Assembly (NCBI GenBank): GCA_015493685.1
Contig: WGCS01000260.1
Span: forward strand, 1 to 50,802
Source of the DNA: Bacteroidales bacterium
GTDB lineage: Bacteria > Bacteroidota > Bacteroidia > Bacteroidales > UBA1556
DNA: 50,802 bases
Direction of reading: 5' to 3'
Shown: one piece after another, positions 1-50,802 of the stretch
Position numbering within the stretch: position 1 is the first letter of the stretch
Layout of the letters: every line of letters starts with the position of its first letter
Notes under the pieces: generated by a model
Seen by the model: the letters and a program-made list of their open reading frames with translations, nothing else
What the model was told of the DNA's origin: nothing
The model's database searches: none
Position numbers and translations under genes: made by a program

Positions 1-11
1 ATACTATATTT

Positions 12-36
12 AGGGACTTTTGTCCCTTTATTTTTT
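12..36 (+). terminator. Intrinsic terminator of a gene left of the window
   Basis: A six-base-pair hairpin (AGGGAC/GTCCCT, loop TTTT) is followed by TTATTTTTT. It probably ends a plus-strand transcript that begins outside the window and separates it from secA. Confidence 0.6.
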
Positions 37-130
37 ATGGGTATGACGTATTGGCACAATACTATTTCTCTGATAGTCCTTTAATTATATAGTTTTCAGA
101 GAAAAACACTAAAATTATTAATATTTGCCC

Positions 131-138
131 TATTTTTG
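131..138 (+). promoter_or_regulatory. Candidate secA promoter -7 element
   Basis: TATTTTTG matches the Bacteroidota -7 consensus TAnnTTTG, 33 bases before the secA ATG. No good TTG -33 element lies at the usual distance, so this is a one-box match. Confidence 0.4.
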
Positions 139-171
139 CTATAATGAGTTTTTTATATAAACACCAGAATT

Positions 172-3100
172 ATGTTAAGTTTTATCAGTAAGTTATTTGG
201 CACAAAATCCGAGAAGGACGTAAAAAAACTCCTCCCTATTGTAACTGCAGTAAAAGAAGCCGAAAAGAAAATTACCCCATTAAGCAATGATGAGCTTAGA
301 GCCAAAACCCTTGAATTTAAACAAATAATTGCCAAAAGAATACACACAGAAGAAGATGAAATCAATGCGATAAAAGAACAAATAGCCCAAAATAAAGACA
401 TTGACATTGTTGAAAAAGATAAACTCTGGCAAAAAGTTGATATCATTGAAGAAGAAATTACAAAAAAAATAGAAACTGTTTTAGAGGAAATACTTCCTCA
501 AGCTTTTGCGGTGATGAAAGAAACGGCTCGCCGATTTACCAATAATGAACATATTGAAGTAACGGCTACTGAGCACGACAAACTCCTTGCAACTAAATTT
601 GATAATATCAATATTACAGAAGGCAAAGCTACTTATGGCAATTCATGGACTGCCGGAGGAGTAAAAGTCAAGTGGGAAATGATTCATTATGATGTTCAGC
701 TTATTGGTGGTGCTGTTCTGCATCAAGGCAAAATTGCAGAGATGGCTACCGGTGAAGGAAAAACATTGGTAGCAACATTACCACTTTACCTTAATGCACT
801 GTCAGGCAAAGGAGTGCACGTAGTAACAGTGAATGATTATTTGGCCAAGCGTGACTCAGAATGGATGGGGATGCTATTGGAATTTCATGGTTTAAGCGTA
901 GATTGTATTGACAAACATCAACCAAACACACAAGCTCGTCGCGATGCTTATTTGGCCGATGTTACTTATGGCACTAATAATGAATTCGGCTTTGACTACC
1001 TAAGAGACAATATGGCAACAGAACTCTCAGAGCTAGTACAAAGAAAACCAAACTATTCCATCGTTGATGAAGTTGACTCAGTACTTATTGATGACGCACG
1101 TACCCCGCTTATTATTTCGGGGCCTACCCCTCGCGGCGACAATCAAGAATTTGAGTCACTAAAACCCTATGTACAAAAAATATATACTGTCCAAAAACAG
1201 TTGGTTACAAAGATACTTGCCGAGGCAAAAAAACTAATTAATTCTGACGATAAAGAAAAACAAAAAGAAGGTTTTACAAAACTTTTTAGAGCCTATAGAG
1301 GCCTGCCCAAAAACAAACCTCTAATTAAATTCCTCTCCGAGCCGGGAATAAAAACAGGAATGCAAAAAACAGAGAACTTCTATATGGCAGAGCAAAATAA
1401 GCACATGCATATTATTGATGATGAGCTTTATTTTGTTATTGAAGAAAAACAGAATTCAATTGATCTGACGGACAAAGGATTGGATATGATTCATGAAATG
1501 ACCAATGATCCTGAATTCTACATTTTACCCGATATAGCTGTAAAATTAAATGATATTGAAAAAATGGATGCCCCTGATAAAGAGAAGGCAGAAATTAAAA
1601 GTAAACTACTTCAAGACTACAGCATCAAAACAGAACGAGTACATACGATGAATCAGCTTTTTAAAGCCTATGCTCTATTTGAACTGAATGTAGAATATGT
1701 TATTATTGATAATAAAATAAAAATTGTTGACGAACAAACCGGTCGTATTATGGAAGGTCGTCGATACTCTGAAGGACTTCATCAAGCCATTGAAGCCAAA
1801 GAAGATGTCACCATTGAAGCAGCTACACAAACCTATGCTACCATTACATTACAGAATTATTTCCGTATGTATAATAAGCTCGCAGGTATGACTGGTACTG
1901 CCGAAACTGAAGCCGGTGAATTTTGGGATATTTATAAACTTGATGTTACTGTTATCCCAACTAATAAGCCTATTATCAGAGACGACCACGAGGATTTGGT
2001 TTTCAAAACGGTAAGAGAGAAATATACTGCTGTGATAAACGAAACTGATAAATTAGTTAAAGCAAAACGCCCTGTTTTAATTGGTACTACATCAGTTGAA
2101 ATTTCAGAATTATTAAGTAGAATGTTACAGCGTCAAGGCATAAAACACAATGTACTTAATGCTAAACTACATCAACGAGAGGCTGATATCGTTGCCGAAG
2201 CCGGCCAATCCGGCACGGTTACTATCGCTACCAATATGGCGGGTCGTGGTACTGATATCAAGCTTGGTGAAGGAGTAAAAGAAGCAGGTGGTCTGGCTAT
2301 AATTGGCACTGAACGCCATGAATCAAGACGTGTTGACCGCCAGTTACGTGGTCGTGCAGGACGTCAAGGCGACCCCGGTTCATCACAGTTTTATGTTTCT
2401 TTAGAAGACAACCTAATGCGTCTCTTTGGCTCAGAACGTATTGCATCCATTATGGATAAAATGGGATTGCAGGAAGGAGAAGTGATTCAACATTCTATGA
2501 TCTCTAAATCAATAGAACGGGCACAGAAAAAAGTTGAAGAAAACAACTTTGGTATTCGTAAGAGATTACTTGAATATGACGATGTGATGAACTCTCAAAG
2601 GACTGTTATTTATAAAAAACGTTTTCACGCTCTCAACGGAGAACGTTTAGCCCTTGACATATCAAATATGATTTATGATCTCACTGAATCCATTGTCTTT
2701 GACAATTTTGAGAACGGAGACTTTGAAAATTTCAGTTCTGATATTATCCGAAACTTAGGTATTGAATCTCCTTATACTGAGAAAGAATTCTATCAGAATA
2801 AGCCCGAAACCATGACTCAAGAGGTTTTTGATATTGCCTATAAAAATTATAAAATAAAGTCAGAGCGCATTTCAAAAGAAACTTTCCCTGTCATAGAAGA
2901 TGTTTATATCAATCAGGGACAACAATATAAGAATATTGCTATTCCTATTACTGACGGTTTCAAAACCATTGAAATTGTTGCCAATTTAGAAAAAGCTGTC
3001 AAGACAGAGGGAAAAGAAGTGATTACTGCCATTGAAAAAATTGCCAGTTTAAAAGTTATTGACAATGCATGGAAAGAACATTTACGTGAGATGGACGATT

Positions 3101-3483
3101 TAAAGCAGTCAGTACAGAATGCCTCTTATGAACAAAAGGATCCTCTATTAATCTATAAATTTGAATCCTTTGAACTCTTTAAGCAGATGCTTTCTAAAAT
3201 AAATAAAGAAATTATCTCTTTCTTAATAAAGTGTGATCTTACAGCAAATAAAGAAGTCCAAATTGAAACTGATTACAAACCGGCCAGCTTTGATGCCAGT
3301 AAACTCACCACAGGAAGAACTGAAATTGGGGCAGGTAATTCTAAAAAGAACCCCAATAAGTTTGGAAATCAAACTCAACAACAAGAGATAACACAACCTA
3401 TTGTTAAAGAGAAGAAAGTCGGAAGAAACGATCCTTGTCCTTGTGGCAGCGGCAAAAAATACAAACATTGCCACGGAAGATAA
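172..3483 (+). CDS. secA: Protein translocase ATPase SecA
   Basis: SecA is the ATPase that drives preproteins through SecYEG at the inner membrane. The 1103-residue product shows Walker A GEGKT at 194-198, Walker B DEVD at 299-302, and a late [10 protein letters not shown] helicase motif with [13 protein letters not shown]. It ends in a zinc-binding tail with C1089, C1091, C1100 and H1101, used for SecB and lipid contact in the family. E. coli SecA has about 900 residues; much of the excess is a Lys-rich insertion at roughly 320-420, as is usual in Bacteroidota. The start gives the expected N-terminal helix. It is monocistronic, with a strong terminator 30 bases after the stop. Its partner SecY is encoded at 28.7-30.1 kb. 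Confidence 0.98.
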
Positions 3484-3513
3484 ATTACCAAGCTATAATA
3501 TAAAACTAAAAAA

Positions 3514-3545
3514 GCAGCTGCCAAAAATTGGCAGCTGCTTTTTTT
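3514..3545 (+). terminator. secA terminator, possibly bidirectional
   Basis: An 11-bp perfect stem (GCAGCTGCCAA/TTGGCAGCTGC, loop AAA) is followed by seven T. Six A precede the stem, so it could also stop minus-strand transcripts arriving from the outer-membrane protein gene. Confidence 0.9.
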
Positions 3546-3726
3546 AGCAATATAAACCGGATATATTTAGAATTTCAATACCCTATACTTTCTCCTTTTA
3601 TTTTTGAAATAGCAACAACATGAGAATTTATTGCTATTCATTCTTAAAACAAAATATCAAATACTCAATCGTCAAATAGGCTTAATATAGTATTCCACTC
3701 TCGATAATACCCACCTAAGAAAGGCC

Positions 3727-5172
3727 TTAGAATTTATAGCCGGCAGTAATCACAAATCTGTAATCACCGGTATGCAAATTAGCCGGATTGATTATCCTTG
3801 CATCATACAAATAATATTCACTATTTTTAACAGAATAAGAAGCAGCAAAATCCAAAAACATCGCATTAAGCCTATACCCTATTCCTCCACTTGCAATCCA
3901 CGATTCTCCATTTCCACTACCATCGCTATATGGATTACCATAGCGCGCAAAACCTGCCCTCAAAGAAACCGGATTCAAACGAATTTCTGCTCCTGCTCTA
4001 ATATTAAGGGTGGAGCTATATTTATCTCTAATGGTTGAATTTTCACTAATAAAGCTATAGTTACGACCACCACCAAGACGCATATTTGAATAGTTTAAGT
4101 AATCGATATCGGCACTCAATAATATAAACTGGGCAAGAGTAAGAGTAGCACTTCCAACAACTTTCATTGGCGTAGTAATACTATAATCATACTTCCCATC
4201 AGGAGAGCTTTTAGCATCTTTAGCTCCATTATCGTTATATCTCGAAATTTTAGCATTGTAGGCATCATTTAAATAAAGCCATGTGGGAGAATGAAAAGCA
4301 ATACCTAGACGAAGATAACCCGTAGGTCGCACAATAAATCCCAATTTAAAATTCACTCCGCTACCATGTGTTTCTAAGGTGTTATTTAATACAAATTTAC
4401 TAAAGTTAGGTATCGTATCGGCTATATCCGACTCAGTATATTCCGACTGTTCATAATAACGAACAAAAGGAAAGCTTACCCCTCCACCAATATAAAAAAT
4501 ATCATTATAGGAGGACCCAAAAGTAATATTCATCTCATTCATCGACCCCCATGTGGTTTTTCTTAGATCTTGCTGAACTCCTCCATTAGCCAATGGACTT
4601 GTATAGGCAAGTACTCCACTGCTTGTTCTTACTGTATCTTGAAGTAAATAATTGTACCAAGCCAAATTTGTAGAAAATGGATCCAAATCATTGGGATATT
4701 TTCCATAAGCTTGTAATTGATAGGCATTCATTAACGAATTATTTTTATTCTCATTACTTATATGAAAATAGTGATTAAAATTATTTAACCTATTTAAGCC
4801 TATAGCAAATTGAAAACTTTTCCAGCCATTAATATTTCCTGAATTATTATTTAATACTAGTCCAAATTGGTTAATATTAAAATTATCTTTTCCCCCATTA
4901 TTAGAGAATCCATTCATTGTTGCTCGTGAATTTGAATAATATAAAACAGGACTAATACTCAATTCTGAATTTCTGTATAATCCTATTCCTGCCGGATTAA
5001 CCGTCAAAGAAGAAAAATCGGCACCCAAAGCTCCTACTGCGCCACTGTATGCTATTGAACGTGCTGTACCTCCAACTTGTATGGTGGAATAACGAAGCGC
5101 ATCCACATCATTCTGAGCAAAACTCATGGACGATATTAATCCTATTACTAATACTAAAATTACCTTTTTCAT
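3727..5172 (-). CDS. FadL/OmpP1-type outer-membrane transport protein
   Basis: A 481-residue protein with a clear signal peptide (hydrophobic residues 4-17, cleavage near SFA-Q). An NPAGIGLY motif near residue 60 is the hallmark of the OmpP1/FadL/TodX family of beta-barrel transporters for hydrophobic compounds. The rest alternates short amphipathic strands with Gly/Asn/Ser turns and ends in an aromatic residue (AGYKF), as outer-membrane barrels do. The substrate cannot be told from sequence. It lies on the same strand as the lipoprotein at 5320-6897, but a terminator separates them, so it is probably transcribed alone. Family call is firm; function is general. Confidence 0.8.
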   Translation of the reverse strand: MKKVILVLVIGLISSMSFAQNDVDALRYSTIQVGGTARSIAYSGAVGALGADFSSLTVNPAGIGLYRNSELSISPVLYYSNSRATMNGFSNNGGKDNFNINQFGLVLNNNSGNINGWKSFQFAIGLNRLNNFNHYFHISNENKNNSLMNAYQLQAYGKYPNDLDPFSTNLAWYNYLLQDTVRTSSGVLAYTSPLANGGVQQDLRKTTWGSMNEMNITFGSSYNDIFYIGGGVSFPFVRYYEQSEYTESDIADTIPNFSKFVLNNTLETHGSGVNFKLGFIVRPTGYLRLGIAFHSPTWLYLNDAYNAKISRYNDNGAKDAKSSPDGKYDYSITTPMKVVGSATLTLAQFILLSADIDYLNYSNMRLGGGRNYSFISENSTIRDKYSSTLNIRAGAEIRLNPVSLRAGFARYGNPYSDGSGNGESWIASGGIGYRLNAMFLDFAASYSVKNSEYYLYDARIINPANLHTGDYRFVITAGYKF

Positions 5173-5283
5173 ATACTTACTTATTATCTTTATTAAATTT
5201 ACAATTCTATCCTCAACAATTATATTTGATAGAAAAACAAGTTATCTCTCATTAATTTAATACAGGAACTACTTTAAAAATAG

Positions 5284-5308
5284 GCAAGAGATAATAGTTA
5301 TCTCTTGC
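5284..5308 (-). terminator. Terminator of the low-complexity lipoprotein gene
   Basis: An 11-bp perfect inverted repeat (GCAAGAGATAA/TTATCTCTTGC, 3-nt loop) lies just past the stop codon. On the minus strand it is followed by CTATTTTTAAA, a short T-run. Confidence 0.75.
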
Positions 5309-5319
5309 TTATTAGTGAA

Positions 5320-6897
5320 TTATCTTCTTCCCGGTCTTACTGAAGAACTTCTACTTGAACTAGAGGAAGAACGTGATGGGCTATAGCTTCTACTACTAGA
5401 ACTTGAAGGAGAATACGAACTTCTACTTGGTGCACTATAGGTTCTGCTACTACTTCTTGTTGGAACATAAGACCTGCTATTGGAACTATTATTACGTTGA
5501 GGGCTGGTAGTTCTACGAGGCGAATAGCTTCTCCGTGGACTCGCACTTCGAGAAGGAGTATAAACCCTTGTATTTGCTCTTGAGTTTGACCTTGTATTAT
5601 AGGTACGAGTACCATTATTTCTACTTTGGTTATAAGTACTTCTCCGATTGGGAGTTCTGGTGGCTCTCATAGTTGAAGCTCTGGAGGTTGGATGTCCACT
5701 TCTACTTCTCAAAGAAGTAGGTTTGGAATAAGTCTTCCTATAGCTGGAATTACCTCTTGCACCTGAGGAATACATCCTTCTTCCATTATTACGCACAGTC
5801 GTTCCTCTTGGCGAAGTAGCGGCACCCATTCGTGTAGCTGAAGTGTTGGAACGTTTAACAGTAGAAGCAGATCTATTGTTAGTTACCTTGGCTTTACCTC
5901 CTGCTTTTCTATCCATAGTAAGCTTTCCTGAGGAAGTAGCACTATTCCCTCTTTCTCTACTGACAGCCGTAGCACCAACAACAGTAGTAGAACGCATGGA
6001 AGCTTTTGAAGTTTTAATATCAGTAGCTCTGCTGCTTCCGGTAACACCTGCTCTTTTAACAGTATTAGATTTTACAATAGCTTTCTCTTTTATCAATTTA
6101 TCGGAACGACCGGGAGTCATATCTGAACTAATAGCACCCGACCTATTTCCTCCACTTCCATTAGTATTGCTTGCTTGACGATGTCCATAATACGTATTCC
6201 CATTATTATAATTATTATTATAACCATTATCGTATCCGCCATTATAGCCATAATACCCATTATAGCCATCCCAATAGCCATTATAGTAACCATTATTGTA
6301 TCCCGACCAGTAACTACCACCATAATATGGATAACCAAAACCGTAGTAAGGATTGCCATAGCCGTAATAGCCATAACCATAATAAGGAGAACCAAAACCT
6401 AAACCAAAGCCTAAACCAAGAGAAAATCCCCAACTCCAGCTATTATAATAAGGCCGGTAGTAATTTGTATAATATGAAGGTCCATAATAAGGATCGCCAT
6501 AATAATAATTATCCACATAATAGCTATTATAATAGTCTGTTTGAAAAGGATCATTACTATGAAATCGCCTAATTCTTTTAGAATAGGAATAGTCATAATA
6601 ATCATCATCTAAGTTCTGATTATCAATTGTATAAACATCTCCATTTTCATCAGTATACGATTGCGTTGACTGCTGATCTTTCGGTTGAGATTTATTATAA
6701 TCATTTCCTGAATAGCTCTCCTTATTGGATGAATTTGTTGATTGAGAATATCCATTACTCTGTTTCTTTTCAACTCTATTTTGATTATAAGGATTATAAA
6801 AAGCATCATCTTCTGAAGCCGCATTGTATGATGCACTACACGATGCCATAAATAGAGCGATAAAGCTTACTGCGATAAATTTTGTCCAATTTTTCAT
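5320..6897 (-). CDS. Low-complexity lipoprotein, Tyr/Gly/Asn-rich then Ser/Arg-rich
   Basis: The start chosen is the ATG at 6897, not the one 39 bases upstream. It is preceded by AGGAGGA at 6904-6910 (6-base spacing) and begins a lipoprotein signal peptide with lipobox MASC, Cys at about residue 20. The 525-residue protein has three zones: a polar Asn/Ser/Gln/Asp linker, a Tyr/Gly/Asn-rich zone of repeated YYG and YNG units at roughly 120-240, and a strongly basic Ser/Arg/Thr tail ending in [10 protein letters not shown]. No catalytic domain is visible. The composition suggests an adhesive, matrix or glycan/nucleic-acid-binding surface protein, but this is inference. It is divergent from proS. 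Confidence 0.75.
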
Positions 6898-6903
6898 AAT
6901 ATT

Positions 6904-6910
6904 TCCTCCT
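6904..6910 (-). promoter_or_regulatory. Strong Shine-Dalgarno site that fixes the lipoprotein start
   Basis: AGGAGGA lies six bases before the ATG at 6897. Strong SD sites are uncommon in Bacteroidota, so this one decides the start and hints at high expression. Confidence 0.75.
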
Positions 6911-6954
6911 GTATTTATTTTTGAATTCACCATCAATGGCTATTCAATATTATT

Positions 6955-6962
6955 TACTTTTG
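6955..6962 (+). promoter_or_regulatory. Candidate proS promoter -7 element
   Basis: TACTTTTG matches TAnnTTTG, 47 bases before the proS ATG at 7010. The only TTG upstream (6921-6923) is too far for a canonical -33 element. If real, it excludes the upstream in-frame ATG at 6824 as the start. Confidence 0.5.
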
Positions 6963-7009
6963 CATTATTAATTGATAACGATTTAAACAAATACTATACC
7001 AAAAAACGT

Positions 7010-8488
7010 ATGGCTAAGAATTTTGTAAGTAGAGAAGAAAATTATTCACAATGGTATAACGACCTGGTGATAAAAGCAGACCTTGCTGAGTATTCAGCAG
7101 TAAGAGGTAGCATGGTTATAAAACCCTATGGTTATGCCATTTGGGAGATGATGCAAGCAGCATTAGATAAAAAATTTAAGGAAACAGGGCATGTAAATGC
7201 TTATTTCCCTTTATTTATTCCCAAATCATTTTTTAGTAAAGAGGCAAAACACGTTGAAGGTTTCGCCAAAGAATGTGCCGTAGTAACCCACTATAGACTA
7301 AAGAATGATGAAAACGGAAAGGGTATAGTGGTAGATCCTGATGCAAAATTAGAAGAAGAGTTAATTGTAAGACCTACAAGTGAAACTATTATCTGGGATA
7401 CTTATCGCAAATGGGTACAATCGTGGCGTGATTTACCAATATTAATAAATCAATGGGCCAATGTAGTGCGTTGGGAAATGCGTACACGCCTCTTTTTGCG
7501 CACAGCAGAATTTCTATGGCAAGAAGGCCATACAGCACATGCTACTAAGCAAGAAGCTGAGGTTGAAGCAAAAAAAATGTTAGGTGTTTATACTGATTTT
7601 GCAAAAAACTTTATGGCTATGCCTGTGATACAAGGTGTAAAAACTGAAAATGAACGATTTGCCGGAGCAATAGAAACTTATTGTATTGAAGCTCTTATGC
7701 AAGATGGTAAAGCCTTACAGGCCGGAACATCCCACTTTCTAGGTCAGAATTTTGCCAAAGCCTTTGATGTAAAATTCCTTAGTAAAGAGAATAAATTAGA
7801 ATATGTATGGGCTACCTCTTGGGGTGTCTCAACTCGATTGATGGGAGCACTTATTATGACACACTCTGATGATAGCGGCTTGGTTTTGCCGCCTAAATTA
7901 GCCCCATTCCAAGTAGTAATAATTCCAATATATCGAAAAGAAGAAGAACGCCTAGCTGTTATAGCCAAGGGAAACCAAATTAAAGAAGAACTTGAAAAGC
8001 TCGGTATCAGAGTAAAACATGATGATAGAGATACCCAAAAACCCGGCTATAAATTTGCTGAATGGGAATTCAAAGGTGTTCCTCTTCGTATAGCTATTGG
8101 CCCTCGCGATCTTAAAAACAATACGGTAGAACTAGCCCGTAGAGATACACTGAGTAAATCATTCACTCCTATGGATGGCCTTAACGATACTGTCGTTAAC
8201 CTACTGGATGAAATTCAAAACAATCTCTATAACAAAGCCATTGACTTTAGAAGTGAACATACCACTGAAGTTAACAATTGGCAAGAATTTAAAGAAGTGC
8301 TGGAAAACAAAGGTGGCTTTATCCTAGCCCATTGGGATGGCAGCAGTGAAACAGAAGATAAAATTAAAGAAGAGACAAAAGCGACTATCCGAAGTATTCC
8401 TTTGGATTATGACGAATCCGAAGAAGGAAAATGTGTTTATTCAGGTAAACCTTCCAAAGGTAGAGTTGTTTTTGCAAAGGCTTATTAA
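7010..8488 (+). CDS. proS: Prolyl-tRNA synthetase, archaeal/eukaryotic-type
   Basis: This class II synthetase charges tRNA-Pro. The start is the ATG at 7010: it follows the candidate promoter and begins [16 protein letters not shown], the usual family N-terminus. Class II motif 2 is clear (RPTSE at 121-125, then [17 protein letters not shown] and [12 protein letters not shown]), with a late motif 3. At 492 residues it lacks the roughly 180-residue editing insertion of E. coli-type ProRS, and its C-terminal extension ends in VFAKAY. Both mark the short archaeal/eukaryotic-like class found across Bacteroidota. mazG follows after 10 bases. Confidence 0.96.
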
Positions 8489-8498
8489 GCTTCTCAAC

Positions 8499-9275
8499 AT
8501 GAAAAACGACCCTAGACTAAAGGCTTTTGAGCGCTTGCTAACGATAATGGACGAGCTTAGAACAGCATGCCCATGGGATATGAAGCAGACGATAGAAAGC
8601 TTACGCTATCTAACCATTGAGGAGACCTATGAACTTTCTGATGCAATATTGAAAAAGGACATGGAAGGAGTAAAGGAAGAGCTTGGTGATTTGATGCTTC
8701 ATTTAGTGTTCTATGCTAAAATTGGTGAAGAGAAAAAAGCTTTTGATATTACTGATATTCTTGAAGGGATTAGTGAGAAATTAATCCGTAGGCATCCACA
8801 TATTTATGGAGATATTAAAGTCGTAGATGCAGAGGAAGTAAAACAAAACTGGGAAAAAATAAAACTTAAAGAAGGCAAAAAATCCGTACTTGGTGGAGTA
8901 CCCAAATCAATGGCTCCTCTGATTAAGGCCATACGAATTCAAGAAAAAGTAAAAGGAGTGGGCTTTGATTGGGAACAACCGGAACAAGTGTGGGAAAAGG
9001 TAGAAGAAGAAATAGGTGAGCTTCATCAGGAAATTACAGCAAATACCTCTCAAGAGAAAATAGAAGGTGAATTTGGCGATCTTCTTTTTGCATTAGTTAA
9101 TTATGCACGATTTATTAATGTAAATCCTGACGAAGCCTTAGAAAAAACCAATAGGAAGTTTATCAAACGCTTTCAATATTTAGAAAAAGAAGCTTCGAAA
9201 ATAGGAAAAAGCCTTGACGAAATGAGCTTAAGTGAGATGGATATCTATTGGGAAGAAGCCAAAAAGCTAGACTAA
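8499..9275 (+). CDS. mazG: Nucleoside triphosphate pyrophosphohydrolase MazG
   Basis: MazG hydrolyses (d)NTPs to monophosphates plus PPi, a housecleaning role. The 258-residue product has two tandem MazG domains. The first has RTACPWDMKQT, EETYELSDA and the Mg-binding EELGDLMLHLVFYA; the second has a parallel EIGELHQE and EGEFGDLLFALVNYARF. The ATG at 8499 lies 10 bases after the proS stop and gives the canonical length; an upstream in-frame start would overlap proS by about 150 bases. It is co-directional with proS and the following PAP2 gene. Confidence 0.95.
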   Translation: MKNDPRLKAFERLLTIMDELRTACPWDMKQTIESLRYLTIEETYELSDAILKKDMEGVKEELGDLMLHLVFYAKIGEEKKAFDITDILEGISEKLIRRHPHIYGDIKVVDAEEVKQNWEKIKLKEGKKSVLGGVPKSMAPLIKAIRIQEKVKGVGFDWEQPEQVWEKVEEEIGELHQEITANTSQEKIEGEFGDLLFALVNYARFINVNPDEALEKTNRKFIKRFQYLEKEASKIGKSLDEMSLSEMDIYWEEAKKLD

Positions 9276-9293
9276 CTTCTAATTTATTTCTTT

Positions 9294-10124
9294 ATGAAAA
9301 TTTCTATTTTACTTATTATTAGCTTTCTTTTTACTATCAATAGTTCATTGGATGCGCATCAATTTAAAACTAAAAACGATAGTTTAAATTGTCACATCAA
9401 CAAAGCCTATGTTAAAACTTTAGCCACTGATTTTGTTCCCATAATAATTAGCCCAATTCATTGGAATAGTAAACAATGGATTGGAGCAGGGACAGTACTG
9501 GGTACGGCTGCTTTTTTATATAGCAAAGATAAGCTTATCGCAGATTTCTGGCAACAACATCGTAGCACAGCGCTAGATAATGCTGACAAATACTTTTTCG
9601 ACCCATTTGGCAAAATGTATTATACAATACCACTAATGGGTGCATTCTATATTTATGGTGCTGCAAGCCATAAAAACAAACCCAAAAGAGTTGCCATGGA
9701 TTTTGTACAAGCAAGTTTATACTCCGGTATTATAGTAACAATAGTAAAAAATATTGGGCACCGTCATCGTCCCTTTCAAACAAAAAATCATAATCCTTAC
9801 CTTTGGGATGGCCCACTAACACAAGACTGGGGCCACAACAGTTTCCCTTCGGGACACACAATTATGGCCTTTACTTTTGCCTCCGTAATAGCTACTCATT
9901 ATCAAAAAACAGTTTGGGTACCAATAATAGCCTATTCGTTAGCCAGTATGGAGGCAATGGCACGTATGTATGCCGACAAACACTGGAGCTCTGATGTATT
10001 AATTGGAGGCGCGATGGGATACGCCATTGGTACTTTCGTTGTTAATAGAAACCGTTATCGAATCAAAACCATTCCTATAATAAGCAGCAACTTCACCGGA
10101 TTAAATTTAATCTATAGCTTATAG
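9294..10124 (+). CDS. PAP2-family membrane phosphatase
   Basis: A 276-residue protein with a signal peptide or first transmembrane helix (residues 3-20) and several hydrophobic segments. The three PAP2 phosphatase motifs are present: KNIGHRHRP (K-x6-RP), FPSGH, and ARMYADKHWSSD (R-x5-H-x3-D). Relatives dephosphorylate undecaprenyl pyrophosphate, phosphatidylglycerophosphate or lipid A at the membrane; which applies here is open. It lies 18 bases after mazG, so co-transcription is likely. An extended soluble N-terminal stretch precedes the catalytic core. Confidence 0.88.
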   Translation: MKISILLIISFLFTINSSLDAHQFKTKNDSLNCHINKAYVKTLATDFVPIIISPIHWNSKQWIGAGTVLGTAAFLYSKDKLIADFWQQHRSTALDNADKYFFDPFGKMYYTIPLMGAFYIYGAASHKNKPKRVAMDFVQASLYSGIIVTIVKNIGHRHRPFQTKNHNPYLWDGPLTQDWGHNSFPSGHTIMAFTFASVIATHYQKTVWVPIIAYSLASMEAMARMYADKHWSSDVLIGGAMGYAIGTFVVNRNRYRIKTIPIISSNFTGLNLIYSL

Positions 10125-10312
10125 TACAAATGGAAAACACCAAAAAAAATTAAGGCTCTATCATTCATCTTAATTTGAAACTGATATTTAGAACGTTATC
10201 AAAAACCTTATTCTGGTATAAGACTAGTACTCATATATTCTATTCTTCGCTGAGTACTAAATTGAAGCAAATTATCACCCTCTTTTTTTAAACTAAGAAA
10301 CACCAATTTATC

Positions 10313-10457
10313 CAAAAAAAGATACCCGCTGTCCCCAGCGGGTATTCCCCTAACAAAATGAAAAAATTATTTACCAAATACAGACTCCTCCGTATTTGGA
10401 ACGTCGGCAACTCCAGGAGGAGTTAATGCCAACGCACTCTATTTGTTTACTAAATCC
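10313..10457 (-). ncRNA. Candidate structured small RNA
   Basis: Read on the minus strand: a TATCTTTG promoter element (10469-10462), then about 145 nt without a plausible ORF, then a 9-bp terminator (ATACCCGCT/AGCGGGTAT, 10345-10322) followed by seven T. Between them are two hairpins. Hairpin 1 (10434-10402) has a 12-pair stem with one mismatch and one bulge. Hairpin 2 (10399-10374) pairs CCAAATAC with GTATTTGG around a 10-nt loop. The hairpin 2 loop contains GGAGGAG, exactly complementary to CTCCTCC in hairpin 1, allowing a kissing or switching interaction. A 6S-like or other trans-acting RNA is possible; no family is claimed. The -33 element is weak. Confidence 0.6.
10322..10345 (-). terminator. 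Terminator of the candidate small RNA
   Basis: A 9-bp GC-rich perfect stem with a 6-nt loop is followed on the minus strand by TTTTTTT (10320-10314). The T-run is absent on the plus strand, so the direction is clear. Confidence 0.85.
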
Positions 10458-10558
10458 GATGCAAAGATAATACATAATTTCATATTTAAGTATCTAAACA
10501 CTTAATTAGTGTTAATATAAATATATAACCATCTTAATCAGACTATTAGAATAGTTAT

Positions 10559-11305
10559 TTATAAAGTATTAGAAATTAAAGCTACTCCTACACCAACTAA
10601 AATAATAAGTAATTTATATATATTAAACCGATGTGAAGTATCAGACTCAAATAAAATAGTAGTAGAAACATGGAGAAAGATTCCAACTAAAATTGCCATA
10701 ATTATTTTATAAAAATAATCAAGATCTATTCCTAAACTCTGGCCAATATGGCCTCCAATTAAAGCACCCAAAGGAGCTGCTAATGCAAAAATAAGTATTA
10801 AACCATAGGCCTTTACACGCGATAAATTAGCACTTAAGAACAAGCCCATTAAAACTATTGCTATAGGCACTTTATGTATTACAATGCCCAAAAGCAGAGT
10901 ATGTTGTAGGTCAGCATGGTTATGAAATTGAGAAGCAAAAGGAATTCCCTCAAAGAAAGCGTGTAAACTAATCCCTATAAGCAAAGCATAAGGAGAAAAG
11001 TTAAATGAAATTTCTTCGTGCTGATGTTCATGATCAGATTTTTCACAATGCCCATGACCATGCTCAGCCCCCCCGGAGATGTATTCTATTAGTAATTGAA
11101 GGAAGAAACCTCCTAGCACATAATACCCAAGGTAGTTGTTATTAAAGCCACTAAATATATCAGGAATAATATGAGTAAAAGCAACAGTTAACAAATAAGC
11201 CCCACTAAAGGCAAGTAGTAAACGAAGAATTTTTTCGTTTACATTAAAACGATCAACCAGAAAGGCACTTATAATTACTGTAAAAAATAATATCAATATA
11301 CTCAT
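10559..11305 (-). CDS. ZIP-family divalent metal transporter
   Basis: A 248-residue integral membrane protein with about seven to eight hydrophobic segments. ZIP proteins move zinc, iron or manganese into the cytoplasm. The metal-site helices are visible as LHAFFEGIPFA and IHKVPIAIVLMG (HxxxE-type signature). A cytoplasmic His-rich loop (HGHGHCEKSDHEHQHEE) lies before the first of them, typical of zinc-handling members. A -7-like element (TACTTTTG on the minus strand, 11333-11326) lies 20 bases before the ATG. It appears monocistronic. Direction and metal specificity are inferred from family. Confidence 0.88.
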   Translation of the reverse strand: MSILILFFTVIISAFLVDRFNVNEKILRLLLAFSGAYLLTVAFTHIIPDIFSGFNNNYLGYYVLGGFFLQLLIEYISGGAEHGHGHCEKSDHEHQHEEISFNFSPYALLIGISLHAFFEGIPFASQFHNHADLQHTLLLGIVIHKVPIAIVLMGLFLSANLSRVKAYGLILIFALAAPLGALIGGHIGQSLGIDLDYFYKIIMAILVGIFLHVSTTILFESDTSHRFNIYKLLIILVGVGVALISNTL

Positions 11306-11521
11306 TACTCAACATATTTAGTCGCCAAAAGTAATTAATTTAATCAATAAAAAATCATAATTATTATTTCAAAATCCAAATAAAAAATCACTATTGTCCG
11401 ATAAAAATAAATCATTGACAATTAATTAAAGGAAAGCAAATTATTTCCGATAACAAACAAAAAACAGCCCAATCCTTAACTATTTAACCGAAGAACTTAT
11501 TTAATAGAAAGGCAATAAAAA

Positions 11522-11549
11522 AGCCGCCTCTAAAATAACAGAGGCGGCT
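11522..11549 (-). terminator. korAB operon terminator
   Basis: A 9-bp stem (AGCCGCCTC/GAGGCGGCT, 10-nt loop) is followed on the minus strand by six T. It lies 25 bases past the korB stop. Confidence 0.9.
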
Positions 11550-11573
11550 CCAACAATATTTTAAACTTACTAT

Positions 11574-12596
11574 CTATAAAACAAAGGTATGTCCGCTATT
11601 CATTAAATCAGTCATATTCTTTATTTTGGAAATAGATTTTACTTCCTCTATTTGTGATTCCATAAGCTGATCATAAACCGGAGCAACTACTGCTCGTAGT
11701 ACACCAACAGCCACAGGGTACTCGGGAAGCGACATCCTAGCCAGCAAGAAAGCCATTGTAGGATCTTCCATTGAGGGATCGTGAACCAAGATATCATCTA
11801 ATGTATAACCATCTTCTCCAATAGTTACTACCTTGAGTTTCAAACCATCTAGAACAAGACCCTTATTTTTCTCTTTACCAAAAATCATTTTTTCTCCCGC
11901 CTTTAGATATATCTGATTATCATCACGAGTAGTTTTATCAGTGATTTCATGGTGTGTATTATTATTAAATATTACACAATTCTGAAGTATTTCAACAAGA
12001 GAAGTTCCCTGATGCTTATTAGCCTCAATAAAGATTTCCTTCATTTGCTTGGGGTTATTATCGGTACCTCTCGCATAGAAAGTTCCTTCAGCTCCCATAG
12101 CCAACTCACCGGGTTTGAATGGATGTTCAATAGTTCCATAAGGAGAGGTTTTGGTAACCTGTCCAAGAGGTGTAGTTGGGGAATATTGTCCTTTGGTTAA
12201 ACCATAAATCTGATTATTAAAAAGAACATAATTCACATTCATATTTCTTCGTAAAACATGAATAAAGTGATTACCCCCAATGGCCATACTGTCACCATCA
12301 CCTGACATAATCCAAACATTTAGGCGTGGATTAGCCGACTTAACACCTGAAGCTATTGCCGCAGCTCGTCCGTGGATACCATGGAAACCAAAAGTGTCAA
12401 CATAATAAGGGAAACGAGAAGAACAACCAATTCCGGATACGAAAACAAATTTCTCTTTTTCGGTTTCTAACTCAGGCAATGCATTTTGTACTGCTGATAA
12501 GATGGAATAATCTCCACAACCAGCACACCATTTTACTTCCTGATCCGACACAAAATCTTTTCTTGTGTATTTTTGAATATTTTTTATATCAGTCAT
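11574..12596 (-). CDS. korB: 2-oxoglutarate (2-oxoacid):ferredoxin oxidoreductase, beta subunit
   Basis: The thiamine-diphosphate subunit of a CoA-acylating 2-oxoacid:ferredoxin oxidoreductase, which interconverts 2-oxoacid + CoA and acyl-CoA + CO2 with ferredoxin as electron partner. The 340 residues show WCAGCGDYS (C24, C27), GIGCSSRFPYY, and the TPP/Mg motif GDGDSMAIGGNH with a downstream FNNQIYGLTKGQYSPT. Its ATG overlaps the korA stop by one base (TAATG), indicating translational coupling. Size and motifs favour the 2-oxoglutarate type over pyruvate; substrate is not proven. Confidence 0.92.
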   Translation of the reverse strand: MTDIKNIQKYTRKDFVSDQEVKWCAGCGDYSILSAVQNALPELETEKEKFVFVSGIGCSSRFPYYVDTFGFHGIHGRAAAIASGVKSANPRLNVWIMSGDGDSMAIGGNHFIHVLRRNMNVNYVLFNNQIYGLTKGQYSPTTPLGQVTKTSPYGTIEHPFKPGELAMGAEGTFYARGTDNNPKQMKEIFIEANKHQGTSLVEILQNCVIFNNNTHHEITDKTTRDDNQIYLKAGEKMIFGKEKNKGLVLDGLKLKVVTIGEDGYTLDDILVHDPSMEDPTMAFLLARMSLPEYPVAVGVLRAVVAPVYDQLMESQIEEVKSISKIKNMTDLMNSGHTFVL

Positions 12597-14440
12597 TACT
12601 TAGCCTCCAAAATTTCGTTAAACTTCTCTGTTAATTCCGAAACCATAAATGGTTGCGCTTGCATTTTATTAACTTGCAAATAGTTAAATTCAGGATACTC
12701 TCCTCTCAGGTATTTAACAAATTGACCGTCATTTAATTCACAAACTACAATCTCTTTGTAACGTTTGAAAATATCAGGAGTCTCTTTTGGTAATGGGAAG
12801 ATAAAATTGAAATTAGTAAAAGCAACACTTTTCCCTTCTTCTTCCAAATTTTTAAATGCAGAATAAGCAGCCCCTTTGGAACTTCCCCAACTAACAACCA
12901 ACAAATCAGCTTCTTCTTTTCCAAATACCTCTTGAGCAGGATAAGAATTAGCAATACGCATTACTTTCTCTTTCCTAAGTGCTGTCATTTTCTCATGATT
13001 AATAGGATCGTGAGAAACGGCACCATGCACATCTGATTTCTCCAATCCACCAACACGATGCTCTGCACCTGGAGTACCCGGTTTAGCCCAAGTACGAGCC
13101 AAGGTTTCAGGGTCACGAGCATAAGGCTCATAAGGCTCATTAGCTTTGGCAAAACGTGGGGTAATGGTAGGAAGATCTTCCATATTTGGAATTTTCCACA
13201 AACCTGACCCATTGCCGAGATAGCTGTCAGTAAGCAAAATCACCGGAGTCATATGCTCAATGGCAATTTTCTCAGCCATGAATGCATAATTAAAACAGTC
13301 AGCGGGACTTGAAGCTGCAATTATAGGAATAGGAGCTTCTCCATTTCTTCCCCATAGGGCTTGCATTAAGTCAGTTTGTTCTGTTTTTGTTGGTAATCCT
13401 GTTGAAGGACCACCACGCATAACATTAACAATAACCAATGGCAACTCAGTAATAAAAGCTAAACCAACAGCTTCACTTTTTAAACTAAGGCCGGGACCGG
13501 AAGTTGATGTAGCAGCCATCAAACCAGCATAAGAAGCTCCTATGGCTGAGTTAATTCCTGCAATTTCGTCTTCTGCCTGAAAGGTCTTTACGCCCAACTC
13601 TTTATGCTTTGCGAGTTCCATCAAGATATCAGTTGCCGGAGTAATGGGATATGAACCCAAAAAGAAGTTTAAACCTGACTTTTCTGATGCAGCCATAAGT
13701 CCCCATGCTGTAGCCTGATTACCGGTAATATTACGAAACTTACCCTTCTTTTCAATATTGGGATTTATCAAGTATGTGGAATGAATTGCTTCAACATTCT
13801 CAGCATAAGTATAACCAGCTTTAAGTATCAAGGTATTTAATTCCACCAATTTGGGCTTTTTAGCAAATTTTTTTGCTAAAAAATCAATCCCCAATTGCGG
13901 GTCTCTATTAAATAGATAGAACAAAATACCGGCGATAAATTGATTTCTAGTTTTATCAATAGTTTTTGAGTCCACTCCGGAGTCACGAAGTACTTCACGG
14001 CATTGCGTAGTCACTGGCGGTGCAATTACATTGTAGTGCTCTAAAGTTCCATCTTCCAGAGGGTTAGAATCTATTTTAGCTTTCTTAAAAGCCTTCTCCG
14101 TAAATGCATCACGATCTACTATAATAGTAGCCCCTGGTTTACAGTGTTTTAAATTGTATGCAAGTGCAGCAGGATTAAGTGCTACCAATACATCAGCTTT
14201 ATCTCCTGATGTATAGATATTTGCATGACCAATATGAACTTGATAACCCGATACACCAGCAATAGTTCCTTGAGGTGCTCGAATCTCGGAAGGAAAGTCA
14301 GGAAAAGTAGCCAAGTCGTTACCTAGGAGGGCTGAAGTATCAGTAAACTGTGTTCCTGTCAACTGCATTCCATCTCCTGAGTCACCGGCAAACTTGATAA
14401 CTAGTCTTTCACGTTCGATAACATTATTGTTTGTTGCCAT
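12596..14440 (-). CDS. korA: 2-oxoglutarate (2-oxoacid):ferredoxin oxidoreductase, fused gamma-alpha subunit
   Basis: A 614-residue fusion. Residues about 1-190 form the gamma domain (KFAGDSGDGMQLTG, then SEIRAPQGTIAGVSGYQVHIG). The alpha domain follows, with YPITPATDILMELAKH, FQAEDEIAGINSAIGASYAG and TSGPGLSLKSEAVGLA, the TPP-interacting and inter-subunit motifs. This gamma-alpha fusion is common in Bacteroidota Kor enzymes. A -7-like element (TATTTTTG, 14486-14479 minus) lies about 40 bases upstream of the ATG. The gene is divergent from a 2[4Fe-4S] ferredoxin that could be its electron partner. Confidence 0.93.
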   Translation of the reverse strand: MATNNNVIERERLVIKFAGDSGDGMQLTGTQFTDTSALLGNDLATFPDFPSEIRAPQGTIAGVSGYQVHIGHANIYTSGDKADVLVALNPAALAYNLKHCKPGATIIVDRDAFTEKAFKKAKIDSNPLEDGTLEHYNVIAPPVTTQCREVLRDSGVDSKTIDKTRNQFIAGILFYLFNRDPQLGIDFLAKKFAKKPKLVELNTLILKAGYTYAENVEAIHSTYLINPNIEKKGKFRNITGNQATAWGLMAASEKSGLNFFLGSYPITPATDILMELAKHKELGVKTFQAEDEIAGINSAIGASYAGLMAATSTSGPGLSLKSEAVGLAFITELPLVIVNVMRGGPSTGLPTKTEQTDLMQALWGRNGEAPIPIIAASSPADCFNYAFMAEKIAIEHMTPVILLTDSYLGNGSGLWKIPNMEDLPTITPRFAKANEPYEPYARDPETLARTWAKPGTPGAEHRVGGLEKSDVHGAVSHDPINHEKMTALRKEKVMRIANSYPAQEVFGKEEADLLVVSWGSSKGAAYSAFKNLEEEGKSVAFTNFNFIFPLPKETPDIFKRYKEIVVCELNDGQFVKYLRGEYPEFNYLQVNKMQAQPFMVSELTEKFNEILEAK

Positions 14441-14478
14441 TTTATTATGTATAGTTTATAATATTATAATAATGAAGG

Positions 14479-14486
14479 CAAAAATA
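14479..14486 (-). promoter_or_regulatory. Candidate korAB promoter -7 element
   Basis: Minus-strand TATTTTTG matches TAnnTTTG. A TTG lies 15 bases upstream, shorter than the usual spacing. Confidence 0.4.
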
Positions 14487-14804
14487 ATAGATTTATGCTA
14501 CCAATTGGCAGACATATTACGTCATTAGATATGATTTATTAACTTACGAAAAGTGAAATAAAGCAGCTTTTACTTTTTGAATGAATTTTTAACATGTTTT
14601 TAACATATTTTATACGTTATACTCTTAACATACACTAGATATATTAAATAAATATAGCTATATTTAATTAGTTAATAGAATATTATAGTTTTTTGCTTAT
14701 TTACAAAAGACAAATATAATATTATGCCAATAATGCAATAATGAGCTTGAAAATGCTAGTTTTATTTATTTAGAAAAATTATAAATTAGAAATACACTTA
14801 TTTT

Positions 14805-14837
14805 TTGCGCCAAGGAAACAAACATTCTTTATCTTTG
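14805..14837 (+). promoter_or_regulatory. Ferredoxin promoter
   Basis: TTG at 14805-14807 and TATCTTTG at 14830-14837 are 22 bases apart, a near-consensus Bacteroidota sigma-70 promoter 46 bases before the ferredoxin ATG. Confidence 0.65.
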
Positions 14838-14883
14838 CACTGTTTTAGAAAACAATTTTTATTAACATAAAATTAGAATTATT

Positions 14884-15051
14884 ATGGCTTACGTAATTAG
14901 CGATGATTGTACTGCTTGCGGTACATGTATAGATGAATGCCCAGTTGAGGCAATTTCCGAAGGTGATATCTATGTAATTGATCCAGACTTGTGTACTGAC
15001 TGCGGTTCATGTGCAGATGTTTGTCCAGTTGAGGCAATTTCTCCTGAATAA
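14884..15051 (+). CDS. 2[4Fe-4S] ferredoxin
   Basis: A 55-residue ferredoxin. Two CxxCxxCxxxCP clusters are intact: C9, C12, C15, C19 and C37, C40, C43, C47, each followed by PVEAIS, so it should hold two low-potential [4Fe-4S] clusters. It is acidic, as are clostridial-type ferredoxins. It has its own near-consensus promoter and a strong terminator, so it is monocistronic. Its position divergent from korAB suggests it serves that enzyme, though such ferredoxins are shared electron carriers. Confidence 0.97.
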   Translation: MAYVISDDCTACGTCIDECPVEAISEGDIYVIDPDLCTDCGSCADVCPVEAISPE

Positions 15052-15071
15052 AGATCGAAGACTTTATTTAA

Positions 15072-15106
15072 AACCTTATTGTGCTAGTCATAATAAGGTT
15101 TTTTTT
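15072..15106 (+). terminator. Ferredoxin terminator
   Basis: A 9-bp perfect stem (AACCTTATT/AATAAGGTT, 11-nt loop) runs into an eight-T tract. Confidence 0.9.
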
Positions 15107-15122
15107 ATAAACCTATAATCCT

Positions 15123-15731
15123 ATGGAGAATAATTCATCAAATTTATTGAATCGTTGTGTTGGGGAGTTTAGTAAGCTGCCCGGCATTGGGAAGAAAACA
15201 GCTTTACGATTGGCAATTCATTTACTAAAGCAGAAACCCCAATATGCAGAAGCTTTGGGAAATTCAATTATTGAAATGAAACAGAATACACGATTTTGTA
15301 TTCGGTGTCATAATATAGCAGAAGGGGAACTTTGCGAGATTTGCAAAAGCCCCAAAAGAAACCATCAACAGATATGCGTTGTCGAAAACATCCAAGATGT
15401 ATTATCCATTGAAAACACAATGCAATACAATGGCACCTATCATATTCTCAACGGAGTAATCTCTCCCATGGATGGCATCTCTCCCAGTGATCTAAACTTA
15501 GCTAGTCTGATGGATAGAATTTCTTCGGATGATATTAATGAACTTATACTTGCCCTCCCTACTACCATTGAAGGAGATACAACTAATTTTTATATTTATA
15601 AGAAAGCTTCAGCTCTAATAAATTCTATAACAACTATTGCCCGGGGTGTATCCATTGGAGATGAATTAGAATATATTGATGAAATTACACTGGGGCGTTC
15701 CATTATCAACCGGATACCTTATCAAGGCTAA
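15123..15731 (+). CDS. recR: Recombination mediator RecR
   Basis: RecR acts with RecO (and RecF) to load RecA on single-stranded DNA at gaps. The 202-residue length is normal. The N-terminal helix-hairpin-helix is KLPGIGKKTALRLAIHLL, the zinc finger is CIRCHNIAEGELCEIC, and a Toprim domain starts at ICVVENIQDVLSIE with the conserved YNGTYHILNGVISPMDGISP segment. The C-terminal Walker-like end LEYIDEITLGRSI is also typical. It starts 17 bases after the ferredoxin terminator. I see no strong terminator before the next gene. Confidence 0.97.
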   Translation: MENNSSNLLNRCVGEFSKLPGIGKKTALRLAIHLLKQKPQYAEALGNSIIEMKQNTRFCIRCHNIAEGELCEICKSPKRNHQQICVVENIQDVLSIENTMQYNGTYHILNGVISPMDGISPSDLNLASLMDRISSDDINELILALPTTIEGDTTNFYIYKKASALINSITTIARGVSIGDELEYIDEITLGRSIINRIPYQG

Positions 15732-15879
15732 TAGCATGTTATAAGCGAGCTAAAAGTGCTTTTTTTCCATAACACTTATTGCTATTTTAGCATATATTAT
15801 GCCTCTTCATTTATATATAACTAATTATCAGATATTAACAAACAAAATATAGAGTATAAAAATTAATGACATTAATCAG

Positions 15880-15908
15880 TTTGAATATTGAAAAATTTCC
15901 TATTTTTA
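15880..15908 (+). promoter_or_regulatory. Candidate promoter of the Crp/Fnr regulator
   Basis: TTTG at 15880-15883 and TATTTTTA at 15901-15908 are 17 bases apart. The last base differs from the TAnnTTTG consensus. Confidence 0.4.
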
Positions 15909-15933
15909 CGCCTCTAACAACAATGCGCAGTCT

Positions 15934-16626
15934 ATGACAGTACTTTCACAAATAAACCATTGCGAAGATGGGGATGAAACTAAAAATTGTTTCAAAGTTC
16001 TCTCAGAACAGGAGATGACCTTACTTGAGAATAACCGTACTGAGATAAAATTTAGCAAAGGTGAAACAATAATAAAGCAAGGCACAAAATCCACTGATAT
16101 TCTCTATTTAAAATCAGGTTTGGTGAAAATCAGCATTAATAGTGGAGAAAGCACTTTAATTATTTGTGTAAAAACTAAAAATCACTTTATTGGTATCGAA
16201 AATATTTATGGATATGATTACCATGCTTATACGGTGGTTGCGTTGGAAGATTCCGAAATTTGTTTTATCGACACAAGTGCAATTCGACAACTGTTAAAGC
16301 AAAACAATAATTTCAATGCAGAATTGTATCGTATTTCTACTAATAATTCACTAATGACTTACGATCGTTTTTTCTCTCTAACACAAAAACAACTTCATGG
16401 CCGATTTGCTGACGTTTTGCTCTGCCTCAGCAGGAGTGTCTTTAAATCCTTAAAATTTGACTTGCCTCTTAGCCGTAAAGACTTGGCTGCATTAACAGGT
16501 ATGGCTCCCGAAAGTGTAATTAGAATTATTAAAGATTTTAAAACTGATAAAATCATTGCCACTAAAGGAAAACGTATTGAAATTCTAAACGAACCATTAC
16601 TTGAGAAAATAAGTAACGTTGGATAA
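15934..16626 (+). CDS. Crp/Fnr-family transcriptional regulator
   Basis: A 230-residue regulator with an N-terminal cyclic-nucleotide-binding-like beta barrel (KGETIIKQGTKSTDILYLKSGLVKI), a dimerisation helix, and a C-terminal winged helix (LPLSRKDLAALTGMAPESVIRIIKDF). No Fnr-type N-terminal cysteine cluster is present; the two N-terminal Cys (C10, C19) are too few. The cAMP-pocket signature is not obvious, so the effector is unknown. In Bacteroidota such proteins often answer redox or stress cues. Targets cannot be assigned, though the korAB/ferredoxin locus 1 kb away is an obvious candidate to test. Confidence 0.88.
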   Translation: MTVLSQINHCEDGDETKNCFKVLSEQEMTLLENNRTEIKFSKGETIIKQGTKSTDILYLKSGLVKISINSGESTLIICVKTKNHFIGIENIYGYDYHAYTVVALEDSEICFIDTSAIRQLLKQNNNFNAELYRISTNNSLMTYDRFFSLTQKQLHGRFADVLLCLSRSVFKSLKFDLPLSRKDLAALTGMAPESVIRIIKDFKTDKIIATKGKRIEILNEPLLEKISNVG

Positions 16627-16703
16627 ACTCATATTATCTTGTCTTAAATCAGCTTACATTTCTTTGGCTACTTTTCAAATAAATAATTTTATAGTATTAC
16701 TAA

Positions 16704-16907
16704 AAGTCCACCCCCGTTAACAGGCTATTATCTTGTATTCTGTCAAAAAACAATTTCAAAAAGTCCTTGCTAGTGCCATTACCTATTGATATTCAGGTTT
16801 TTGAAGCACACAAGCCTGACCATATCATAAAGAAGCAGACTAACCGAGTAGAAAAGCATATTTTTTTGTGTATAAAAAAAGTCCTATTTCCAGATTTCAT
16901 ATCTTGA
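16704..16907 (+). pseudogene. Possible gene remnant: 68-codon open stretch without a start
   Basis: This stretch lies in the 316-base gap between the Crp-like gene and floA. It is open from a TAA at 16701 to a TGA at 16905-16907 but has no in-frame ATG. Its translation has a protein-like, charged composition, including PLPIDIQVFEAHKPD and TNRVEKHIFLC. I do not recognise the family. It may be the decayed 3' end of a gene, or chance in AT-rich DNA. Its end overlaps the floA terminator. The rest of the gap shows nothing. Confidence 0.25.
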
Positions 16908-16916
16908 AATAGGACT
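16880..16916 (-). terminator. nfeD-floA operon terminator
   Basis: An 11-bp perfect stem (AGTCCTATTTC/GAAATAGGACT, 15-nt loop) is followed on the minus strand by a T-run, 26 bases past the floA stop. Confidence 0.88.
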
Positions 16917-16942
16917 AGCAAATATAATCTATTTACAGAACC

Positions 16943-17950
16943 TTATTTTATACTTTTATCATGAGGATTAGCAATGGCTTCTCTCATTGAGGTATCTGCC
17001 TTAATATTTTTAAATTTATAATAATCCATAATACCCAAATTACCTGATCTAAAGGCATCTGCCATAGCTTTAGGAATTTCAGCCTCAGCCTCAATAACTT
17101 TGGCTCTTGCTTCTTGTGCCTTGGCTTTCATTTCTTGTTCCAGAGCGACAGCCATTGCTCTTCGTTCTTCCGCCTTGGCTTGGGCAATATTTTTATCAGC
17201 ATTAGCCTGATCCATTTGTAATACAGCACCAATATTTTTTCCAATATCAATGTCTGCAATATCAATAGATAATATTTCAAAAGCAGTTCCTGCATCCAAT
17301 CCTTTATCCAAAACAAGTTTAGAAATAACATCCGGATTTTCAAGGACCTTTTTATGACTTGTCGAAGAACCTATGGAACTAACTACTCCTTCACCAATAC
17401 GAGCCAAAACTGTCTCTTCGCCAGCTCCACCAACAAGTTGTTCAATATTTGCTCTTACGGTAACTCTTGCCTTTGCAATAAGTTGAATCCCATCACGGGC
17501 AACCGCAGTAACAGGGGGAGTATTTATCACCTTTGGATTAACCGACATCTTTACAGCTTCCAACACATCTCTTCCTGCCAAATCAATAGCAGTAGCAGTG
17601 TTAAATCCTAAACCCATATTCGCTTTATCGGCAGAGATTAAGGCATTAACAACCATTTGAACATGGCCTCCTGCCAAAAAATGAGCTTCCAGTGAATCTC
17701 TACTCAATATAATCCCTGCCTTTTTAGACGTAATCATAGCATTTACTATATTTGATGGCGGCACTTTACGAAATCGCATCGCAACAAGTTGTACTATATT
17801 AATTTTTACCCCGGAAACATAAGCCTGAAACCAAAGAGCTACAGGTATTAAATAAAATAATAGGAGTAATAATACTACGGCTGCAATCACAAAAACGATA
17901 AGTGCAGCAGGACTCGTTGGAATCGCCATAAGCGCTGTTAATTGAATCAT
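16943..17950 (-). CDS. floA: Flotillin-like protein FloA
   Basis: FloA organises functional membrane microdomains. The 335-residue product has an N-terminal membrane hairpin or helix (residues 13-40). It continues with the conserved [20 protein letters not shown] and [29 protein letters not shown], then a flotillin-type Ala/Glu-rich coiled region ([21 protein letters not shown]). Length matches the FloA/YqfA family. nfeD is immediately upstream, one base from the floA start, the standard flotillin partner arrangement. Confidence 0.96.
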
Positions 17951-17951
17951 T

Positions 17952-18416
17952 TTATTCTTTCTTTAAAGGTTTTACAATAATTTTATTTTTAATAATATCT
18001 ACTATTTCAATATCGGTATGCGGATCAATAAAGCCTGAAAACGATTTTACTTCCACAAATTTATTATTAAATTTCGCCTTCCCCATGGGGGCTAGGCGCG
18101 AAACACTTTGCCCCTCATCCCCTATCTTAACTGTATTGCTCCTACGTACTTTAGAGGTAATATCTGTCGATAGTTCAAGATGCCTCCATGTTTTAGTTTT
18201 TATGGAAGTAAACAAAGTGATAACTAAAACCAATAATATAATGACAAGACTAATATTTGCGGCACGTCCCAAATGATGATAATAAGGAAGGTACATGGCG
18301 AAAATAACTAAAAATCCACCCACAACACCTAATATTCCTCCAGGCATAAATAGTACTTCTGCAATAATAAAAACTAAACCAATTAGCACTATTCCTGCTA
18401 TTAATAACCAAAACAT
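17952..18416 (-). CDS. NfeD-family membrane protein
   Basis: A 154-residue protein with three to four hydrophobic helices in residues 1-80 (including [17 protein letters not shown]) and a soluble C-terminal OB-fold of the NfeD type. The OB-fold begins near [19 protein letters not shown] and ends IIVKPLKKE. It is the short NfeD form without the serine-protease domain. It sits one base upstream of floA, so the two are surely co-translated; family members act with the flotillin on membrane organisation. Confidence 0.9.
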
Positions 18417-18667
18417 CTGTAAAAATAATTTAATATATAATTAGTACCACCGCCATGAAAAATAGTTCCGCAACATTTTTATCGGCACTCAGCAAATGTA
18501 GTCAAAAATTCATTACCCAAAAATCAATTCCACACAATTATACTTCGGGAAAACCTCTCTATTATCCCCCTGACATATCGCTTTAAAGCAATAATATACC
18601 TCCAATTAGATGAAATAGCCAAAACATTTTTTTGTACTTTTACTTTCTGAAAAAGTAAACTATTTCT

Positions 18668-19693
18668 ATGGAGAATCAATATGGAAGAATAGTAAAATAT
18701 GCCAAAGTAAAATATGCCATCTTAGCGATGGTTTTTATTACCACTATCGGTGTTATTGGTTATATGCTCATTGAGCATTTATCATTTATCGATGCCCTCT
18801 ATTTAAGTACAATTACTATTTCCACTGTTGGATTCAGCGATGTTCAGATTGCCACTGTAGCCGGTAAACTCTTTACCATATTTCTCATTATTATTGGATG
18901 GACAGCTTTTGCTTATGGGATATCAGTGATTACTTCGCATTTTGTGGAAGGAGGAATAGGCAGCTTTATACACCGTGTTAGACATAAAAATAATATTAAG
19001 AAAATGAAAGATCATGCTATTATTGTTGGCTATGGCAGAAACGGAAGCCAAGCCGCCACCGAACTCCTTAAAAGAGAAACTAATTTTGTTGTAATTGAAA
19101 AAGATCACGACTTAATAATGAATAGCTTAGACAAGAAAATCCAATTTAATGAAGGAGATGCAACTGATGATGAGATATTAATTGAGGCAAGAATAAGCAA
19201 GGCTAAATCAATAATTCTTACACTTCCTTTGGATGCCGACAACCTATTCATTACTATTTCTGCTCGCGCTTTAAATCCTGGAATACAAATAATTACCAGG
19301 GCCACAAATGATTCTGCAGAGAAAAAATTATTAATTGCAGGAGCCAATGAAGTTGTTATGCCGGAATATGTTGGTGGATTACACATGGCAGCTATGGTTA
19401 GTTCTGTTGACGTTGTTCACTTTTTAGAACAAATTTCAGTAACCGGCAGTGCCGATACTAATTTAGTAGAAATTCTTTGCAGTGATTTACCCGAAGAATT
19501 AATCAATCAATCAATATTTGAACTTGGTATTAGAACAAATAGCGGAGCGAATATTGTCGGCTTTAAAACAGCAGAAGGTAGATTTGTAACTAACCCAACT
19601 CCTGATACCAAAATTATCCCTAATTCAAAATTATTTGTCTTAGGAAATCCTAACCAAATAAAACAAATGAAAAGAATTCTTCATCTGGATTAA
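18668..19693 (+). CDS. Two-TM potassium channel with RCK (TrkA-N/TrkA-C) domain
   Basis: A 341-residue ion channel protein. TM1 is at about 17-37, followed by a pore helix and the selectivity filter TVGFSD at 53-58, then TM2 at about 65-90. A cytoplasmic RCK domain starts with the Rossmann motif HAIIVGYGRNGS (about 116-127) and a TrkA-C domain closes the protein. This is the MthK-like architecture for K+ flux gated by ligand or ion. The filter has Phe and Ser where classic channels have Tyr/Phe-Gly-Asp, so strict K+ selectivity is not certain. A thioesterase gene follows 25 bases later. Confidence 0.9.
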   Translation: MENQYGRIVKYAKVKYAILAMVFITTIGVIGYMLIEHLSFIDALYLSTITISTVGFSDVQIATVAGKLFTIFLIIIGWTAFAYGISVITSHFVEGGIGSFIHRVRHKNNIKKMKDHAIIVGYGRNGSQAATELLKRETNFVVIEKDHDLIMNSLDKKIQFNEGDATDDEILIEARISKAKSIILTLPLDADNLFITISARALNPGIQIITRATNDSAEKKLLIAGANEVVMPEYVGGLHMAAMVSSVDVVHFLEQISVTGSADTNLVEILCSDLPEELINQSIFELGIRTNSGANIVGFKTAEGRFVTNPTPDTKIIPNSKLFVLGNPNQIKQMKRILHLD

Positions 19694-19718
19694 TTTTACT
19701 TTTTACTTTAACACTATT

Positions 19719-20207
19719 ATGATCAAACTTTACAAACCTTTTGAAGGCCATCCCGACTATAACTGTTTTGGATGCAGCCCCGGAAATCCCATTGGACTTA
19801 ATTTGGAATTTAATGAGGACGGTGAATATGTAATCGCCGAATGGAGACCACGGGCAGAGTTTCAAGGTTTTAAAAATGTTTTACATGGCGGAATTCAATC
19901 TACCTTAATGGATGAAATAGCAGCTTGGTGTGTTAATATTAAAATGGATACTGCAGGCGTTACCAAAGAACTAGAGGTCAAATTTCTTAAGTCAGTATAT
20001 ACCACCGATACTAAAATATTACTTCGAGCAAGGCTTATAAAAACAGAAAAGAATATTGCTTTTATACACGTTGAGTTATTAAACAGTAAAGATGAATTAT
20101 GTAGCGAAGGAGAATTTAACTATTTTACTTTCCCAAAAGAAATTGCCAAGCGTAAATTACTATTCCCCGGCAAAGAAGCCTTTTATAAGAGATCGCCCTA
20201 TTTATAG
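19719..20207 (+). CDS. PaaI-like hotdog-fold thioesterase
   Basis: A 162-residue hotdog-fold protein. The central helix segment FKNVLHGGIQSTLMDEIAAWC carries the HGG and acidic residue (D/E) used by PaaI/YigI-type acyl-CoA thioesterases. FGCSPGNPIGLNL near the N-terminus is typical of the group. The substrate is unknown. It follows the channel gene closely and is probably co-transcribed, with no functional link evident. Confidence 0.85.
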   Translation: MIKLYKPFEGHPDYNCFGCSPGNPIGLNLEFNEDGEYVIAEWRPRAEFQGFKNVLHGGIQSTLMDEIAAWCVNIKMDTAGVTKELEVKFLKSVYTTDTKILLRARLIKTEKNIAFIHVELLNSKDELCSEGEFNYFTFPKEIAKRKLLFPGKEAFYKRSPYL

Positions 20208-20244
20208 ATAGCGTCTGCTAAGAAACTCAGCATGCCTCAAATAA

Positions 20245-21516
20245 TTAATCCCCTTTGATAAGTTGTAAACCTATGGCACAACTTAAGCATCTGTTTTTAC
20301 TGCAATACTCTTTTTTTAATTGTAACAAGGCTTGCGAATGCATAGCATTATGTGCCTGAATACCCTCTTTGGCAAAAGACTTAATTATCGCATTATTTTC
20401 AGGTTTTGTATGTTGAAGAAACATTAATGCTTTATCTCTCAAATCCTCATTATCCTGATGCTTGGCATAAACAAAAAGAAAAGGAACAATAGTATTAATT
20501 AATACTAAGTTAAAAGAGGAATCACCAAAACTCTTAATACTAAACTTACTCTTTTTACCAAAGACATAATGCGTTTGCCAATATGGGGAAACATTTAAGG
20601 TAAATAAACTGCTTAAATCAGCCAGACTCTCGGCCTCAATAATACGCGAAAAAAGATGTGTTGATTTATGTATTAATTGGGCGAATTGAGCAATTCGAAT
20701 ACTTGGAAAATTAACAGGACGCATTCGCATAAACTTCCATTGATAATGAGAAATTGATTGTAGATTATGTTTACTCTTTAAAAAATCGTATTCCTGCAAT
20801 AAAGATTGCGCATACTCATCTTGCAAATAGTCATTAATTAAAGCCGATTGCCCAAATAAAAGTGCTTCCAGCTGAAAAATATTATCTTTATACCGTGCAA
20901 GAATTTCAATGGGAGTATTCTTTGCCAATTGTTCAAAAGAATCCGCATTAGTATTGAAACCAAAATTTCTTGCCAATGCAATATAAAACACCTGCTCCCA
21001 ATTATTATTATTCAGTTCCAATAGCTGTTCTATCCCTTCCGTTTTTCGCTCAAGACGCTCAATAAGTAAACGATCAAGCCAAGAATAAATTTTTATATAA
21101 GAGATTGATGCCAATTGCAATGAGCAAGCTATCCAAGAATGAGAGGCTACTAATTTTTTATAACGTATATATTGATCTGCCTTTATGTATGCTTTTAATT
21201 CTAACACATCAAGATGGTTACCCCCTTGAGATACAATATCCATATCATGTTCGTAAACAACATGCAAAATTACTGAATCATAAGCTGAATTTGTATTGTG
21301 GCCATGACGAATCCAATCAGAAGATTTAATATGCATTTCTACATTACCGGCCCAAATGGTATCGCCAATTTCAACTTTAGCAGCAGAAAAATCAGGCCCG
21401 GAGTCATAATTTCTTATACCCACATCGATAACCCTAATTGGCTTCCCTCCCGCACTCACCAATGGTATATGATAAGTGCGATATTGCCATACATAGTATA
21501 AGAAATCTTCTATCAT
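20245..21516 (-). CDS. DUF2851 family protein
   Basis: Start chosen at the ATG at 21516 (MIEDFLYYVWQYRTY, the family N-terminus). The longer frame to 21633 would run through the neighbouring terminator, and a TACTTTTG -7 element on the minus strand (21574-21567) lies between. The 423-residue protein contains conserved NYDSGPDFSAAKVEIGDTIWAGNVEMHIKSSDW and SVILHVVYEHD, which identify DUF2851, a Bacteroidota family of unknown function. The C-terminus carries a Cys cluster (CSKNRCLSC), possibly metal-binding. It is probably cytoplasmic and monocistronic. Confidence 0.85.
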   Translation of the reverse strand: MIEDFLYYVWQYRTYHIPLVSAGGKPIRVIDVGIRNYDSGPDFSAAKVEIGDTIWAGNVEMHIKSSDWIRHGHNTNSAYDSVILHVVYEHDMDIVSQGGNHLDVLELKAYIKADQYIRYKKLVASHSWIACSLQLASISYIKIYSWLDRLLIERLERKTEGIEQLLELNNNNWEQVFYIALARNFGFNTNADSFEQLAKNTPIEILARYKDNIFQLEALLFGQSALINDYLQDEYAQSLLQEYDFLKSKHNLQSISHYQWKFMRMRPVNFPSIRIAQFAQLIHKSTHLFSRIIEAESLADLSSLFTLNVSPYWQTHYVFGKKSKFSIKSFGDSSFNLVLINTIVPFLFVYAKHQDNEDLRDKALMFLQHTKPENNAIIKSFAKEGIQAHNAMHSQALLQLKKEYCSKNRCLSCAIGLQLIKGD

Positions 21517-21593
21517 AAAATAGTATGTTATCTTTCTTTTTTTTAGAAAAAGGATTTTATCATTCCCAAAAGTACAAAAAATAACAGCATAAA

Positions 21594-21623
21594 AAAGGCC
21601 TACTATTTTTTTAGTAGGCCTTT
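21594..21623 (-). terminator. Terminator of the eno-TlpA-like operon
   Basis: A 12-bp perfect stem (AAAGGCCTACTA/TAGTAGGCCTTT, 6-nt loop) is followed by further T on the minus strand. It lies between the TlpA-like gene and the DUF2851 gene. Confidence 0.88.
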
Positions 21624-21659
21624 CTGTAACCATTAAGCACGTTTATTTCACGTACACGT

Positions 21660-23071
21660 TTATTTCACCAATTTAGCAAGCAGTTTAGCTATACCTTGAC
21701 TTGGTCTATCAGCACTTGCTTGATATATATTACCTTGGGGGTCAATTATCATAAAACGTGGAATGCCGCTAACTTTATAAAAGTTTTTAATGATTTCGTT
21801 TTGCCCTGCCCATAATTGAACACCTTTCATCTGACGTTGCGCTACTACTTTTTTCCAAGGATTCTGGGTTTGATCGACAGATATACTTATAAAAGCTATA
21901 TTTTTACCTTGGAATTCTTCCTCCAGCTTCTTCAGGTAAGGAACTTCAGCCATACAAGGGTTACACCATGTGGCCCAAATGTCAATATAAACCCATTTTC
22001 CTTTAAAATCGCTAAGGCTCACAGGAGAACCATCAATGGATACAAAAGTAAAATTCTTTGCCGGTTTCCCTTTTTTAAGATCATCCCATGCTGCCAATCG
22101 TTTATCAATATTATTACGCAATATTTTGTTATTGCACAATTTCTTAAAAGTGGTCCAATAGCTATCCATATCTTTCACTCCATCATACATTATTTGTTGT
22201 TTGACAACATTATAAGCCATTAATGCTTTTATCGTTTTGTTGGTAAATTTCTTATCAACTTCGTGCAACTGATATTCTGCAAATGATGAATATTTACTTT
22301 CCAATGAATCAGTAAAATATTGGTTATAATAAGAGCGCATATAAGTATCCAAGAAACTTAAATACAAAGGGAGATTGATTAAAGTTTCATCATTTAGATT
22401 TACTTCTGCGAGATAAGTATCATATTCTGGCGAGGTCTTAAAATCTGCACCCCGATGGATATAGTTATAATAATCGGGATAGATTCTATGAAGAATAGCC
22501 CATTCGTATAGTATCCTTGCTTTCTCAATGCGCAAAAAATAAGGATCTATATTAGAATTCCCTTTTTGTAAAGCAGCTAACTCATCGGCATGCAAAGCCC
22601 TCAAGGAATCAATCTGGTGAACCACTACCGACTCCGGATTTGCAAAATTACGCATCAACTTACTCTGATAATCGGCACTAATTTTATTGAAACGAATTAA
22701 ATAATCGTTATAAATTGGCGCACTACCACGAAATTGTACAGAGGGTAAAATATTAGTAGCATTGGCAGAAAAAATGACAGAATCACCTGGCCGGGCATAA
22801 AGAATCATCTTTGTTTTCCCTACCGCGACCGTATAATATTCAGGAGTAGCCAAGCTAAGACTGTAGAGCAAATAACTTTCCGGATTAAAAAAGGCGGTAT
22901 CGGCTGCCATCTGGTAAGGGCTAGTACTTTTTAGTAATGCTTGTTGTCCTTCATAACCATTGATATGGGCCAGTATAACCGTCTTATTACTTTCTTTTTG
23001 CTTACAAGCAAAGGCAGCAATAAGCACCACTATGGCACTTATCGCTAATATTCTACTCCTTTGTATTTTCA

Positions 23072-23072
<1 letters not shown>
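21660..23072 (-). CDS. TlpA-like thioredoxin-fold lipoprotein
   Basis: A 470-residue lipoprotein with lipobox AFAC (Cys at about residue 23). A roughly 100-residue N-terminal beta domain resembles the DUF4369 domain of Bacteroidota thiol-disulfide proteins, a helical middle follows, and a C-terminal AhpC/TSA-Redoxin domain carries the active site WATWCNPCMAEVPYLKK. It probably reduces or isomerises disulfides in the periplasm, anchored by lipid. The ATG overlaps the eno stop by one base (TAATG), so it is translationally coupled to enolase, an unexpected pairing. Confidence 0.88.
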
Positions 23073-24376
<1,304 letters not shown>

Positions 24377-24417
24377 TTATAAAAATTATACTATTAATAA
24401 TCCATAAAAGTAATAAA

Positions 24418-24448
24418 AAAAGGGTAGTACCAATGGTACCACCCTTTT
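24418..24448 (-). terminator. Terminator of the ribosomal protein operon
   Basis: A roughly 14-position stem with one mismatch (AAAGGGTGGTACC against GGTACTACCCTTT) has a 3-nt loop and a T-run on the minus strand. It lies 25 bases past the rplQ stop and before eno. Confidence 0.85.
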
Positions 24449-24472
24449 TATTTCGTAAATAATATTTTTATA

Positions 24473-25021
24473 CTATTTTTCTTCTTTATCCTCTTTAACC
24501 TTAGCAGTTTCCACCTCCTTAACGGCCTCTACCTCTTTTTTCTCAGTAGGGGTTTCAGCAGGAGTTTCAGCAGCTACCTCAGCAGCGGGTGTAGTTGTTT
24601 TTTTCTTACTACGGCGACGAGCTGATTTCTTAGCTTTTTTGGCCTCTTTAGTAAGCATATTTTCATTATAGTCAACAAGCTCAATAATACACATTTCAGC
24701 ATTATCACCAAGACGATTTCCTATTTTCAAGATTCTGGTATATCCACCCGGTCTATCCATAATCTTGGTAGAGATTTCGCGAAACAATTCACTTACAGCA
24801 TCTTTATCTTGTAGTTTACGAAAAACCATACGACGTGAATGAGTTGTATCTTCTTTAGAGCGAGTAATTAAGGGCTCAACGAATAGCTGCAGCGCTTTTG
24901 CCTTAGCCACAGTTGTTTTTATTCTTTTGTGCACGATCAATGAAGAAGCCATATTTGATAACATAGCACTCCTATGAGCTGCAGTTCTTCCTAGATGGTT
25001 AAATTTTTTCTTATGTCTCAT
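24473..25021 (-). CDS. rplQ: 50S ribosomal protein L17, with C-terminal extension
   Basis: The L17 core ([29 protein letters not shown]) runs to about residue 125. It is followed by a roughly 55-residue Lys-, Glu-, Ala- and Thr-rich tail ([16 protein letters not shown] onward to EDKEEK), so the protein has 182 residues against about 127 in E. coli. Such tails are common in Bacteroidota L17. It is the last gene of the run, 5 bases after rpoA. Confidence 0.97.
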
Positions 25022-25026
25022 CGCTA

Positions 25027-26019
25027 TTATTCCTTATCCAATTTATATTTGGTAACGTTCATACCAAAGTTCAAGTTTTTACTTTTTACCAATTCTTCTA
25101 ATTCGGTAAGAGATTTCTTACCGAAATTACGGAACTTCAATAAATCATTTTTATTAAAAGCCACCAATTCTCCAAGAGTATCTACTTCCGCAGCTTTTAG
25201 ACAATTCAAAGCACGCACTGAAAGATCTAAATCCACTAAACGAGATTTCAATAATTGGCGAGTATGCAAAGTGTTTTCGTCAAATTCTTCAGAAGCCGAG
25301 GCTTCTTCAACATCAAAAGTAATTTTCTCATCAGAGAAAAGCATAAAATGTTGAATCAATATTTTAGCAGACTCTTTCAAGGCATCTATCGGTTTGATGG
25401 AACCATCGGTGTCAATATCGATAATTAATTTTTCATAGTCAGTTTTCTGTTCTACTCGAAAGTTTTCAATTTTATACTTCACATTCTTAATAGGAGTATA
25501 AATAGAATCAATAAAGATAGTTCCCAAAGGAGCATTAATAACTTTATTTTCCTCAGAAGGAACATAACCACGTCCCTTTTCAATACTAAGCTCAACATTA
25601 AGCTTAACATCTTTATTCATATTACAGATAACCTGATCTACGTTAAGAACTTGGAAACCTGACAAGAATTTATTGATATCACCGGCGGTAAATTGATCTT
25701 GATTACTAATACTAATAAGAACTTTTTCACTTTCGTAAGAGTCAATCTGACGCTTAAAACGAATTTTCTTCAAGTTCAGTACAATATCAGTAACATCTTC
25801 GATAACCCCATCGATAGAAGAGAATTCTTGATCTACTCCTTCGATACGAACACTAGTGATAGCGTATCCTTCGAGGGAATTTAATAAAATTCTACGTAAG
25901 GAGTTACCAATAGTGATCCCATAACCAGGCTCAAGAGGACGAAATTCAAAGATACCTTTGTAATCGTCCGACTCGATCATGACCACTCTATCCGGTTTTT
26001 GAAATGCTAAAATAGACAT
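25027..26019 (-). CDS. rpoA: RNA polymerase alpha subunit
   Basis: The alpha subunit dimerises to seed RNA polymerase assembly and contacts activators and UP elements. The 330 residues comprise the N-terminal domain ([31 protein letters not shown]), a linker, and the C-terminal helix-hairpin-helix domain ([41 protein letters not shown]). Position between rpsD and rplQ is the standard alpha-operon order. Confidence 0.99.
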
Positions 26020-26048
26020 CTATAATGATTTTAATAATTCGACAATGA

Positions 26049-26654
26049 TTATTTAGAGTACAATTCCACGATAAGTTGCTCATTGATATTCTCAGGAATA
26101 TCAGCTCTTTCGGGATAGTTGGTGAATTTACCTTCTGACTTTTCAGCATCCCATTCCAACCAAGAATATGCGTTGGTTCTAGAAGCCAAAGAATCGGTAA
26201 TTGCTTCCAATGATTTTGATTTCTCTCGAATACCAATAACATCGCCAGCACGTAATGAATAACTTGGGATATTTACAATTTCGCCATTCACAGTAATATG
26301 ACGATGCGATACTAACTGACGAGCACCTGCACGAGTAGGAGCAATTCCTAAACGATAAACGGTGTTATCGAGGCGTGCTTCGCATAATTGTAAAAGTATC
26401 TCACCGGTAATACCGTCATGATGTGTTGCTTTAGTAAAAAGATTACGAAACTGACGCTCTAAAATACCATAGGTATATTTTGCTTTTTGCTTCTCTTGAA
26501 GCTGAATTCCGTACTCTGAAAGCTTTTTCCGACGACGAGAGTTTCCATGTTGTCCTGGAGGGTATTTTTTCTTCTCGTAACTTTTATCGGGACCGTAAAT
26601 AGGATCGTTAAATTTCCTTGCGATCTTTGTTTTTGGACCAATATATCTAGCCAT
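26049..26654 (-). CDS. rpsD: 30S ribosomal protein S4
   Basis: A primary 16S rRNA-binding protein. The 201 residues show [42 protein letters not shown] and the S4 domain [31 protein letters not shown]. The N-terminus lacks the four-Cys zinc motif of some bacterial S4 proteins, so it is the cysteine-free form. In E. coli S4 represses the alpha operon; no equivalent pseudoknot was identified here. Confidence 0.98.
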
Positions 26655-26686
26655 ATCTTAAATATTTTCTGTTTTTCTAAATTAAC

Positions 26687-27085
26687 TTAAACTCTTCTAC
26701 GTTTGGGTGGACGGCATCCATTGTGAGGCAATGGAGTAATATCCATAATTTCGGTAACTGTAATACCGCTATTATTAATTGCTCTAATTGCTGATTCACG
26801 ACCATGTCCTGGTCCTTTAACGAATACTTTTACCTTACGTAAACCGAGGTCGTAAGCTACTTTAGCACAATCCTCAGCTGCTAACTGACCAGCATAGGGG
26901 GTGTTTTTCTTTGAACCTCTAAATCCCATCTTTCCTGCTGATGACCATGATATAACCTGTCCGGCCGTATTGGTCAAGGAAACGATGATATTATTAAAAG
27001 TAGCGCTCACATGAGCGTGACCTAGGGGTTCTACTTTTACTACCCGCTTTTTAGCTGATTTTCCTTTTTTGGTGTTCTTTGCCAT
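26687..27085 (-). CDS. rpsK: 30S ribosomal protein S11
   Basis: A platform protein of the 30S subunit near the mRNA exit. The 132 residues include [41 protein letters not shown] (two shorter conserved blocks) and the C-terminal [18 protein letters not shown] signature. It sits between rpsM and rpsD. Confidence 0.98.
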
Positions 27086-27132
27086 AATGCTACTAATTCT
27101 TTTAAGTTTTCTTTAAACTTTTAAGCCCTTAC

Positions 27133-27510
27133 TTATCTTGTTGCTTTTTTCTTTCCAGCAACAGTCTTTTTCTTACCTTTACGAGTACGGGCATTGTTTT
27201 TAGTGCTTTGACCACGCAGAGGTAATCCAATACGGTGACGTATTCCACGATAGGAACCGATATCCATCAATCGCTTGATGTTCATTTGAACTTCTGAACG
27301 AAGTTCTCCTTCAACGGTTAATTTATCGCTAATAAATTCACGTACCTTCTTTTGATCTTCGTCTGTCCAATCGTTCACTTTCTTGTTGTAGTCAACTCCA
27401 ACAGTTTCCAAAATATTTTTGGCAGTGCTACGACCTATTCCGAAGATATAAGTCAGGGCAATTTCGCCTCTCTTGTTATTTGGGATGTCAACTCCCGCGA
27501 TTCTAGCCAT
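27133..27510 (-). CDS. rpsM: 30S ribosomal protein S13
   Basis: A head protein of the 30S subunit that contacts 50S and P-site tRNA. The 125 residues begin [20 protein letters not shown] and contain [34 protein letters not shown] in separate blocks. The Lys/Arg-rich C-terminal tail that reaches tRNA is present. Confidence 0.98.
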
Positions 27511-27551
27511 AGACTTTAAATTAAATGGTTTTGATTATAAAAATAAATTAA

Positions 27552-27668
27552 TTAACCTTGTCGCTGTTTTAGCTTAGGGTTTTTCTTATTGATGATATAC
27601 ACGCGTCCTTTTCGACGCACAATAACATCATCTTCACTTCTCTTCTTTACAGATGCTCTAATCTTCAT
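27552..27668 (-). CDS. rpmJ: 50S ribosomal protein L36, zinc-free form
   Basis: A 38-residue protein that begins [14 protein letters not shown] and ends NPKLKQRQG, clearly L36. It has no cysteine, so it lacks the three-Cys/one-His zinc ribbon of classical L36 and is the zinc-independent form. It lies between infA (26 bases) and rpsM (41 bases), the usual L36 place. Confidence 0.95.
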
Positions 27669-27694
27669 GGTTATCTGTTTTTAATATTGATTGC

Positions 27695-27913
27695 TTATTT
27701 ATATCTAAATGTAATTCTTCCTTTACTTAAATCGTAGGGCGAAATTTCTAATTTCACTCTATCTCCAGGTAATATTTTAATGTAATGCATCCGCATCTTA
27801 CCAGAAATATGCGCAATTAAAACATGTCCGTTTTCGAGTTCTACACGAAACATTGCATTTCCCAATGATTCTCTAACTACTCCGTCTTGTTCTATTGATA
27901 ATTGTTTTGCCAT
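27695..27913 (-). CDS. infA: Translation initiation factor IF-1
   Basis: An S1-type OB-fold protein that occupies the 30S A site during initiation. The 72 residues are full length, with [54 protein letters not shown] (conserved in shorter blocks). It follows map by 3 bases, so the two are probably translated together. Confidence 0.98.
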
Positions 27914-27916
27914 ATC

Positions 27917-28702
27917 CTATCTAATATTTATATTTTGCTTCAACACTTCTTCAATAAATTTATATGTCGACAAAAATTCTACTTTTCTCTGTTTTACAAC
28001 AACAGTATGTTCAAAATGAGCCGATGGTTTATTATCCTTAGTGTAAATTGTCCATCCATCTCTACTTTGCACTACTTCTCTTGTCCCGAGATTAATCATC
28101 GGTTCGATACAAATCACTAAATTCTCAGGTAGTTTCTTACCTGTTCCTTTACGACCATAATTATATACTTCAGGTTTCTCATGAAGATTATGACCAATAC
28201 CATGGCCAACTAAATCTCGTACAACAGAGTAACCAAATGATTCAACGTGATTCTGTATTGCTGCACCAATATCACCAATCCGTTTACCTACTACGGCTTG
28301 TTCAGCACCTAAATAAAGCGACTCCTTGGTTTCTTTTTGCAAACTTAGCACATCATCACTACACTCACCAATAGCAAAGGAATAAGCATAATCGCCATAA
28401 TATCCATTCATATAGGTACCACAGTCAACGGATACTAAATCCCCATCATGCAATTCTCTCTTTCCGGGAATACCATGAACAACTTGGGGTCCCACAGAGA
28501 TACATAAAGTTGCAGGAAAACCTCCATACCCTTTAAAGCCCGGCTTAGCACCGTGATCTAAAATGAAGGTCTCTGCCAGCTTATCAATGGCACCGGTGGT
28601 AATACCCGGCTTCATAATCTTAGCTACCTCAGCAAGTGTTTTGCCAACAAGTAAAGAACTTTGTCTTAATAATTCTATTTCTTCTAATGTTTTAACAATC
28701 AT
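27917..28702 (-). CDS. map: Methionine aminopeptidase, type I
   Basis: Removes the initiator methionine from nascent proteins after deformylation. The 261 residues carry the five dinuclear metal ligands in family positions: the Asp pair in VSVDCGTYMNGYYGDYAYSF, His in GHGIGHNLHEKPEV, Glu in CIEPMINLG and a late Glu. It lies between secY and infA; adk, which often sits beside map in other phyla, is absent. Confidence 0.97.
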   Translation of the reverse strand: MIVKTLEEIELLRQSSLLVGKTLAEVAKIMKPGITTGAIDKLAETFILDHGAKPGFKGYGGFPATLCISVGPQVVHGIPGKRELHDGDLVSVDCGTYMNGYYGDYAYSFAIGECSDDVLSLQKETKESLYLGAEQAVVGKRIGDIGAAIQNHVESFGYSVVRDLVGHGIGHNLHEKPEVYNYGRKGTGKKLPENLVICIEPMINLGTREVVQSRDGWTIYTKDNKPSAHFEHTVVVKQRKVEFLSTYKFIEEVLKQNINIR

Positions 28703-28722
28703 ATCTTTTTATTGTTTCAACA

Positions 28723-30120
28723 TTACATTCCGCCCATTCCACTAGTGTTAAAAACATTAGAGGAACGACCTTTAATTCTACCTGTCTTTGTCAACCCATC
28801 ATAATGACGCATTAACAAATGACTCTCTATTTGTTGCAAGGTATCCAATACAACTCCCACTAAGATTAGCAAGGAAGTACCACCAAAGAACCTGGCAAAC
28901 TGTTGATTCACTCCCATTTGGCTTACAAAAGCAGGCATAATAGCTACAAATGCAAGGAAAATAGAACCCGGCAGGGTAACTCTGGAGAGAATTTTATCTA
29001 AAAACTCAGCAGTTCGCTTACCTGGTTTCACGCCGGGAATAAAGCCACCATTTTTCTTTAAATCCTCTGCAATTTGATTAGGATTAATAGTAATGGCAGT
29101 ATAAAAATAGGTGAAGGCAACAATCATTAGGCCAAAGGTAAGATTATACCAAAAACCATTAAAATTGGAGAATGCAGAGGCAAACCAACTCATATTATCA
29201 GATTGTGCATATCCTATTAATGTAATAGGAAGCATCATAATAGCCTGAGCGAAGATGATTGGCATTACGCCGGCAGCATTCACCTTCAAAGGTACATACT
29301 GTCGTACACCACCATATTGTTTGTTTCCTACAACTCTTTTGGCAAAATTAATAGGTACACGTCGTGTTCCTTGAACCAATAAAATAGTAACAAGTATAAC
29401 TAACACCAAGAAGACCATTTCAGCAAGGAACATTACCATACCTCCGGTATTCTGTGTTGCTTTAGACGAAAACTCAGCTACAAGAGCCATAGGTAATCGT
29501 GCGATTATACCAATCATAATTATTAATGAAATACCGTTACCAATTCCTTTGTCAGTAATTCGTTCTCCAAGCCACATGATAAACATAGTACCTGCAATAA
29601 GTATTACTACTGATAATACATAAAAGAAGGTAGGTGAAGAGGTAAATAGAGGTACTGTTTCTAGCATTTGGCCTGAACCGGAACGATAGTATTTACCAAG
29701 AGTGTTAATCATATTAGCAATATAGCCTGGTGCTTGAAAAGCGACAATAATAACCGTAAGTAAACGAGTAAGCTGGCTGATTTTTTTTCGGCCACTTTCG
29801 CCTTCCTTTTGCAGTTTCTGAAAATAAGGAACTGCCATTCCAAGCAATTGAATAACGATAGAGGCAGTGATATAAGGCATAATTCCCAAAGCAAAAATTG
29901 AAGCATTGGAAAAGGCTCCACCGGAAAACATATTAATCAATCCGATTAAACCGCCTTGACCTTGTTGTTGCAGGGCTTCCAATCCACGAGGATCGACACC
30001 TGGTAAAACAACGTAAGCACCCAAACGATATATCAGAATAAGAGAAATAGTAAGGATAATACGATTACGTAATTCCTCTATACGCCAAATATTCTTTATT
30101 GTCTCTATAAATTTTTTCAT
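28723..30120 (-). CDS. secY: Preprotein translocase subunit SecY
   Basis: The channel-forming subunit of SecYEG. The 465 residues span ten predicted transmembrane segments, including the plug-proximal LINMFSGGAFSNASIFALGIMPYITASI and IPGVKPGKRTAEFLDKILSRVTLPGS (conserved C-terminal loops that contact SecA and the ribosome). It lies 6 bases after rplO. SecA is encoded in the same window. Confidence 0.98.
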   Translation of the reverse strand: MKKFIETIKNIWRIEELRNRIILTISLILIYRLGAYVVLPGVDPRGLEALQQQGQGGLIGLINMFSGGAFSNASIFALGIMPYITASIVIQLLGMAVPYFQKLQKEGESGRKKISQLTRLLTVIIVAFQAPGYIANMINTLGKYYRSGSGQMLETVPLFTSSPTFFYVLSVVILIAGTMFIMWLGERITDKGIGNGISLIIMIGIIARLPMALVAEFSSKATQNTGGMVMFLAEMVFLVLVILVTILLVQGTRRVPINFAKRVVGNKQYGGVRQYVPLKVNAAGVMPIIFAQAIMMLPITLIGYAQSDNMSWFASAFSNFNGFWYNLTFGLMIVAFTYFYTAITINPNQIAEDLKKNGGFIPGVKPGKRTAEFLDKILSRVTLPGSIFLAFVAIMPAFVSQMGVNQQFARFFGGTSLLILVGVVLDTLQQIESHLLMRHYDGLTKTGRIKGRSSNVFNTSGMGGM

Positions 30121-30126
30121 CTGCTA

Positions 30127-30573
30127 TTATAATTTTGTAGTTGTACCGCCTGCAGCTTCAATAGCCGATGTAGCGGTAGCAGTAAATGCATGTGCTGTAA
30201 TTTCAACTTTGGCTTTTAACTCACCACGACCTAAAATTTTAATTAAATCATTTTTATGGGCTAATCCATGCTCAATAAATACTTCTACAGTAAAAATATT
30301 GATTCCCTTATCGTCTACCATTTTTTGAATAGTATCAAGATTAATTCCTTGATATTCTTTACGGTTTATATTTTTAAAACCGAATTTAGGTACACGACGA
30401 TAAATAGGCATTTGACCACCTTCAAATCCAGCTTTACGGCTGTAACCAGAACGTGATTTCGCCCCTTTATGTCCGCGAGTAGCAGTACCACCACGAGTAG
30501 AACCCTGGCCTCTACCTATTCTTTTGCTAGACTTTACTGAACCTTTTGCAGGTTTAAGACTACTTAAATCCAT
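30127..30573 (-). CDS. rplO: 50S ribosomal protein L15
   Basis: A late-assembly 50S protein. The 148 residues begin MDLSSLKPAKGSVKSSKRIGRGQGST and include the Gly/Arg-rich extension GTATRGHKGAKSRSGYS and YRRVPKFGFKN. It lies between rpmD and secY, as expected for the spc operon. Confidence 0.98.
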   Translation of the reverse strand: MDLSSLKPAKGSVKSSKRIGRGQGSTRGGTATRGHKGAKSRSGYSRKAGFEGGQMPIYRRVPKFGFKNINRKEYQGINLDTIQKMVDDKGINIFTVEVFIEHGLAHKNDLIKILGRGELKAKVEITAHAFTATATSAIEAAGGTTTKL

Positions 30574-30599
30574 CGTTTATATATCTTATTGTTAATATA

Positions 30600-30782
30600 C
30601 TAAATTTCTTCTACGCTAAGCAAATGCTTAACTTTATCAATCATACCAAGTACTTGAGGTGAAGCTTCCACTTCACGAACTTTATGCATTTTGGTTAAAC
30701 CAAGAGCAATAAGTGTACGTTTTTGGCGTAATGGGCGGTCAATGCCGCTCTTTATTTGTTTAATTCTTAGTTTTTTCATCAT
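30600..30782 (-). CDS. rpmD: 50S ribosomal protein L30
   Basis: A 60-residue protein with IKQIKSGIDRPLRQKRTL and LGLTKMHKVREVE. Two adjacent ATG codons occur at the start; either gives a normal L30. It lies between rpsE (46 bases) and rplO (26 bases). Confidence 0.96.
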   Translation of the reverse strand: MMKKLRIKQIKSGIDRPLRQKRTLIALGLTKMHKVREVEASPQVLGMIDKVKHLLSVEEI

Positions 30783-30828
30783 CTATCGAATTTAAACGGG
30801 CAAAAATACAATATTAATGCTTCCGAAT

Positions 30829-31347
30829 TTAACCATTAAAAACTTTATTTAAACTCACCCCACGCATTTCTGCTACAGTATGAGCATCACGTAATTGAGA
30901 GAGGGCATTAATGGTAGCTTTTACCACAGAGTGTGGATTAGAAGAACCTTTAGACTTTGCCAAAACATCTTTTATCCCAACACTTTCTAAAACTGCACGC
31001 ATAGCACCACCAGCAATAACACCAGTACCTTGAGAAGCAGGCTTAACAAAGACTCTAGCTCCACTATATTTACCTATTTGTTCATGAGGTAAGGTACCTT
31101 TATTTATTGGAACATGGATAAGATGCTTTTTAGCATCATCAATTCCTTTAGCTATTGCAGCAGTAACTTCATTGGCTTTACCAAGTCCATAACCAACAAC
31201 TCCATTTTCATTACCTACAACAATTACAGCAGAAAAGCTAAAAGTACGCCCCCCTTTAGTAACCTTAGTAACCCTTTGGATACTAACGACACGATCCTTA
31301 AATTCGATTTCGCTAGACTTTACTCTATTTTGATTCATTTTTGCCAT
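30829..31347 (-). CDS. rpsE: 30S ribosomal protein S5
   Basis: A decoding-fidelity protein of the 30S body. The 172 residues include the double-stranded RNA-binding-like N-domain ([19 protein letters not shown]-like [11 protein letters not shown]) and [19 protein letters not shown]. It lies 6 bases after rplR, so translation is coupled. Confidence 0.98.
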
Positions 31348-31353
31348 AACTTC

Positions 31354-31710
31354 TTAAAATTTAAGTCCTCCTTCTCTGGCACCATCTGCCAAGGATTTAA
31401 TTCTACCATGAAACACATAACCTCCACGGTCAAAAACTACAGTTTCTACTTCTGCTTCTTTTGCTTTTTCAGCCAACAATTGGCCTACCAATTTAGCTTG
31501 TTCAATTTTACTTACTGTTTTAGAAGCTATTGCTTTATCTATCGAAGATGCAGAGGCTAATGTTTTTCCTTCTGAATCATCAATAATTTGAGCATAAATT
31601 TGTTTATTGCTTCTGAAAACACTCAATCGAGGACGCTCAGTTGTTCCGCTGATTTTCCCGCGGATTCTTCTCCTAATCCTTGATCTTTGAAATGAATTAT
31701 TCTTTTTCAT
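31354..31710 (-). CDS. rplR: 50S ribosomal protein L18
   Basis: Binds 5S rRNA in the central protuberance. The 118 residues show [48 protein letters not shown] (conserved C-terminus in shorter blocks). Confidence 0.98.
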
Positions 31711-31731
31711 CGTGCTTAAAATATTTATTTA

Positions 31732-32280
31732 TTAACCAGCTGTTTTACCAGCTTTTCTACGTATTTCTTCACCTTGATAACGTACACCTTTACCTTTATA
31801 AGGTTCTGGTTTACGTAATGATCTGATTTTTGCTGCCACTTGACCTACCAACTGCTTGTCGGCAGAAGTGAGAATAACCAATGGGTTTTTACCTTTATCA
31901 GATACTGTTTCTACTTTTACTTCTACAGGTATTTGAAAATAAATATGGTGTGAAAATCCCAATGACAAATCCAAAACCTGTCCTTGATTAGATGCACGAT
32001 AACCCACGCCCACTAATTCTTGAGTAATTTTAAATCCTTTGGATACACCTATAATCATATTATTGATAAGAGAACGATATAAACCATGCTTAGAACGAGT
32101 ATCTTTAGACTCATCCTTGCGATTTAAGGTAATCATACCATCTTCTACAACAATATCCATATTTCCGTTAACTTCTTGAGTCAACTCACCTAATTTTCCT
32201 TTAACAACCACTGTTTGACCGTCAACTTTAACATCAACTTCAGCAGGTATAGCTATGGGTAGTTTTCCTATTCTTGACAT
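31732..32280 (-). CDS. rplF: 50S ribosomal protein L6
   Basis: Located near the GTPase-associated centre. The 182 residues begin MSRIGKLPIAIPAEV and end with PEPYKGKGVRYQGEEIRRK, the L6 signature. Gaps to rpsH and rplR are 19 and 21 bases. Confidence 0.98.
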   Translation of the reverse strand: MSRIGKLPIAIPAEVDVKVDGQTVVVKGKLGELTQEVNGNMDIVVEDGMITLNRKDESKDTRSKHGLYRSLINNMIIGVSKGFKITQELVGVGYRASNQGQVLDLSLGFSHHIYFQIPVEVKVETVSDKGKNPLVILTSADKQLVGQVAAKIRSLRKPEPYKGKGVRYQGEEIRRKAGKTAG

Positions 32281-32299
32281 ATTATGTTATTTTGAAAAA

Positions 32300-32698
32300 T
32301 TAGCTTACAAAACATAAAACTTCACCTCCTACATTCAATTTACGAGCTTCCTTATCGGTAATAACTCCCTTTGAAGTAGATAAAATTGCAATACCAAGAC
32401 CATTTAATACACGAGGTAATTCTTTAGCATTGGAATATTTTCTCAGACCCGGCTTACTAACTCGCACCAATGATGTAATGGCAGGAGATTTGGTTTCGGG
32501 GTGATACTTTAAAGCAATTTTAATTGTTTTCTTAACTCCTTCATCATTGAATTTATAGCTAAGGATATAACCTTTATTGTATAAAATTTTGGTCATTTCC
32601 TTTTTCAAAGTTGAAGAAGGCACTTCGACTACCCTGTGCTTTGCAGCGACAGCGTTTCTGACTCTAGTCAAATAATCAGCTATTTGATCGGTTACCAT
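32300..32698 (-). CDS. rpsH: 30S ribosomal protein S8
   Basis: A 16S rRNA-binding protein; in E. coli it also represses spc translation. The 132 residues begin MVTDQIADYLTRVRNAVAAKH and carry the C-terminal GIAILSTSKGVITDKEARKL signature. Confidence 0.98.
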   Translation of the reverse strand: MVTDQIADYLTRVRNAVAAKHRVVEVPSSTLKKEMTKILYNKGYILSYKFNDEGVKKTIKIALKYHPETKSPAITSLVRVSKPGLRKYSNAKELPRVLNGLGIAILSTSKGVITDKEARKLNVGGEVLCFVS

Positions 32699-32735
32699 CT
32701 TTTAAAAATTTTAAATTATTTATAATAAATTTATA

Positions 32736-33005
32736 TTACCAACTGGCTTTTTTCACACCGGGGATAAGTCCATTAAGAGCCATTTCGCGGAAGTTAATCC
32801 TCGAAACGCCAAATTGACGCATATATCCCTTAGGACGTCCACTAAGTTGGCAACGGTTGTGCAAACGTACAGGAGAAGCATTTTTAGGAAGCTTTTGTAA
32901 ACCTTCGTAATCTCCGGCAGCTTTTAATGCGGCTCTCTTAGCAGCATACTTATCAACCATCTTTTGTCTTTTGCGCTCTCGCGCTTTCATTGATTCTTTA
33001 GCCAT
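32736..33005 (-). CDS. rpsN: 30S ribosomal protein S14, zinc-free long form
   Basis: The start is the ATG at 33005 ([15 protein letters not shown]); the longer frame to 33032 lies inside rplE. The 89-residue product is the cysteine-poor, zinc-independent S14 type (no CxxC pairs), with [27 protein letters not shown]. The start overlaps the rplE stop by 8 bases, indicating translational coupling. Confidence 0.96.
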
Positions 33006-33558
33006 TATTTTTGTTTTTAAATGGGAAACCAAATTCTTTTAATAAAGCATAAGCTTCTTCATCCGTATTAGCAGTAGTAACAAAGGTAATATTCATACCT
33101 TGGATACGATTGATTTTATCCATAACAATTTCAGGAAAAATAAGTTGCTCTGTAATTCCCATATTGAAATTTCCACGTCCATCAAATCCTTTATCATTAA
33201 CGCCACGAAAATCTCGTACACGAGGTAAAGATACAGCAACTAGGCGATCCAGAAATTCATACATTTTTTCTCTGCGTAGGGTCACTTTAGCACCAATACC
33301 CATTCCTTTTCTTAACTTAAAGTTAGAAATATCTTTTTTAGAATAAGTTTTGATGGCTCTTTGACCAGCAATCAATGTCATTTCTTCTACCGTACTATCC
33401 AATAATTTTTTATCAGTAATAGCACTCCCCACACCTTGGTTTAAGGCTATCTTAACCAATTTGGGCACTTGCATTATCGACTTATAATTAAATTGTTTCA
33501 TTAATGCTGGAACAATTTCCTTATCGTACTTTTCTTTTAGTCTTGGTGAATAACTCAT
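32998..33558 (-). CDS. rplE: 50S ribosomal protein L5
   Basis: Binds 5S rRNA and helices of the central protuberance. The 186 residues begin [20 protein letters not shown] and include KIALNQGVG and [17 protein letters not shown]. The start overlaps the rplX stop by one base (TAATG), and its own stop overlaps the rpsN start by 8 bases. Confidence 0.98.
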
Positions 33559-33875
33559 TACTTAATTACCTCCCCTGATTTTTTAGAATAACGAACAATT
33601 TTACCATCTACAACTTTACGACCTATTCTCGTAGCATTACCTTGGGCATCTACAAACAATAAGTTAGATAAGTTGATTGCAGCTTCTTGCGAAACAATAC
33701 CACCCTGAGGGTGAGTAGCGTTAGGCTTAGTATGCTTAGATACCATATTAATACCTTCAACAAGGGCTTTGTTTTTAGCAGGAAAAATCTCTAGGATTTT
33801 TCCCTCTTTGCCTGTGTCCTGGCCGCTGATAACTTTAACAGTATCGCCTTTCTTTAATTTAACTTTTACACTCAT
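33558..33875 (-). CDS. rplX: 50S ribosomal protein L24
   Basis: A KOW-domain assembly-initiator protein of the 50S subunit. The 105 residues show [20 protein letters not shown] and [17 protein letters not shown]. Its stop overlaps the rplE start by one base. Confidence 0.98.
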
Positions 33876-33901
33876 CTTTATATCTTTCTTAAGATTAAAC
33901 C

Positions 33902-34270
33902 TTATAATACTTCGGGTGCCAGAGAAACGATCTTCATAAATTTCTTCTCCCTAAGCTCACGAGCTACAGGGCCAAAAATACGAGTTCCCATCATCTCGTC
34001 AGTAGTATTAAGCAAAACTACAGCATTATCGTCGAAACGAATATAAGAACCATCATTACGACGAGTTTCTTTTTTAGTACGAACAACTACAGCTTTAGCT
34101 ACAGCACCTTTTTTGATATTACCATTAGGGATAGCGCTTTTAATGGCCACCACCACTTTATCACCAATACGGGCATAACGTTTCTTGGTACCTCCTAAAA
34201 CACGGATTACCAATACTTCTTTTGCTCCACTATTATCAGCAACAACTGCTCTTGATTCTTGTTGTAACAT
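33902..34270 (-). CDS. rplN: 50S ribosomal protein L14
   Basis: A 122-residue 50S protein at the subunit interface. It begins [20 protein letters not shown] and ends with [24 protein letters not shown] (conserved). It lies 2 bases after rpsQ. Confidence 0.99.
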
Positions 34271-34272
34271 AA

Positions 34273-34530
34273 TTATTTAGCTCTTTCAATGATTTCGACT
34301 AATCTCCAACATTTATTCTTACTAAGTGGACGGGTTTCCATTATTCTAACAGTATCCCCAATACCACAATCGTTTTTTTCGTCGTGAGCCAAGTATTTCT
34401 TGGATTTCTTTACGAATTTACCATACATGGGATGCTTCACTTTACGTTCTACATTCACAGCAATGGTTTTATCCATCTTATTGCTCACCACTACGCCTAC
34501 ACGTTCTTTTCTTAAATTCCTGCTTTCCAT
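34273..34530 (-). CDS. rpsQ: 30S ribosomal protein S17
   Basis: An OB-fold primary-binding protein of the 30S body. The 85 residues include [19 protein letters not shown] and [20 protein letters not shown], the family core. Confidence 0.98.
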
Positions 34531-34541
34531 TATTATACAGA

Positions 34542-34748
34542 TTATTGTTTATTGGCAGCTTCTAACTCTCTTTTACGGAGCTCTGTCATGAGGCGTGCAA
34601 TTGTCTTACGGCTTTGTTTGATCAATTGTGGGTTCTCAATTTGGCTCACTGCATGATGCAACTTAGTTTTGCTTAGCTGCATCTTTTCTTCACTCAAACG
34701 ATCTTGCAAATCATCGGTGGATAGTTCTATTATTTCTTCTTGTTTCAT
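34542..34748 (-). CDS. rpmC: 50S ribosomal protein L29
   Basis: A small helical-hairpin protein beside the nascent-peptide exit. The 68 residues are mostly helical and charged, ending with [14 protein letters not shown]. It lies 36 bases after rplP and 11 before rpsQ, the standard place. Confidence 0.96.
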
Positions 34749-34784
34749 AGTTCTAATTTTAAAACATCAATAAAAAAACCGATA

Positions 34785-35204
34785 CTATTCAGCGTAATCG
34801 TTACGAACAATAAATTTAGTCTTCACTGGCAGCTTTTGAGCGGCAAGGCGAAGGGCTTCCTTAGCAACTTCGTAAGGTACTCCTTCTGCTTCGAAGATAA
34901 TTTTACCTGGTTTGCAACGGGCAACAAACATTTCGGGAGCTCCTTTACCTTTACCCATACGAACCTCTGCAGGTTTTTTAGTAATTGGTTTATCAGGAAA
35001 TACCCTAATCCATATTTGACCCTCACGTTTCATATAACGGGTAACGGCCTGACGAGCAGCCTCTATTTGGCGACCGGTCAACCAGTTTTCTTCAAGGGAT
35101 TTAATTCCAAAGGAACCGAAAGCAAGTTGTGCCCCACGGGTCACATTGCCTTTCATTCTCCCCTTCTGCATTTTTCTGAACTTAGTCTTCTTTGGCTGTA
35201 ACAT
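34785..35204 (-). CDS. rplP: 50S ribosomal protein L16
   Basis: Positions tRNA at the peptidyl-transferase centre. The 139 residues begin [20 protein letters not shown] and contain [20 protein letters not shown], the L16 signature. Confidence 0.98.
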
Positions 35205-35237
35205 TATTCCAAAATTTTTACGGTTCTATAATAATCC

Positions 35238-35948
35238 TTAACGGTTTCTTTTTCGTGCTGGTTTTCTGTGGCGAGGTTTTTTGGAACCTGTATCTACGCT
35301 ACCCGCAATACTTAAATCACGTTTCCCATAAACTTCACCTTTAAAAATCCACACTTTAACACCTAGCAATCCATAAGTGGTTTGAGCTTCTACCAATGCG
35401 TAATCAATATCAGCACGAATCGTATGTAACGGAATACGACCCTCCTTATACATCTCACTACGAGCCATCTCTGCTCCACCAACACGACCCGATACCAGAA
35501 CTTTAATTCCTTGGGCACCTACACGCATGGAGGAGGCGATAGCCATTTTAATTGCTCTACGATATGAAACACGACCTTCAATTTGCTGCGCAACAGATTG
35601 CGCTACCAAATAGGCATCGAGCTCCGGTCTCTTCACCTCTGATATATTGATTTGTATTTCTTTCTCCGTTAATTTCTTTAATTCTTCTTTTAATTTATCG
35701 ACTTCAGACCCTTGCTTACCGATGATAATACCGGGACGAGCCGTATTAATTGTTACGGTAATCAATTTTAAGGTGCGTTCGATATATATTTTAGATACGC
35801 TGGCTTTAGCTAGACGCACTTTAAGATATTTACGAATCTTTTCATCTTCTATCAGCTTGGCTTCAAATTTCTTTCCGCCATACCAGTTGGAATCCCATCC
35901 TTTGATGACTCCTAATCTAAAACCTATTGGATTTGTCTTTTGACCCAT
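35238..35948 (-). CDS. rpsC: 30S ribosomal protein S3
   Basis: Part of the mRNA entry tunnel. The 236 residues show [20 protein letters not shown], a KH domain with [16 protein letters not shown], and the C-terminal [14 protein letters not shown] short basic tail ([14 protein letters not shown]) follows. Confidence 0.98.
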
Positions 35949-35959
35949 TATTGATTATA

Positions 35960-36382
35960 TTAATTGTTTGTAACTTCAGATTGAACATCTACACGGCTAT
36001 CAACGAATAAAGTAACGTGGTTTGAACGTTTACGAATTCGATGTGCTCGCCCTTGAGGTGCAGTACGAATTCTCTTTAGTTGACGGGCAGAATCTACATA
36101 AATCTCACTAATATATAGTTGAGCTTCTTCCATTCTAACGCCTTCATTTTTAGCTTGCCAATTAGCAATCGCACTCAATAAAAGTTTATACAAACGATTA
36201 GAGGCTTCTTTTGGAGAATGTTTTAGGACAGCCAAGGCTTGTTCTACATCTACATTACGAACCAAATCTGCTACGATTCTCATCTTACGTGGGGAAGTGG
36301 GAACATCGGTTAACTTAGCAAAGTAAGTCTTCTTGAGGTTCTCCTTTCTTGTCTCCGCACTTTTATGTTTTCTAACACCCAT
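35960..36382 (-). CDS. rplV: 50S ribosomal protein L22
   Basis: A globular protein whose beta hairpin lines the exit tunnel. The 140 residues include [19 protein letters not shown] and [20 protein letters not shown]. An N-terminal basic extension of about 20 residues ([15 protein letters not shown]) precedes the usual core. Confidence 0.97.
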
Positions 36383-36393
36383 TTCTATAAAAT

Positions 36394-36672
36394 TTATTTC
36401 TTGCCTTTATTTTTACTACCTGCATGGCCTCGGAATACACGGGTAGGAGCAAATTCTCCCAACTTATGTCCTACCATATTCTCAGTAACATATACTGGAA
36501 TAAACTTGTTGCCATTATGAACTGCTATTGTTAATCCCACAAAATCTGGTGATATCATGGAAGCTCTAGACCAAGTCTTGATTGTAGATTTCTTTCCAGA
36601 TTCTTGAGCGGCCAATACTTTACGCTCTAATTTGTAATGTATGTAGGGACCTTTTTTAAGTGAACGACTCAT
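36394..36672 (-). CDS. rpsS: 30S ribosomal protein S19
   Basis: A head protein of the 30S subunit. The 92 residues begin [19 protein letters not shown] and include [18 protein letters not shown], the S19 signature. Confidence 0.99.
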
Positions 36673-36690
36673 ATCCTAAATCTATTTAAA

Positions 36691-37515
<825 letters not shown>

Positions 37516-37527
37516 CTCTATCTTCTC

Positions 37528-37818
37528 CTAGATATTACTATAAAAATCAATACTTTGTCCTTCGGCCAATGTTACAATTGCTTTCTTAAAAGCATTTGTT
37601 CGGCCGGGTATATAACCAGATTTGGTAGCTCTAGACTTAGCCTTGCCACCATAATTCATGGTATTTACAGCAATTACCTCTACCTCGTAAAGTTCCTCCA
37701 CTGCATTTTTAATCTGAATCTTATTAGCCCTCTTATTTACAATGAAACCATAGCGAGACATTTTTTCTCCCATTTGGTTCATCTTTTCTGTAATTATCGG
37801 CTTTTGAATGATATCCAT
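37528..37818 (-). CDS. rplW: 50S ribosomal protein L23
   Basis: Located at the tunnel exit, where trigger factor and SRP dock. The 96 residues begin MDIIQKPIITEKM and include YGFIVNKRANKIQIKNAVEELYEVEV. It is the short bacterial form. Confidence 0.97.
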   Translation of the reverse strand: MDIIQKPIITEKMNQMGEKMSRYGFIVNKRANKIQIKNAVEELYEVEVIAVNTMNYGGKAKSRATKSGYIPGRTNAFKKAIVTLAEGQSIDFYSNI

Positions 37819-37852
37819 CTCTATAAAGTTTATGAATTCTAAAATCTGAGGT

Positions 37853-38482
37853 TTATTTGTTAAATAATTTATCTAACTCACTTAAAGAACCTTCTGCGAT
37901 AAGTATTTTATTGGCATTTAAAATGTCATACGTATTAATACTGTCAGCGGCGGTTACTTTTGCACCTTGTACATTCCTTGAAGATAAATAAACGTTCTTT
38001 TTGATATCAGGGATTACCAATAGGCTTTTCCTATTTATCAATTCAAAGTTTTTAAGCAATTCCAAATATTGTTTCGTCTTTGGTGCTTCAAAATCAAAAT
38101 CTTCAATTATCATTAGCTCGTTATTTTTTACTTTATATGCTAAAGCGGATAAACGAGCTAATTTACGTAGTTTCTTATTCAATTTAAAGGAATAACTCCG
38201 TGGATGAGGGCCAAAAGCACGAGCACCTCCACGTAATATTGGGCTTTTAATATCTCCCATACGAGCGGTTCCTGTTCCTTTTTGACGTTTCAATTTACGA
38301 GTACTTCCTGATAATTGAGAACGCTCTTTTGAGCTATGAGTTCCTTGGCGCTTGTTTGCTTGAATTAATTTTACATCCAAGTAAATAGCGTGGTCGTTGG
38401 GCTCAATACCAAAAATCTTATCATCGAGGTTAACTTTACGACCTGCCTCTTTTCCGTCTATTTTATATACTGCTAATTCCAT
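37853..38482 (-). CDS. rplD: 50S ribosomal protein L4
   Basis: Its extended loop lines the exit tunnel; in E. coli L4 also controls the S10 operon. The 209 residues include [31 protein letters not shown] and [21 protein letters not shown] in shorter conserved blocks. The start overlaps rplC by 10 bases. Confidence 0.98.
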
Positions 38483-39096
38483 CTTTCTACTATTACGTAT
38501 GAACCATTAGGACCAGGTACTGAACCTTTAACAATTAATAAATTCTTATCGGTAACAATTTTGAGAACTTGTAAGTTAATCATTTTAACTCTATTTCCTC
38601 CTGTGCGACCTGCCATACGCATACCTTTGAATACACGTGATGGGTAAGAACTTGCTCCGATAGAACCCGGTGCTCTTAATCTATTGTGCTGACCGTGTGT
38701 TGCATCGTTAACTCCTTTAAAGTTGTAACGTTTAACAACACCTTGAAATCCTTTTCCTTTACTAACTCCAGCAACGTCAACATATTCGCCTTCTTTGAAA
38801 ACATCAACATTAACCACTTCTCCTAAACTACGTTGATTTTCAAAACGAGTAAACTCAACGAGCATACGTTTTGGCGTTGTTCCAGCTTTTTTAAAGTGAC
38901 CCATCATAGCTTTAGAGGTATTCTTCTCTTTCGCTTCGTCATAAGCCAATTGAATAGCAGCATAGCCATCAACATCCTTAGTTCTTACTTGTGTTACTAC
39001 ACAAGGACCAGCTTCGATCACTGTGCATGGCAAATTTTTACCAGAGGCATCGTATAAGCTAGTCATTCCTATTTTCTTTCCTATTATTCCTGACAT
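38473..39096 (-). CDS. rplC: 50S ribosomal protein L3
   Basis: An assembly-initiator protein reaching the peptidyl-transferase centre. The 207 residues begin [20 protein letters not shown] and carry [13 protein letters not shown] and [20 protein letters not shown]. Its end overlaps rplD by 10 bases. Confidence 0.98.
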
Positions 39097-39119
39097 TTCT
39101 ATAAATGTTAACTGTTTAC

Positions 39120-39425
39120 TTAGACTTTAATTTCAACTTCTACTCCACTTGGCAACTCCAATTTCATTAAAGCATCAATGGTTTTGGAAGTAGTACTATA
39201 AATATCCAAAAGACGTTTGTAAGTAGAATACTCAAACTGCTCGCGTGATTTTTTATTCACGAAAGTAGAGCGTAATACTGTATAAATCTTTTTATTGGTG
39301 GGCAAAGGAATTGGTCCATTTACCACAGCACCAGTGGACTTTACAGTTTTTACGATTTTAGCAGCAGACTTGTCCACTAAGTTATAATCGTAAGACTTTA
39401 ATTTTATTCTAATTTTCTGGCTCAT
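39120..39425 (-). CDS. rpsJ: 30S ribosomal protein S10
   Basis: A 30S head protein that also pairs with NusB in antitermination. The 101 residues begin [20 protein letters not shown] and end with [15 protein letters not shown]. It lies directly after fusA (18 bases): the tuf gene that usually intervenes in Proteobacteria is missing. Confidence 0.98.
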
Positions 39426-39443
39426 ATCTTATTATGATATTGG

Positions 39444-41525
39444 TTATTTGTTGATTATTTCTTCTGCAATTGAATCTGGCACTTGATCGTAATGATCAAA
39501 AGTCATTGTAGATGTTGCTCTACCTGAGGATATTGTCCTTAGTGAAGTAACATATCCAAACATATTAGAGAGAGGTACCATAGCTTTGATAATCTGCGTT
39601 CCATCTTTGGCAGTTACCCCTTCAACTAATCCACGTCGCTTATTAAGGTCGCCAATAATATCTCCCATATATTCATCAGGAGTAACTACTTCAACCTTCA
39701 TCACAGGTTCCAATAAAGCTTTCTTGAGTTTTGCAGTTGCATTTTTGAAACCAACTTTAGCAGCAAGTTCAAAAGATAGTTGATCTGAATCCACAGGGTG
39801 GAACGAGCCAAAGAAAAGTCTTATTTTCATATTGTCAAGTTCATAACCTGCAAGTGGACCATTTTGCATTGCAATTTTAAAGCCTTTTTCAATGGAAGGA
39901 ATAAATTCTTTAGGAATAACTCCACCCTTAATATTATCAATAAACTGCAATCCTTCAACTCCTTTATCGGCTGGTCCAATTTCAAATTGAATATCCCCAA
40001 ATTTACCACGACCACCTGATTGTTTTTTATAAACCTCGCGGAATTCACCACTAGACAATAAAGCTTCTTTATAAGCAACCTGAGGCTGACCTTGATTACA
40101 TTCAACTTTAAACTCACGACGAAGACGATCAATTAGGATATCGAGATGAAGTTCACCCATACCACTAATAATTGTTTGACCTGTTTCATCATCAGTACGA
40201 ACCTTAAAAGTTGGATCTTCCTCAGCTAATTTAGCCAAACCATTACCTAACTTATCGATATCTTTTTGCGTTTTAGGCTCAATGGCAATACTAATCACAG
40301 GATCAGGAAATTCCATTGACTCTAATATAATAGGGCTTTTCAACTGACATAAAGTATCCCCGGTGCGAATAGTTTTAAATCCAACAGCAGCACCAATATC
40401 ACCAGCTTCAATTTTATCGAGCGGATTTTGTTTATTGGCATGCATTTGCATAATACGAGAAATTCGTTCTTTCTTACCTGTGGAGGCATTCAAAATATAT
40501 GAACCTGCTTCAAGCGTACCTGAATAAACTCTAAAGAATGCTATACGACCAACGAATGGGTCAGTAGCAATCTTAAAGGCTAAAGCAGAGAAAGGCTCAT
40601 CATTTTTTGGAGCCCGCAATTCCATTTTTTCTGTTTCCGGATTTAAACCTTCAACAGCTTCAATATCCAATGGACTAGGCAAAAATTCAATAACTGCATC
40701 CAAAAGCATCTGCACCCCTTTATTTTTAAAGGCCGATCCACACATTACCGGAGTAATACGCATATCGATGGTTGCTTTACGAATAAAATGAAGCATTTCC
40801 TCTTCTGTAATAGAATTGGGATCTTCCATATATTTTTCCAAAAGCTCATCACTTTCTTCAGCAACACCTTCAACGAGAGCCATTCGATATTCATTAGCCG
40901 TTTCGACTAAGTCTTCAGGAATAGGAACCTCATTGATATTTACACCCTGATCTGTATCATCCCAAACAAAAGCCTTATTGCTAATCAAATCAACAACGCC
41001 TTTAAAATCGTCTTCTGCTCCTATTGGAATTTGAATAGGAATAGGATTTGCTTTTAGTCGCTCTCTTATTTGCTCTACTACTTGAAAAAAGTCGGCACCG
41101 GAACGGTCCATCTTATTAACAAAGCTAATACGAGGCACTTTATATTTAGTAGCTTGGCGCCACACTGTTTCAGATTGAGGCTCAACACCACCTACAGCAC
41201 AGAAAAGCGCAACAGCACCATCCAGAATACGTAAAGAACGTTCTACCTCAACGGTAAAATCAACGTGTCCCGGTGTATCTATAATATTAATTTTATTTTC
41301 TACGTCATTATGTTTCCAAAAAACGGTAGTAGCAGCAGAAGTAATTGTTATACCACGTTCTTGCTCCTGAACCATCCAGTCCATGGTAGCAGCACCATCG
41401 TGTACTTCACCAATTTTATAGCTTTTACCGGTATAATACAGAATACGCTCAGTAGTTGTAGTCTTACCCGCATCAATGTGGGCCATTATACCAATATTTC
41501 TTGTATGTTGTAATTTATTCGACAT
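39444..41525 (-). CDS. fusA: Elongation factor G
   Basis: The translocation GTPase. The 693 residues contain the G1 motif [17 protein letters not shown], switch-2 [17 protein letters not shown]4 [10 protein letters not shown], and domains II-V ending with a normal C-terminus. Length and motifs are those of a standard bacterial EF-G, with no visible resistance-type changes assessed. It sits between rpsG and rpsJ. Confidence 0.99.
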
Positions 41526-41547
41526 CTCTATTTGTTAGCTATAAATA

Positions 41548-42018
41548 TTAAAATCTAAAATGAGAGAATGCTTTATTTGCTTCTGCCATACGATGTGTAT
41601 CTTCTTTCTTCTTGTAAGCAGTCCCTTCTTCCTTATAGGCAGACATAATCTCACCGGCCAATTTCTGAGCCATTGATTTCTCATGACGTTTACGAGCTGC
41701 ACCAATAAGGGCTTTAATACCGATAGATTGCTTACGTGCAGGATAAATTTCAGTGGGAATCTGAAAGGTAGCACCACCAATACGACGACTTTTCACCTCA
41801 ACGGCAGGCGTAACATTCGTTAATGCTTTCTTAAATACTTCCACAGGATTTTCTTCTTTCATCCTATCTTGTACAATATCCATTGCATCATAAAATATTC
41901 TGTATGATGTGTTTTTCTTTCCCTGAACCATCATATTATTAACGAATTTTGTTACCAAAACATCGTTAAATTTTGGATCGGGAAGAGTAATTCTTTTCTT
42001 TGGCTTCTGTTTTCTCAT
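41548..42018 (-). CDS. rpsG: 30S ribosomal protein S7
   Basis: Organises the 30S head and contacts E-site tRNA. The 156 residues begin [21 protein letters not shown] and include [20 protein letters not shown] and [11 protein letters not shown]. It is the standard length. Confidence 0.99.
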
Positions 42019-42045
42019 TTTACACCTTCTTTAATGTAATAATTC

Positions 42046-42423
42046 TTACTTCTTCTTAGGACGCTTAGTTCCATACTTTGAACGACGTTGAGTACGACCG
42101 TCAACTCCCAAGGTATCAAGGGCACCACGCACGATATGATATCGCACACCTGGTAAATCTTTCACTCTACCACCACGAATCAATACGATGGAGTGTTCTT
42201 GCAAGTTGTGACCCTCACCAGGAATATAGGCATTCACCTCTTTACCATTGGTTAAACGTACACGAGCAACCTTACGCATTGCAGAGTTAGGTTTCTTTGG
42301 AGTTGTGGTATATACACGCACACAAACTCCTCGGCGTTGTGGACATGAATCCAAAGCAGGAGCTTTACTCTTATCAGTCAGCTTTTTGCGACCTTTTCTA
42401 ATTAATTGTTGTATTGTTGGCAT
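42046..42423 (-). CDS. rpsL: 30S ribosomal protein S12
   Basis: A decoding-centre protein. The 125 residues show [35 protein letters not shown] and [17 protein letters not shown]. The lysines at the two classical streptomycin-resistance positions (in TPKKPNS and RVKDLPG) are wild type, so no resistance change is seen. It is the first gene of the run; a good promoter lies 67 bases upstream. Confidence 0.99.
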
Positions 42424-42489
42424 AATTTAATAATAAACTATTTGCTTCTATTAATTTTATGTTATAAATCACCCTTTTTAAAGGGAGTG

Positions 42490-42519
42490 CAAAATTACAA
42501 TTTAATTCTTAATAATCAA
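42490..42519 (-). promoter_or_regulatory. Proximal promoter of the ribosomal protein operon
   Basis: On the minus strand, TTG (42519-42517), a 19-base spacer, then TAATTTTG (42497-42490) fit the Bacteroidota consensus almost exactly. The predicted transcript begins at a short hairpin (CCCTTT/AAAGGG, about 42472-42486). Confidence 0.7.
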
Positions 42520-42615
42520 CTACTTAGGAAAATAAAATAAATTATTTCTTAGTGTTATGATTATCAGAAGTTTACAAGATGAAAAACTTATAAACATGAA
42601 CTAGTTAATAAAATA

Positions 42616-42766
42616 TTAAGAGATAAAAATTGGTAGGTTGGACTTAGATTCAGACCCAAAAGAGCTTTTTACTCTTTTTTGGAACCTATTGCGGTCTGTC
42701 CTTATCAGGTTCCTAACAATTATATTTCTAATATTGCAAAAGCGAGAACGCAGTCCCTCTTTTTGC
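42616..42766 (-). ncRNA. Structured region upstream of rpsL: long leader or small RNA
   Basis: It lies in the 585-base gap between rpsL and the first M23 gene. A second promoter fits the consensus (42801-42772). Downstream are three hairpins: 42766-42736 (GCAAAA/TTTTGC plus GAG/CTC), 42713-42681 (GGAACCT/AGGTTCC) and 42678-42658 (AAAAGAG/CTCTTTT). Only weak T-tracts follow the last on the minus strand, so the RNA may read through into rpsL as a leader of about 340 nt. No RNA family is recognised. The overlapping 69-codon frame has no credible protein. Confidence 0.35.
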
Positions 42767-42771
42767 GGATG

Positions 42772-42801
42772 CAAATTTATAACTTTTTTCCTATTAACAA
42801 A
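42772..42801 (-). promoter_or_regulatory. Distal promoter upstream of rpsL
   Basis: On the minus strand TTTG (42801-42798), an 18-base spacer and TAAATTTG (42779-42772) closely match the Bacteroidota consensus. It begins the structured segment at 42766. Confidence 0.6.
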
Positions 42802-42955
42802 GCTTTTTAGTAAAACTTTTTTCAAAGCCTCACCAATCTATATAAACAATCTATATTTCAGCTATTTACACAAATACAAGCTTTAGTATTCACCATTAAA
42901 AATAGTTCTTTCATTGGTATTCAATAAGAATTTATACTTAATTTTAGACAAAAAA

Positions 42956-42984
42956 AACGCCAATGACTATATCTCCTTGGCGTT
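42956..42984 (-). terminator. Terminator of the M23 peptidase gene
   Basis: An 8-bp stem (AACGCCAA/TTGGCGTT, 13-nt loop) is followed on the minus strand by more T, 24 bases past the stop of the 43009-43980 gene. Confidence 0.85.
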
Positions 42985-43008
42985 ATTAAAATGAAACTTA
43001 TATTTTAT

Positions 43009-43980
43009 TTATTCCATACTTTGCCCAGGGCGTGAGGCATTCTCAATCATTTCTTCATATTGTGCCGGAGTAAGGTCTTGGTAAAAGAAGTGTATTGGAT
43101 TAACCGGTTTCCCATTTTTTCGCACCTCATAGTGCACATGCGGGCCTGTTGAACGACCTGTATTTCCAACATAGCCAATAATTTCACCTCTTTTGACGTG
43201 CTGACCAGGCTTAGCAATTCGCTTACTCATGTGAGCATAAAGCGTTTCATAACCATAACCATGATTAATCATTATCACTTTTCCATAACCTGTCATCTTG
43301 TGTTTCAAATGTTCTATCATGCCATCACCTGTAGCATATATAGGAGTCCCTACCGGTGCTGTAAAATCGATTCCTTCATGCATTCTTAATACCTTATATA
43401 TAGGATGAATCCGATAACCAAAATAGGAAGCAATACGCTTTAGGTCTTTATTAGAAATAGGTTGTATTCCCGGAATTGAGGCAAGCATTTTAGCCTTGTT
43501 CTTTGCCAGCTTATATACCTGATCAAAAGATTTCGATTGGACAAACATCTCCCTGCTTAGCTGATCAATCTTCTTGGTAGTACTAATTATTCTTTTACTA
43601 TTCTCATAGCCTTTCAAACTGTTATATCGGTCAACTCCTCCTATACCAGCTTTGCGCTCTTCGGAAGGAATGGGCTCTGCTTCAAATATTGTTCGATATA
43701 TATTATCGTCTCTATTTTCAATATCCTTTAATACAGAAGAAATTTGATCAACACGTTTATTCATTAAGTCTATTTGAAAGGCGTATTGTTGATTTTCTCG
43801 TTTCAACATTAATTCTTTAGGCGAATCAAAGAAAGTATAAGCCACAAAAAGCACAATAGTAGCAAAAGTGGCACCACCTAAGAGATAATACATTCCCCGC
43901 TTTAAGATATCTTTTCTACTTAATCGTACTCTCTCTAGCTCAAGAGTACCGGGGTTTATTTTATATTTTCCTTTTGACAT
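43009..43980 (-). CDS. M23-family murein endopeptidase, membrane-anchored
   Basis: A 323-residue type II membrane protein: a cytoplasmic basic N-terminus, one transmembrane helix (about 32-52), a coiled-coil stretch (about 60-105), then a C-terminal LytM/M23 domain. Zinc ligands are visible in MHEGIDF (HxxxD, about residues 200-204) and HVHYE (about 280-283), so the site looks active. It should cleave peptidoglycan cross-bridges or lead to cell-wall remodelling. It is paralogous to the gene at 44082 (identical layout, with a shared EERKAGIGGVDRY or EEREAGIGGVDRY block). The C-terminus has an extra 25 residues. Confidence 0.92.
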   Translation of the reverse strand: MSKGKYKINPGTLELERVRLSRKDILKRGMYYLLGGATFATIVLFVAYTFFDSPKELMLKRENQQYAFQIDLMNKRVDQISSVLKDIENRDDNIYRTIFEAEPIPSEERKAGIGGVDRYNSLKGYENSKRIISTTKKIDQLSREMFVQSKSFDQVYKLAKNKAKMLASIPGIQPISNKDLKRIASYFGYRIHPIYKVLRMHEGIDFTAPVGTPIYATGDGMIEHLKHKMTGYGKVIMINHGYGYETLYAHMSKRIAKPGQHVKRGEIIGYVGNTGRSTGPHVHYEVRKNGKPVNPIHFFYQDLTPAQYEEMIENASRPGQSME

Positions 43981-44081
43981 CTGAATAGTATATTTTTACA
44001 AGACACGGGACAAAATTACTAAAAAATAAATTATCACAGCATTATTACTTAATTTAAGCCGTCAATCTGCTTTATAAGCCA

Positions 44082-44993
44082 TTAATATTGGATTGGATGA
44101 TAAAAGTAATTACTTGGGTTAACAGCTTTTCCATTCTTATGAACTTCGTAATGTAGGTGTGGGCCGGTGGATCTGCCCGTACTACCCACATAACCTATAA
44201 TCTGCCCGCGCTTAACACGCTGACCTTTCTTTACAATAATTTTGTTCATATGCCCATAAAGAGATTCATATCCATAATTATGATTAATAAGTACTTCTCT
44301 ACCATATCCTTTATGGCTATATGTTAGTCGCTCCACTATACCATCACCGGTAGCGTGAACAGGCGTTCCTTTTTTTGCGGCAAAATCTACTCCGGCATGC
44401 ATTCTCACTTTATGAGTAAAAGGGTCGTGCCTTAGACCAAATAAATCTGCAATACGTTTTAAGTCTTTATTATATACCGGCTGAATACCCGGAATATAAT
44501 GCATCATCTTGGACTTTTCTTGAGCCAATCGGTCAATTTTCACGGAAGATTTATTTTCTACATATATCTCACGACTTAATCTATCAAGTTTTTTCGCTGT
44601 GGTAATAAATAAATTGGCCTTTGGAAAATTTTTATATTTTGCATACCGATCCACACCACCGATACCGGCTTCACGTTCTTCAGCAGGAACAGGCTTAAGA
44701 CTAAAAATAGCTCTATAAATATTATCATCTGTTTTCTCTATTTGTTTTAAAACAGAAGAAAGTTGATCTATTTTTTGATTCATGGCTTTAATTTGTTGAA
44801 CATATTCCTTATTCTGATGTTCTAACATTCTTTCTTTGGGAGTTTCAAAGAAGGAATAAGCGACAAACAAAACCACTACAGCAAAGACTGCTGTCCCTAT
44901 TATATAGAAGAAAACCCGATTAAAGAGGCTCTTAGCTTCCAAGCGAACTCCATTCTTTGTTACACTCTGTTGGATATTATTATTATTTATCAT
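44082..44993 (-). CDS. M23-family murein endopeptidase, membrane-anchored (paralogue)
   Basis: A 303-residue protein with the same plan as its neighbour: transmembrane helix at about 30-50, coiled coil at about 60-100, EEREAGIGGVDRYAKYKNF, then an M23 domain with MHAGVDFAAKKGTPV and HLHYEVHKNGKAVNP carrying the zinc ligands. The pair arose by tandem duplication. A -7-like element (TAATTTTG on the minus strand, 45038-45031) lies 38 bases upstream. It is divergent from alaS, a neighbourhood often seen in Bacteroidota. Confidence 0.92.
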   Translation of the reverse strand: MINNNNIQQSVTKNGVRLEAKSLFNRVFFYIIGTAVFAVVVLFVAYSFFETPKERMLEHQNKEYVQQIKAMNQKIDQLSSVLKQIEKTDDNIYRAIFSLKPVPAEEREAGIGGVDRYAKYKNFPKANLFITTAKKLDRLSREIYVENKSSVKIDRLAQEKSKMMHYIPGIQPVYNKDLKRIADLFGLRHDPFTHKVRMHAGVDFAAKKGTPVHATGDGIVERLTYSHKGYGREVLINHNYGYESLYGHMNKIIVKKGQRVKRGQIIGYVGSTGRSTGPHLHYEVHKNGKAVNPSNYFYHPIQY

Positions 44994-45030
44994 TGAGTTT
45001 CAATTGTTTATACTTTAAAAAAATGAGTGG

Positions 45031-45038
45031 CAAAATTA
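45031..45038 (-). promoter_or_regulatory. Candidate promoter element of the 44082-44993 M23 gene
   Basis: Minus-strand TAATTTTG matches TAnnTTTG. No TTG at the expected distance was found. Confidence 0.4.
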
Positions 45039-45049
45039 ATAAAATAAAT

Positions 45050-45057
45050 TAACTTTG
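45050..45057 (+). promoter_or_regulatory. Candidate alaS promoter -7 element
   Basis: TAACTTTG matches TAnnTTTG. If used, it gives alaS a leader of about 265 nt that begins with an ATCCAAT/ATTGGAT inverted repeat (45070-45101). The -33 region has no TTG. Confidence 0.35.
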
Positions 45058-45292
45058 CGCACTAAATTTATCCAATGGTAATTGTACTGTATTTATTGGA
45101 TCAATGGCGTTTTGTAATATAACACAAACCAGCAAATTATAGGAGTATTTGATTTTACATAATATCAATTAGTTATAGTTTAACTTTCTAAAAAAAACGA
45201 CTACTATAATCATCCAATAATTAGAACAATTACTTAATATTAAATAACAATATTTAAGAAAACTCGTTAAGAAAACAAGTTAAGAACCACCA

Positions 45293-45312
45293 GTAGAACA
45301 GAAAAGTTCTAC
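45293..45312 (+). promoter_or_regulatory. Palindrome just upstream of alaS
   Basis: GTAGAAC and GTTCTAC form a 7-bp inverted repeat with a 6-nt centre, ending 17 bases before the alaS ATG. It could be an RNA hairpin over the ribosome-binding region or a protein-binding palindrome; neither is proven. The rest of the 335-base gap shows only the promoter elements and the inverted repeat noted separately. Confidence 0.4.
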
Positions 45313-45328
45313 ACAAAATAAACGCATT

Positions 45329-47941
45329 ATGCAATCAAATAGTATACGACAAGCTTTTTTAGACTTTTTTGAAGAGAAAAGCCACAAAATTGTTCCTTCC
45401 GCCTCCATGCTTATCAAAAACGATCCGACATTGATGTTTACCAATGCTGGGATGAACCAATTTAAGGAAGTGTTTTTAGGGAATACAAAAGCAATAGCAC
45501 CACGAGTTGCCGATACACAAAAGTGCTTACGCGTTTCAGGCAAACATAATGATTTGGAAGAAGTCGGCCATGACACCTATCATCATACGATGTTTGAGAT
45601 GCTTGGCAACTGGTCTTTTGGCGATTACTTTAAAAAAGAGGCCATCAACTGGGCCTATGAGTTTCTGGTAGAGCGACTAAACATCAATAAAGATAACTTA
45701 TACGTAACCGTATTTGAAGGGGATAAAAAAGACGGAACAGCATCGGATCAGGAGGCGCGATTATTTTGGGCAGAGAAGTTTGATGATTCGCATATTTTAT
45801 ATGGGAATAAAAAAGACAACTTCTGGGAAATGGGAGATCAAGGGCCCTGTGGGCCATGTTCCGAAATACATATTGACATAAGAACGGACGAAGAAAAGGC
45901 AAAACTTAGCGGCGCTGAACTTGTAAATAAAGATCACCCATTGGTGATAGAAATATGGAATCTTGTTTTTATCCAATACAATAGAAAAGCCAATGGTCAA
46001 TTGGAGAATCTTCCTCAAAAGCATATTGATACGGGCATGGGATTTGAAAGACTTTGCATGGTAAAGCAAGGCGTACAAAGTAATTACGACACCGACATAT
46101 TCCAGCCAATGATTCAGCAACTTGCCGCTTTGGCAAATAAAAAATATGGACAATCCGAGGAAACCGATATTGCCTTACGAGTTATTGCCGACCACATTCG
46201 TGCTATTGCTTTTTCCATTGCTGACGGTCAACTTCCTTCTAATAATAAAGCCGGTTACGTAATCCGAAGAATATTACGTCGAGCAATTCGTTATGGATAC
46301 ACATTCCTCGGATTCAACGAAGCCTTTATCTATTCTTTAGTACCCCTGTTAATTGATGATATGGGTAGTGCATATCCCGAATTGGCAAGAAATAAAGACT
46401 TAATAATTAACGTTATTAAAAATGAAGAAGAAACATTTTTGAATACCTTATCCAAGGGACTAAACTTACTGAATAAAATAGTAGTACAGTTAAAAGAGCA
46501 AAACGCTACTATTGTAAGCGGGCAACTGGCTTTTGAGCTTTATGATACTTACGGTTTTCCCCTTGACCTCACCGAGTTGATACTTCATGAGCAAGGAATG
46601 ACTGTTGATTTAAACGAATTTAACCAAGAAATGAAGAAACAGAAGCAGCGCTCACGAGCAGATGCGGCCAAAGAAACTTCCGACTGGGTAATTCTTTCTG
46701 AGAATCAAAAGAGTATATTTATCGGCTATAATGAACTTCAATCGAAAGTACATATTATTAAGTACAGAAAGCAAATTATTAAAAACAAGGAGCAATACCA
46801 ATTGGTATTTGACAGAACTCCATTTTATGCAGAGAGTGGAGGCCAGATTGGAGATAACGGATATATTGAAAATGGAGAAGAGAAAATTTATATCAGCGAC
46901 ACTCAAAAAGAAAACAACCTCATCATTCACATTGCCAACAAATTACCCGGCAAACTTAACGAAGACTATACTGCGGTAGTAAATCAAGTGCGAAGGCTTC
47001 AGATTACTAACAACCATACAGCTACACACTTATTACACGAAGCATTAAGGGAAGTATTAGGAATGCATGTTGAACAAAAGGGTTCTTTGGTTACCGACAA
47101 AGGTCTTCGCTTTGACTTCTCCCATTTTCAGAAACTGACAGACCAAGAAGTAGAACAAGTAGAAAAGCTTGTCAATAAAGCAATCAGAGAGGACAGGCCA
47201 AGTAAAATTTCTGATGGATTAAGCATGGATGAAGCCATAAAGATGGGTGCAATGGCACTTTTTGGCGAAAAATATGGAGCGCAAGTACGTATAGTTAAAT
47301 TTGGGAATTCCATTGAACTTTGCGGAGGCACCCATGCGAATTCCACCGGTCAACTGGGTCTTTTTCTTATCAAACAAGAAACTTCTGTTGCTGCCGGCAT
47401 AAGGCGAATAGAAGCTATTACCGCTGATACCGCTGAAGATTATGTGCTAAATCAGCGTAATACAATAAAAGAGCTTAAACATATTTTTAAAAACCAAAAA
47501 GATTTGCCCAAAGCGGCCAATCAATTAGTAAATCAAAATAAAGAACTCCAAAAGAAAATTGAACAATTAAATGAACTAGCTTTAAAGCAACAGAAACTAG
47601 AACTCATCAATAAATTTGAAGAAATATCAGGCATCAACCTACTCGCCAGCAATGAAAACATGGAAGTTGGCGAGCTCAAAAAACTCTGCCAACAAATTAC
47701 CAATGAACATAGTAATTCGATGGTAGTATTTACAAGCAACGCCCAAGGAAAAGCTAGTATTTGCGTAGGTATTTCCAAAGATTTGATTCAGAAGAGAGGC
47801 ATGAATGCAGGCAATATTGTACGTGAACTAGCCAAAGAAATTCAAGGTGGCGGTGGCGGACAAGCGCAATTAGCTACTGCAGGAGGTAAAAATATCGACG
47901 GTTTAGTTAATGTATTAACCAAAGTAAAAACGCTATTATAA
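45329..47941 (+). CDS. alaS: Alanyl-tRNA synthetase
   Basis: Charges tRNA-Ala and clears mischarged Ser/Gly. The 870 residues show a class II catalytic core (MQSNSIRQAFLDFFEEKSHK, LMFTNAGMNQFKEVFLG, GDQGPCGPCSEIH), an editing domain with HxxxH (THLLHEA) and CGGTHANSTG zinc ligands, and a C-terminal oligomerisation/C-Ala region with GGGGGQAQLATAGG. The DHHA1-like tail is complete. The GldB-like gene follows after 11 bases, so co-transcription is likely. Confidence 0.98.
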   Translation: MQSNSIRQAFLDFFEEKSHKIVPSASMLIKNDPTLMFTNAGMNQFKEVFLGNTKAIAPRVADTQKCLRVSGKHNDLEEVGHDTYHHTMFEMLGNWSFGDYFKKEAINWAYEFLVERLNINKDNLYVTVFEGDKKDGTASDQEARLFWAEKFDDSHILYGNKKDNFWEMGDQGPCGPCSEIHIDIRTDEEKAKLSGAELVNKDHPLVIEIWNLVFIQYNRKANGQLENLPQKHIDTGMGFERLCMVKQGVQSNYDTDIFQPMIQQLAALANKKYGQSEETDIALRVIADHIRAIAFSIADGQLPSNNKAGYVIRRILRRAIRYGYTFLGFNEAFIYSLVPLLIDDMGSAYPELARNKDLIINVIKNEEETFLNTLSKGLNLLNKIVVQLKEQNATIVSGQLAFELYDTYGFPLDLTELILHEQGMTVDLNEFNQEMKKQKQRSRADAAKETSDWVILSENQKSIFIGYNELQSKVHIIKYRKQIIKNKEQYQLVFDRTPFYAESGGQIGDNGYIENGEEKIYISDTQKENNLIIHIANKLPGKLNEDYTAVVNQVRRLQITNNHTATHLLHEALREVLGMHVEQKGSLVTDKGLRFDFSHFQKLTDQEVEQVEKLVNKAIREDRPSKISDGLSMDEAIKMGAMALFGEKYGAQVRIVKFGNSIELCGGTHANSTGQLGLFLIKQETSVAAGIRRIEAITADTAEDYVLNQRNTIKELKHIFKNQKDLPKAANQLVNQNKELQKKIEQLNELALKQQKLELINKFEEISGINLLASNENMEVGELKKLCQQITNEHSNSMVVFTSNAQGKASICVGISKDLIQKRGMNAGNIVRELAKEIQGGGGGQAQLATAGGKNIDGLVNVLTKVKTLL

Positions 47942-47952
47942 AGAGCTATACC

Positions 47953-48951
47953 ATGAATAAAGCAATAAGTTTTTTTTTAATTATAGCACTATCGATACTT
48001 GCTGCATGCAATAACGACAGTCCTAAACTAGATATCGATTTAAGTAATACTAAAATTCCGGTAGTACATATAAAGCGTTATGCAAAAACCATGTTCGCTT
48101 TAAAAGCCGATTCTTTTTTTAAGGCTATTCCAAAATTACGAAAGTCGTTTCCTGTTTTCCTAAATGGTGATATGAAAGATAGTTTAGCCCTACTGAATTT
48201 AAAAACTTTCTTTTTGGATCCCTATATGCAAGAACTCAATAACTTGGTTCAAAAAAAGTTTCCTAACCTTCAACCTCAGGAGCAGCAACTTGCCTTAGCA
48301 ATGCAACATTATTACTATTATTTTCATTCCCCAAAAAGCTTTAGCTATTACAGTTACGTTTCGGGACTCGACATTGGAGCTCCAATAAAAGTAATTGACA
48401 GCAACATTATTATTGGCCTTGATTTATATTTAGGAGCAAACACAAAAGCTTATATGATGAGCGGTTTCCCAAAGTACAAATCGAAATGGCTTATTAAAGA
48501 GGCTATGATTCCCGATGTAATGCACGAGTTGGTAAGCGGGATGATTCCTGAGAAAAATTTATCCTCGCATTTAATTAATCAGATGATTTACGAAGGCAAA
48601 CGCTTGTTTTTTGTGCAAGCAATGATTCCTAGCATCAGCGATAGTTTATTACTTCATTATAGTCAATCACAACTCCAATGGTGCTATGATAATGAAGCAC
48701 GCCTATGGTCATTGATGATTGACAACCAATTTTTATTTAAGAATGACGTACAAGTACAAAAGAAATTTATGAATGATGCTCCCTTTACGAGTATTCTTTC
48801 CTCTGAAGCTCCTGCCCGTTTAGGCGAATTTCTTGGGTGGCGAATTGTAAGCAAATATATGGCCCGAAATAAAGTCAGCCTATCTGCATTACTAAAGGAA
48901 CAAAACGCTCAAAAAATACTTAAACTATCAAAATATAAACCCAAAAGGTAA
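47953..48951 (+). CDS. GldB-like gliding-motility lipoprotein
   Basis: A 332-residue lipoprotein (lipobox LAAC, Cys19). The body matches the GldB family: VHIKRYAKTMFALKADSFF, VIDSNIIIGLDLYLGAN, QMIYEGKRLFFV and APARLGEFLGWRIVSKYM. GldB is essential for gliding in Flavobacterium and is structurally related to M48/DUF2268-type peptidases but lacks a clear zinc site here (no HExxH). Many non-gliding Bacteroidota keep gldB, so motility should not be inferred from it alone. It is followed 41 bases later by a T9SS cargo gene. Confidence 0.85.
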   Translation: MNKAISFFLIIALSILAACNNDSPKLDIDLSNTKIPVVHIKRYAKTMFALKADSFFKAIPKLRKSFPVFLNGDMKDSLALLNLKTFFLDPYMQELNNLVQKKFPNLQPQEQQLALAMQHYYYYFHSPKSFSYYSYVSGLDIGAPIKVIDSNIIIGLDLYLGANTKAYMMSGFPKYKSKWLIKEAMIPDVMHELVSGMIPEKNLSSHLINQMIYEGKRLFFVQAMIPSISDSLLLHYSQSQLQWCYDNEARLWSLMIDNQFLFKNDVQVQKKFMNDAPFTSILSSEAPARLGEFLGWRIVSKYMARNKVSLSALLKEQNAQKILKLSKYKPKR

Positions 48952-48992
48952 AAGAAATAACCACTAAATAATATTTATTAACACCACTATTT

Positions 48993-50420
48993 ATGAAACT
49001 CCTCGGACTTCTGCTAAGTATCCTTTTATTCTCCAATATACTTATTGCTGCACCAATAGCACAAACCAATATTTGCAAAACATCACCTGAGCAAAATAAG
49101 ATTGGCAAAAGTAATTTCTTTAGGAAAGCTCCCTATATATTATATGCCGGAGAAAATACAAAGATGTTAATACTCTGGCAATTAAACACCACCAAGAACT
49201 GTACTTTAAGTTGGGGAACAGACTCCAATTATACTACGGGAAGTATTAACAGTAGCGAATATGGTAATGACCACCAGCACAAATATTTACTTGAGTCACT
49301 TATACCAAACACTAAGTATTATTTCAAAGTAAAAGTTGACAATCAAAACATAAGAAAAGGCAATTTCAGAAGTGGCGCTGCTGATAATGACAAAAAAATC
49401 AGTTTTTTCGCATACGGCGATACGCGTAGCAATCCTTCAAAGCATAATTTAGTTGCGCAAGCGATTATGACTTCCATTGCACAAGATAGTTTATCTCAAA
49501 CATTTATTGTATCAAGTGGCGATTTTGTAAGTAATGGCGGCAACGAAAGTGACTGGGACAATCAGTTTTTTGCACCCCAATACACATCCATTCAGAAAAT
49601 GCTCTCCAGCCTACCCTACCTTGCCTCCATGGGAAACCATGAAGGGCAAGGCATCTTATATGATAAATACTTCCCTTTTCCTATGTACACTACCAACAGA
49701 TATTATTATTCCTTTGATTACGGGCCGGTACATTTCACTGTAATTGACCAATTTACCAATTACAGTAATGGAAGCGCCCAATACAATTGGATAGTGAACG
49801 ATTTGGCAAGCACCAACAAAGAATGGAAAATAATTTTACTGCACGAGCCGGGCTGGTCAGCAGGAGGCCATTACAACAATTATAAAGTACAAAACGTAAT
49901 TCAGCCCCTATGCATTAACTATGGAGTACAATTTGTGATCACAGGACACAACCACTATTATGCCAGAGCCCTTGTAAATGGGGTAGAGCATATTACAACC
50001 GGTGGTGGCGGAGCTCCACTATATAATCCTCATGCCAATGCCCAAAATATAGTAAAAACAGATAAATCATACCACTTTTGCAAAATCGATATTGACCATG
50101 ATACACTCCATTTTTCCGCAATACGAGCCAATGGAAGCCTTATCGAAACCTTTGATTATCACCGCACGTCCAACAGCATCAATTTTAATCTAGCAAAAAC
50201 AAAGAAGAGTATTAAAATCTATTCTTTTGAAAAAAATATAGTTATTGACAATCCCAAAGACTACCATGGGAATTTTGAAATTTACAATCTGATGGGGAAT
50301 GTCATTTATACGAAGGCACTGTCTTCAGGCAAACAAAAGATTTTAATTCCCAATGGCGGAATTTACTTTGTACGAGTTACCGTTGGAAATACTTTTTTCG
50401 TAAAGAAACTGCTGCTCTAA
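48993..50420 (+). CDS. Secreted metallophosphoesterase with fibronectin-III-like and T9SS sorting domains
   Basis: A 475-residue exported protein. It has a signal peptide (1-20, cleavage near IAAPIAQ), a purple-acid-phosphatase-type N-terminal Fn3-like domain (about 40-125), and a calcineurin-like phosphoesterase domain with the five metal motifs FAYGDTRSN, SSGDFVSNG, MGNHEG, LLHEPGW and ITGHNHYYAR. Last comes a C-terminal type A sorting domain (about 400-475, with FEIYNLMGNVIYTK and PNGGIYFVRVTVGN). It is thus likely delivered to the surface by the type IX system. Its substrate is unknown; phosphate-ester scavenging is plausible. Confidence 0.9.
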   Translation: MKLLGLLLSILLFSNILIAAPIAQTNICKTSPEQNKIGKSNFFRKAPYILYAGENTKMLILWQLNTTKNCTLSWGTDSNYTTGSINSSEYGNDHQHKYLLESLIPNTKYYFKVKVDNQNIRKGNFRSGAADNDKKISFFAYGDTRSNPSKHNLVAQAIMTSIAQDSLSQTFIVSSGDFVSNGGNESDWDNQFFAPQYTSIQKMLSSLPYLASMGNHEGQGILYDKYFPFPMYTTNRYYYSFDYGPVHFTVIDQFTNYSNGSAQYNWIVNDLASTNKEWKIILLHEPGWSAGGHYNNYKVQNVIQPLCINYGVQFVITGHNHYYARALVNGVEHITTGGGGAPLYNPHANAQNIVKTDKSYHFCKIDIDHDTLHFSAIRANGSLIETFDYHRTSNSINFNLAKTKKSIKIYSFEKNIVIDNPKDYHGNFEIYNLMGNVIYTKALSSGKQKILIPNGGIYFVRVTVGNTFFVKKLLL

Positions 50421-50802
50421 AATTATTTGTATAAAACATCAATTTCCTTGTAAAAATAAAGTTATCTCCCTTTAAATAAGGGGAGGGGATTTCTTTCTTA
50501 GTCAATTAACCCCCCATGATTTCTTTTAAGTATAACTTATGATATATACTTGCTACACTCACCACAAAAGAATTGATTACGTATAACTTATGTTTCGTAA
50601 GGTATTTTTAGCAGTATCATTTTTTATATCTTTTTTGACCTAAAATAAAGACAAGTAAACTAGAATTAATCAATGATTTTTAATAGACAACAATGATTAA
50701 TAATTAATAAAAATACGCACTTCTTTAAAAATAATATAAACTATAAAGCAAGATACCCTTAATCGTATTAGATTAAATAATAATCTAAATTAAGCTTAAT
50801 AT
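50421..50802. other. Right-edge intergenic region, no gene seen
   Basis: The 382 bases carry no credible ORF. A direct repeat GTATAACTTATG occurs at 50530-50541 and 50581-50592. A pyrimidine/purine stretch with CTCCC/GGGAG potential lies at about 50464-50485, near the end of the phosphoesterase gene. Confidence 0.6.

Follow-up and report, generated by a model that had tools for sequence, protein, structure and literature searches.

The window, the whole 50,802-nt stretch of DNA analysed here (contig WGCS01000260.1 of a Bacteroidales bacterium), holds a gene for a metal transporter of the ZIP family and, behind it on the same strand, a small RNA (sRNA) at 10459-10314 that appears to be structured and to have a promoter and terminator of its own. 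A sequence-only reading had proposed a promoter-like sequence, two hairpins and a strong terminator on the minus strand at this place, and all of them are present. From upstream to downstream, the features are:

10559 to 11305, minus strand: ZIP-family metal transporter gene (PF02535, E 2.2e-30)
10462 to 10469, minus strand: promoter -7 box TATCTTTG of the Bacteroidota type TAnnTTTG, matched in 10/10 homologous loci
10314 to 10459, minus strand: sRNA gene of about 143-147 nt (fold z score, BLAST and covariance-model homologues in the genus, covariation)
10436 to 10457, minus strand: 5′ block GGATTTAGTAAACAAATAGAGT, invariant in six close copies (alignments A1/A2)
10401 to 10435, minus strand: hairpin 1, with a basal helix, an asymmetric internal loop and an apical CC-NCCY-GG stem-loop (fold, covariation)
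10416 to 10422, minus strand: CTCCTCC, spanning the 5′ arm and loop of hairpin 1
10374 to 10399, minus strand: hairpin 2 (fold, covariation)
10385 to 10391, minus strand: GGAGGAG, in hairpin 2
10347 to 10373, minus strand: U-rich linker TAAATAATTTTTTCATTTTGTTAGGGG, nearly invariant (alignments A1/A2)
10314 to 10345, minus strand: intrinsic terminator, stem 10345-10322 followed by the T run CTTTTTTT (terminator search; the stem covaries)

Judged from the position of the promoter box, transcription would start at about 10459-10456. The predicted fold is a closed two-hairpin junction followed by the terminator, with a minimum free energy of -57.7 kcal/mol compared with -34.6 +/- 4.1 in dinucleotide shuffles (z -5.7; 0/200 shuffles were as good). 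When both strands of 10100-10700 were searched, the sRNA terminator was the sole terminator found, and shuffles yield 0.1. The window has no Rfam match at the gathering score; at a relaxed E-value the region has no match beyond chance, and nine homologous loci match no Rfam family at all. A tRNA/tmRNA search of the window found none. The sequence-only reading had also suggested a 6S-like RNA, and 6S RNA is indeed structured, intergenic and of similar length, but the Rfam models 6S and 6S-Flavo have no match in the window or in the nine homologous loci, and the fold, a two-hairpin junction with a terminator, does not form a long bulged rod. A palindrome, AACACTAATTAAGTGTT, lies at about 10495-10511 (minus strand), just upstream of the window's promoter, and is not seen in the upstream sequences of the relatives.

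The sRNA occurs once in the window's own genome. A DNA search (BLAST) within the same genus returned five full-length copies at 77-83% identity and fragments in three others, and a pattern scan of named genomes showed that the copies belong to uncultured Bacteroidales. Six copies were used to build a covariance model, which found the sRNA in 10 of the 11 genomes of the genus; the genome without a match is 71% complete. Searched with models R1 and R2, 393 genomes of the order gave no convincing copy outside the genus, and 395 genomes of the phylum, searched with R2, gave none either. Weak matches there (in G332, G156 and others) were inspected and lie mostly at coding ends, apparently driven by the terminator. 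Viral contigs held no copy. As far as is detectable by such searches, the family appears to be restricted to one genus. In one divergent member (G005, locus L044, reverse strand), an exact 82-bp tandem duplication lies just upstream of the RNA match; the repeated segment takes in the promoter box together with the 5′ half of the gene, giving two promoter/5′ units before one hairpin-terminator part.

Covariation among the copies points to a conserved structure. In a structure-blind MAFFT alignment, 94.5% of the cells of the predicted structure are paired, and both-side changes occur at 15 pairs, compared with 6.9 in shuffled alignments and 0-5 in slid controls; 0/500 shuffles attain any of the covariation measures. 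A hand alignment of the two hairpins, which was fitted to the structure and is hence biased in its favour, has 96.7% paired compared with 72.5% (0/2000 shuffles reach this). Both-side changes are seen in six of the eight pairs of the hairpin 1 basal helix and in 6/9 pairs of hairpin 2, and the terminator stem (helix 5) covaries as well. The hairpins drift in sequence and vary in length from copy to copy while pairing is retained. The conservation and covariation check that the sequence-only reading had called for thus came out in favour of its unannotated structured sRNA: the gene has its own promoter box and terminator, and is kept in relatives with stems that go on pairing as their sequence changes. 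It is a real sRNA family, previously uncatalogued and of a known general kind. The junction is predicted to be closed by a further helix, P1, in which AACAAA (10447-10442) plus GAG of the 5′ block pairs with TTTGTT (10357-10352) of the linker. Covariation neither supports nor refutes P1, since its sequence is the same in all six close copies; the helix is also predicted for the divergent copies of G005 and G004, whereas G002 and G008 lack the prediction. A candidate pseudoknot between GGGG and the NCCY loop is feasible, by inspection, in 8/10 copies.

The genomic setting is constant on one side of the gene. A ZIP gene lies directly upstream on the same strand in 10/10 sRNA loci, with 30-121 nt between its stop codon and the promoter box, and no terminator was found between ZIP and the sRNA promoter in the ten loci. 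The box TAnnTTTG is present in all ten, where the chance of it is 0.6% per locus, and in each of the six close copies it precedes the start of the model by 6 nt. The far-side neighbour varies: it is a PAP2 phosphatase in the window, G003 and G002, and different genes elsewhere. A riboswitch or leader, which would control a same-strand gene downstream, does not fit: in the window the next gene past the terminator is convergent, and in relatives this flank varies. Type I 3′ UTR-embedded sRNAs have their own promoter behind a coding gene. The context fits such a 3′ UTR-embedded sRNA with its own promoter: in its sequence features the new RNA shares the promoter behind a same-strand coding gene and, apparently, a terminator used by both.

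While the hairpins change, two other parts of the RNA, its first 20 nt and the linker, scarcely vary in sequence. The 5′ block (ATTTAGTAAACAAATAGAGT) is invariant, part of it being predicted to pair in P1, and the end or core of the linker, GUUAGGGG, is also present in the divergent copies of G005, G004 and G002. The complement of the linker resembles an A-rich Bacteroidota translation start (CCCCTAACAAA-ATG-AAAAAATTATTTA). Among the loops, that of hairpin 1 is NCCY in 6/6 close copies and that of hairpin 2 is GGAG in 4/6, with UACA or UUAU in the remaining two. A search for Hfq found none in any of the 11 genus genomes (G000-G010), and the same search recovers Hfq in five control genomes.

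The reading we favour, at an even chance or slightly better, is a lineage-restricted, Hfq-independent regulatory sRNA downstream of ZIP whose invariant segments pair with translation-initiation regions. It builds on sequence conservation, conserved structure, the promoter box, the terminator, synteny and the absence of Hfq. The sRNA would be transcribed from its own TAnnTTTG promoter behind the ZIP gene and on the same strand, and read-through from ZIP probably stops at the sRNA terminator too. Two fast-changing, pair-conserving hairpins would be held in a P1-closed junction, and the working parts would be the 5′ block, which is invariant, and the U-rich GUUAGGGG linker. These segments could pair, without Hfq, with the translation-initiation regions of mRNAs and repress their translation, as GibS and FopS do, and the sRNA might thereby couple another function to metal uptake. 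A trans-acting riboregulator, as the sequence-only reading had it, remains the best guess, although the target search found no significant target: a duplex search over 1229 starts and 155 orthologue pairs (G003, G007) gave no conserved target beyond shuffled controls. The U-rich segment has a slight excess (63, where the highest of 12 shuffles has 52), perhaps for no other reason than that A-rich starts match a U-rich RNA. In an antisense search of the genus for CCCCTAACAAAATG (up to 2 mismatches), the only exact matches among those listed are the sRNA gene itself, and the matches show no consistent excess over a reversed control. It also counts against pairing in trans that part of the 5′ block is predicted to be tied up in P1.

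The main rival to pairing in trans is protein binding, an improbable reading but the most credible of the alternatives. Here the invariant segments and small loops (NCCY, GGAG) would dock an RNA-binding protein, which the RNA titrates; this could be RbpB or another RRM protein, or else RNA polymerase, by analogy with 6S RNA. Readout of sequence by a protein would predict P1 strands that are invariant rather than covarying, as they are, and the conserved loops point the same way; in Bacteroides, RbpB is bound by sRNAs in single-stranded regions (PMC11697453). Set against this are the missing 6S match, the two copies that lack the GGAG loop and the two genomes without a predicted P1. The element might instead act only in cis, as an elaborate 3′ UTR and terminator that governs how stable the ZIP mRNA is or brings its synthesis to an end; the promoter box would then matter little. 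The fixed place behind ZIP with no intervening terminator is in keeping with this, but the box is there in every copy with constant spacing in the close ones, a terminator alone leaves the invariant 5′ block and linker unexplained, and downstream of the ZIP homologues of three other families of the order no comparable element could be detected. A purely cis-acting role is judged unlikely, more so than protein docking.

Much less probable still is the internal switch or kissing pair that the sequence-only reading had seen in the two Shine-Dalgarno (SD)-like and anti-SD-like motifs. CTCCTCC of hairpin 1 is exactly complementary to GGAGGAG of hairpin 2 in the window, as described, but at least one 7-mer reverse-complement pair occurs in 38% of shuffles, so complementarity of 7 nt is not rare alone, and both motifs are mostly occupied within their own hairpins. 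Only the window and its closest sister, G001, have a complementarity of 8 nt (p 0.01 and 0.03), which in G001 includes a wobble; in the four other full-length copies (G009, G003, G007 and G010) the complementary runs are 4, 3, 3 and 2 nt, which is chance level. Forcing the two motifs to pair costs 12.8 kcal/mol in the window and 7.9 in G001. SD use is itself at background: SD-like tetramers lie upstream of 4.6% of starts in G003 and G007, compared with 3.5% when shuffled and 5.7% further upstream, and starts in both genomes are A-rich and SD-poor. Because the complementarity is so restricted, the fold cost high and SD use so slight in relatives, neither a switch nor a kissing SD mimic is to be expected. 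The same background bears on an sRNA that pairs with SD sequences through a C-rich loop: the NCCY loop is there, but the SD-like tetramers it would meet are no commoner than expected. A small protein or leader peptide is the least probable reading of all. The claim that the region has no open reading frame holds at 50 aa or more; shorter frames exist, a 21-codon TTG frame (minus strand) and a 22-codon ATG frame (plus strand), whose peptides are not preserved in relatives. The plus strand gives MKKLF after an A-rich start in 5/6 close copies, but past MKKLFT the sequences diverge fully, with lengths of 19-37 aa. At the RNA level the hairpins covary, and their length is not constant; a plus-strand promoter search had no match.

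Pairing in trans at translation starts has precedents among the sRNAs of related bacteria. GibS (BTnc035) of Bacteroides thetaiotaomicron is about 145 nt long and consists of a conserved 5′ part, two hairpins, a linear region and a terminator; its seed pairs at start codons, and it has a PM2 promoter (-10/-30 motif), lies between other genes and is largely unfolded (PMC7366714). The new sRNA, also from Bacteroidales, shares this length and order of parts, a likeness of layout. The two differ in promoter, since all ten new copies have TAnnTTTG, and in fold, the new sRNA being strongly folded with its 5′ block partly paired. Members of the FopS family (14 paralogues of about 65-70 nt, bound by RbpB) repress at start codons, and one is 3′ UTR-derived (PMC11697453). 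They resemble the new sRNA in their canonical -7 type promoter and, under the model proposed here, in start-codon action, but are shorter and many where the new sRNA is about 145 nt and single-copy in its own genome.

A different RNA-like element, with no Rfam match in the loci tested, was observed in family f124 of the same class (loci L092/L098, 1501-1617; L093, 1501-1619; L099; L100; L101). It has variable hairpins and then a U-rich invariant GAGTTTTTTTGTTAG just before the terminator, and four of the five loci have a sigma factor gene close by, in most cases together with its anti-sigma gene. A model built from these elements (R3) matches the genus copies, several times only over the GUUAG-terminator part, and gives another site in the window's own locus almost as good a score as the sRNA. 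It is conceivable, if rather doubtful, that both are members of one class of folded sRNAs, old, spread across Bacteroidia and independent of Hfq, in which P1 closes a junction of two fast-evolving hairpins and the terminator is preceded by a U-rich GUUAG(G/U)G tail that does not vary. Members of this class would be found downstream of envelope or stress genes (ZIP in this genus; in f124 the neighbour is a sigma factor gene), and the tail they have in common would serve for pairing or for binding a protein.

Studies of Bacteroidota sRNAs have been conducted mainly in Bacteroides. The family described here is a strongly covarying one in an uncultured lineage with no detectable Hfq and almost no SD use, and it separates the parts of an RNA that are under sequence constraint from those under pairing constraint alone. 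Its fixed place behind ZIP makes a possible connection of RNA regulation with metal uptake concrete and open to testing.
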